From a virus, in IMG/VR virus record IMGVR_UViG_3300034682_000444, positions 1 through 38,106 of that record: DNA of 38,106 nucleotides; one strand, 5' to 3'. Below, piece after piece: positions 1 to 38,106 of this stretch. The position numbers were made by a program, and so were the translations under genes. A model generated the notes under the pieces. The model searched no databases, had not been told where the DNA came from, and worked only from the letters and a program-made list of their open reading frames with translations. The stretch's first letter is position 1. Every line of letters begins with the position of its first letter.

Positions 1-441
1 TCAGTTCATCCAGGCACTCAGGATTTCCAGAACGGCCGCATTGTCTTCTTCGCTCAGGGTTTCCAAATCGGGGTCGGCCCAGAGCATACCGCGCCGGGGC
101 ATGTGTTTTGTGCCCCACTCATGGTAGGTAGCCACGGGCTGGCCGAAGCCCACTGTGACGCTGGTGGCCGTCACCTGGTGCGACAAGCTGCCCAGCATGT
201 CGCCATATCGATCGAGCAGCCTGCCGTTGGCATCCTCGGGATAGCTGGCGGCCGTGGACTCGGCCCAAGGCTCCCATGGATCTCCGCTTGGATCGGTACG
301 GCTTTCAAAGCGGGCGCTGATTCGGCTCTCCAACTCCATGCCGATCGCAGCCATCACCTCGGTCATGTCGCCCAGCTTGGCCTGCAGCTGCGCGATGTGC
401 TCGCGGATGTTGCCTTGGCTGTGGATATCTAGGACCAGCAT
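1..441 (-). CDS. Phage virion morphogenesis protein (Mu gpG-like)
   Basis: A 146-residue protein of the Mu gpG / virion morphogenesis family, which in Mu acts in head assembly and at the head-tail junction. The pattern seen is a helical N-terminus, a middle part with RTDPSGDPWEPW and a late YHEWGTKHMPRR segment, typical of the family. The ATG at 441 overlaps the stop of the upstream gp30-like gene as TGATG; a GTG one codon earlier is also possible. It is the last leftward gene visible, and its stop codon is the first base triplet of the window, so the left phage end lies outside. Family call by recognition; role inferred from Mu. Confidence 0.85.
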   Translation of the reverse strand: MLVLDIHSQGNIREHIAQLQAKLGDMTEVMAAIGMELESRISARFESRTDPSGDPWEPWAESTAASYPEDANGRLLDRYGDMLGSLSHQVTATSVTVGFGQPVATYHEWGTKHMPRRGMLWADPDLETLSEEDNAAVLEILSAWMN

Positions 442-1316
442 CACTCGCCCTTATTGAGGCCGGCATTGCGGGCCGCCTGTCCCAACGCAGGCACGGCCGC
501 TGCCAGCTTGCTCTGGATCTGCTGGCGCATGGCCTGCTGGCGGGCCTGGCCGGGGTTGTAGGCAAAACCGGGGTCGATGCCCTCGGGCACGCGGAGCACC
601 TCGCCTGTGCGCGGGTTCACATATTCGCGCAGGGGCACCACTGGCTCCTGGGTGTTGAAGCGCTTGTACACACCCTGGGCACTTGCATCGCGCTCCGCGC
701 CTTGGCGTTCGATGCTGTAGCCCCGGTCGTACTCGGCCTGACTCATGCTCATCACGCGGCAGCGGCAGCGCCAGCCGTTGGGTGGCCAGTGGGTTTTCCA
801 AAACGGATGGTCTACCGGCAGCACCAGGTTGTCCCACGCCGCGTGCTCATGGCGCACGCGGCCATCGCGCCGGGTTATATATCGCAGATACGGGTGGGTG
901 CGCTTGGCCCGCTCCACACGCTCCCACAGGCCGGTCGCGTAAGCCTGACGGGTGTTGGTGTCATAAATCAGGCGCAGCCGTGCCGGATCAAACGTGGTCA
1001 GCTTCACGTTCCCATCGGTCGGATCCGTGACAGCCTTGGTGCCCCACCAGCCCGCCTTGGTCAGCAACGCCTCAATGTCATCCATCCAATCCTTGCGGGT
1101 CAGGTCGCCATTCACCGATTTGACGATGGCCTGGTGCACCGCCTGCAGCAAGTCCAGTCGGGCCAAGCGGCTGATGGTGAATTGCAGGCCGTGCTCTTCC
1201 TGCCACACGTCCTGCCAGGCATAGCTCACGCTCAGCTGGCCACGGGCTTGCAAGGCGGCGACCGCGCCCTCAGGCGTCAGCTTGTGGAGTTGGGCAAATT
1301 CTGATGCAGCACTCAT
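441..1316 (-). CDS. Head morphogenesis protein (Mu F / gp30-like)
   Basis: A 291-residue member of the phage Mu protein F-like family (minor head protein, SPP1 gp7-type), which joins procapsids next to the portal. The diagnostic stretch is near residues 150-190: an RVRHEHAAWDN segment, then DHPFWKTHWPPNGWRCRCRV with paired Cys and conserved Trp, His and Pro. The chosen ATG at 1316 lies 4 bases after the portal stop, and the next gene starts inside its stop codon, so this is a translationally coupled packaging operon. An upstream in-frame start at 1370 would overlap the portal gene by 50 bases and is less likely. Confidence 0.9.
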   Translation of the reverse strand: MSAASEFAQLHKLTPEGAVAALQARGQLSVSYAWQDVWQEEHGLQFTISRLARLDLLQAVHQAIVKSVNGDLTRKDWMDDIEALLTKAGWWGTKAVTDPTDGNVKLTTFDPARLRLIYDTNTRQAYATGLWERVERAKRTHPYLRYITRRDGRVRHEHAAWDNLVLPVDHPFWKTHWPPNGWRCRCRVMSMSQAEYDRGYSIERQGAERDASAQGVYKRFNTQEPVVPLREYVNPRTGEVLRVPEGIDPGFAYNPGQARQQAMRQQIQSKLAAAVPALGQAARNAGLNKGE

Positions 1317-1320
1317 GGCG

Positions 1321-2847
1321 TCACTCGTTGGCAAGGCCAGCATCACCGGCCAATCTGGCCGTTGTGGCAACCCGGGTCAGAGATTGCGCCAGCAGTTCGG
1401 TGTCCAGGGTGCCGATCTGCCGCACCAACTGGTCCAGCAACTGGCCTGCCGTCAGCCCCTGGGCCTTGGCATCAGCAAACAGCTGGCGCAGAGGCTCCAC
1501 TATGGGCTCCATCACCGGCTGCCACCGCTCACGCTCGGCCATAACCAGCGCATCCAGGGCATCCGGCTCAGACGCGACTGTGACAGGCTCAGAAAAATCC
1601 GTGGTCTTGCTCTCAGCTGGCGCGTTGTGCTCGGGCGCTGGCGGCGTCGAAGTGGTGCTTTTCTTGTGCCAGCCTTCACCATAGCGGGCGATTACCGTGG
1701 CCTCATCCAGCTCAAAGCCCATCTCCGAGACGATCTTGTCCGCCTCGGCCATGGCCTTGGTGTCTTCCTCTTCCTTGATATTGCGATAGACCAGGCAAGG
1801 CTCCAGGCCGTTGAACTCACAGATCCAGCGAATCAGTGAGCTGTTGAGCGTGTCCGACAGCAAGTCGCTGTCCGCTTGTGTCAAGTCCTGGCGCACATCG
1901 CGGCGCTCTTTGCTGGCCGAAGCCACGGCCCCACCGCTGGCACGGGCTGGTTCCTGGCCGGTCAAAATCTCCGCGATCCAGTCGTCCATGTACTCGCACA
2001 GCTGCTGCTGCGTGGTCACATTGCCGCTGAGCTTGCTCTCCAGCAAGCTGATTTCCATTCCCTCGGGCGTCATCACCCAACCGTCATTGCTGAAGGCTCG
2101 CAGGGCATCGGCCAGCGTGGCCTTGGACTTGTTGTCCGCGCCCCGTGGGTATTTGCCATGTGGGGTGGGCGAGCCAAAGCGATCACACAGCTTGTTCCAG
2201 GCCACCACGCCCTTGCGTTTGAAGTAGACCGGCCAAAACAGCTGCAGCCCCAGGCCCGTGCCGTAGGGGTTGTCATCCTCAGGGTTCACGCGGTGCACGA
2301 TGAACTTACGATCAGGCACCGGCACACCGCGCTGCATGGCCTCGCGGGTCAGCAGGTGCAGTTGGGCCGGAGTGTTGGCTTGGTCTTGCACAAACACAAA
2401 GCGGCGCTGTGCTCGCTTGACCACCCGGTCTGGCACCACCAGGTTGTCACGCACCGTCCAGATGATTTCCCCCACCGCATATCCTGCCAGCAAGGCCTCC
2501 AGCATGTCTTTGCACATCTGGTCAAAGCCGAAACCTTTGAGAATCGTGGTGAGCGTCTCGGCATCGGCATTGCCCTTGGCGCTGTCTTTGTTCACAGGCT
2601 CGGCCTGCCAGGCTTTACCCACCAGTGCCAGCTGGCGCTTTTGCAGCCCAGAAAACACCTTGCCATCGCGGCGCAAATCCCGGTACAGCTCCACGCCCCC
2701 GTTGCCACGCTCCAGCAGCAGCGGGTCGTTTGTCCGCAAAATGCCCATGTACTGGGTCTCAAACGGGTCGACCAGCCGGCTGGCAAACTCGGTGTCCAAC
2801 TCAGGCCGAGCTGTTACAGCAGCCGCCGGGTTCTTTTTAGTAGCCAT
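1321..2847 (-). CDS. Portal protein (DUF935, Mu gp29-like)
   Basis: A 508-residue DUF935 portal protein. In Mu-like phages the gp29 homologue forms the dodecameric ring at the capsid vertex through which DNA is packaged and ejected. Visible family features are the N-terminal DPFETQYMGILRTNDPLLLERG region, a central LLAGYAVGEIIW segment, and the later HGKYPRG and LTGQEPARASGGAVASA stretches. The chosen ATG at 2847 has GGAGA about 9 bases upstream; an in-frame TTG at 2853 is the only close alternative. The gene overlaps the terminase gene by 11 bases. The C-terminal 120 residues are Pro/Thr-rich and then helical, as usual in the family. Confidence 0.93.
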   Translation of the reverse strand: MATKKNPAAAVTARPELDTEFASRLVDPFETQYMGILRTNDPLLLERGNGGVELYRDLRRDGKVFSGLQKRQLALVGKAWQAEPVNKDSAKGNADAETLTTILKGFGFDQMCKDMLEALLAGYAVGEIIWTVRDNLVVPDRVVKRAQRRFVFVQDQANTPAQLHLLTREAMQRGVPVPDRKFIVHRVNPEDDNPYGTGLGLQLFWPVYFKRKGVVAWNKLCDRFGSPTPHGKYPRGADNKSKATLADALRAFSNDGWVMTPEGMEISLLESKLSGNVTTQQQLCEYMDDWIAEILTGQEPARASGGAVASASKERRDVRQDLTQADSDLLSDTLNSSLIRWICEFNGLEPCLVYRNIKEEEDTKAMAEADKIVSEMGFELDEATVIARYGEGWHKKSTTSTPPAPEHNAPAESKTTDFSEPVTVASEPDALDALVMAERERWQPVMEPIVEPLRQLFADAKAQGLTAGQLLDQLVRQIGTLDTELLAQSLTRVATTARLAGDAGLANE

Positions 2848-4255
2848 GGACAAAATCTCCTAAGGACTGGCTGCTTTCTCGCATGCCGCCGCTGGTGTAT
2901 TCAATAGGGGCGGATGGGTTAGAGCCCGCGTGCAAGGCCAGAGCCAGCGCCCAAAAACGGTCCGCGTGGCCATCGGGTGTGCTCTCGGCCACAAAGCGGA
3001 TGTTTCCGGCCGTGGTGGTCACCTTCTGCACCTTGCGCAGGTCGGCGCGAATCAGCTTGTCTTCAGGGATTCGCACCTTGCGGTCTTCCATCGCACCGCG
3101 CAGGGGGTAGGCCAGCTTTTCTTTGACTTGCGCCGTGAAGGTCACACCCTCCACACGGTCTTCGCCAAACTTGTCCTGTGCGTCATCGGTCCAGCCAATG
3201 CCCAGGCCGGTGGCATCGATGCAGATGCGATCGGCAATCTCAAACCATGGGTACAGAATCGCTTCCTGTGCACTTTTGCGCATCTTTTCCATGGTTTCAA
3301 CATGGCGGGTGTAGAAGACATCGCCCAGTTGCTCGACCACCCACAGCACCGTCAAGTCCTTTTTGCGGCCGATATCCACACCGCAATAGATGCGCCCCTG
3401 GAAAGGCCCTTGTAGCCCGCGTTGCCAGTCAGTGCCGCCCAAGTACTCGCAGGCCGTGATCAGGCCATATTCCAAAAACTTGCTGTCATCGTCGGCCGGG
3501 ATGCACATGTACTCCTGGTCGAAGCTCTCCGCATCTGCCGCACCTGCCTTCACAAAGTCAAAGTACTGCGCCTCGTCCATGTCCTGCTGCTGTGCATCCA
3601 CAGGCAGTGCCTGCTGCAGCTTGTACAAAAAGCCCTGGTCCAGCGCATCCTGCAGGGTCACCCGGTGCAGGCTGATCTTCTTGGGGTTGCCGCCGTGGCG
3701 GGCCTCCCGCACCAGGCCGTTGAAAAAGCTATGCGACCCCCGGTGCGTACTCACAAGCTCCATACTCCCGCCCCAGGTGATACCGGGGTAGGCAATCGCC
3801 CACAGCTTGCGCTGGTCTGCATGCAGGGCAAACTCATCCAGGATACGGCTGCCCCGCTTGCCGGCCTGCGCATCTGGGTTGCTGGACATGCTGTGAATGC
3901 GCCTGCCACTGGCAAATTGCAGGACATAGGCACTGAGCCGCGTCTCCGGGTCAATCACCACCTCACCCAGATCATTGGCTGCCATGCCCATCACCTTGGC
4001 CCACAGCTTGCAATCCTCAATGAACAGGCGTGCCTGAATATCGTCACGGCTGCTCACCCACTCATCGAACCGCGCTCCAGCAGCTGCAGCACGCTCGACA
4101 GCCGCATAAGCCGTAGACCAGCTGATACCGATTTGGCGCGATTTCTCCATGAGTTTCAGCATGGATGAATCGATAATCCATGCCGTCTGAAACGGCAAAA
4201 AGATCGCTTCACGATCCTTGGGAATGCACTTGGCGCGACCTTTGATCTTGTCCAT
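2837..4255 (-). CDS. Terminase large subunit (Mu gp28-like)
   Basis: A 472-residue large terminase: the packaging ATPase and nuclease that pumps phage DNA into the procapsid. Motifs seen are a Walker A-like KSRQIGIS (38-45), a Walker B DEFA (140-143), a coupling motif STHRGS (169-174), and an RNase H-like nuclease with Asp294 in CGVDIG and Asp347 in CIDATG, plus a late GHADRFWALALAL. Length and motif order match Mu gp28. The ATG at 4255 overlaps the stop of the small terminase gene as TGATG, with a GTG one codon earlier. Mu-like phages package by headful from host-flanked integrated copies, so this enzyme would cut in host DNA. Confidence 0.94.
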   Translation of the reverse strand: MDKIKGRAKCIPKDREAIFLPFQTAWIIDSSMLKLMEKSRQIGISWSTAYAAVERAAAAGARFDEWVSSRDDIQARLFIEDCKLWAKVMGMAANDLGEVVIDPETRLSAYVLQFASGRRIHSMSSNPDAQAGKRGSRILDEFALHADQRKLWAIAYPGITWGGSMELVSTHRGSHSFFNGLVREARHGGNPKKISLHRVTLQDALDQGFLYKLQQALPVDAQQQDMDEAQYFDFVKAGAADAESFDQEYMCIPADDDSKFLEYGLITACEYLGGTDWQRGLQGPFQGRIYCGVDIGRKKDLTVLWVVEQLGDVFYTRHVETMEKMRKSAQEAILYPWFEIADRICIDATGLGIGWTDDAQDKFGEDRVEGVTFTAQVKEKLAYPLRGAMEDRKVRIPEDKLIRADLRKVQKVTTTAGNIRFVAESTPDGHADRFWALALALHAGSNPSAPIEYTSGGMRESSQSLGDFVHGY

Positions 4256-4797
4256 CACTTGATCCCCAACGCTTCCCGGATTGCCTGTTTGGTCTGAGGT
4301 GTCACACCAGCTTGGTGACCCATGGCTTCCAGCTTGGCCTTTTGCTCCTCAAGCAATTTGAGGCGTGCCTCGGCCTCGATGGCAGCACGGGCCTCCATGG
4401 AGAACCGCTTGTGCGTGACGCTGGCCTTGCCGATCTCGGCCGCGTTCTTGAACAGCTTGTTCACATCCACTTTGCCGGGATCCACCTTCAGCTCCATCAG
4501 CAAGTTGAAGATTTTTTCCTGCGTCATGCGCACCACAGCGGCGCCGAGCTTGTCTTCGTCGTCGGGTGCAGCATCGACCAGGGCGCGTGCCTGTTCGCTG
4601 GCCATCTTCAGCTGGGCCATGCGCTGCTCAAACGGGCTACCGTAGCGCTGCAGGGCCGACTTGGAGATGTCAGCACCACGTGCCTTCAGATCCGCGGCCA
4701 ATTGGACGTAGTCACCAAAGCCACGCGCAACCAGCTCGTTGTCCAGCCACTCCTTCAGCTCAGGGGGCAATCCATGCACTTTGTTGCGAGGAGGCAT
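4255..4797 (-). CDS. Small terminase-like protein (DUF3486, Mu gp27-like)
   Basis: A 180-residue DUF3486 protein. The family lies directly before the large terminase in Mu-like phages and is taken to be the small terminase subunit that recognises packaging DNA. The N-terminus (PPRNKVHGLPPELKEWLDNELVARGFGDYVQLA, given here by its key parts HGLPPE and LKEWLD) has the form of a DNA-binding helical domain, followed by SALQRYG, a long helical region (about 60-165) and a basic tail. It is coupled to its neighbours by overlapping stop and start codons. Homology is recognised; the DNA-recognition role is established only by position and family. Confidence 0.88.
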   Translation of the reverse strand: MPPRNKVHGLPPELKEWLDNELVARGFGDYVQLAADLKARGADISKSALQRYGSPFEQRMAQLKMASEQARALVDAAPDDEDKLGAAVVRMTQEKIFNLLMELKVDPGKVDVNKLFKNAAEIGKASVTHKRFSMEARAAIEAEARLKLLEEQKAKLEAMGHQAGVTPQTKQAIREALGIK

Positions 4798-4799
4798 GC

Positions 4800-5117
4800 T
4801 CAGGCCTGCGTAATCTTGGGACGGGAGATTCCGGGCTGCGCGTCAATCGTGTACTCCACGAAATCAATGCCCGTGCGTGTCAGGTCCACGCTCCAGCGGT
4901 CCAGTGGATCCTTGGTGATGCGCACCATCTCGCGCTCTTCCAGGTAGTCCAGATTGACGCGCACTTCCTGGTGTGTGGCATCGGGGTAGACGGCACGCAC
5001 AATCTCCAGCAGCGGTTCGGTGTAAATCCCCATAGGGCGGCTCAAGTTGATTGCCGACAGCAAGTGCCAGCGTGTGGCCTCTCGGCGAATCTTTGCCAGG
5101 TCGAGGGTTGTAGTCAT
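4800..5117 (-). CDS. Mu gp26-like small protein
   Basis: A 105-residue protein at the position of Mu gp26, between the gp25 and gp27 homologues. It looks like a winged-helix fold: helical RREATRWHLLSAIN, then a central segment with EVRVNLDYLEEREMVRITKD, in which a helix leads to a beta wing, and a C-terminal TRTGIDFVEYT. Such a fold would suit DNA binding in packaging or late regulation, but this is inference. The ATG at 5117 overlaps the gp25-like stop as ATGA. No experimental role is known to me. Confidence 0.8.
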   Translation of the reverse strand: MTTTLDLAKIRREATRWHLLSAINLSRPMGIYTEPLLEIVRAVYPDATHQEVRVNLDYLEEREMVRITKDPLDRWSVDLTRTGIDFVEYTIDAQPGISRPKITQA

Positions 5118-5458
5118 CGGGGCTCTCCAAGGTTTTTCAGCGCACGTTCCACACGCAGCGCAAAGTTGTCGATACGGGTACCCAGGCTGGCCAGGTCACG
5201 CACGTAGTCATCGCGGCGGACGTATTCCTTGGCCATCACCACTTCGTGCTGCAGCATCTGACGCTCCAGCTCACGCAGTGCCTGCGCGTTGCCATCCTGT
5301 GCCTGTCGCATCTCGGTCAAGGCTTTGCCCAAGCCTTCAAACTGCTGCGCCAAATGCTTTTCTTGTTGCTTCGTGATCACCTTGATCAGCGCCCAGCCTG
5401 CTGCCGTCAACAGCGCTACCAGCGTGATCACATTTCCCAGGGTCAGCTCAATCACCAT
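5114..5458 (-). CDS. DUF2730 protein (Mu gp25-like)
   Basis: A 114-residue DUF2730 membrane protein. Residues 8-28 (NVITLVALLTAAGWALIKVI) are one transmembrane helix, and the rest is a long coiled coil with KALTEMRQAQ and LRELERQMLQ ending in a basic tail. The family always lies between the lysis genes and the terminase genes of Mu-like phages; its role is unknown. Because no holin is seen elsewhere in the leftward lysis operon, this single-TM protein is one candidate for a lysis accessory, which is inference only. It overlaps the i-spanin gene by 11 bases. Confidence 0.85.
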   Translation of the reverse strand: MVIELTLGNVITLVALLTAAGWALIKVITKQQEKHLAQQFEGLGKALTEMRQAQDGNAQALRELERQMLQHEVVMAKEYVRRDDYVRDLASLGTRIDNFALRVERALKNLGEPR

Positions 5459-6026
5459 TGGCCGCTCCTTGGTTGCTACCAGTCACCGACAGCAAGTGGT
5501 CTTGCAGGCCAGTCACTTGGATGGCGAGTTGGTCAGCCACTCCAGCCACGTCTGTGTATCGGCTGCTGCACGCTCCGAGTGCGTTGCGGGCGGTGGTGGC
5601 TGCATCAAGCTCGGTGCTGCAGCTGGTTGGCGCGGCGGTGCTGGACATTGCAGCTGCGGCATTGGCGTTGAGCTGGGAAATAGCGGTGTGCAGGCTGCGA
5701 TTGCTAGCAGTGGCAGCAGCCAAAGCACCCTGCAGCTGTTGTTCGCGTTGGGCTTGTTCACGGGCGATCCTTTCGGCTTCTTGCTGTTTGGCTTGCTCTT
5801 GGGCACGCACTTGGGCTTGGGCTTGGGCCTGCTGCGCCATGGCACGCAGGGCAGCTTCCTTTTCATCGGCATTGCGCCGTGCTTCTGCCGTGTCCCAAAG
5901 GGTTTGCACACGTTGTGCACCCTGGGCATCACCTCGGGCAATCAGGTGTGCATTCCAGGTCTTGAACCCCATAACTACACCCAGCAGCATGACCACAACG
6001 GCGAGCAAGCGAGAGGTGGTACTCAT
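5448..6026 (-). CDS. i-spanin (Rz-like lysis protein)
   Basis: A 192-residue inner-membrane spanin subunit. Residues 7-21 (LLAVVVMLLGVVMGF) form the N-terminal anchor, followed by an Ala/Gln/Glu-rich coiled coil from about 30 to 110 that would cross the periplasm, and a C-terminal domain with two Cys in the SCSTELDAA and LGACSSRY segments. Spanins fuse the inner and outer membranes in the last step of lysis. The ATG at 6026 overlaps the endolysin stop as ATGA, which decides the start against an upstream in-frame start at 6089 that would sit inside the endolysin gene. The o-spanin is encoded out of frame inside this gene. Confidence 0.85.
   Translation of the reverse strand: MSTTSRLLAVVVMLLGVVMGFKTWNAHLIARGDAQGAQRVQTLWDTAEARRNADEKEAALRAMAQQAQAQAQVRAQEQAKQQEAERIAREQAQREQQLQGALAAATASNRSLHTAISQLNANAAAAMSSTAAPTSCSTELDAATTARNALGACSSRYTDVAGVADQLAIQVTGLQDHLLSVTGSNQGAANGD
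5513..5761 (-). CDS. o-spanin (Rz1-like lipoprotein), embedded in another frame
   Basis: An 82-residue outer-membrane lipoprotein lying wholly inside the i-spanin gene in a different frame. The evidence is a short basic/polar N-terminus, a hydrophobic VLWLLPLLAIAAC signal with lipobox IAAC (Cys24), and a mature part that is strongly proline-rich (PPRQPAAAP, QPPPPAT), all hallmarks of Rz1. The GTG at 5761 has AAAGGA six bases upstream, which favours it over an ATG 60 codons earlier that would give a long basic extension before the signal. Partner: the i-spanin. Start codon is inferred; the lipoprotein identity is well supported. Confidence 0.8.
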   Translation of the reverse strand: MNKPNANNSCRVLWLLPLLAIAACTPLFPSSTPMPQLQCPAPPRQPAAAPSLMQPPPPATHSERAAADTQTWLEWLTNSPSK

Positions 6027-6577
6027 GGCTGGCCACCTTCTTGTGTAGGGCCTAAGCACATCGCCCGCAGTTGCTGTCGGTCGGCCCACACACCACGGCA
6101 GCTGCGGTTGTCTGGATGGCTGCAGCGATCGCTGGGTCTGGTGACGGGGCCTGCGCGGTCATACAGCAAGAAGGCTTCACACATGCCCTGGTAGTCGCCT
6201 GCCTGCAGGCGCTGGGCCAAGGTGCTCGGGCCGGTGCGCGCATTGTTTTTGCACACCGTGGTCACGCCGGTGTTGTAGGCCAGGCCCACCAAGGCATCCC
6301 ACTCCCACTGGTACAGCGGCATGTTGGGCAGGCAACGTTTGAGGCCAAGCTCAAACTCGCCCGCATCGGCGCGCAAACGCACTAGGGCTCGCACAGGTGG
6401 CAGGGTGTCGCCCATCTTGACGCCACCCGTGGTGCCAAAGCCGACGGTGGCAACCTTGGTGCCGTGCACAGGGTCGGGATAGGCTTTTTCGGAGTAGCCC
6501 TCGCGTTGGGCGATATAGACCAACCCACTGGCCGACAAGACCAGCGCAATCAGGCTGTTGCGTACTTCATGTGCCAT
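6023..6577 (-). CDS. SAR-type endolysin (GH24 lysozyme family)
   Basis: A 184-residue phage lysozyme that cleaves the glycan strands of peptidoglycan. Residues 7-23 (NSLIALVLSASGLVYIA) are a weakly hydrophobic, Gly/Ser/Ala-rich segment typical of a signal-arrest-release anchor, so export by Sec and release on membrane depolarisation are likely. Catalytic Glu26 in QREGY and Asp35 keep the E-x8-D spacing of T4-type lysozymes, and TVGFG follows at 44-48. WDALVGLAYNTG is the family's second conserved segment. First gene of the leftward late operon; an IR just upstream overlaps its ribosome binding site. Confidence 0.9.
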   Translation of the reverse strand: MAHEVRNSLIALVLSASGLVYIAQREGYSEKAYPDPVHGTKVATVGFGTTGGVKMGDTLPPVRALVRLRADAGEFELGLKRCLPNMPLYQWEWDALVGLAYNTGVTTVCKNNARTGPSTLAQRLQAGDYQGMCEAFLLYDRAGPVTRPSDRCSHPDNRSCRGVWADRQQLRAMCLGPTQEGGQP

Positions 6578-6648
6578 AAAGCCCCCAGTGCGCCGTGGGG
6601 GCTGAGCATTGTGTCAGTGGGTATGTCATACCCAGCAGAATGCCGGGC
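6578..6648 (-). promoter_or_regulatory. Control region of the leftward late (lysis-packaging) operon
   Basis: Two inverted repeats lie between the endolysin start and the terminator of the immunity operon. The hairpin GCCCCCA (6581-6587) / TGGGGGC (6596-6602) ends 3 bases before the endolysin ATG on the minus strand, so its arm contains the only G-rich ribosome-binding sequence. Upstream is a perfect odd dyad TGGGTATGTCATACCCA (6618-6634), a plausible activator or repressor site. The late promoter must be here if the terminator at 6649-6676 works, but I see no convincing -10/-35 pair, as expected for an activator-dependent promoter. Confidence 0.5.
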
Positions 6649-6676
6649 AAAAAAAAATGCGCCCAATGGAGCGCAT
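6649..6676 (-). terminator. Intrinsic terminator of the immunity operon
   Basis: Read leftward, ATGCGC (6676-6671) pairs with GCGCAT (6662-6657) through a short loop and is followed by nine T (complement of A at 6649-6657). This is a standard Rho-independent terminator 23 bases after the stop of the SLATT-like gene. It separates the repressor operon from the lysis-packaging operon downstream. Confidence 0.85.
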
Positions 6677-6699
6677 CATTGTTTAGCTAACAGTGAAAG

Positions 6700-7236
6700 C
6701 TAAGACTTAAAGTCTGCAAAAAAACGCTTGAACCAATGCTGCATAGGTACATGGTCAGGGTGACCATCAGCCGCAGACTGCTCCCGCTCACAGATCAACA
6801 TCAAAGTCTTCAGTGGTGGTGGTGTCTTTGCACACAGTCGAGCGTATTCAGCCCCCCACAGTGCTGTGCCTGCCGCATTCAATTGTCCGGCAGGAACTGC
6901 CTCAATAGATGCAACCAAGTTTGCTGCTTGTTCTGCCAATTCTTTATGCGCTTGCTTGCGGTCGCCATAGCCGAACACCAAGGCCAGCAAGCCCAAAGCA
7001 GAGATGGCAGATGCCACATACGGCAAAAGCGTCTTCAACTCTTGACCCAGCAACGATGCTCCAAGCAGCACCGTGAATGACTTCGTTAGCTTGTCGACCA
7101 GGTCAAAGAATCGCTGACGCCTGCGGTGGTATCGAACCTGCACCCAAGCATTCCTCAAGACTGCACAACGCTGGTTCCACACGGCTTCAGCGCGGCTTTC
7201 TTCAAGTGCGGCCTGGGCAGATGGCGTTTCAGTCAT
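6700..7236 (-). CDS. Two-TM SLATT-like membrane protein
   Basis: A 178-residue protein with a basic N-terminal helix (WVQVRYHRRRQRFFD, about 31-45), two hydrophobic segments (about 53-71 and 72-90) and then a charged helix GDRKQAHKELAEQAANLV (91-108). That order, with the charged D/K/H/E helix just after the second membrane segment, resembles the SLATT family of two-TM effectors linked to prokaryotic conflict systems. The resemblance is by pattern only. It is the last gene of the repressor operon, so it should be made in the lysogen; membrane-based superinfection exclusion or abortive infection is the natural inference. No good ribosome binding site precedes the ATG. A holin-like role is an alternative. 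Confidence 0.6.
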   Translation of the reverse strand: MTETPSAQAALEESRAEAVWNQRCAVLRNAWVQVRYHRRRQRFFDLVDKLTKSFTVLLGASLLGQELKTLLPYVASAISALGLLALVFGYGDRKQAHKELAEQAANLVASIEAVPAGQLNAAGTALWGAEYARLCAKTPPPLKTLMLICEREQSAADGHPDHVPMQHWFKRFFADFKS

Positions 7237-7259
7237 AAGAGGATTGTGACAGATGATGC

Positions 7260-7421
7260 TTATTTAGGGCGTGGCGGTGGCGGTGGCGGCGGCGTGAAGT
7301 AGACAGCGCCACCTCCATCCCGATGTGACTTTGAGAGGTCATCGCGGTTGTTTGGCGTTGGCCTTGGTGGGGCTGGTGGTGGCGCTGGTTTAGGCGGTGG
7401 TGAATTCTTAGGGCTACTCAC
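7260..7421 (-). CDS. Proline-rich 53-residue protein
   Basis: A small protein that begins at a GTG (7421) with AAAGGAG six bases upstream, a better start than an ATG 19 codons earlier. Composition is striking: PPPKPAPPPAPPRPTP near the N-terminus and TPPPPPPPRPK at the C-terminus flank a short charged middle (NNRDDLSKSHRDGGG). No signal peptide or TM is seen. Proline-rich ends of this sort often bind partners or act as linkers. It lies between the YbjQ-like and SLATT-like genes in the same operon. Function unknown; it may serve its neighbour at 6700-7236. Confidence 0.6.
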   Translation of the reverse strand: MSSPKNSPPPKPAPPPAPPRPTPNNRDDLSKSHRDGGGAVYFTPPPPPPPRPK

Positions 7422-7529
7422 GTTGATCTCCTTTTGGAAAAACTCATTTATTCCCGTATGTGCAGCTTTGCTGTGCAACGCGCTGCTTCACTCAAAATTG
7501 CTGTTAGCGACCACAAATCCCACTGGCAT

Positions 7530-8081
7530 CTAGTCTGCAGGCATCAATTTAACCGCTGTCCCCGTCGCAACCACAAACAGCATCGACTTGCCACCGCCTG
7601 AAAACTCATTGAAATCCAATCGCACACCGACTACAGCATCGGCCTCCAGCGCGAAGGCCTCGGCGCGCAACTCGGCCATCACTTGGCGCCTGGCATCGCG
7701 GAGCACTTTCTGAGTGGATCCACTGCGGCCGCCCACCACATCGGTGACGTTGGCAAAAAAATCTTTGAACAGGTTCATGCCGTAGGCACACTCGGCAGAC
7801 ACCACATCGACCACTTTGGTAATGGTGTGGCCTGGCACGGTATCTGTCGTGGTGACCACCATGTGGGCCATGGCCCTGCCTAGCTCTTGGGGAGGTATTT
7901 GGTTGCGCGGTACGCCGGTCCAGTCTCCCGTCTGCCGAGCACGGGTAATTCGGTCGCGCAACGCAGCCACTTCGTCATAGCGCGAATAAATCAAGCCACA
8001 CCCATATGCAGGGCACTTGTCGAGCTCTTCTCCAGTTGCATGGAGGTTTACATGGCCGCATTTAGGACAAGTACGCTGCAT
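7530..8081 (-). CDS. Zinc-ribbon plus YbjQ-like domain protein
   Basis: A 183-residue protein. Residues 1-30 hold a zinc ribbon (CPKCGH, then CPAYGCG), and the C-terminal part (about 75-180) is a YbjQ/UPF0145-type domain, once called heavy-metal-binding: TTTDTVPGHTITKVVDVVS, FFANVTDVVGGRSGS, ADAVVGVRLDF and VATGTAV match the family pattern. YbjQ proteins form pentamers; their role is unknown. The ATG at 8081 has AAGGAGA four bases upstream, so an in-frame ATG 16 codons earlier is rejected. It is a host-type protein carried in the immunity operon, and thus a likely moron expressed in the lysogen. Confidence 0.82.
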   Translation of the reverse strand: MQRTCPKCGHVNLHATGEELDKCPAYGCGLIYSRYDEVAALRDRITRARQTGDWTGVPRNQIPPQELGRAMAHMVVTTTDTVPGHTITKVVDVVSAECAYGMNLFKDFFANVTDVVGGRSGSTQKVLRDARRQVMAELRAEAFALEADAVVGVRLDFNEFSGGGKSMLFVVATGTAVKLMPAD

Positions 8082-8135
8082 AAGTCTCCTTGGTGTTGAT
8101 AGGGGAGCACTCGGTGGAAGGTTTGCCACGCCTAC

Positions 8136-8702
8136 TCAATAGCTGACACGCTGTGGCTGCTTGCGATAGCGTGGCGCCTCGGTCGTACCAGATTCACCCA
8201 ACACCACATCCAGATAGCGGTTCAACCGGAATAGCTGTTCAGTCTTCAAGTGAATCACCATGCGGGTCCCAAACTCGCGCTCCATGAAGTCCAGCACCTG
8301 CACGCGGTCACGCAGTTTGCCCATGCGCCGTAGCGTGGCCGATTGTTCGATAGAGGTGGGCTGAGTGGCTGGCCCGGCGGGGGGAGTATTTGGGCGCAAG
8401 CCCGTGCGATCTGCACAGTGGGCAGCTGGCGCCATGCTGGGCGCCTGAATGATGGTGATGTGCTGGCTGACCACATTGCCCCCAGCACTGCCTACTTGCA
8501 CATTGCCGTGACCCACGCCAGACATCACTGTGACGTGATGCTGGTGCTGCACAGGGGCATGGTGGTGGTGCGTACTTTTGTCAACGTGCACCTGCGCATT
8601 GCCCTGTAACTGGCCTATCTGAATGGCCTCATCTCCTACCACTTTTTGTCGTGGTAATAGCTTGCGCAACCAAGCCAGAAGTTGCTTCGGTACACCGCCC
8701 AC
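8136..8702 (-). CDS. Protein with two RHIM/PP-like motifs, repressor-linked
   Basis: A 188-residue protein I cannot name. Residues 21-40 are VVGDEAIQIGQLQGNAQVHV, which matches the C-terminus of the repressor next door (VVGDNAIQIGNVAGKARI). A second, looser copy is at 62-83 with NVQVGSAGGNVV. The IQIG and VQVG cores are those of RHIM/PP-type amyloid motifs. Between them is a His-rich stretch (HHHH at 45-48, then HQHH). The C-terminal domain (about 118-170, with LRDRVQVLDFMEREFGTRMV) is helical and looks like a conserved module, perhaps nucleic-acid or protein binding. GTG start at 8702 with GAGGGG upstream, 11 bases after the repressor stop. Confidence 0.7.
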   Translation of the reverse strand: MGGVPKQLLAWLRKLLPRQKVVGDEAIQIGQLQGNAQVHVDKSTHHHHAPVQHQHHVTVMSGVGHGNVQVGSAGGNVVSQHITIIQAPSMAPAAHCADRTGLRPNTPPAGPATQPTSIEQSATLRRMGKLRDRVQVLDFMEREFGTRMVIHLKTEQLFRLNRYLDVVLGESGTTEAPRYRKQPQRVSY

Positions 8703-8713
8703 TCGCGCCCCCT

Positions 8714-9112
8714 CTATTTGTTTTTGATTCTCGCCTTGCCCGCCACATTGCCAATTTGAATGGCGTTGTCACCCACCACGCTTTGACCGTTGTGACCTGC
8801 GCTGCCGCCCGACAACAAGGCAGCCAAAGCCGCCTTGCGCAAGGTAGGAGAGGCCTCCCGGTAGCTCTCAAGCAAGAGCTGCTCGTCAGCCGTAATGGAT
8901 GGGGCAGGCTCCTCTACGCGTTTCCCCGTCACGACGTAGAGCACGTTGACACCCAATAGCGCAATACCTTCCAGATACAGCGCATCAGGCGCACGGTCCC
9001 CCGCCTCGTAGTTGATTTGGGCGCGTTTCTGAACCCCGCCAACCGCAGCGAAGCGCTCTTGGGACATCCCAAGTCGCTCACGTTCTTCACGCAGTCGCTG
9101 ACCAATGCTCAT
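8714..9112 (-). CDS. XRE-family phage repressor (CI-like) with C-terminal IQIG motif
   Basis: A 132-residue transcription factor. Residues 3-60 form an XRE helix-turn-helix (GQRLREERERLGMSQERFAA ... INYEAGDRAPD), which would keep the early promoter shut in the lysogen. There is no LexA/CI-type peptidase domain. The C-terminus (112-130) is VVGDNAIQIGNVAGKARIK, a motif shared with the next gene. The ATG at 9112 is chosen because the earlier in-frame start would run through the promoter region; AGGTG lies 7 bases upstream. A TTTGCACA half-site overlaps the start codon, so autoregulation is likely. First gene of the immunity operon. Confidence 0.88.
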   Translation of the reverse strand: MSIGQRLREERERLGMSQERFAAVGGVQKRAQINYEAGDRAPDALYLEGIALLGVNVLYVVTGKRVEEPAPSITADEQLLLESYREASPTLRKAALAALLSGGSAGHNGQSVVGDNAIQIGNVAGKARIKNK

Positions 9113-9206
9113 TTGCACACCTAAAAATATCTTGCAAGGTGCACAAACGTGCACCATAATTCACCACATCAACGCAATCAAACATGTGCAAACGCCAATT
9201 TGCACA
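9112..9206. promoter_or_regulatory. Divergent early/repressor promoters with palindromic operators
   Basis: Rightward promoter: TTGCAA (9132-9137), 17-base spacer, CATAAT (9155-9160). The spacer is itself the palindrome GGTGCACAAACGTGCACC (9138-9155), an obvious operator. Leftward promoter: TTGATT (complement of 9176-9181), 17 bases, TATGGT (complement of 9153-9158). A second palindrome has arms TGTGCAAA (9185-9192) and TTTGCACA (9199-9206), and a single TTTGCACA half-site is at 9112-9119 on the repressor start. All share a TGTGCA core. Assignments are by consensus match only. Confidence 0.75.
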
Positions 9207-9229
9207 CACCAAACGGAGGACATGAACAC

Positions 9230-9478
9230 ATGCTCAAAACCCGCCAACAAATCCGTGAGGACTTTGCCCGCAACGGGCAATCCATCACTGCCTGGGCCAA
9301 GGCCCGCGGCTACACACCAAACACCGTGATTGCCATCTTGGCTGACACCGAGACCAACCCTCGATACAAGTGCCTCCGTGGGGAGGCGCACAAGATCGCC
9401 GTGGATCTGGGGCTGAAGGATGGTGTGGCATCACGACCTGCCAACAGCTCCACATACAGCGTTCCGGCGACAGCCTGA
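9230..9478 (+). CDS. BcepMu gp16-like DNA-binding protein (Ner-like)
   Basis: An 82-residue small DNA-binding protein, first gene of the early operon. A helix-turn-helix like TAWAKARGYTPNTVIAIL (about 20-38) is followed by GEAHKIAVDLGLKDG, the typical ending of the BcepMu gp16 family. By position it corresponds to Ner of Mu, which shuts down the early and repressor promoters; that role is inferred. The ATG at 9230 has GGAGGA nine bases upstream; an ATG at 9222 is in a different frame. It probably competes with the repressor for the operators just upstream. Confidence 0.85.
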   Translation: MLKTRQQIREDFARNGQSITAWAKARGYTPNTVIAILADTETNPRYKCLRGEAHKIAVDLGLKDGVASRPANSSTYSVPATA

Positions 9479-9590
9479 GAGACGCTCATGTTGTGTCCAG
9501 CATTGAATGTAACAAACTTGGCGGGCTCGCAAACCGTCAAATTTGAACCATCGCAATACGACGCACTGGGCTTTGCACGCCACATGCCCA

Positions 9591-9836
9591 TCATCGGTGC
9601 TCCTCACGATTGGAACGCGCCGCATCCAGCTGCTCAGCCAGCTGCATCAGCACCTTGCGCGATGCCTGCAACGGCTTGTCCACAGCCAGTGATTCCGGGC
9701 GCGCCTGCCGCCATGACTCACACACCCGGGGGCCGTGTATGACTCCCGCGACCTCCAGCTGCGCCGTAAGCCGCAGCAACGCCTGGGCCACGCCGTCAAC
9801 GCGGCCTGCCAATTCCTCCAAAGTCGTGCTGTTCAT
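9591..9836 (-). CDS. Small leftward helical protein inside the early region
   Basis: An 81-residue protein on the strand opposite to its neighbours. The ATG at 9836 has GGAG six bases upstream. The sequence begins NSTTLEELAGRVDGVAQALLRLTAQLEVAGVIHGPRV and has a regular amphipathic pattern with normal composition (key parts: LEELAGRVDG, VAGVIHGPRV), ending in a helical LMQLAEQLDAARSNREE. I recall similar small proteins in proteobacterial phages but cannot name a family. Only 245 bases separate the flanking rightward genes at this place, so there is no rightward gene to compete. An earlier in-frame ATG at 9911 without a ribosome site is possible. Function unknown. Confidence 0.6.
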   Translation of the reverse strand: MNSTTLEELAGRVDGVAQALLRLTAQLEVAGVIHGPRVCESWRQARPESLAVDKPLQASRKVLMQLAEQLDAARSNREEHR

Positions 9837-9944
9837 CGCCTGCTCCATCGCTGTATTGATGGCTGAACTGTGCGCGCTGAAAAGCCATTTGGGACGCTTC
9901 CACGTGGCCATTTGTTTGGAAGCTACCGCGCAAGGAGGCCTCCA

Positions 9945-10415
9945 ATGAGCCGCCGCGATTGGAAACGCCTCCGCGCCCACAGCCTGGTGCATGCCCTGCG
10001 TCTTTGCAAGGAGTTCGCCCAAGAGCGCCACAACCTCAGCGTGGAGCGCATTGCAGACCGCATGGGTGTCACCCACGACTGCCTCTACAAATGGTTGGCC
10101 ACAGGCCGACTGCCAGCCATCCAGATTCCCACCTTTGAGCTGGCCTGCGGCTGCAACTACGCCAGCGCCTGGTTGGCAGCAACAGCGGGCAAGGTCGTTA
10201 TTGACTTGCCCAAGGGCACCAAGGCCCATGAAACAGACCTGGTTGAGTTCAACACAGGATTTGCGGAGGCCTTGCAACTGCTCAACAACTTCCACTCTGG
10301 CACGGCCGACGCACAGGCCACGCTGCAGGCACTGCAGCGACATCTGGAGCAGGCTGCCTGGCACCACGCCAACGTGGCCATGAACGCAACCCCTGAACTG
10401 GACTTTGAATCATGA
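9945..10415 (+). CDS. HTH DNA-binding protein, early region
   Basis: A 156-residue protein with AAGGAGG six bases before the ATG at 9945. Residues 30-60 (LSVERIADRMGVTHDCLYKWLATGRLP) form a helix-turn-helix, then a second part with PTFELACGCNYASAWLA that looks like a MerR- or phage-regulator-type recognition unit, and a helical C-terminus (about 110-150). It resembles phage early regulators that read a host or phage operator. The next gene starts inside its stop codon. Exact family not recognised. Confidence 0.72.
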   Translation: MSRRDWKRLRAHSLVHALRLCKEFAQERHNLSVERIADRMGVTHDCLYKWLATGRLPAIQIPTFELACGCNYASAWLAATAGKVVIDLPKGTKAHETDLVEFNTGFAEALQLLNNFHSGTADAQATLQALQRHLEQAAWHHANVAMNATPELDFES

Positions 10416-10726
10416 GCACGCAGACCAAACCCCTGTCCGCGCCCATCCAGAAGACCTGTGATTTGTTTCGCCTGCTGGCTGGCCACGAGTTGCTGGGACT
10501 GGCCCCAGGCGAGATCGCCAAGGGACTGGATGTATCCCCCAGCTGGGTGTCTATCAATCTGCCAGCGCTGGCAACTACCGGGTACGTCGAGCAGGTCGAA
10601 GGCACCAACCGCTGGCGCCTAGGTGTGCAGTTTGTGCGCATCGCGCTGACGGTGAGCACCAATCTGAACAAGGCGAAGCAGCAACTGGACGATCTGACCA
10701 ACCGCTACGCAGTCCCCCTTAACTGA
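10412..10726 (+). CDS. IclR-type winged-helix protein
   Basis: A 104-residue protein made almost entirely of a winged-helix domain: LFRLLAGHELLGLAPGEIAKGLDVSPSWVSINLPALATTGYVEQVEGTNRWRLG, with key helix GEIAKGLDVSPSWV and wing EQVEGTNRWRLG. This matches the DNA-binding half of IclR regulators; the ligand-binding half is absent. The ATG overlaps the previous stop as ATGA. Likely an early transcription regulator or DNA-binding accessory of transposition; the role is inferred. Confidence 0.75.
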   Translation: MSTQTKPLSAPIQKTCDLFRLLAGHELLGLAPGEIAKGLDVSPSWVSINLPALATTGYVEQVEGTNRWRLGVQFVRIALTVSTNLNKAKQQLDDLTNRYAVPLN

Positions 10727-10757
10727 AATTTCAACGCAACCCTAATAGAGAGAAACC

Positions 10758-11636
10758 ATGGCTCGCAACCAAACACCCGCACCACAAAGCAAAGAAGTGC
10801 CCGCCAACACAGCGGCGATTGCGCAAGACTTCCAGGCCGCCAACCAGCTGGCCGCCATGACGATCGCCGCCAATACCCAGGCGCTGGAGATGGCGCACAA
10901 GGTTGGCTATGCCGGGGCTGTCACGGTGGGCGCATTGGAAGATGAAATCCGCTTCTACCAGCAGCGCACCGTGGAAGCTGCATTGGAAACCGGCAAGCGT
11001 CTGCTGGTGCTCAAAGAGTTGACCCCCCACGGCGAGTTCGCCAAGCGCGTGGAAATGCTGGGCTTTTCGGAGCGAACAGCCCAACGCTTTATGCAAGCTG
11101 CCGCCAAGACGGCCAAATCCGCCAAATTGGCGGATTTGGCCAGCCAGGTGAAATCGGCCAGCGCCTTCCTGGAGCTGGTGACCCACGACGACGACGTGCT
11201 GGAAAACCTGGCCGAGATGGATGACATCGACCGTCTGAGTGCCAGCGAATTGCGTCAGCGGCTGCGCGAGGTCAAGGCCGAAAAACAAGCTACCGACCAG
11301 CTGCTGGAAAAGAAAAACCAGCAGATCGACAAGTTGGAGCGTGAAAAGCAGCGCATTGCCTTGCTCAAGCCTGACGAAGTGCTGGCAGAGGTGAAGACCG
11401 CAGCCACTCGCATTGCCACCGATGCCCTGGGCTCCATCAGAGGCGGCGTGCGCCAGGCATTGGTCAAGCTCAAAGAGTTGCCTGAAGGTGGCGCACAAAC
11501 CGCCTTTGCTGCCGGCCTGCTGGGCGAGCTGCAGGCAGAGATCAACGCATTGCGCGAAGAGTTCGGGCTGCCTGACATCGCCAACGCGGCAGATCGCCAG
11601 CTTGCATCAGACGTCGCGGAATGGACCAAGAGCTAA
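10758..11636 (+). CDS. DUF3102 family protein
   Basis: A 292-residue protein of the DUF3102 type, common in phages and plasmids. The N-terminal half has FYQQRTVEAALETGKRLLVLKELTPHGEF (key parts: GKRLLVLKELTPHGEF and LGFSERTAQRFMQ), the family signature, followed by a coiled coil (about 165-200, LREVKAEKQATDQLLEKKNQQIDKLE). Such proteins are thought to bind DNA; a partition or replication link is known only by association. It lies directly before the transposase. The gene has a 31-bp perfect palindrome at 11111-11141. Its leader repeats the 13-mer TTTCAACGCAACC also found before the MuB-like gene. Confidence 0.85.
   Translation: MARNQTPAPQSKEVPANTAAIAQDFQAANQLAAMTIAANTQALEMAHKVGYAGAVTVGALEDEIRFYQQRTVEAALETGKRLLVLKELTPHGEFAKRVEMLGFSERTAQRFMQAAAKTAKSAKLADLASQVKSASAFLELVTHDDDVLENLAEMDDIDRLSASELRQRLREVKAEKQATDQLLEKKNQQIDKLEREKQRIALLKPDEVLAEVKTAATRIATDALGSIRGGVRQALVKLKELPEGGAQTAFAAGLLGELQAEINALREEFGLPDIANAADRQLASDVAEWTKS
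11111..11141. repeat. 31-bp perfect palindrome inside the DUF3102 gene
   Basis: Arms GGCCAAATCCGCCAA (11111-11125) and TTGGCGGATTTGGCC (11127-11141) are exact reverse complements around one A. It codes for a short Ala/Lys/Leu stretch of the DUF3102 protein. No other dyad in the window is as long. It could be a protein-binding site or a hairpin in the early mRNA. Confidence 0.9.
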
Positions 11637-11645
11637 GGGCAGGCC

Positions 11646-13421
11646 ATGAGCATCAGTGCAACGCTCACCCAACGTCTGGTGCAAGTGGCCGCACAGGCCG
11701 CTGCCGCACCAGCAGGTGGCAAGCAGGCCGTGCTCAAAGCCGCCTGCCAAGAGCTAAGCATCAGCCTGCCCACCCTCTACCGCCATCTGGAAAAGATCAC
11801 TGTGAAACCTGAACGCAAACAGCGGAGCGATGCCGGTGCCGTCAATCTGTCTCGCGCAGAGGCCGTCACCATCAGCGCCTTGCTGATGGTCAGCCACCGC
11901 AAGAGCAACAAGCGCCTGATGTCCATCGGCCAGGCACTGGAGATCCTGCGCGCCAACGGTGAGGTGCGCGCCGAGCGCATCGAACCGGCCACGGGCGAAG
12001 TGGTGCCGCTGTCAGAAAGCGCCGTGGCACGCGCCCTGCGTGGGTATGGACTGCACCCCGACCAGCTGAACCGCGCTACTCCAGCGGTGGAGCTGCGCAG
12101 CCTGCATCCCAACCATGTGTGGCAGGTCGATGCTTCCTTGTGCGTGCTGTACTACCTCAAGAACAGCAGCGCCAAAGAAAGCGGCCTGCAGGTCATGGAG
12201 CACGACAAGTTCTACAAAAACAAGCCCGCCAACCTGGCGCGGATTGCCGCTGACCGTGTGTGGTCCTATGAAGTCACCGACCACTGCAGCGGGGCGATTT
12301 ACCTGGAATACGTGATGGGCGCGGAGTCCGCGGCCAACCTCACCACGGTATTTATCAACGCCATCCAGCAACGCCCAGGCGAGCCTTTCTACGGGGTGCC
12401 TCGCATCCTGATGATGGACATGGGCAGTGCCAATACCTCAGGGCTGTTTGCCAATCTGGCCCGCCGCCTGCAGGTGCAGCTGATTGCCCACGCGGCAGGC
12501 AATGCCCGCGCCACCGGCCAGGTGGAAAAAAGCCGCGATCTGATTGAGCGCAGCTTTGAGGCAGGTCTGCGCTTGGCCCCGGTGGCCAACCTGGAGGAGC
12601 TGAACAGCCAGGCACGCCGCTGGTCCAAGTGGTTCAACGCCAACAAGGTCCACAGCCGCCACGGTCGCACACGCTTCGACCAGTGGATGACCATCACTGC
12701 AGACCAGCTGCGCATTGCCCCCAGCGTGGAACTGTGCCGTGAGCTGCTGACCCATGAGCCTGAAGCGCGCAAGGTCAGCGACACGCTCACCGTGCAATTC
12801 AAGGGTCGTGAGTTCGATGTGCGCAACGTCCCCAACGTCATGGTGGGCGAGAAGCTGCAGATGGCCATCAACCCCTGGGTGCTGGACGCTGCCATGGTGG
12901 TCGATGCCGATGCACAGGGCAATGAGCTGCTGATTTCGGTGCCGGTGGTTGCCCGTGATGACGCAGGGTTCCGTTCAGACGGCAACGTCATCGGTGAAGA
13001 CTGGGCACGCCCCGCTGACACACAGCTTGATAGCAACCGCAAGGAAGTGGCCATGGCCGCCTACGACGCCAGCACCCAAGAAGAGCTGCACGCCAAGACC
13101 AAGGCCAAGACGGTGCCATTCGGTGGCCGTATTGACCCCTACAAGCCCATGGAGCAAGCGCCTGATCGCAGCTACCTGCCCAAGCGTGGCACTGACCTGG
13201 TCACCAACGTCACAACCACAACCACCGCGCCTGTGCGCGTGCTCACCGGCTTTGAAGCTGCTGCAGAGCTGCGCCGCATGGGCATGGAAATGAACCGCGA
13301 GAAAACGGCCCAGCTGCGCAACTGGTTCCCCGATGGGGTGCCAGAGAACGAGCTGCAAGCCTTGTTTGACCGGATGACCGTGCGCGGCCAGCTGCGCGTG
13401 GTCGCAGGGGGCGCATCTTGA
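11646..13421 (+). CDS. DDE transposase (Mu A-like, BcepMu TnpA type)
   Basis: A 591-residue transposase that joins phage ends to target DNA for integration and replication. The N-terminus (1-60) has helix-turn-helix parts (LSISLPTLYRHLEK). The catalytic RNase H-like core has Asp162 in VWQVDAS, Asp258 in MMDMGS and Glu294 in QVEKSRD: 35 residues lie between the second Asp and the Glu, a perfect DD35E. The C-terminal third (about 380-591) is a beta-barrel and accessory part where MuB would bind. It is shorter than MuA (663). The next small reading frame starts inside its stop codon, and the MuB-like ATPase follows. Confidence 0.95.
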   Translation: MSISATLTQRLVQVAAQAAAAPAGGKQAVLKAACQELSISLPTLYRHLEKITVKPERKQRSDAGAVNLSRAEAVTISALLMVSHRKSNKRLMSIGQALEILRANGEVRAERIEPATGEVVPLSESAVARALRGYGLHPDQLNRATPAVELRSLHPNHVWQVDASLCVLYYLKNSSAKESGLQVMEHDKFYKNKPANLARIAADRVWSYEVTDHCSGAIYLEYVMGAESAANLTTVFINAIQQRPGEPFYGVPRILMMDMGSANTSGLFANLARRLQVQLIAHAAGNARATGQVEKSRDLIERSFEAGLRLAPVANLEELNSQARRWSKWFNANKVHSRHGRTRFDQWMTITADQLRIAPSVELCRELLTHEPEARKVSDTLTVQFKGREFDVRNVPNVMVGEKLQMAINPWVLDAAMVVDADAQGNELLISVPVVARDDAGFRSDGNVIGEDWARPADTQLDSNRKEVAMAAYDASTQEELHAKTKAKTVPFGGRIDPYKPMEQAPDRSYLPKRGTDLVTNVTTTTTAPVRVLTGFEAAAELRRMGMEMNREKTAQLRNWFPDGVPENELQALFDRMTVRGQLRVVAGGAS

Positions 13422-13489
13422 TGTGCGCCATCCACAAAAAAGAAGGCCCCAGCGTGCTCGCAACACGCCGAGGCCACCCCAGCAACTGA
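13421..13489 (+). CDS. Possible 22-residue leader-like peptide
   Basis: An ATG overlapping the transposase stop (TGATG) opens a 22-codon frame MCAIHKKEGPSVLATRRGHPSN. Within it, GGCC (13445-13448) and GCGTG (13452-13456) pair with CACGC (13464-13468) and GGCC (13472-13475), a symmetric hairpin with a 3x3 internal loop. It may be translated by coupling and affect how much of the transcript reaches the ATPase gene. Translation is not certain. Confidence 0.3.
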   Translation: MCAIHKKEGPSVLATRRGHPSN

Positions 13490-13517
13490 TTTCAACGCAA
13501 CCACTGAGGAGAGCACC

Positions 13518-14417
13518 ATGCTACTGCAAAACGAAGCCCTGACCCAAGAAGCCCGCGAACACTTCAGCCTGCCACGGAACCCTTTCATGGATGACGTGCA
13601 GACGCCTGCTGACGTTTTTCAGACCCCCAGCGTGCGCTATGTGCGCGCCACGCTCAACGACTGTGCCAACCACCACGGCTTTGTGGCGGTGGTCGGTGAG
13701 TCAGGTGCGGGCAAGAGCACGCTGGCCGAAGACCTGGAAGAGCGTCTGAAGACCGACAAAAAGGACGTGGTCATCATCCGCCCCTATGTGCTGGCCATGG
13801 AGGCCAATGACCAAAAGGGCAAGACCCTCAAGTCCAGCCACATTGCCGAGGCCATCGCCGCTGCGCTGGACCCCCAGCTCAAGGTCAAGAGCAGCCCCGA
13901 GGCCCGCTTTGCCCAAGTGCATGGCCTGCTCAAGGCCAGCCGCCGCGCAGGCCGCCGCCACCTGCTGGTCATTGAGGAGGCCCACTGCCTGCCCAGCCCC
14001 ACGCTCAAGCACCTCAAGCGCTTCCTGGAGCTGAAAGACGGCATGCAGCGCTTGATCGGTGTGGCCCTGATCGGCCAGCCCGAGCTGCGTGACCGTCTCT
14101 CTAGCCAAAACGCCGAAGTGCGCGAAGTCGCCCAGCGCTGCGAAATCGTGGAGCTGCAGCCCCTGGATGCCGACCTGGAAGGCTACCTGCGGCACAAGTT
14201 CGCCCGCTTTGACTTGAAGTACGAAGACGTGTTTGCACCAGATGCGGCCGAAGCCATCCGTGCCCGCCTGGTGCACATCCCCCGTGGCGGCAAGGTCAGC
14301 GAGGCGCGTTCGGAATGCTTCCCCCTGGTGGTCAACAACCTGGTGTGCCGCGCGATGAATGCAGCCACCAAGATTGGCTGGGACAAGGTGGACGCTGAAG
14401 TTGTAAAGGGGTGCTGA
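13518..14417 (+). CDS. MuB-like transposition ATPase (AAA, ExeA/TniB type)
   Basis: A 299-residue AAA ATPase that would select target DNA and stimulate the transposase. Walker A GESGAGKST is at 60-68 and Walker B HLLVIEEAH at 148-156; LIGQPELRDRL is the sensor-type segment of the ExeA/TniB group. ARFAQVHGLLKASRRAGRR and LKHLKRFLELKDG are conserved helical parts. The ATG has GAGGAG upstream, and the leader carries the repeated TTTCAACGCAACC. It immediately follows the transposase, as in all Mu-like phages. It is closest in type to BcepMu TnpB rather than to Mu B itself, by recognition. Confidence 0.92.
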   Translation: MLLQNEALTQEAREHFSLPRNPFMDDVQTPADVFQTPSVRYVRATLNDCANHHGFVAVVGESGAGKSTLAEDLEERLKTDKKDVVIIRPYVLAMEANDQKGKTLKSSHIAEAIAAALDPQLKVKSSPEARFAQVHGLLKASRRAGRRHLLVIEEAHCLPSPTLKHLKRFLELKDGMQRLIGVALIGQPELRDRLSSQNAEVREVAQRCEIVELQPLDADLEGYLRHKFARFDLKYEDVFAPDAAEAIRARLVHIPRGGKVSEARSECFPLVVNNLVCRAMNAATKIGWDKVDAEVVKGC

Positions 14418-14419
14418 AC

Positions 14420-14641
14420 ATGCGCAATTTCACCATCACCGTCCAGCACTGCGTCAACGGCCCGGCGGCAACTGAATCCATGCAGGCCGAATCCATCGCT
14501 GATGCCGTGGTAGCTGCAGCCGAGCGCTGGCCACATGCCGCAAAGCTCCACGTCGCGGCCACACCAGTGCAGCGTCCTCCACAGCCTGGTTGTTTTTCCC
14601 TGGCTTCCTCCAGCACCACAACCTGCCGGGTGCTGCCATGA
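14420..14641 (+). CDS. Hypothetical early protein (73 residues)
   Basis: A small protein starting MRNFTITVQHCVNG at 14420, with AAAGGGG upstream, 2 bases after the ATPase stop. The first 45 residues look like a beta-alpha unit (FTITVQHCVNGPAATESMQAESIADAVVAAAERWP, key part ESIADAVVAAAERWP), while the C-terminus is Ser/Pro-rich and unstructured. Its stop overlaps the next ATG. Not recognised. Confidence 0.6.
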   Translation: MRNFTITVQHCVNGPAATESMQAESIADAVVAAAERWPHAAKLHVAATPVQRPPQPGCFSLASSSTTTCRVLP

Positions 14642-14865
14642 GCCGTCGTCGCCAACACCCCCTTGTGCCCCTGGTGCTGTGGCTTGGCGTGAGCCTGGTA
14701 GCCAGCTTGCTGGCCTTGGTCTACGTGCTGGGCCTGCTGCCCAGCACCAGCCAGCTGGAAAGCACCCACACCGAAGGCATGAAGTACGGCTACGAGCTGT
14801 GCCTGGCCTGGGAAGAAGAGCAGCAGGAAACGAGAACCGTTTTGCTTAAAGGAAATTCGCTATGA
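14638..14865 (+). CDS. Small single-TM early protein
   Basis: A 75-residue membrane protein: a basic N-terminus (SRRRQHP), one transmembrane helix (about 9-32, VPLVLWLGVSLVASLLALVYVLGLL), then a hydrophilic outer part with YELCLAWEEEQQETR. Starts within the previous stop (ATGA) and ends within the start of the next gene, so it is in the coupled early operon. Function unknown; early membrane proteins of phages often alter host physiology (compare Mu kil by position), which is only an analogy. Confidence 0.65.
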   Translation: MSRRRQHPLVPLVLWLGVSLVASLLALVYVLGLLPSTSQLESTHTEGMKYGYELCLAWEEEQQETRTVLLKGNSL

Positions 14866-15290
14866 GCAACACCCTAGGCAGTGAAAACCTGCAGCTCCTG
14901 CGCCACCTGGCGGTACGGGGTGAGCGCACCGTGCTCCAGCTGATGGAGGTGGTGCGAGAGTCGCGCCCGGCCATCAACATCCGGCTGGCCACCATGGAGT
15001 CGCTGGGTTGGCTGCAAAAGTCGGTCAACCAGCACAACACACGCATCTGGCGCGTGAACCCAGCTGCCTACGCCAAGCTGGCATCGGTGGGTATCTATGC
15101 CACACCGCCTGCGCCCAAGTACTTCCGTGTGCGCACCAAAGCCCAGCCCAAGCCTGCGGGGCCGGTCGTGCAACCCCGCCGTTTCAACGTCTACGAGGCG
15201 CCCGTCTGGAAGGGCTTGGGACCGTCTGCACCTGTACGCGCAGGCTCCATGGATTTCAAAGCATGCCCATCACGTGGCTTCAGCTGCTAA
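14862..15290 (+). CDS. Winged-helix early protein
   Basis: A 142-residue protein with an N-terminal winged-helix domain: LLRHLAVRGERTVLQLMEVVRESRPAINIRLATMESLGWLQ (key parts: RTVLQLMEVV, RPAINIRLATME), wing NTRIWRVNPAAY. The C-terminal 60 residues are Pro/Arg-rich with no clear fold. The domain resembles MarR/ArsR-type units of phage early genes. Its start overlaps the previous stop. Role unknown; DNA binding is likely. Confidence 0.68.
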   Translation: MSNTLGSENLQLLRHLAVRGERTVLQLMEVVRESRPAINIRLATMESLGWLQKSVNQHNTRIWRVNPAAYAKLASVGIYATPPAPKYFRVRTKAQPKPAGPVVQPRRFNVYEAPVWKGLGPSAPVRAGSMDFKACPSRGFSC

Positions 15291-15300
15291 GGAGCCGGAC

Positions 15301-15585
15301 ATGGACCTGAACAACCGTATCCCTGTTGACCTCGACGAGTTTTCTGCCATGGCAGATCAGCCGGCCCACGAATTCTTGGCCGTGATGAATGGTCGCCAAT
15401 TGCACAGCGGGGTTCTGTTGGCTGCGCTGCTTGATGTGCACCAGACCGTTGTCCATCGGCTTAGCGATGAGGGGCAGCAGTCCGCTGCCACAGCCCTCCA
15501 GAGCTATTGCAACGCCTTGACGGAGCACTGCGCATTCACCGCCGATATCAACACCGCATCCGCACATACCCACCCTTTGCACTGA
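15301..15585 (+). CDS. Hypothetical early protein (94 residues)
   Basis: Starts at 15301 with AAGGAG five bases upstream. It is mostly helical (LDEFSAMADQPAHEFLAVMNG, LLAALLDVHQTVVHRLSDEGQQSAATALQSYC). No motif recognised. The gene is in line with its neighbours (10 bases after the previous stop, 14 before the next start), so it is probably real. Function unknown. Confidence 0.6.
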   Translation: MDLNNRIPVDLDEFSAMADQPAHEFLAVMNGRQLHSGVLLAALLDVHQTVVHRLSDEGQQSAATALQSYCNALTEHCAFTADINTASAHTHPLH

Positions 15586-15599
15586 AAGGAACACACCAA

Positions 15600-16229
15600 A
15601 TGGCGCAACAAAATATTCCAGAAACTATCCCCGAGGGCTACATGAAGAATGCCCAAGGGCATCTGGTGCCTCGTGAAAATGTCCGCGAGCAGGATCTGCT
15701 GCGCGACCAGGTGGTACGCACTCTGGTAGCGCAAGCGCTGGAGGCCAACCAAAAACTGGTCGACTTCAAGAAGAAAGCCCTGGATGACATCACCGACCTG
15801 ATCAAGATTTCAGGCGAACGCTATGGCATCACCCTGGGCGGCGAGAAGGGCAACATCTCTATCAGCTCCTACGACGGCAAATACAAGGTAATGCGTTCGG
15901 TTGCCGACTTGATTCAGTTCACTGAGGAACTGGAAGCGGCCAAGGCGCTGGTCTTTGCATGCATCAATCGCTGGTCCGAGGGGGTGAATCCCTTCATCAA
16001 GACTTTGGTGATGCGAGCCTTTGCACCAGGTAGCAATGGCCAGCTCAAGACCACCGCCGTGCTGGACCTGCTGCGTGTTGAGTTTGACGATGCCGAGTGG
16101 ACGGAGGCCATGCGCGCGCTCAAGGACAGCATTGCCGCCAGCGGTACAGCGATCTATGTGCGCGTGTACGAGCGTATTGGCAGCTCCGAGAAGTACAAGG
16201 CGATTCCTTTGGACTTGGCCGCCGTATGA
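15600..16229 (+). CDS. DUF3164 family protein
   Basis: A 209-residue DUF3164 protein, standard in the early operons of Mu-like phages. Family marks: PEGYMKNAQGHLVPRENV near the N-terminus, a helical LVDFKKKALDDITDLIKISGERYG, then GGEKGNISISSYDGKYKVMRSVAD and a C-terminal MRALKDSIAASGTAIYVRVYER. AAAGGA precedes the ATG at 15600. Function unknown; the conserved place between B and gemA suggests a part in replication or its control. Confidence 0.88.
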   Translation: MAQQNIPETIPEGYMKNAQGHLVPRENVREQDLLRDQVVRTLVAQALEANQKLVDFKKKALDDITDLIKISGERYGITLGGEKGNISISSYDGKYKVMRSVADLIQFTEELEAAKALVFACINRWSEGVNPFIKTLVMRAFAPGSNGQLKTTAVLDLLRVEFDDAEWTEAMRALKDSIAASGTAIYVRVYERIGSSEKYKAIPLDLAAV

Positions 16230-16474
16230 GCAGCGTAGCCCAACCCCGCCCCGCCCAGCTCCAGGTCAACACGGCTGGGGCCTGGAAGACCGTGGTCCGC
16301 TTCGATGCAGGCAATGACCTGGTCGCAACCCAGATTCAGGAATCTGCCCAGGTACTGCATGAGGCTGACCCGAGCACTTACTGGCGCATCGCCACGAACG
16401 AGCGCTCTCCGGACGTGCTGCGCCACATGGGCAAGAACACCCATGGTCTCTGGATAGATCGCAAGGAGGCTTGA
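16226..16474 (+). CDS. Hypothetical early protein (82 residues)
   Basis: The ATG at 16226 overlaps the DUF3164 stop as ATGA. The protein has a VNTAGAWKTVVRFDAG strand region, then EVLHEADPSTYWRIATNE-like helical parts (seen as VLHEADPSTYWRIATNER) and a short basic end. It looks like a small alpha/beta fold seen in phage early regions; I cannot name the family. Confidence 0.65.
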   Translation: MSSVAQPRPAQLQVNTAGAWKTVVRFDAGNDLVATQIQESAQVLHEADPSTYWRIATNERSPDVLRHMGKNTHGLWIDRKEA

Positions 16475-16475
16475 C

Positions 16476-16919
16476 GTGAACATCTTCAACCGCCCTGTGA
16501 AATGCACCCGCTGTCGCAACCAGCACAGCGAATCAGAGCGCATTCCCAAGCGCAACAAGAAGTTTGCAGACCTTGTTGTAAACGATTCAACCTGCCCCCG
16601 CTGCGGTGGCAAGAGCTACTACGACTGCACGCCACAAGTGGCGTGGTGCTGGGCATCCGGCCTGATTGAGATAGGCGAATCCATGCCCAGCACCGGCACA
16701 CCGTTGGAAATCGCACGTGGGCCCAAGTACTCGCTGGAAGGACAGTTGTCCGTGTTTGCGCGCCACGGCATGGGTGATAGCCACGGGAAGCTGCTGGTGC
16801 CTGGCGTCCCAGAAGTTGACAACCAGCGCGCCGCTGTCCGGGCGTTGGAGCAATGGCTGGACTGGATCAACAAACGCCGCCCCCGTGATGGAGTGGTCTT
16901 CTCGAAAGGCAGTAAATGA
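16476..16919 (+). CDS. Zinc-ribbon early protein
   Basis: A 147-residue protein that starts at a GTG (16476) with AAGGAGG six bases before. The N-terminal part is a zinc ribbon: VKCTRCRNQHSESER, then CPRCGGKSYYDC, with four well-placed Cys pairs. A second domain (about 68-147) begins ESMPSTGTPLEIARGPKYSLEGQLSVFAR and looks like a small alpha/beta fold. Nucleic-acid binding is likely from the ribbon. Its stop overlaps the next start. Confidence 0.68.
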   Translation: MNIFNRPVKCTRCRNQHSESERIPKRNKKFADLVVNDSTCPRCGGKSYYDCTPQVAWCWASGLIEIGESMPSTGTPLEIARGPKYSLEGQLSVFARHGMGDSHGKLLVPGVPEVDNQRAAVRALEQWLDWINKRRPRDGVVFSKGSK

Positions 16920-17308
16920 GCAACATCAAAACCTACACCGCCAAAGCCACGTGGTTTAGCGACGCTGAAGTCACGCTACAGGTCGATCACGACCGTTTAA
17001 CCCCCGAGGTGGCAAAGGAGATCAATGGCTTCTGGTCCAACTCGGACAGTCGCTTAGCCGCCGAAGACGAGAACGTGGTGCGCACTGTTATTCGCATGTT
17101 TGGCGCGCGTGCTATTGCTCTGGCCATGCAAGAAGGTGGATGGGAATTTTCCAACCAACCACACGCTGCTGGGCTCCGCACAGCACAGGACGTTATTGAT
17201 AGCTTTGGCGAGGGCTGGCCCAAGGCAGAAGAGCTGGGCATCTCTGTCACTGATGCTTCCGTGGATTACGTTGGCTTTGATGACGTGGAGCTGGAGGCGG
17301 CCGAATGA
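16916..17308 (+). CDS. DUF2528-like protein
   Basis: A 130-residue protein that resembles the DUF2528 family of phages: VTLQVDHDRLTPEVAKEINGFWS (key part LTPEVAKEINGFWS), RTVIRMFGARAIALAMQEGG, and SFGEGWPKAEELGI. The ATG overlaps the previous stop (ATGA), and its own stop overlaps the RdgC start. No function known. Family call by memory of the pattern. Confidence 0.65.
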   Translation: MSNIKTYTAKATWFSDAEVTLQVDHDRLTPEVAKEINGFWSNSDSRLAAEDENVVRTVIRMFGARAIALAMQEGGWEFSNQPHAAGLRTAQDVIDSFGEGWPKAEELGISVTDASVDYVGFDDVELEAAE

Positions 17309-18279
17309 TCAAGAACGCCATCATTTACCGGATCGCAGCTCAATCGACCTGTGACCTGCAGGCACTGGAAGCGGCGCTGCAGAAGGCGCCATTCCAGCCC
17401 TGTGGTGCCACACAGGAGCAGTCGTCGGGCTGGGTGCCGCCACGCGGCGAGGCCCACGGCCTGCTGGCCGAAAGCGTGGGCGGACAGTGGATCCTGCGCT
17501 TCATGAGCGAATCCAAGATGCTGCCGGCCAGCGTGCTGAACCGCAAGGTGCAGGAAAAGGCCGATGCCATCGAGCTGGAGTTTGGCCGCAAGCCGGGCAA
17601 GAAGGAAAAGCGCGACCTCAAGGACGAGGCCAAGCTGGACCTGCTGCCCATGGCCTTCACCAAGCAGTCCAGCATGTGGGTGTGGATCGACCCCCAGGCC
17701 CAGTTGCTGGTGCTGGACACCGGTGCCCAGGGCAAGGCCGACGAGGTGGTGAGCCTGCTGGTGGAAAGCCTGCAGGGCTTTGGCGTGGCCCTGGTGGACA
17801 CCCAGACCAGCGCCCAGGCGGCGATGGCGCATTGGCTGCTGACGCAGGAAGCGCCGGCGGGCTTTTCCATCGACCGCGAATGCGAGCTCAAGGCCGCCGA
17901 CGAATCCAAGGCCGTGGTGAAGTACGGCCGCCACCCGCTGGACATTGATGAAGTGAAGCAGCACGTGGAACACGGCAAGCTGCCCACCAAGCTGGCCATG
18001 ACCTGGGACGAGCGCGTCAGCTTTGTGCTGACCGATGCCCTGCAGGTCAAGAAGATCGCGCTGCTGGATGCCGTGCTGGACCAGGCCGGCGACGAGGGTG
18101 GCTTTGACACCGATGTGGCCATAACCACTGGTGAGCTTGCCAAGCTCATTCCTGACCTGGTTAAAGCCCTGGGCGGTGAAGGTCGCAAGCAAATCGGGCA
18201 GCAGGCAGCCTCCAAAGCCAAGGTTACAGGCCCTGCTAACGCGCCAGCCGACACGGCGCCTGCAGCGGCTCCTTTCTGA
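17305..18279 (+). CDS. rdgC: RdgC, recombination-associated protein
   Basis: A 324-residue RdgC, a ring-forming DNA-binding protein that limits RecA-mediated strand exchange and binds DNA non-specifically. Family marks: IKNAIIYRI at the N-terminus, GWVPP near residue 43, KKEKRDLKDEAKLDLLPMAF (key part KRDLKDE), WIDPQAQLLVLDT, and HGKLPTKLAMTWDERVSFVLTDALQVKKI. E. coli RdgC has 303 residues; here a Pro/Ala-rich C-terminal tail is added. The first 265 or so codons are very GC-rich and host-like, with a visible drop after about 18110, which suggests capture of a host gene. It lies between DUF2528 and GemA, where Mu carries Gam. Confidence 0.92.
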   Translation: MIKNAIIYRIAAQSTCDLQALEAALQKAPFQPCGATQEQSSGWVPPRGEAHGLLAESVGGQWILRFMSESKMLPASVLNRKVQEKADAIELEFGRKPGKKEKRDLKDEAKLDLLPMAFTKQSSMWVWIDPQAQLLVLDTGAQGKADEVVSLLVESLQGFGVALVDTQTSAQAAMAHWLLTQEAPAGFSIDRECELKAADESKAVVKYGRHPLDIDEVKQHVEHGKLPTKLAMTWDERVSFVLTDALQVKKIALLDAVLDQAGDEGGFDTDVAITTGELAKLIPDLVKALGGEGRKQIGQQAASKAKVTGPANAPADTAPAAAPF

Positions 18280-18294
18280 TTGGGGAATGAGCCA

Positions 18295-18774
18295 ATGACT
18301 TTCAATGCCTCAATGAACGATTTGGACGGGGGTGCGTGCGCTGCAGTGGTGGTTGGCAGTACCAGCGCCAGTGTGACGGTTAAAAACGCGCCAGCGGGCC
18401 TGCAATCTGCACCCGCCGATTTGCTGGCTTTTATCCAGGGGCAGTCAGTCTCGGATGCCTGCCGTGCCCTGGGGGTGGCCAAGGGCACGATCCACCGGTT
18501 GCGTCATGGGTACTGGCCGGAGGATGCGCGCTACATCGAGCAGGCCTGGAGTGCTTACCAAGCACGCACTGGCCGCATCGCCTCCAACTGGTTCTTGCGC
18601 CGTGTACGTGATGGGCTCATCAACCACGCAGGGCAGAGCTGGACAGCCCCAGGGCTGGCAATGCGCAGTGGCCAGCTGCTGGCCGTTGCGCGTGGGAGCA
18701 ATGGCAGCTTGCTGGCGCAAACGCTGGAGCTGCCTGCCGAGCGCCTGCACCTGGCAGTTCACTCGGCACATTGA
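18295..18774 (+). CDS. HTH phage regulatory protein
   Basis: A 159-residue protein. Residues 43-66 (FIQGQSVSDACRALGVAKGTIHRLRHG) form a helix-turn-helix of the kind found in homeodomain-like phage regulators, followed by a helical ARYIEQAWSAYQARTGRIASNWFLRRVRDG (key part WFLRRVRDG). ATG at 18295 with GGGGAA upstream; an in-frame TTG at 18280 is less likely. It lies just before gemA and may act on middle or early transcription. Family unknown. Confidence 0.68.
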   Translation: MTFNASMNDLDGGACAAVVVGSTSASVTVKNAPAGLQSAPADLLAFIQGQSVSDACRALGVAKGTIHRLRHGYWPEDARYIEQAWSAYQARTGRIASNWFLRRVRDGLINHAGQSWTAPGLAMRSGQLLAVARGSNGSLLAQTLELPAERLHLAVHSAH

Positions 18775-18783
18775 GGAAAAGCC

Positions 18784-19215
18784 ATGAACCACATTGCTGC
18801 CATCCATGTCCTGAAGAACCAATTGCAGCTGGCAGAGTCCGATTACCGGGCTTTGCTGTTGCACCTGACCGGCCACAACAGCTGCAAAGACATGCAGCCC
18901 CCCCAGCAGCTTCAGGTGCGTGAGCACATGCAGAAACTAGCAGTGCGCATGGGCCTGCCACAAACCAGCCACCGCCGCCCGCTGACGGCCGAGCAGTTTG
19001 CGCAAGTCAAGCGCAAAGCCAGCCCCAAGGAACGCAAGGTGTGGGCCTTGTGGCACCAGCTTGGCCGCGATGGGTTGGTGGATAACACCAGCGGCCAAGC
19101 CCTGAACGCTTGGGTGCAGAGACAAGTGGGCGTCTCAGCGCTACGCTTCGCCACGCCAGCCCAACTTGATACGTTGATTGAAGCCGCCAAGGGGTGGCTG
19201 GAACGAAAGGTTTGA
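18784..19215 (+). CDS. gemA: GemA regulatory protein (DUF1018, Mu gp16-like)
   Basis: A 143-residue GemA family protein. In Mu, GemA/Mor together alter host DNA and gene expression during lytic growth. Family marks: IAAIHVLKNQLQLAESDYRALLLHLTG (key part LKNQLQLAESDYRALL), then RPLTAEQFAQVKRKASPKERKVWALWHQLGRDGLV, and a C-terminal VGVSALRFATPAQLDTLIEAAKGWLER. AGGAAAAG precedes the ATG. It lies directly before mor, as in Mu and its relatives. Confidence 0.9.
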   Translation: MNHIAAIHVLKNQLQLAESDYRALLLHLTGHNSCKDMQPPQQLQVREHMQKLAVRMGLPQTSHRRPLTAEQFAQVKRKASPKERKVWALWHQLGRDGLVDNTSGQALNAWVQRQVGVSALRFATPAQLDTLIEAAKGWLERKV

Positions 19216-19217
19216 CG

Positions 19218-19631
19218 ATGTTTGAGCGCTTGGATTTGTCGGAGCTGAGCGTGGAGCAAGTCGCTCCCTTGGAGGCGCTGTTTGAATCCAGCTGGTCAGA
19301 CACCTGGCGCGAGCTGGCCATCAGCCACTACATCACTTTGTTGTCTGCACCAGGCTCCGAGACGGTGCCCAAAGGGCAGCTGGCACGTTTGGCGGTAGAG
19401 TTGACCATGGGTATCGCTCAAGATCTGGGTGGAACCCAGCCTTACATCCCAGCTGGTGCAGCAGTGATGACCAGTGCCCGCACCCGCCGCGTCATTGAGC
19501 TGCTGCAGCGAGGACGCTCTTACCGAGAGGTAGGAACTGCGGTGGGCTTGACGCCAAGCCGTGTGCGCAATATTGAGCGTGCCTGGCGGCAAGAGCAACT
19601 CAGCTTGAGCCAAGGCCGCCTGGATCTCTAG
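19218..19631 (+). CDS. mor: Mor-type late/middle transcription activator
   Basis: A 137-residue member of the Mor/C activator family. The N-terminal part holds the dimer domain (ELTMGIAQDLGGTQPYIPAGAAV), and the C-terminus has a helix-turn-helix (RRVIELLQRGRSYREVGTAVGLTPSRVRNIERAWRQEQ; key part YREVGTAVGLTPSRVRNI). In Mu, Mor turns on the C gene and then late genes; here no separate C gene is seen, so one activator may serve both late arms. Starts 2 bases after gemA. A terminator follows 22 bases later. Confidence 0.9.
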   Translation: MFERLDLSELSVEQVAPLEALFESSWSDTWRELAISHYITLLSAPGSETVPKGQLARLAVELTMGIAQDLGGTQPYIPAGAAVMTSARTRRVIELLQRGRSYREVGTAVGLTPSRVRNIERAWRQEQLSLSQGRLDL

Positions 19632-19653
19632 CACTCAGCCGCACACACCACCG

Positions 19654-19684
19654 AGCCCCGAGCCTGACAGCCGGGGCTTTTTTT
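19654..19684 (+). terminator. Intrinsic terminator of the early operon
   Basis: AGCCCCG (19654-19660) pairs with CGGGGCT (19672-19678) across an 11-base loop, followed by seven T (19678-19684). A strong Rho-independent terminator just after mor. It separates the early operon from the late rightward genes, whose promoter must lie between 19685 and the protease gene. Confidence 0.88.
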
Positions 19685-19716
19685 CGCCTAAATCTGTGGT
19701 GCGCGCCATTGAGTAA

Positions 19717-20799
19717 ATGCGTGCATGGGCCGCGACAGTGGCGTCCATGCCCAGCAAAAAGCCCACTACCCCCCCCGCCAAATCGGCCACACCGGCCGCT
19801 TTGCCTGATGGCATCGAAATCTTCCGTGCCGGTCGCCACGTTGACGACAGTGGCACCACGCACAGCTTCACCGAGGCAGACCTGGCTGACATGGCCAGCA
19901 GCTACAACCCCGCGTTGCGCGAAGCGCCGCTGACGGTGGGGCACCCCAAGGACAACCTGCCCGCGTATGGCTGGGTCAAGTCCGTGCAAAGCACAGAAGG
20001 TGTGCTGTCCATCAACCCGCACCAGGTCGAGCCCCAATTTGCCGAGATGGTCAACGCAGGCCGTTTCAAAAAGCGCAGCGCCAGCTTCTATCCCCCAGGC
20101 GCCCCCAACAACCCAACGCCCGGCAAGTGGTACTTGCGCCATGTGGCTTTCTTGGGCGCGCAGCCCCCAGCCGTGGCGGGCCTCAAAGACATCCAGTTTT
20201 CTGAAGACGACGCGGGCGGCGCCGTCTCCTTTTCAGAAATTGCCTCCGCCCCGTCAACCCAACCGAAAGCACTCTCTATGACTGAAGCCGAAATCCAAGC
20301 GCTGCAAGCGCAACTGGACGCAGAAAAGAAAGCCCGTGCCGATGCAGATGCCAAAGCGAAAGCCGCAGAAGACGCAGCAGCGGCTGCCAAGGCCCAGGCA
20401 GCGTCGTTTGCCGAGAAAGCCAAGGCAGACCGCACCGCAGGTTTTGTGAGCTTTGCGGAAACCCAAGTGAAAGCAGGCCGCCTGCTGCCCAAGGACAAGG
20501 ACATGGCCGTGGCCACGATGGAAGCCTTGGCCGATGCGCAGCCTGTGGAATTCAGTGAAGGCAGCACCACCACCAAGGTCACCCCCGCAGCTTGGCTGCA
20601 AAACCTGATTGCCACGTCCAAGCCCCAAGTGAGCTTTGGCGAGTTTGGCGGTGCTTCTACTGCGTCCGCTGAAGGTGCGGCCGCAGGCAAGACCGATGCC
20701 GAAATCGACGCCGCCGCCAAGGCCTACGCCCGTGACAAAGGCGTGAACTACGCCGAGGCCCTCTCGGTTGTCACCGCCTCCTTCTCGACCACTGCTTAA
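19717..20799 (+). CDS. Head maturation protease with scaffold (Mu gpI/Z-like)
   Basis: A 360-residue Mu I-type protease/scaffold. Residues 30-155 carry the protease (GIEIFRAGRHVDDSGTTHSFTEADL; APLTVGHPKDNLPAYGWV with the conserved His in VGHP; SASFYPP with a conserved Ser). From residue 188, MTEAEIQALQAQLDAEKKARADADAKAKAAED is a coiled coil that could be made alone as scaffold from the ATG at 20278, as gpZ is in Mu. The first ATG is at 19717; ATG 19747 is an equal candidate as neither has a good ribosome site. Acts in prohead assembly. Confidence 0.88.
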   Translation: MRAWAATVASMPSKKPTTPPAKSATPAALPDGIEIFRAGRHVDDSGTTHSFTEADLADMASSYNPALREAPLTVGHPKDNLPAYGWVKSVQSTEGVLSINPHQVEPQFAEMVNAGRFKKRSASFYPPGAPNNPTPGKWYLRHVAFLGAQPPAVAGLKDIQFSEDDAGGAVSFSEIASAPSTQPKALSMTEAEIQALQAQLDAEKKARADADAKAKAAEDAAAAAKAQAASFAEKAKADRTAGFVSFAETQVKAGRLLPKDKDMAVATMEALADAQPVEFSEGSTTTKVTPAAWLQNLIATSKPQVSFGEFGGASTASAEGAAAGKTDAEIDAAAKAYARDKGVNYAEALSVVTASFSTTA

Positions 20800-20832
20800 C
20801 CCCTTAGCTGAACGCAGAAAGGACCGCACACC

Positions 20833-21798
20833 ATGTCTATGACACTTGCAGAGATCCGTCTCAAGCAAAACCCCATCTTGTCCAGCTTGCTGCTGGGCAT
20901 GGGCCAAGGCACCTATGTGGCCGAGAAACTCTTTCCCCGTTTGCCTCAAGCCTTGTCCAGTGTGACGTTGGCACAGGCTGGCGATGAACGCCTGCGCCGC
21001 TACAACCTGCGCCGCGCCCCAGGCTCTAACACCAAGCGCGTGAACATCAAGTACGAAGGCAAGACCTACGCGGTCAACCAGTACTCGGTGGATGTGCCCA
21101 TCCCCCGCGAGCTGATCCGCGAGGCCGATGAATCGCGCAAGCTGCAGGTGGGCAACTACCTGGACATCAGCCGCATTGCTATGTCCACGGCCAACGACAT
21201 CTTGCTGCTGGACTACGAAATCGAAGTGGCCACCACGGCCACCACGTCCAGCACCTATGCCACCGGGCACACCCTGGCTTTGGCAGGTGGCACCAAGTGG
21301 TCGGCCGCTACCGGTACACCGGTAACAGACATCCGCGCCGCTTCCGATGTGATCCGCAAAAAGATCGGCAAGCGCCCCAACCAGCTGACGCTCAGTGCTG
21401 ATGCCTTCACTGCCATCTCCACCAATGCCGAAGTCAAAAGCTACCTGCCCAGCACCAACACTGGCCCGGCCAGCATCGAGCAGCTCAAGACCATCTTGAA
21501 CGTGCCCGAGATCGTGGTGGGCGACGCGGTGTGGATTGATGAAAGTGACACCGGCCGTGACGTCTGGGGCAACAACGCCGTGCTGGCCTACGTGCCCAAG
21601 ATCAGCGGCGAAGGCGCCAAGGACATCAGCCTGGCTGAGCCCGCACTGGGTTTCACCAATGTGCTGGAAGGCCACCCCTTCGCGGAGACGCCTTACTACG
21701 AAAACGGCTCCAAGAGCTGGATCTACGGGGCGACCTATGAGCGCCAGGCCAACGTGGCCTACAACACCGCCGGTTTCTTGTTCACCAACCCCAAGTAA
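20833..21798 (+). CDS. Major capsid protein
   Basis: A 321-residue HK97-fold-type major capsid protein. Recognised by a helical N-terminus (LKQNPILSSLLLGMGQGTYVAEKLFP), then the RRAPGSNTKRVNIKYEGKTYAVNQYSVDVPIPRELI segment (E-loop and start of the P domain), a typical DISRIAMSTANDILLLDYEIEVA helix and a C-terminal NVAYNTAGFLFTNP. It follows the protease and carries GAAAGGAC upstream of the ATG. It is directly followed by a hairpin at 21833-21862. It builds the head shell. Confidence 0.92.
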   Translation: MSMTLAEIRLKQNPILSSLLLGMGQGTYVAEKLFPRLPQALSSVTLAQAGDERLRRYNLRRAPGSNTKRVNIKYEGKTYAVNQYSVDVPIPRELIREADESRKLQVGNYLDISRIAMSTANDILLLDYEIEVATTATTSSTYATGHTLALAGGTKWSAATGTPVTDIRAASDVIRKKIGKRPNQLTLSADAFTAISTNAEVKSYLPSTNTGPASIEQLKTILNVPEIVVGDAVWIDESDTGRDVWGNNAVLAYVPKISGEGAKDISLAEPALGFTNVLEGHPFAETPYYENGSKSWIYGATYERQANVAYNTAGFLFTNPK

Positions 21799-21832
21799 GC
21801 CGACCTGACACCTGTAGCAGCGCGTAGTGAGA

Positions 21833-21862
21833 CCCACCGCAGGCCCTGTTGCCTGCGGTGGG
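21833..21862 (+). other. Hairpin just after the capsid gene
   Basis: CCCACCGCAGG (21833-21843) and CCTGCGGTGGG (21852-21862) form a perfect 11-bp stem with an 8-base loop, 34 bases after the capsid stop. No T-run follows, so it is not an ordinary terminator. Its stem is 9/11 identical to the hairpin after the tail tube gene. Confidence 0.85.
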
Positions 21863-21899
21863 GGCGAACTGCAAAGCCTTACATACCAAGGACACAGAC

Positions 21900-22418
21900 A
21901 TGCAAAAAACACGAGGTTCCGGCTTGATAGCCATGGTGGCCACTGCCGTGATGGTGAGTGGTGTGCGCACGATCATTCAGCCTGGGCAAGAGTTGCCCGA
22001 GCTGCCCGAGCACGACGAAAAGGAGCTGGTGGACAGCGGCGCAGCCCTGGACCCTGCGGCACAAGCTGCCAGCGACAAGGCCCGCCAGCAAGAAGAGCAG
22101 TTTGCGCAGCAAACCTTCCAGGAGGCCCGCGAACGTGCCATGGCTCAGCAGGCCTCCATCACGCTACCTACCACCGAGCAATCAACAGCCACCCCCGCTG
22201 CGTCGGCCACGGGTGCAGCCCCGGCTGCTGATGCCCCCGCTGCGTCGGCCACTGGTGCAGCCCCTGCTGCTGATGCCACCGCTGCGTCGGCCACGGGTGC
22301 AGCCCCCGCTGCTGATGCCCCCGCTGCGTCGGCCACGGGTGCAGCCCCCGCTGCTGATGCCACCGCAGCGGGCGCGAAGGCCGCAGGCAAGAGCCAAGCC
22401 AAGTCTGGCGGCAAGTAA
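21900..22418 (+). CDS. Repeat-containing Ala/Pro-rich protein after capsid
   Basis: A 172-residue protein beginning MQKTRGSGLIAMV. Residues 1-35 are hydrophobic with some basic ones (GLIAMVATAVMVSGVRT), followed by an acidic helix and then four tandem 14-residue units of type ASATGAAPAADAPA and a Lys-rich tail. AAGGAC is upstream of the ATG at 21900. It lies between capsid and decoration protein. Possibly a head accessory or scaffold with a flexible tail; not recognised. Confidence 0.65.
   Translation: MQKTRGSGLIAMVATAVMVSGVRTIIQPGQELPELPEHDEKELVDSGAALDPAAQAASDKARQQEEQFAQQTFQEARERAMAQQASITLPTTEQSTATPAASATGAAPAADAPAASATGAAPAADATAASATGAAPAADAPAASATGAAPAADATAAGAKAAGKSQAKSGGK
22200..22367 (+). 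repeat. Four 42-bp tandem repeats
   Basis: Units start at 22200, 22242, 22284 and 22326 and are near-identical (GCGTCGGCCACGGGTGCAGC at the start, varying at a few bases). They encode 14-residue ASATGAAPAADA(P/T)A blocks. The repeat number may vary between relatives. Confidence 0.92.
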
Positions 22419-22465
22419 AGCAACCCCATCCGCGCTGATTGACACCGGCGCACAAGGAGCCATCA

Positions 22466-22840
22466 ATGCCCTCTCAAAACAACACCGGCCGCCAGTTCGA
22501 CAAGCGCCACGCAACCACCCTGGTTGCCACCGTCGCCTTGGATGCCCACCGTTTCGTCGCCTATGACGGTGGCTATCCCACCGCAGCAGGTGGTGCCAAG
22601 GACGTCCAAGGCGTCACCGAGACTGCCGCTGCCAGTGGCGAAGCAGTTGCCGTGGTCACCAGCTACTCCTACCTGGTCGAAGCTGGTGGTGCCGTGGCCT
22701 TTGGTGCCCTGGTCAAACCAGACCTCACTGGTCGTGCCGTCACCGGATCTCTGGCCGAGCACTGCGGCCGTGCCTTGGGTGCGGCTACCGCAGAAGGCCA
22801 GCTGATTGAGGTGGAAATCCTCAAGCACGTTCACGCCTGA
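22466..22840 (+). CDS. Head decoration / capsid cement protein (DUF2190-like)
   Basis: A 124-residue protein with the beta-rich pattern of DUF2190 capsid cement proteins: FVAYDGGYPTAAGGAKDVQGVTETAAASGEAVAVVTSYSYLVEAGGAVAFGALV (key parts DVQGVTETAAASGE and EAGGAVAFGALVKPD). AAGGAG is 6 bases before the ATG at 22466. It probably binds the outer surface of the capsid and strengthens it. Confidence 0.8.
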   Translation: MPSQNNTGRQFDKRHATTLVATVALDAHRFVAYDGGYPTAAGGAKDVQGVTETAAASGEAVAVVTSYSYLVEAGGAVAFGALVKPDLTGRAVTGSLAEHCGRALGAATAEGQLIEVEILKHVHA

Positions 22841-22849
22841 TAGCACGCC

Positions 22850-23347
22850 ATGCAATACGCCAGCGTCCAAGACCTGATGGATCGTTTTGGTGAGCGTGAG
22901 CTGATCCAGCTCACCGACCAGGACGAGCTGCAGGCCGTCAAAACGCCACGTGCACAGCGGGCCTTGGACGATGCCCAGGCGTTCGTCGATGGCTTTGTGG
23001 GTCGCATTTACAGCCTGCCGTTGATGGGCTGCAAGAAACCGGCCCCGGAGCCAGGTGACCCGCATGCAGTGCAGTTCGTGCCGCCCCCGCAGCTCATGCG
23101 CATTTGCTGTGACGTGGCCCGCTACTACCTGCACATACACCTGTCGCCCGAGCATGAGGTGTACCTGCGCTTCAAGGCGGCCGAGCGCGAGCTGCAGGCC
23201 ATCGCAGACGGCAAAACCCTGCTCAGCTGCCCCTGGGGCGGTGCGCCTGGCCAGCAGTTGGCGGGCGATGCACCGGGCGAGGCAGAGGTGTACTCCAGCT
23301 TCAGCCGCCGCAGTGTGTCTGACGACGACTTGCGAGGCTACGCATGA
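22850..23347 (+). CDS. Head-tail connector (DUF1320, Mu gp36-like)
   Basis: A 165-residue DUF1320/gp436 family protein. Family marks: MQYASVQDLMDRFGERELIQLTDQD (key part DLMDRFGERELIQLTD), LDDAQAFVDGFVGRIYSLPL, and PPQLMRICCDVARYYLH. These small proteins are adaptors on the portal or neck. The next gene begins inside its stop codon. Confidence 0.88.
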   Translation: MQYASVQDLMDRFGERELIQLTDQDELQAVKTPRAQRALDDAQAFVDGFVGRIYSLPLMGCKKPAPEPGDPHAVQFVPPPQLMRICCDVARYYLHIHLSPEHEVYLRFKAAERELQAIADGKTLLSCPWGGAPGQQLAGDAPGEAEVYSSFSRRSVSDDDLRGYA

Positions 23348-23817
23348 GCACCGCTGGCATGACCACCCGAGAAACCAACGACTTCATGGCCATGGAGTCG
23401 GAGTTAGTCCAGCGCATCCAGACCGCTGTAGCAGGCTTGAAGCCTGCCGTGCATGTGCTGACAACGGCCGACCTGGCCGATGTGCGCGAAGAGCAGCAAA
23501 AGGTGCCTGCTGTGCATGTCATCTACGGTGGCTACCGCGTGGTGGGCGCCCAAGGTGCCAGGTGGATGCTGGCGCACAAGTGGCTGATCGTGGCGGCAGT
23601 GCGCAACGTGGCGCAGGGCCAGTCGGGGTCTGCTGCACGCCGTGAGGCGGGACAGTTGTCAGCCCTGGCCACGGCCGCAGTGGCCGGTGAATCCCTGCCA
23701 GGTGCCACTCGCGCCAGTGCCTTGGTCACCCCGCCACCGGCCCGCTATTCCAAAGGTTTCCAGTACCTGCCCTCGGCGCTGGAAGTGGAAACCATCTTTG
23801 CCAAACCCCAACCCTGA
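23344..23817 (+). CDS. Tail terminator-like protein (Mu gp37-like)
   Basis: A 157-residue protein with the pattern of gp37/tail terminator proteins: LVQRIQTAVAGLKPAVHVLTTADLADVREEQQKVPAVHVIYGGYRVV (key parts EEQQKVPAVHVIYGGYRV), WLIVAAVRNVAQG, and the C-terminal YSKGFQYLPSALEVETIF. It would cap the tail tube at its head-proximal end. Overlaps the previous stop (ATGA). Confidence 0.75.
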   Translation: MSTAGMTTRETNDFMAMESELVQRIQTAVAGLKPAVHVLTTADLADVREEQQKVPAVHVIYGGYRVVGAQGARWMLAHKWLIVAAVRNVAQGQSGSAARREAGQLSALATAAVAGESLPGATRASALVTPPPARYSKGFQYLPSALEVETIFAKPQP

Positions 23818-23827
23818 GGACGTCACC

Positions 23828-24604
23828 ATGACACTCGCAGCAGCCCAAGCCATCATCTCCCGTGTTTTTCGTCCCACCATGAACGTGGGCCAAATCTATG
23901 TCCGCCCTTATGGCACCACCACGCCCCACATGCCGATCGGCAACGTGCTGGAGCTGGGGCTGGAGCACACCGAACAGGTCATCACCCAGCCCAACATGAC
24001 CCAGCTGGGCGGTGGCGTGCACTCCGAGGTGCGCCGCGTCCAGGAAGCCAAGCTCAAGATGAAGATCGCGGATCTGAATCTGACCAACTTGGCCCGTGCA
24101 TGCCAAGGCACCTTGGGCGCAGTGGAAGCAGGGACCGTCACTGCTGAAGCGCACACCGCCCAGCTCGGTGGCCTGCTGCGCCTCAAGCACATGTCTCCCA
24201 CCACCGTGACTGTGAAGAAGGGCGAGGCCGCCGAAACCGCTACTGCAGTCACAGCTGCGGGCAACTATGAAGTGCGCCCCGAAGGCATCTACCTGCTGCC
24301 CACGGCCGCAGGCATCAGCAACGCCGACAAGCTGTGGGTGGGCTACAGCTTTGGAGCCTACGCCGTGATGGAGGCCCTGACCACCAAGGCTGTGGAGCTG
24401 GACATCGTCTTTGGTGGCCTCAACGAAGCGGATTCGGGCAACCCCCAGATCGTGGAGATCTTCCGCGCCAGCCAAGGCGTGACCAGTGCGCTGGCCTTGC
24501 TTAACAGCGGTTTTGCAGCACTGGATGTCACCGGCACCGTGCTCATGGACCCCACCAAAACAGGCGTGGGCATCAGCAAGTACTACAAGGTCAGCTCGAC
24601 CTAA
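23828..24604 (+). CDS. Major tail tube protein
   Basis: A 258-residue tail tube protein. The start is the ATG at 23828 with GAGGA 7 bases upstream, not the earlier in-frame ATG inside the previous gene. Marks: beta-rich VGQIYVRPYGTTTPHMPIGNVLELGLEHTEQVITQPNMTQLGGG (key part IGNVLELGLEHTEQV), KLKMKIADLNLTNLARAC, and VELDIVFGGLNEADSG. It lies between tail terminator and tape measure, the expected place. No sheath gene is near, so the tail is likely non-contractile. A hairpin follows at 24641-24670. Confidence 0.82.
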   Translation: MTLAAAQAIISRVFRPTMNVGQIYVRPYGTTTPHMPIGNVLELGLEHTEQVITQPNMTQLGGGVHSEVRRVQEAKLKMKIADLNLTNLARACQGTLGAVEAGTVTAEAHTAQLGGLLRLKHMSPTTVTVKKGEAAETATAVTAAGNYEVRPEGIYLLPTAAGISNADKLWVGYSFGAYAVMEALTTKAVELDIVFGGLNEADSGNPQIVEIFRASQGVTSALALLNSGFAALDVTGTVLMDPTKTGVGISKYYKVSST

Positions 24605-24640
24605 AAGCGCACCCGGCCCGCCTTGGGCTTGGTTCGATCG

Positions 24641-24670
24641 CCCGCTGCAGGTCACGCGGCCTGCAGCGGG
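24641..24670 (+). other. Hairpin just after the tail tube gene
   Basis: CCCGCTGCAGG (24641-24651) and CCTGCAGCGGG (24660-24670) form a perfect 11-bp stem with an 8-base loop, 36 bases after the stop of the tail tube gene. No T-run follows. Structurally the twin of the hairpin at 21833-21862. Confidence 0.85.
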
Positions 24671-24716
24671 TTGGCTCCCGTAAACAGAGACAGCAACAGG
24701 CCGAGGGCCACACACC

Positions 24717-27700
24717 ATGAGCGAAGGCAAAAGCGTTCAGTACACCATAGGCGTCAAAGGGGAAGGCCTGGAGCACCTGGCCAAGCTCACCAGTGGCCTG
24801 GATGGTGCGTCTGCAGAAGCTGCCCACCTCAAAGAAGAAGCCGCCAAGGTCTCGCAGCAGCTGGCGGCAGTCGGTCAGCAGCAGCAAGCGATCGACACCG
24901 TGCGCCGTTTGGGTGAGCAAAGCCGCACGTTGGGTAACGACCTGGAGCGCAGCACTACAGAAGTCGAGCGTCTGAGCAAAGCACTGCCCGAAGCCAGTCA
25001 ACACACCCAAGACCTGGCCGCTGCCCAACAACGTGCCGCCCAGACTGCAGAAGCCACGCAGGCCGACATCAAGGCTCTTCAGCAAGCCTTGGCAGAACAG
25101 CGCGCTGGCAGTGATGCGGCAGCCCGTTCCACCGACGATTACAAGAACAGCGTTGCCTGGGCGCGTACCACCATTGCGGAGTTGCGCCAGCAGTTGGCCG
25201 GACAGAAAGAGTCACTGGCACAAGCCGCGGCCGCCACGCGCGTTGCGGCAACCGAAGAAAAAGGGCTGCAGCGCGAATATGAAGGTGCCGTCAGCACCTC
25301 GCAAAAACTTTCTGCCGCCCTGGGCGACAAGCGCCAGGCCTTGGATAACGCCAAGGAGGCGGCCAAGCAGCTGGGCGTGGACACCAGCCAGCTGGCCCAG
25401 GCGCAAAAACAGGTGGATGCTGCGTCTGCCCAAGCCAAGCAGGGGCTGGACAGCCTGGCCGATGGTTTGCGTCGGGTGCAGCAGCGCCAGGCAGACAACG
25501 CCCAAATCAGCAAAGCCTTCCAGGATGACCTGCGCCGCCTGGGCCTGGATGGCAGCAAGGCTCCAGCTGGGCTGGAGGCGGCCTTCAAATCGCTAGGCCT
25601 CAATGGGGTCCAAAAGTCCGAAGCGGCCGTGCGCGAGCTGCAGGTGGCACTGGCCCAAGTGCGCAATAGCCCCGATGTTCTGCCCTCGCAAAAACGGGCA
25701 TCCGTGCAAGCCTACGAGGCCGCCGTGGCAGAGCTGCGCGGGGAGACCACCCGGGCCGCAGCAGCGACCCGTGACTTTGAGGCTGCCACCGATAGCACCG
25801 GCAACACCCTGAGCAATGTGGCGGGCAAGGCTGCGGCCTTGGGCGGTGCCCTGCTGGGGCTGCAACAGATGCGAGAGCTGGCCACCTCCGTGGTGGAGAC
25901 CGGCTCCCAATTCCAGAATTTGGAAGTGCGCCTGGAGAATTTGCTGGGCGGCACAACAGCGGCCACTGAAGCCATGGCCATGCTCAAGGACTTGGCCGCC
26001 AGCACGCCCTTTGATGTGGCGGGCCTGTCCGAAGCGTTTGTGAAGCTGACCAGCTTTGGCATGAAGCCCACCGAGGCGCAGATGCGATCGCTGGCCGATA
26101 TCACGGCCAATTTGGGCGGAGGCACCGAGGCGCTGTCGGGTGTGACCTTGGCCCTTGGCCAGGCCTGGACCAAGACCAAGCTGCAGGGCGAAGAAATCCT
26201 GCAGCTGGCTGAGCGCGGCGTGCCCGTTTGGGACGCCTTGGCGCGCGCCACCGGCCGCACCGTGCCCGAGCTGCAGCGCATGAGCGAGGCCGGCCTGTTG
26301 GGCCGCGATGTGATCTCCAAGCTGATCGATGAGCTGGGCCGCATGAACGCGGGTGCCAGCGACAAGCTCATGCAGACCTATGCCGGCGCCGTGGCTAACG
26401 CCAAGGACGCGCTGGCCGAGTTCTTCGACATGATCGCGAAGGCTGGCGTGCTGGACTGGCTGACCGACAAGATCCGCGGTTTGCTTGATGAGTTCGATCG
26501 CATGAAGCAAAGCGGCGAGCTGGAGCAAAAGGCCAAGGAGATTGCCGACGCCTTCCTGCAGATCGCCACCATGGTCGATACCACGGCACGCGCCCTGGTG
26601 GATCTGGCGCCGGTCCTGGAAGTGGCCATCAAGCTGTTTGTTGCGCTCAAGGTGGCGAATGCCGCCCAGGCGCTGTGGGCCATGGCAGCCGGCGCACGTG
26701 CGGCAGCACCAGCCGTGGCTGCCGCAGGTGCTGCCAGCGCGGTCAGCGCCGGTCAAATGGCAGCCGCAGGCGCTGCGGCCAGCGGACTGGCCACCTCGCT
26801 GCGCATCCTGCGATCGCTCACCGGCGTGGGCCTGGTCCTGGGTGCGGCCGAGCTGGCACAAGAGTTTTTCCGTGCCAAGGCAGCGGCTGAAGAGGCCGAT
26901 GCGGCCGTTGCGAAGATGCTTGCCCAACCGCCTGTCAACGGTCCCAAGCAGGCCGCTGATGAGGCCGGTAAGAGCCTTGATCAGGTGACCCGTAAGTCTG
27001 ATGATGTCCTGGCCAAGTTCGCCAAGATGCAAGAAGACGGCACTGCCACTGCCGAAGCCCTGCGCAAAATCGGCAGTGACTTCGACCTGAGCACCAGCGC
27101 GGGCATTGGCACGGCTGCAGCCGTGCTGGATGCGCTGCTGGCTAAGTCGCAGATCACCGCCACCCAGTTCCGCGATGCCTGGGTTCAGGCTTTGCAAGAG
27201 GTCAACCTGCTGGAATTCGAGGTGCGCGCCCGTCAGGCCCTGGAAGGTACGGCCGAGGGCGCAGCCCAGCTGGAGCAGGCGCTGGAAGCCGGGCTGCGTG
27301 AAGCCATCCGCCGCGCCGGGGGCGATTTTGAAGTGCTTTCCGGGGGGATGAGCAAAGCCGCGCAAAGTGCAGTGGCGGATTTGGACTACCTGGTCAACAA
27401 CCTCGGGGCCCTGCAGGCCGCAGGGGTAGAGACCCAGCGTGCCTTGGTGCAGAGCATTGGCAAGGGAATCAATACAGCCGATAGCCAGAAGGCACTGGAT
27501 GCCATCAAAGTCCGTGTCGAAGCGGTGCGCCAGGAGCTGGGTGACAAGCTGGCCGATGGCCTGCTGGACCAAGCTGCCAAAAAGGCCCTGGAGCTGAAGC
27601 TGGCCATGGAAGGTGCGGTGCCCGGTATCCAGAGCGTGGAGGAAGCCATGCGTCAGCTAGGCATCACCACCGATGCATCGCTCAAGGAAAGCGCAGAAGT

Positions 27701-28397
27701 GGCCCGCAAAGCCTACGAGCTGATCCGCGACAGTGGCACAGCGACCCCACGTGAGATTGCCCAGGCCTTTGAAAAAGCCGCTGATGCCGCTGAGAAGTCG
27801 GCCGATCGCGCCGTGCAAAGCTGGGCCAATGCCGAGCGCCAGCGCAGGCAATACCTCAGCGCGGAGCAACAGGGCAACCCGCCAGGCAGTCCACCTGCAC
27901 CTGCTCCCAACACTCGACCCAACACACGCCAAGGCAACCGGCCCAGCAGTGCACCTGCGCCGCAGCCATCGGATGACCAGGGCGGTGACGACTACACCCA
28001 GGCTGAAAAAGATGCGATTGCTGAAGCAGAGGCCAACGGCGACCACCTAGTAGCTGCTGAAATAAGACGCAAGGCCAATTGGCGCTTGTTTGGAGCCGAT
28101 ACCGTCAAAGAAAAAGAGCAACGTCAGCAGCAGAACGCCGCCAGCTCACAAGAAGCCCTAGACAAGGTCAAAGACCTCAACACCGGCGGATCTGACCGTG
28201 ATCTGCTCAATGAATATGGCCTGGGCGGTGGTGGCCAAGGGTCACGCCAAGGCGGCGTGCAGCCTGCCGTGCAGGTGTTTCGTCACGAGCTGGTGCTGGG
28301 CGGCAAGCCGCATGTGGTCAACACCGATGCGGCAGGCAGCAATGCGCTCAAAGACCTGATGGCAGAGCTGGAGCGATTTAAAGGATCGGCGTCATGA
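24717..28397 (+). CDS. Tape measure protein
   Basis: A 1226-residue tape measure protein that fixes tail length and is ejected with the DNA. Residues 1-350 are coiled coils rich in Ala/Gln. The tape-measure domain (about 365-620) is clear: FQNLEVRLENLLGGTTAA, STPFDVAGLSEAFVKLTSFGM, LGQAWTKTKLQGEEILQLAERGVPVWDALA. A hydrophobic Ala/Gly-rich part (645-720) could insert into the membrane. A Pro-rich linker is near 1055-1085. By the usual 0.15 nm per residue, tail length would be near 180 nm, which is an estimate. No tail chaperone frameshift gene lies before it. Confidence 0.93.
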   Translation: MSEGKSVQYTIGVKGEGLEHLAKLTSGLDGASAEAAHLKEEAAKVSQQLAAVGQQQQAIDTVRRLGEQSRTLGNDLERSTTEVERLSKALPEASQHTQDLAAAQQRAAQTAEATQADIKALQQALAEQRAGSDAAARSTDDYKNSVAWARTTIAELRQQLAGQKESLAQAAAATRVAATEEKGLQREYEGAVSTSQKLSAALGDKRQALDNAKEAAKQLGVDTSQLAQAQKQVDAASAQAKQGLDSLADGLRRVQQRQADNAQISKAFQDDLRRLGLDGSKAPAGLEAAFKSLGLNGVQKSEAAVRELQVALAQVRNSPDVLPSQKRASVQAYEAAVAELRGETTRAAAATRDFEAATDSTGNTLSNVAGKAAALGGALLGLQQMRELATSVVETGSQFQNLEVRLENLLGGTTAATEAMAMLKDLAASTPFDVAGLSEAFVKLTSFGMKPTEAQMRSLADITANLGGGTEALSGVTLALGQAWTKTKLQGEEILQLAERGVPVWDALARATGRTVPELQRMSEAGLLGRDVISKLIDELGRMNAGASDKLMQTYAGAVANAKDALAEFFDMIAKAGVLDWLTDKIRGLLDEFDRMKQSGELEQKAKEIADAFLQIATMVDTTARALVDLAPVLEVAIKLFVALKVANAAQALWAMAAGARAAAPAVAAAGAASAVSAGQMAAAGAAASGLATSLRILRSLTGVGLVLGAAELAQEFFRAKAAAEEADAAVAKMLAQPPVNGPKQAADEAGKSLDQVTRKSDDVLAKFAKMQEDGTATAEALRKIGSDFDLSTSAGIGTAAAVLDALLAKSQITATQFRDAWVQALQEVNLLEFEVRARQALEGTAEGAAQLEQALEAGLREAIRRAGGDFEVLSGGMSKAAQSAVADLDYLVNNLGALQAAGVETQRALVQSIGKGINTADSQKALDAIKVRVEAVRQELGDKLADGLLDQAAKKALELKLAMEGAVPGIQSVEEAMRQLGITTDASLKESAEVARKAYELIRDSGTATPREIAQAFEKAADAAEKSADRAVQSWANAERQRRQYLSAEQQGNPPGSPPAPAPNTRPNTRQGNRPSSAPAPQPSDDQGGDDYTQAEKDAIAEAEANGDHLVAAEIRRKANWRLFGADTVKEKEQRQQQNAASSQEALDKVKDLNTGGSDRDLLNEYGLGGGGQGSRQGGVQPAVQVFRHELVLGGKPHVVNTDAAGSNALKDLMAELERFKGSAS

Positions 28398-28792
28398 GTA
28401 TCACCCTGACCAACAACGGCACCACGATCGCGCTGGGTGCGCGTCTGGACTGGCAAGACGAATACGACTGGAGTGCGACCGAGCAGGCCACCACCTACAG
28501 CACTACCGGAGCGCTGCTGGTCGATGTGGCGACCAAACAGGCAGGCCGACCCATCACGTTGGTGGGCAGCGAGACCGTGGCCATGCTCGACCGCACCACC
28601 TGCAACACCTTGCATGCCTGGGCACAGCTGCCGGGCTTGGAGCTGACCTTGGTGCTGCGCGGGCAAAGCCGCACCGTGATTTTTGACCACGCCAAAGGCG
28701 GTTTCACGGCACGGCCGATCTGGCACCTGCTCGATGCAGAGCATGGCGAAGACGCCATGTATTACCCAACTTTTCGATTTTTAGAGGTGTGA
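28394..28792 (+). CDS. Distal tail-like protein (132 residues)
   Basis: A beta-rich protein that directly follows the tape measure with an ATGA overlap. The sequence has strands such as TTIALGARLDWQDEYDWSATEQ and RPITLVGSETVAMLDRTTCNTL (key parts WQDEYDWS, RPITLVG), and a C-terminal GEDAMYYPTFRFLEV. Position and beta content suggest a tail-tip adaptor. No family known to me beyond similar genes in B3-like phages. Confidence 0.65.
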   Translation: MSITLTNNGTTIALGARLDWQDEYDWSATEQATTYSTTGALLVDVATKQAGRPITLVGSETVAMLDRTTCNTLHAWAQLPGLELTLVLRGQSRTVIFDHAKGGFTARPIWHLLDAEHGEDAMYYPTFRFLEV

Positions 28793-28793
28793 G

Positions 28794-31700
28794 ATGCCAA
28801 TTGCTGACGGCGATATCAAGATCCTGGCATCCAAAGTGATGGATGACGTGCCTGAAGGTGGCGGTGGCCCCACGGGCAACGTGATCGAATGGGGCAAGAG
28901 CAACCAGATTTTTGACGACATCACCCGCGTGGCGCGTGCGGGTGGGCAAGTGAGCATCCGCCAGAACTTCTGTGCGGTGCAAACGGGCACCACAGACCCG
29001 CTCATGGATGCTTACGTCATCATTGAGCAGCCTTCCAGCGACCCCGATGTCAGCATCACCATTGCCGAGTGCGACACCTTCGCCAAGCGCAGCGAGATTG
29101 CCCAGGCGATTGCCAACTATTTGATCTCTGGCACGGAGTGGAATGGCATCCTGCTGGGCAACCATGTGCAAGGCCAGGGCAATGTGCAAATCATGCACCG
29201 GGTGGGTACCGCAGCCCCGCCCATTGGCCGCACCATTGTGCTGGTGCAAAACGAAGGGCTGGCCACAGAAAAGCGCCAGTATGTGCGCGTGATTCGCACG
29301 GATACGGTGGAGCGCACCTTCACCTATATGACTTCGTCGGGCGAAGCCAAGGACTACCAAGCGCTGGTCACCACCTGTGATATCGCCAGCCGCCTGGACT
29401 TTGCTTTCACCGGCAGCGAGCCCAACCGCACCTTCACCCGAGAGGCCAATGCCGCCCGCATCCGTGACACCACGGTGGCCGATGCCATGCGCTTCTATGG
29501 CGCATCGCCCATGACGGCTGCCTATACCTTGGGCGATCCTGCGCGCCAGGTGAAGGTGGCCAGCATCTACACCCAGCTGGTGCCCAGCAGCCGCACCGAG
29601 CGCGTCAACTTGGACCAGCGCCCGGCCGCCATGCGCAGCATCACCCTGGCTACCGGCCCGCGTGAGGTCACCGTGGGCATCACGCCCCACACCAAGCGCT
29701 TCACAGTCGGCCAAGAAAACCGGGGCTACTCTTGGACCAGCATCCTGCGCCCGTTCCCCAGCCCTGGCACCGTCGTGGTCAGCTTCATGGTGCTGGGCAC
29801 CTGGTACAGCTGCCAAGACGATGGCGTAGGCACCTTGGTGGGCGATGCCGTGGGCACCGTCAACTACACCAATGGGTCGATCGCCATCACGCTGCCTGCG
29901 CTGCCCGATGTGGGCTCGGCCGTGCTGCTGCAGTGGGGCGAAACCACGGGCTTCACCAACCGCAGCGGCAGCGCTGCCACGGTGCGCCAGCCCGAGTTTG
30001 CGCTGCAGCTGCCCCACAAGCAGCTCAAGCGCGGCAGCATCACCGTCAGCTGGACCAGCGGGGGCGTCACCAAGACGCTGGCCGATGGGCTCACCGGCAA
30101 CGCCTTGACCGGCAACGGTGGCTCCGGCCTGGTCAACCATGCGTCTGGCCAGATCCTGATCCGGCCCACGGCGTGGATCGATGCCGGTGGTCAATTCCTG
30201 GTGCAGTACCGCCGCAGCACCACGGTCACGCACAACATCCCGGCCCCGGCTATTGATGCAGCGGGCTATGCCAACATCGTGCTGCCCAGCGTGCCTGCGC
30301 CGGGGTCCATTGAGCTGCGCTGGCTGACCGTGCGCTCGGTCACCAACAGCAGCGGTGCCAGCAGCGGCGGCAGTACGTCGCGCAAAAGCTCGTCCGACTA
30401 CGCCAGCTCCTATGGCAACGGCTATATCAGCCAAAGCAGCAGTGGCTGGACCACCACAACGCAGCGCATCAATCAGACGCAAGACCGTGCTGCGCACACG
30501 CTACTTGATGATGGCGCGGGTGGCATGTTCGGTCGTGGCTCAGTTAACTACGCAGCCAAGACCATCACGGCGAAGCTGGTGGACTTGGAGAGCAGCACTC
30601 AGGCTTACCAAAGCGACTACGAGAGCAGCTCCGCATTTGAGGGGCAAAGTGGCCCCGGCCGCACCGTGGGTGTCAGTGGTGGCGGCTCCAGCATGAGGGG
30701 CGGCGCATACAGCCTGGCGGCCGTGAGTGAGCAGATGTTGGCCGCCAGCACGCTGGAGGTGACCTACGCTGAATCGTTTGACACCACCTTTGAAGAGTCT
30801 TTCAGCTGGACCCCGCCGGAGCTGTACATCGACCTGTGCCGCCTGACCGAAGACTATGTGGTGCCGGGCTCGGTGCAGTTCAGCTGGCTGGGCCACACCT
30901 ACATCGATGTGGACGGCGACATCATCCGCGACCGCACCAGCACCAGCGCTGGGGTCGTGGCGGGCCGCATGGACTATGAGGGCGGTCTGGCCTTCCTTGA
31001 AGACTGGCTGGTCACCAACCCATCGGCCACCTTGCAGCTGCAAAGCCTGTGGACCACCCGCAAGCAGTGGACGGCAGCCAGCGTGTTCTTTCGCACACCG
31101 GCCGCGCCGGTGGCCGTGCAAGGCATCACGCTCAACCTGGCGGACTCGCATGGCAACGCCATCACCCTCACGCCGGATCTGGATGGCTACTTCACCACCT
31201 CGCAAAGCCGGGGCCGCATCGACTACCAGGCGGGCCTGACCGAGATCCAGTTTGGCCGCTTTGTGGCCGTGGAGGAGCTGACCGACGCGGACCGCGCCGA
31301 GTGGTGGTATGACGCGGCCGACATCGGCAGCGTGCAGGCAGGCAAGATCTGGAAGCCGCTGGCCATCGACCCCACCACGCTGCGTTTCAACTCGGTCACC
31401 TACGTCTACCTGCCGCTGGATGCCGACATCATCAAGATGGACCCGGTGCGCCTGCCCAGCGATGGCCGCGTGCCCATCTACCGCGTGGGCGACTATGTGG
31501 TGGTGGGCCACACGGGCGTGCTGCCTGCGGCCACGCTCAGCAACGGTGCCACCATCAACTGTGCCCGCACACGGCTCAGCCGCGTGTGGATCGTGGGTGC
31601 CGATGGCAAGAAGATCCAAACGGGCTGGAGTGCAGACCTGGACGCGGGGCTAGTCAGCATCACCGATGTGACCGGCTGGGTGCAGCCCGTGCGCGTGCAC

Positions 31701-32303
31701 CACCGCATTGAAGAGATGGCCCGCATCTCAGACGTGCAGATCAATGGCACGCTCACCCTCACCAAGTCGCTGTCCCACGACTTCCCCGCAGGCAGCGTGG
31801 TCAGCAGCGCCCTGTACACCGGCACTATTCGCGCCCGCGTCAGCCATCTCTTTGACCAAGCCACGATCGATTCCATGAGCTGGGCTGACTCGGTGCAAGG
31901 CAACCAGGCACCAGCCCAGTTCAATGACACGGCTTTCCCCGTGCAGGTCACCAACCTGGGGGCCGTGTCTGAGCGCTGGCTGCTGCGCTTCACCAACACC
32001 ACCACCGTGGAAGTGATCGGGGAGCACGTGGGCAACCTCGGCATCTTCCCCATTGCCAGCGATATCGCCCCCATCAACCCGAACACCCGCACCGACACCT
32101 CTGCCGGGGTGCCGTACTTCACCGTGCCTGCTGGTGGCTGGGGTACGGGCTGGAATGCGGGCAATGGCTTGCGCATCAACACCGTGGGGGCCATGCAGCC
32201 CTTCGCCACGATCCGCACCGTCCAGCCCAGCGAGGCCACGGGCACCGACTACCACTTTGAGCTGGCGGGCTGCGGCGACATCGATCGCGCTGGCAGCTAC
32301 TAA
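28794..32303 (+). CDS. Large tail-tip protein of unknown family (1169 residues)
   Basis: The second-largest protein of the window. The N-terminal 250 residues look like a structured domain (IKILASKVMDDVPEGGGG, ERTFTYMTSSGEAKDYQALVTTCDIAS). Then follow repeated beta modules with DGVGTLVGDAVGTVNYTNGSIAI and similar GSIxIT, NYAAKTI patterns. A Ser-rich, low-complexity stretch sits near 515-560 (SSGASSGGSTSRKSSSDYAS). The C-terminal third has Tyr/Asp-rich strands (LEDWLVTNPSATL). It probably builds the tail tip or a baseplate-like hub. Not a standard J-type protein. The gene starts 1 base after the previous stop; long and in phase, so surely coding. Confidence 0.78.
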   Translation: MPIADGDIKILASKVMDDVPEGGGGPTGNVIEWGKSNQIFDDITRVARAGGQVSIRQNFCAVQTGTTDPLMDAYVIIEQPSSDPDVSITIAECDTFAKRSEIAQAIANYLISGTEWNGILLGNHVQGQGNVQIMHRVGTAAPPIGRTIVLVQNEGLATEKRQYVRVIRTDTVERTFTYMTSSGEAKDYQALVTTCDIASRLDFAFTGSEPNRTFTREANAARIRDTTVADAMRFYGASPMTAAYTLGDPARQVKVASIYTQLVPSSRTERVNLDQRPAAMRSITLATGPREVTVGITPHTKRFTVGQENRGYSWTSILRPFPSPGTVVVSFMVLGTWYSCQDDGVGTLVGDAVGTVNYTNGSIAITLPALPDVGSAVLLQWGETTGFTNRSGSAATVRQPEFALQLPHKQLKRGSITVSWTSGGVTKTLADGLTGNALTGNGGSGLVNHASGQILIRPTAWIDAGGQFLVQYRRSTTVTHNIPAPAIDAAGYANIVLPSVPAPGSIELRWLTVRSVTNSSGASSGGSTSRKSSSDYASSYGNGYISQSSSGWTTTTQRINQTQDRAAHTLLDDGAGGMFGRGSVNYAAKTITAKLVDLESSTQAYQSDYESSSAFEGQSGPGRTVGVSGGGSSMRGGAYSLAAVSEQMLAASTLEVTYAESFDTTFEESFSWTPPELYIDLCRLTEDYVVPGSVQFSWLGHTYIDVDGDIIRDRTSTSAGVVAGRMDYEGGLAFLEDWLVTNPSATLQLQSLWTTRKQWTAASVFFRTPAAPVAVQGITLNLADSHGNAITLTPDLDGYFTTSQSRGRIDYQAGLTEIQFGRFVAVEELTDADRAEWWYDAADIGSVQAGKIWKPLAIDPTTLRFNSVTYVYLPLDADIIKMDPVRLPSDGRVPIYRVGDYVVVGHTGVLPAATLSNGATINCARTRLSRVWIVGADGKKIQTGWSADLDAGLVSITDVTGWVQPVRVHHRIEEMARISDVQINGTLTLTKSLSHDFPAGSVVSSALYTGTIRARVSHLFDQATIDSMSWADSVQGNQAPAQFNDTAFPVQVTNLGAVSERWLLRFTNTTTVEVIGEHVGNLGIFPIASDIAPINPNTRTDTSAGVPYFTVPAGGWGTGWNAGNGLRINTVGAMQPFATIRTVQPSEATGTDYHFELAGCGDIDRAGSY

Positions 32304-32320
32304 CAAGAAAAGGAACCACC

Positions 32321-33502
32321 ATGACCATCTCTACCGCAGTCAAATGGGCCGTCAGCAGCATGACGGGTGCTCCCACGCTCAATGGCACGGCAGGCAGCTT
32401 GATCGCCGTGCTGGATGCCTTCTTGGTCAATGGCTTCGGCACCAAGGCCGTGGACAGTGCCGTGGTCACCAATGGCATCTGCCGCATGGCCATCACAGGC
32501 GGAAGCGCCGTACAGGACCATTGCGTCATCCAGCTGGCCGGGGTGACGGGCGACGGGGCCGTGCTCAACGGGTTGCAGCGCGTGAATACGGCCACGACCA
32601 GCTATGTGGAGTTCGCCTGTGATCTGCCCGACGGCCCATTGACCGGCGCCATCACTTTCAAGATCGCGCCATTGGGGTGGGAAAAGGTGTTCTCCAAAAC
32701 CAATGTGGGGGTGTACCGAAGCACAGACCCGGCGGGCACCCGTGCGTATTACCGGGTGGATGACACCAATGCCCTGTATACCCGCGTCACCATGTATGAG
32801 TCCATGACCGATGTGGACACAGGTGTGGCTGCTACACCGACATCGCCTGCGGGCGGGTTTTACTGGCACAAGCGCACATCAGCGGCTGCCACGGGGGTGT
32901 ACTGGGTGCTGCGAGGCGACAGCAGGGGCTTTTATATCTCCGTGGCGCCGCAGGCGGCAACATCACCTGCTACCAGCGGAGGCTACGGCCTTTACACCCA
33001 CTACGCAGGCGACCTCAACAGCTACCGCAGCGGCGACGCCTGGGGCGCCGTGCTGACGGGCGCCCTCAGCACGACCTATACCGACTTGTCGGGCTGCGTG
33101 TTCACGGCCAATGGTGTCACGGGGGGCCTGGTGCTGCAACGTATGTCGGCTGGGCTAGGAGGGGCGGTGCAGGTATCGCGCGCCATCACAGGCAATACCG
33201 CTGCCACATCTGGCAACGATGCTACCTTGGGGGTCTATCCCAGCCGCGCAGACAATGGGCTGCGCCTGTCTCCGATCATGCTTTCCGACGGAGTGATGGG
33301 CAATTTTGGCCCACGAGGTGAGCTGCCTGGGGCATACCACTGCCCGCAAACTGGGCTGGTTGGGGCTATGGGGACCGATGCGTTCATGACGCCGGGCCAA
33401 GGTGTCTACAGCAACCGGCGCTTACAGTCGGTTGGCGGAGGCAGCGTTTCTGCTGCGGCTCTAGGTTGCGGCTTTATCGACATCACAGGCCCCTGGAGAT
33501 AA
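32321..33502 (+). CDS. Tail structural protein (393 residues)
   Basis: A beta-rich protein that begins TISTAVKWAVSSMTGAPTLNGTAGSLIAVLDAFLVNGFGTKAV (key parts MTGAPTLNGTAGSL, FLVNGFGTK). It has many Gly, Thr and Tyr residues, with segments such as WEKVFSKTNVGVYRS and AYYRVDDTNALYTRVTMYESM that recur in proteins at the tail tips of Mu-like siphophages. Likely part of the tail tip or a fibre-like trimer. AAGGAACC precedes the ATG. Family name unknown. Confidence 0.7.
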   Translation: MTISTAVKWAVSSMTGAPTLNGTAGSLIAVLDAFLVNGFGTKAVDSAVVTNGICRMAITGGSAVQDHCVIQLAGVTGDGAVLNGLQRVNTATTSYVEFACDLPDGPLTGAITFKIAPLGWEKVFSKTNVGVYRSTDPAGTRAYYRVDDTNALYTRVTMYESMTDVDTGVAATPTSPAGGFYWHKRTSAAATGVYWVLRGDSRGFYISVAPQAATSPATSGGYGLYTHYAGDLNSYRSGDAWGAVLTGALSTTYTDLSGCVFTANGVTGGLVLQRMSAGLGGAVQVSRAITGNTAATSGNDATLGVYPSRADNGLRLSPIMLSDGVMGNFGPRGELPGAYHCPQTGLVGAMGTDAFMTPGQGVYSNRRLQSVGGGSVSAAALGCGFIDITGPWR

Positions 33503-33505
33503 GCC

Positions 33506-34921
33506 ATGCCCTCAACTACATGGCGCCTGACAGGGTTGACGCTGCCTCAAGGGCAGGATCTGAGCATCAGCGGTGTGCAGGTATGGGCGGGCGATACCGA
33601 TGTGACTGCGCAGGCCACGGTCAGCAGCAGCTTTGCGCCGAGTGAAGGTGCGTTGTCGGCGCTGACCGATGGTGACGCAGGCACTGTGTGCGTGTGGGTA
33701 GCGCAGCAGGTGCGCCAGCCGGGCTTTTATATTGAATTGACTTTTGCCAGTGCTGTTGAAATCACGAGGGCCTTCTTGGGGGCTGCTGTTTATACAGCAG
33801 CCCTGAGCGGAGCCGCTAGTGTCATCAATGTTGTTGCGGCAATGCCGGGTGGGGTGCAGGTGGGGGCCCTCCCGTGGGTGGCCAAAGATGCGCTGGGCAT
33901 TGGCGCTGTAGGTTTCTGGTCGCTCAACGGGGCTACGAGCGCACAGCCTGACGAGGTGGCCGGAGTGCGCAACGCCACCCGATCTGGAGGGAGCGTAGTG
34001 GACGCTAGGTTGGCAGCGGATAGCCTGCAGGCGTTTGACCCGCAAGTCTCGGGGTCGATTCGCATTCCTTCGGTAACAGGGGTGGATGCAGCCGGGTTCT
34101 CGATTGCGATAGATTTTCAGTACACAACGACGGTCAATAGCGTGATTGCTGAACACGGCAATAACAACAATGGGTGGTCGCTGCAGGCATTGGGGACATC
34201 GGGTATCGCATTTGGTGTGCCGGATAACTTGCTATCCTTTTGCGCGGGGGTCAGTGGCAGCAATTTTGCGATGTGGTTCTCCGACGAGCCAGTCAATGAC
34301 GGCAAGCCTCACCGGGCCGTGATTACTGTCTCGGACTTTGGTATCGTTAAAATTTTCCTGGATGGGCGAGAGGCCACGCGCAGAGGGTCAAACCCCGTAA
34401 TTGGCAATCGCACCTACAACACCAGCTACGTTGACATTGGATCTCGTGGGGGTGCCGCCGGTTTGGCGGCGGGCAGTCGGCTTGCCAACTTCGCGCTATT
34501 CACCCGCACGCTCAGTTGGCAAGAGGCTCGTAGGCTCTCGCTGTCTGTGGGGTGGCCGGTGCAGACACTGCAGCAGTCCGTGTGGCTTGCAGATTATCAG
34601 CCTCAATGGCTGGCTCAAGGAGCCGGCGCGACTGCATCGCCGCGAGTTGCCGCTTTGGATATGGAAAACGGCGGCCGTGGGTATATCTACGGCACCGTAG
34701 AGCTGTTCAACCAAGCTGGCAACCTGCCGCTCCCCCGCCGCGTGCGCTTGCACCGCAGCCGCGACGGCCTGCTGGTGCGCGAGACCTGGAGCAACGCCCA
34801 GGGCCAGTATCGCTTTGAAGGTATCAACCAGCGCTACACCTATGACGTGATCGCCTGGGACCACGAAGGCCTGCAACGGTCCGTGGTGGCCAATGACCTG
34901 ACCCCCGAGGTGCTGCCATGA
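33506..34921 (+). CDS. Tail protein with ConA/LamG-like lectin domain
   Basis: A 471-residue protein of three parts. Residues 1-125 look like a discoidin-type beta-sandwich (SALTDGDAGTVCVWVAQQVRQPGFYIELTFASAVEITRA). Residues 130-350 fit a concanavalin A/laminin-G-like sandwich (GFWSLNGATS..., FSIAIDFQYTTTVNSVIAEHG, GKPHRAVITVSDFGIVKIFLDG, SRLANFALFTRTLSWQEARRL). The last 75 residues (GTVELFNQAGNLPLPRRVRLHRS) are a small beta domain like carboxypeptidase regulatory units. The middle is less GC-rich than its flanks, consistent with an exchanged receptor-binding module. Probable host-range determinant. Confidence 0.75.
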   Translation: MPSTTWRLTGLTLPQGQDLSISGVQVWAGDTDVTAQATVSSSFAPSEGALSALTDGDAGTVCVWVAQQVRQPGFYIELTFASAVEITRAFLGAAVYTAALSGAASVINVVAAMPGGVQVGALPWVAKDALGIGAVGFWSLNGATSAQPDEVAGVRNATRSGGSVVDARLAADSLQAFDPQVSGSIRIPSVTGVDAAGFSIAIDFQYTTTVNSVIAEHGNNNNGWSLQALGTSGIAFGVPDNLLSFCAGVSGSNFAMWFSDEPVNDGKPHRAVITVSDFGIVKIFLDGREATRRGSNPVIGNRTYNTSYVDIGSRGGAAGLAAGSRLANFALFTRTLSWQEARRLSLSVGWPVQTLQQSVWLADYQPQWLAQGAGATASPRVAALDMENGGRGYIYGTVELFNQAGNLPLPRRVRLHRSRDGLLVRETWSNAQGQYRFEGINQRYTYDVIAWDHEGLQRSVVANDLTPEVLP

Positions 34922-35361
34922 CGGCCCCGGCCTACTACGAGTGGCGCCTGGGCGGCGCATTGCTGCTGGCCCAGCTGCAGGCCACGCTGGCGCGTCTGGA
35001 CATTGGCACAGAAGGCAATGCCTGCGTGCGGCTGTACACCACGACACGGCCTGAAGATATGGGCACAAGCCCAGCGCCTTGGCTGGAAATCCCCTTGGCA
35101 CGACCAGCAGGCACGATTGCCGATGGCCTGCTGGTGCTGCAGCCGCAGAGCGTGGCAGGCACCATGGTGCTCACAAGTGGAGTTCCGCGCTGGGCCGAGC
35201 TGGTCGCGGCTGACGGGGCAGTACTGGCCGAGGGTGGCGTGACGGCCGAGGGCGTGGGCGGCTGCTTTGAAGTCGCGGGCGGCACGGTGCCCGAGGGTGA
35301 AGTGGCCCCGCATTTCTATGCAGGCGGCCTCGTCACGCTGACCGGCTCTGCCCTGGGGTAA
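34918..35361 (+). CDS. Tail-tip associated protein (147 residues)
   Basis: Starts within the stop of the previous gene (ATGA). The protein has a first part with YYEWRLGGALLLAQLQATLARLDIG and NACVRLYTTTRPEDMG, and a later beta part with GEVAPHFYAGGLVTLTGSALG. Similar small proteins occur between lectin-like and hub genes in phages of this type. Function unknown; structural role is inferred from location. Confidence 0.65.
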   Translation: MTAPAYYEWRLGGALLLAQLQATLARLDIGTEGNACVRLYTTTRPEDMGTSPAPWLEIPLARPAGTIADGLLVLQPQSVAGTMVLTSGVPRWAELVAADGAVLAEGGVTAEGVGGCFEVAGGTVPEGEVAPHFYAGGLVTLTGSALG

Positions 35362-35364
35362 GCG

Positions 35365-37251
35365 ATGGCCGCTACGCGCCTTGTCTTCACACAGCCACGG
35401 CACACCGGAGGCAATCCTGTCCCGCTGGTGTTTGGTGCGGGCGGCCAAGCCGAGGTGCCCAGCTATGCCATCACGGCACGTGGGCGCATTACGGGCTTGC
35501 GTGGCCAAGTGCGCATGGCCAGCGTGCTGCAGCTGCAAGCCAAAGGGCGCATCACGGGTCTGCGGGGCAGCGTGGCGGTGCGCTGGAATGTGAATGTGAG
35601 CCGCCCCATGGTCGGCAGCGCCCAAGAGCGTGGGCAAGATGCCCTGCCGCGCAGCATGCAGCTGCAGGCCTTGTGGCAGCAGTCACAGCGCACCCAAACC
35701 GCAGTCAGTCAAATCTGGCAGGACGCCCGCCATGTGTCTGGCCAGGTGCGCGCCCTGTGGCAACAAGCCCAGACCGTGCGCGGTGCAGGCGTTGACAGCG
35801 TGCAAGACGCTGCCCCCATGCGCGTGGCCATCATCAGTCGCTACCAAGAGGGGCAGCGCAGGCATGCAGCGGTGCTGGATGCTGTGCAAGACGCGGCGTC
35901 CCTGCAGGCTCTGGCGCTGGTGCGCTTTGAAGAAGCGGTGCGCCTGCGCACTGCCGTGCAAAGCCACTTTCAGCGCGGCCAGGCTGCGTCAGGCCACTGG
36001 CTGGCCAGCTTTGGCCAGGGCCGCCCCGTCAGCATCGGTCGGTTGAGCCGGTTTGAAGAGGCCATGCGCCCCGGCCCCGGCATGTGGCAGCGGCTATCGC
36101 CCCAGCCACCTGAGCCTTGCTATGTGCCCAGCTTGCCCGCCCAGCTGCTGTTTAAACAGGCCTATGTGCCCAGCTTGCCCGCCCGGCTGGTGTTCCGCTG
36201 CTGCAAGGGCGACGGGCAGGAGCCGCAGCCAGGTGGCCCTATCGTTGTACCTATTAGGAGGGTCTACATCGTGCATAACAGTGTGACGCTGCTGCGTCTG
36301 GACAGTGGCCGAGAGCTGCATGCCATCGACTTCAGCATGTCGCTGGATCGCAGCTCTTGGACGTGGAACTGGAGCGCATCGCTGTATGGCGATGATGGCC
36401 CGTACCTGGGCCGCGAGGCCAATGGCGACCCGGCGGAGCTGCTGGTGACCATCAACAGCGTGCCGTTTCGTCTGCGACTGGAGCGCAAGAAGCGCGACCG
36501 GCGCTTTCTGCCGCAGGAGCGCTGGCAGGTGTCTGGGCGTGGGCGCAATGCCATCCTGGGGGCTGATTGGGCACCCAAGATGGGCTTTGGCAACCCCACG
36601 GCAGCCCGCACGGCCCAGCAATTGGCGCTGGATGCACTGCAAATCAATGGCGTGAGCCTGGGGTGGGAGCTGGACTGGCAGTTGGACGACTGGAACGTGC
36701 CTGCTGGGGCCTGGGCGATGCAGGGCCGCTACATCGACGCGGTGCTGGATATCGCACAAGCGGCTGGTGGCTATGTGCAGCCCCACAGCACCGACAAGGT
36801 GCTGCGCATCCTGCACGACTACCCGGTGGCTCCATGGGATTGGGCCGACGTGGATGCCCCCATCGTGCTGCCAGCAGACGTGTCTGAGGAGGATGGCACC
36901 GAGTTCTTGGACAAGCCCAACTACAACCGCGTGTTTGTCGGCGGTATCAGCGCCGGGGTGTTTGGCCCCTTCACGCGCAATGGCACGGCAGGCGAGGAGC
37001 TGGCCCCGCAGGTCACCCACGCCTTGATCACCGATGTCACGGCCCAGCGCCAGCGGGCGCTTTCTGTGTTGGGCAACACTGGCAAGCAGACGCTGCGCAC
37101 CATCACGCTGCCGGTGTTGCCTGAAACCGGCATCATCGTGCCCGGCCAATTTGTCCGATATGACGGCGAAGTCGGCCTGGTGCGCTCCACCGGGGTGAAC
37201 TGGCGGCGTCCCGTGCTGCGTCAGTCCTTAGAAGTGGAGACCCATGCCTAA
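35365..37251 (+). CDS. Tail hub-like protein with 14-residue repeats
   Basis: A 628-residue protein. Residues 32-75 hold two copies of a beta unit with GRITGLRG. Residues 104-243 are ten repeats of exactly 14 residues, each starting with an aromatic or aliphatic residue (W104, W118, W132, V146, Y160, V174, F188, F202, F216, F230). Two 14-residue YVPSLPA units follow at 253-280. The C-terminal half (about 300-628) resembles gpD-type tail hub proteins (TLLRLDSGRELHAIDFSMSLDRS, YIDAVLDIAQAAGGYVQPH, FLDKPNYNRVFVGG, NTGKQTLRTITLPVLPETGIIVPGQFVRY). It probably forms the tail-tip hub that binds the tape measure end. Confidence 0.78.
   Translation: MAATRLVFTQPRHTGGNPVPLVFGAGGQAEVPSYAITARGRITGLRGQVRMASVLQLQAKGRITGLRGSVAVRWNVNVSRPMVGSAQERGQDALPRSMQLQALWQQSQRTQTAVSQIWQDARHVSGQVRALWQQAQTVRGAGVDSVQDAAPMRVAIISRYQEGQRRHAAVLDAVQDAASLQALALVRFEEAVRLRTAVQSHFQRGQAASGHWLASFGQGRPVSIGRLSRFEEAMRPGPGMWQRLSPQPPEPCYVPSLPAQLLFKQAYVPSLPARLVFRCCKGDGQEPQPGGPIVVPIRRVYIVHNSVTLLRLDSGRELHAIDFSMSLDRSSWTWNWSASLYGDDGPYLGREANGDPAELLVTINSVPFRLRLERKKRDRRFLPQERWQVSGRGRNAILGADWAPKMGFGNPTAARTAQQLALDALQINGVSLGWELDWQLDDWNVPAGAWAMQGRYIDAVLDIAQAAGGYVQPHSTDKVLRILHDYPVAPWDWADVDAPIVLPADVSEEDGTEFLDKPNYNRVFVGGISAGVFGPFTRNGTAGEELAPQVTHALITDVTAQRQRALSVLGNTGKQTLRTITLPVLPETGIIVPGQFVRYDGEVGLVRSTGVNWRRPVLRQSLEVETHA
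35674..36093 (+). repeat. Ten degenerate 42-bp repeat units in the hub gene
   Basis: The encoded repeat is 14 residues, hydrophobic first position, then Q/E and usually A or G at position 4. At DNA level the units are diverged, so the periodicity is mainly visible in the protein. Two cleaner 42-base units follow at 36121-36162 and 36163-36204, sharing TATGTGCCCAGCTTGCCCGC. Confidence 0.85.
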
Positions 37252-37465
37252 TATATATAGACAGTTTTTAGACCTGATCCCCCAGCAGCCCCGCCAGGTG
37301 GGCGAGGTCAGCGCCATCATCAATGGCGTGGCCATCGTGGATCTGATGGGTGGGGGGCAGGTTCAGGCCGTGGGTGAGGCCACCATCGGGCAGCGGGTCT
37401 TTGTGCGGGCTGGGGCCATTGAAGGTCCAGCACCGACCCTGACTTACTCGGCGGGAGTGATCTAA
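37244..37465 (+). CDS. Small OB-like tail protein (73 residues)
   Basis: Begins inside the end of the hub gene (overlap 8 bases). After a short N-terminus (MPNIYRQFLDLIP) comes a beta pattern, GEVSAIINGVAIVDLMGGGQVQAVGEATIGQRVFVRAGAIEGPAP, that resembles an OB-fold hub protein of phage tail tips (key parts INGVAIVDLMGGG, IGQRVFVRAGAIEG). It is the last rightward gene. Confidence 0.75.
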   Translation: MPNIYRQFLDLIPQQPRQVGEVSAIINGVAIVDLMGGGQVQAVGEATIGQRVFVRAGAIEGPAPTLTYSAGVI

Positions 37466-37485
37466 ATAAAAGACGGGCGACTTGC

Positions 37486-37506
37486 TGTGGTGCTACGAAC
37501 ACCACA
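37486..37506. other. Hairpin between convergent genes
   Basis: TGTGGTG (37486-37492) and CACCACA (37500-37506) form a 7-bp stem with a 7-base loop between the last tail gene and the leftward gene at 37537. It lacks a T-run in either direction; a weak or Rho-aided end of transcription is possible. Confidence 0.5.
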
Positions 37507-37536
37507 ACAAACCACTGAAAACAGAGCAGACGCTAC

Positions 37537-37797
37537 TTAAAAAGTTGAGCTACCGTATGGGATAGCGCGCAGATCAAAATTTTTCTGGGCAAACGCCACA
37601 GCTTTTTGAAAAAGCGCTTGCTCCTCTTCGGAGCACAACGCGAGTGTTGCTGACCAGTTTGCAGCTCCTTCGTACATTTCAGGCGGTAAGAGCTCAACCG
37701 ATATATGTGAAAAATAAGCAGATTTCGCACCCCACGAAACGAGTTGCTGCTTAATGAAATTTCGAATTTCGTCGGCTTCTTTGACTTGACGAGTCAT
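37537..37797 (-). CDS. AT-rich small hypothetical protein (moron)
   Basis: An 86-residue protein read leftward, with AAGGAG five bases before its ATG on the minus strand. It is clearly more AT-rich than the phage body. Sequence parts: QVKEADEIRNFIKQQLVSWGAKSAYFSHISVELLPPEMYEGA (key part VSWGAKSAYF) and LCSEEEQALFQKAVAFAQKNFDLRAI. Mostly helical, no TM or signal. Its isolated place between the last tail gene and the phage end, on the other strand, is typical for a moron expressed in the lysogen. Not recognised. Confidence 0.7.
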   Translation of the reverse strand: MTRQVKEADEIRNFIKQQLVSWGAKSAYFSHISVELLPPEMYEGAANWSATLALCSEEEQALFQKAVAFAQKNFDLRAIPYGSSTF

Positions 37798-37911
37798 ATG
37801 TACTCCTTGGTTATTGAAGCAACGATCCTGGCATCACGACTGTCCCTATGGTCAATAAGGGAATCAAAATTTAACGGCGGCGGCTATTCATTTAGGAGTG
37901 GCTGCGCAGAG

Positions 37912-37995
37912 TTTTGAGGCTATGCCTGAGTAAATTCTTTTGCTCACTACAAAAGTAGACTCTTGCATCATTTATCTCGCCTCATAGACTCAAAA
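37912..37995. other. Right end of the prophage, with repeated transposase-site-like elements
   Basis: AT-rich stretch between the last phage gene and host DNA. The 13-mer TTTTGAGGCTATG (37912-37924) recurs, with one change, as the reverse complement CATAGACTCAAAA (37983-37995). TAGACTC also occurs at 37956-37962 and 37985-37991. Repeated short sites near an end are expected for MuA-type binding. If the end is 5'-TG on the minus strand, the terminal base is 37992; a boundary up to about 37998 is also possible. The rest of 37798-37911 holds nothing else I can identify. Confidence 0.55.
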
Positions 37996-38106
37996 TATCG
38001 CGCCGCGCTTCACCCGGGTGGGCAGGACGCGGGCCACCGTCATGCCCTCCCCCAGACTGCTGGTGCGGGCAACGATGCGTTCAGGCGGGACGGGGGCTTC
38101 GGACAT
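37990..38106 (-). pseudogene. Host pirin-family gene cut by the prophage
   Basis: From the ATG at 38106 the minus strand reads MSEAPVPPERIVARTSSLGE, followed by GMTVARVLPTRVKRGAIF and a stop. The segment LGEGMTVARVLPTR matches the N-terminus of pirin-family (cupin) proteins, in which it is followed by a GAWCFLDH-type motif. Here it ends after 38 codons exactly where the AT-rich phage end begins, and the stop codon comes from phage DNA. The remaining part should lie beyond the other phage end, outside this window. Pirins are iron-binding cupins with varied roles. Confidence 0.75.

Follow-up and report, generated by a model that had tools for sequence, protein, structure and literature searches.

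A motif matched between a phage repressor and its downstream neighbour: a candidate two-gene cassette wired like bacterial amyloid-signalling pairs, without an NLR

In bacterial amyloid signalling sequence (BASS) pairs, matched motifs are located at the protein ends of the products of adjacent genes, one member being an effector with a membrane helix and the other an NLR (PMC7889193). The BASS3 peptide of Frankia, VDLRDAKGVQVGDGNVQINRF, has been verified as an amyloid, and both BASS3 and BASS3-like peptides bind Congo red (PMC8086366). Whether bacterial signalling amyloids also exist in NLR-independent pathways was asked in a 2021 review of amyloid signalling (PMC7889193). In a second type of system, SinR-SinI of Bacillus subtilis, the residues through which SinR forms heterodimers are also present in SinI (PMC3163267). 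For the immunity regions of B3-like phages, it has been reported that lysogens of phage Fc02 transcribe the repressor together with the next gene (PMC9936078); the Fc02 repressor has no motif of the kind described below, and its transcription is therefore used here only as an operon analogy. No paper on matched motifs in phage repressors was found in a search that left out preprints and most subscription journals, and the literature searched held no description of the motif pair of phages B3 and Ps59.

The window analysed here is the whole stretch of 38,106 nucleotides of the virus record IMGVR_UViG_3300034682_000444. It encodes a MuA-type transposase matching phrog_310 (E 7e-105), whose DNA is 66-67% identical to that of the transposases of B3-like Pseudomonas phages. 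Judged by its Mu/B3-type transposase and repressor region, the window is classed as a B3-like transposable phage. The repressor gene is read from the minus strand, opposite to the early transposition operon, and is followed by a gene whose product is called the partner here. The features of the pair are as follows.

8714..9112, minus strand: repressor, 132 aa, with an N-terminal HTH_3 domain (Pfam E 3.8e-6), two further helices and a C-terminal tail
8726..8785, minus strand: repressor tail motif QSVVGDNAIQIGNVAGKARI, residues 110-129, then KNK (from the sequence)
8136..8702, minus strand: partner gene, 188 aa, GTG start, beginning 12 bases past the repressor stop codon on the same strand
8658..8687, minus strand: short cationic helix at the partner's N-terminus, KQLLAWLRKL, residues 6-15 (AlphaFold2, pLDDT about 65-70)
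8589..8648, minus strand: partner motif copy 1, QKVVGDEAIQIGQLQGNAQV, residues 19-38, local score 62, unmatched in 2,000 shuffles
8478..8522, minus strand: partner motif copy 2, weaker, SGVGHGNVQVGSAGG, residues 61-75, shuffle p about 0.005
8190..8363, minus strand: helical domain at the partner's C-terminus, residues 114-171 (AlphaFold2, pLDDT about 73-97)

Relatives of the repressor in B3-like and P2-like phages carry a repressor annotation, and the similarity to them (phages B3, Ps59, KS5 and others) is confined to the DNA-binding part. The AlphaFold2 model, built with 37 relatives, has a confident helix-turn-helix (HTH) and two helices with pLDDT >90 across most of residues 1-100, while tail residues 106-132 have pLDDT <50 and are predicted to be disordered. 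By Foldseek, the nearest folds were those of P22 c2, SinR and restriction-modification C-proteins including C.Csp231I (probability 1.00, at E values of only 0.005-0.02), and the SinR-SinI complex and HigA-type antitoxins were also among the matches. Among relatives, the location of the motif in the repressor tail is conserved and its sequence is variable.

The partner, whose GTG start is preceded by a good ribosome-binding site (AGAGGGGG), had no match in Pfam, PHROGs, NCBIfam or PADLOC, no phage tblastn match, no PDB sequence match and no convincing PDB fold match, and a close homologue was found in the viral contigs only in the phage at locus L007 (E 1e-11). In the AlphaFold2 monomer, both motif copies and the His-rich linker fall in a disordered stretch, and the C-terminal domain forms a confident three-helix model; the ORF6C-like partners of other phages align with this domain over their second half (FG-T-x-L-x-x-L pattern). 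A simple hydropathy scan predicted no membrane segment. The N-terminal helix might associate with a membrane, but its hydrophobic moment did not differ significantly from that of shuffled sequences (p 0.17), and for this reason the helix was rejected as a membrane anchor. The His-rich linker HVDKSTHHHHAPVQHQHHVTV that joins the two motif copies (window 8525-8588, minus strand) could bind metal. Next in the cluster stands a third gene (7530-8129, minus strand) that begins with a zinc ribbon and contains a YbjQ domain (PF01906, E 4e-30), an unusual cargo for a phage repressor region. Two further reading frames on the minus strand lie within the interval from the partner gene to the endolysin, one with a hydrophobic, possibly membrane-spanning middle (6700-7236, phrog_11791) and one of 72 residues that is proline-rich (7260-7478).

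An earlier note on this DNA had claimed that the repressor C-terminus and the next gene share a motif, with a second copy in the latter, and both 18-residue sequences were recovered at their places. The best local alignment between repressor and partner is exactly the shared motif, with a score of 62, whereas the highest of 2,000 shuffles reached 54. When all 37 adjacent gene pairs of the window were compared, the repressor-partner pair had a z of 7.2 and every other pair 1.4 or less. A chance match was ruled out by the shuffles together with these z scores. The DNA beneath the two motifs is identical at 41 of 72 positions, and the hydrophobic-Q-hydrophobic-G core is present as IQIG in the repressor and partner and as VQVG in partner copy 2. 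The second copy, also claimed by the note, is present at about residues 61-75; it is weaker, reads VGHGNVQVGSAGG, and in an alignment corresponds to the only motif that the L007 partner has. Repeated copies are not general, as the window partner alone passed the repeat test.

The relation between the two motifs was then quantified over related phages, using a locus set obtained from scans of genomes and viral contigs (101 loci, 75 non-redundant, 73 usable). Over these 73 non-redundant loci, the repressor tail scored a mean of 42.2 against its own next gene and 26.2 against the next genes of other phages; none of 20,000 permutations reached the own-pair mean, the permutation maximum being 30.5. 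A score of at least 38 was found in 40 of the 73 own pairs and in 6.7% of mismatched pairs. Similarly, for the 28 loci in which a motif on both sides was judged from the evidence of other loci, own pairs averaged 56.4 and mismatched pairs 33.4 (permutation maximum 45.1), and within hand-assigned motif classes the values were 53.8 and 40.7 (permutation maximum 47.2, 0 of 5,000 permutations). Motif types differ among phages, including IQIG, VGQVAGGDI, GNNNRTAGRD, GGVAGRDI and others, and the two genes shift together, also within a class; no pair straddles clearly defined motif classes. On a 39-row repressor tree, crude regular-expression labels of motif and partner changed at least 19 times, a rough count because some of the labels are misses.

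Individual pairs illustrate this pattern. Phage B3 has ISVTGDGNRTAGRDFHE in the repressor tail and IEVTGSNNIVAGRDFIE in ORF20, L007 has MTMSHVGDGNVQVGQ in the tail and MTMADVGKGNVQIGQ in the partner, and L009 pairs VFHGQVGQ with IFRGQVGQ. Scans seeded with partners gave five new non-redundant loci (L116, L117, L118, L123 and L130), and in each of them the tail of the repressor encoded upstream matches the partner. PHROG-seeded genome searches added L110, in which GDFHGQLVEGNVNN pairs with GDFNGQLANGNINN, and L109, in which the repressor tail matches and two consecutive partners each bear the motif. Repressors below the cut-off at L035, L036, L044, L069, L073 and L101 had motif-like neighbours when read, and the motif-bearing repressors of L020, L022 and L079 had no clear partner on reading. 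L112 (829-2013) is an exception to the pairing: its partner bears the motif, and the HTH protein encoded upstream lacks it. A 21-column motif profile run against 300 genomes of the order returned only the L109 prophage, itself among the query motifs, and its weaker matches were unrelated, noise-like proteins. Some loci have further features. The two partner genes of L109 (1043-1405 and 1345-2286) follow a single repressor, and L039 and L092 have a further motif gene farther downstream. L069 belongs to a close relative of the window phage, with a similar lysozyme further downstream, and its partner (1603-2052) opens with a Trp-rich stretch, MWEAMWKWFSIWTAPW, ahead of an IQIG-type motif.

Partners as a set have the motif columns alone in common. 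Among them are ORF6C-like proteins that have a membrane helix at the C-terminus, zinc-ribbon proteins with two membrane helices, and plain two-helix membrane proteins; 2 of 37 matched ORF6C, one matched the anti-repressor Ant, no known toxin family was found among them, and PADLOC matches were marginal. The motif sits at the C-terminus of the repressor and in the N-terminal part of the partner, and in many loci the two genes have a start offset of −3, that is, a 4-base overlap. By hydropathy scan, a membrane segment was predicted in 27 of 39 partners and in 14 of 33 next genes of non-motif loci (p 0.03), a modest enrichment. At identical motif residues the codons agreed in 196 of 434 cases, not far from the 168 that codon usage predicts, which indicates that the match is maintained at the protein level; this divergence of codons at matching residues ruled out a recent duplication or gene conversion. 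The pairing itself, as read from these comparisons, appears to be what the relatives conserve.

The earlier note had also compared the IQIG and VQVG cores with the RHIMs of RIPK1 and RIPK3 and had proposed a search of the motif against RHIM profiles. The Pfam RHIM profile PF12721 matched none of the six IQIG/VQVG-type stretches (the window tail, both partner copies, the L007 pair and the L069 tail), while the Frankia BASS3 peptide, run as a positive control, was matched (E 0.0013), and RHIM membership was rejected; moreover, the motifs of most relatives have no IQIG/VQVG core. The interpretation given in the note thus survives in part: a link between the adjacent genes through the matched motif is supported, but the RHIM identity falls away. 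Repressor and partner are tied by the co-variation over many phages, by the partner-seeded scans and by a gene logic that works like that of a BASS pair. Pairwise shuffles gave p 0.003 for the L007 tail VGDGNVQVGQ and p 0.01 for window partner copy 2 against the BASS3 peptide, and p 0.007 for the VGQQI-type L015 against the BASS3-like peptide of Methanothrix; for the window repressor the similarity was weak (p 0.05 to the BASS3 peptide and p 0.02 to BASS3-like peptides).

The motif match, the co-variation, the modular partner domains and the predicted tail disorder are shown here, while physical binding, beta stacking and any direction of control are inferred. Motif-to-motif binding of repressor and partner is likely, whereas cross-beta stacking of the motifs is a finely balanced proposition, and coupling of the repressor state to a usually membrane-located partner has about an even prospect. 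Taken whole, the proposal, which we consider evenly poised, is a two-gene lysogeny cassette with motif-to-motif, probably cross-beta, binding and with partner assembly coupled to the repressor. Gene 1 would be a short phage repressor consisting of a DNA-binding domain, a helical segment and a disordered tail terminating in a motif for self-association, about 20 residues long, and gene 2 would be a partner with the same motif near its N-terminus and a variable domain, membrane-located in most relatives. The matched motifs would stack as beta-arches, in cross-beta form as in BASS/RHIM signalling, and the partner would act as an accessory effector or as an anchor, its assembly being coupled to the repressor. 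Clusters of repressor could, for instance, nucleate the partner at the membrane, hold it there or release it, and so serve exclusion, addiction or the sensing of infection. A bolder version, which we find doubtful, is an NLR-free amyloid-type switch in which the repressor would template membrane-effector assembly through a phage-private, evolving motif code, so that its state (DNA-bound, free, or titrated by an incoming phage) is turned into a membrane response.

Among other explanations, the one that survives best, possible though on the unlikely side, is an ordinary folded hetero-oligomer, such as a short beta-helix or beta-prism, with the motif as a fixed docking tag devoid of amyloid or templating behaviour. 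The negative RHIM profile, the many motif classes without a Q-rich or IQIG core, and the fact that the AlphaFold2 models are of single chains only are consistent with it, whereas the glycine-rich pattern with short hydrophobic steps, the occasional repeated copies, and the class-wise likeness to Congo red-binding BASS3 and BASS3-like peptides (PMC8086366) speak against it. Rather unlikely is a SinI-like or membrane-sequestering antirepressor, in which the motif would be the element by which the repressor itself oligomerises and the partner's copy would draw the repressor into mixed complexes, mostly at the membrane, lowering DNA binding and setting the induction threshold. It fits the closeness of the repressor fold to P22 c2, SinR and C-proteins, the SinR-SinI complex among the matches, the sharing of heterodimer-forming residues noted above for SinI, the ORF6C (two) and Ant (one) matches in partners, and the ORF6C-like C-terminal domain of the window partner. 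However, the SinR-SinI contact uses folded helices whereas the phage tail is predicted to be disordered, and simple sequestration needs no variable partner domains. Further, the partner gene directly follows the repressor gene on one strand, in a segment that lysogens of a related phage, Fc02, transcribe (PMC9936078), although the genes of Fc02 carry no motif, so that an antirepressor would be produced while repression is needed.

A toxin-antitoxin-like addiction module, in which the repressor is an antitoxin masking a membrane-active partner that is freed upon repressor loss, is improbable. Gene order, the frequent 4-base overlap, the disordered tail after an HTH domain, the small partners with membrane helices and the HigA-type antitoxins among the fold matches all accord with such a module; against this, antitoxin tails do not normally copy toxin sequence, no known toxin family and only marginal PADLOC matches were found, and the partner in the window lacks a membrane segment. 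That the match is a leftover of neighbour-gene duplication or recombination with no interaction is very improbable, for although the genes adjoin and phages often duplicate DNA locally, the codons at matching residues have diverged as codon usage predicts and both sides switch motif class together in partners that are otherwise unrelated and share the motif alone.

The matched-motif cassette is a concrete, widespread and cheap candidate for an NLR-independent signalling amyloid, with partners of 120-250 residues, and both the model phage B3 and the related phage Ps59 carry it. Through it, phages would gain a private code for pairing, by which lysogeny is linked to a protein of the membrane; the cassette also accounts for a set of 'hypothetical' genes beside phage repressors.

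Compared with known systems, the phage pair resembles SinR-SinI in combining an HTH repressor, with a P22 c2/SinR-like fold by Foldseek in the window, and a neighbouring protein that has a related interaction segment. It differs in that the segment common to SinR and SinI is helical whereas the phage motif is short, predicted to be disordered and beta-prone, and in that the phage partners have diverse domains and are mostly membrane proteins. With type II toxin-antitoxin operons that have HTH antitoxins it shares the order of an HTH protein with a disordered tail first and a partner downstream, often overlapping, but the phage pair copies sequence between the two proteins and has no known toxin fold. 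As in the immunity regions of Fc02, B3 and Ps59, an accessory gene and lysis genes come after the repressor in the window, while Fc02-type repressors, unlike that of the window phage, have no motif. RHIMs of RIPK1 and RIPK3 share the IQIG/VQVG cores with the window pair and a few relatives; most relatives have other cores. Closest are the BASS NLR-BELL pairs, especially BASS3. Because the phage pair includes no NLR it is not a BASS NLR pair: the counterpart of the effector is a phage HTH repressor in place of an NLR (NACHT/NB-ARC), no BELL domain came up among the domain matches of phage partners, the orientation is reversed, with the motif C-terminal in the DNA-binding protein and N-terminal in the effector, and the hosts are Proteobacteria and their phages. 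In both, however, a short matched motif stands at the ends of two proteins encoded by adjacent or overlapping genes, joined to separate folded domains and, in the phages, predicted to be disordered; and several motif families exist, each matched inside its own pair. A predicted membrane segment in 27 of 39 phage partners, though not in that of the window, may correspond to the membrane helix of BASS effectors, and a resemblance to the verified BASS3 and BASS3-like peptides is seen in some phage motifs. The best reading is therefore of a matched-motif repressor-partner cassette that seems to be wired like the bacterial amyloid-signalling pairs, without an NLR.
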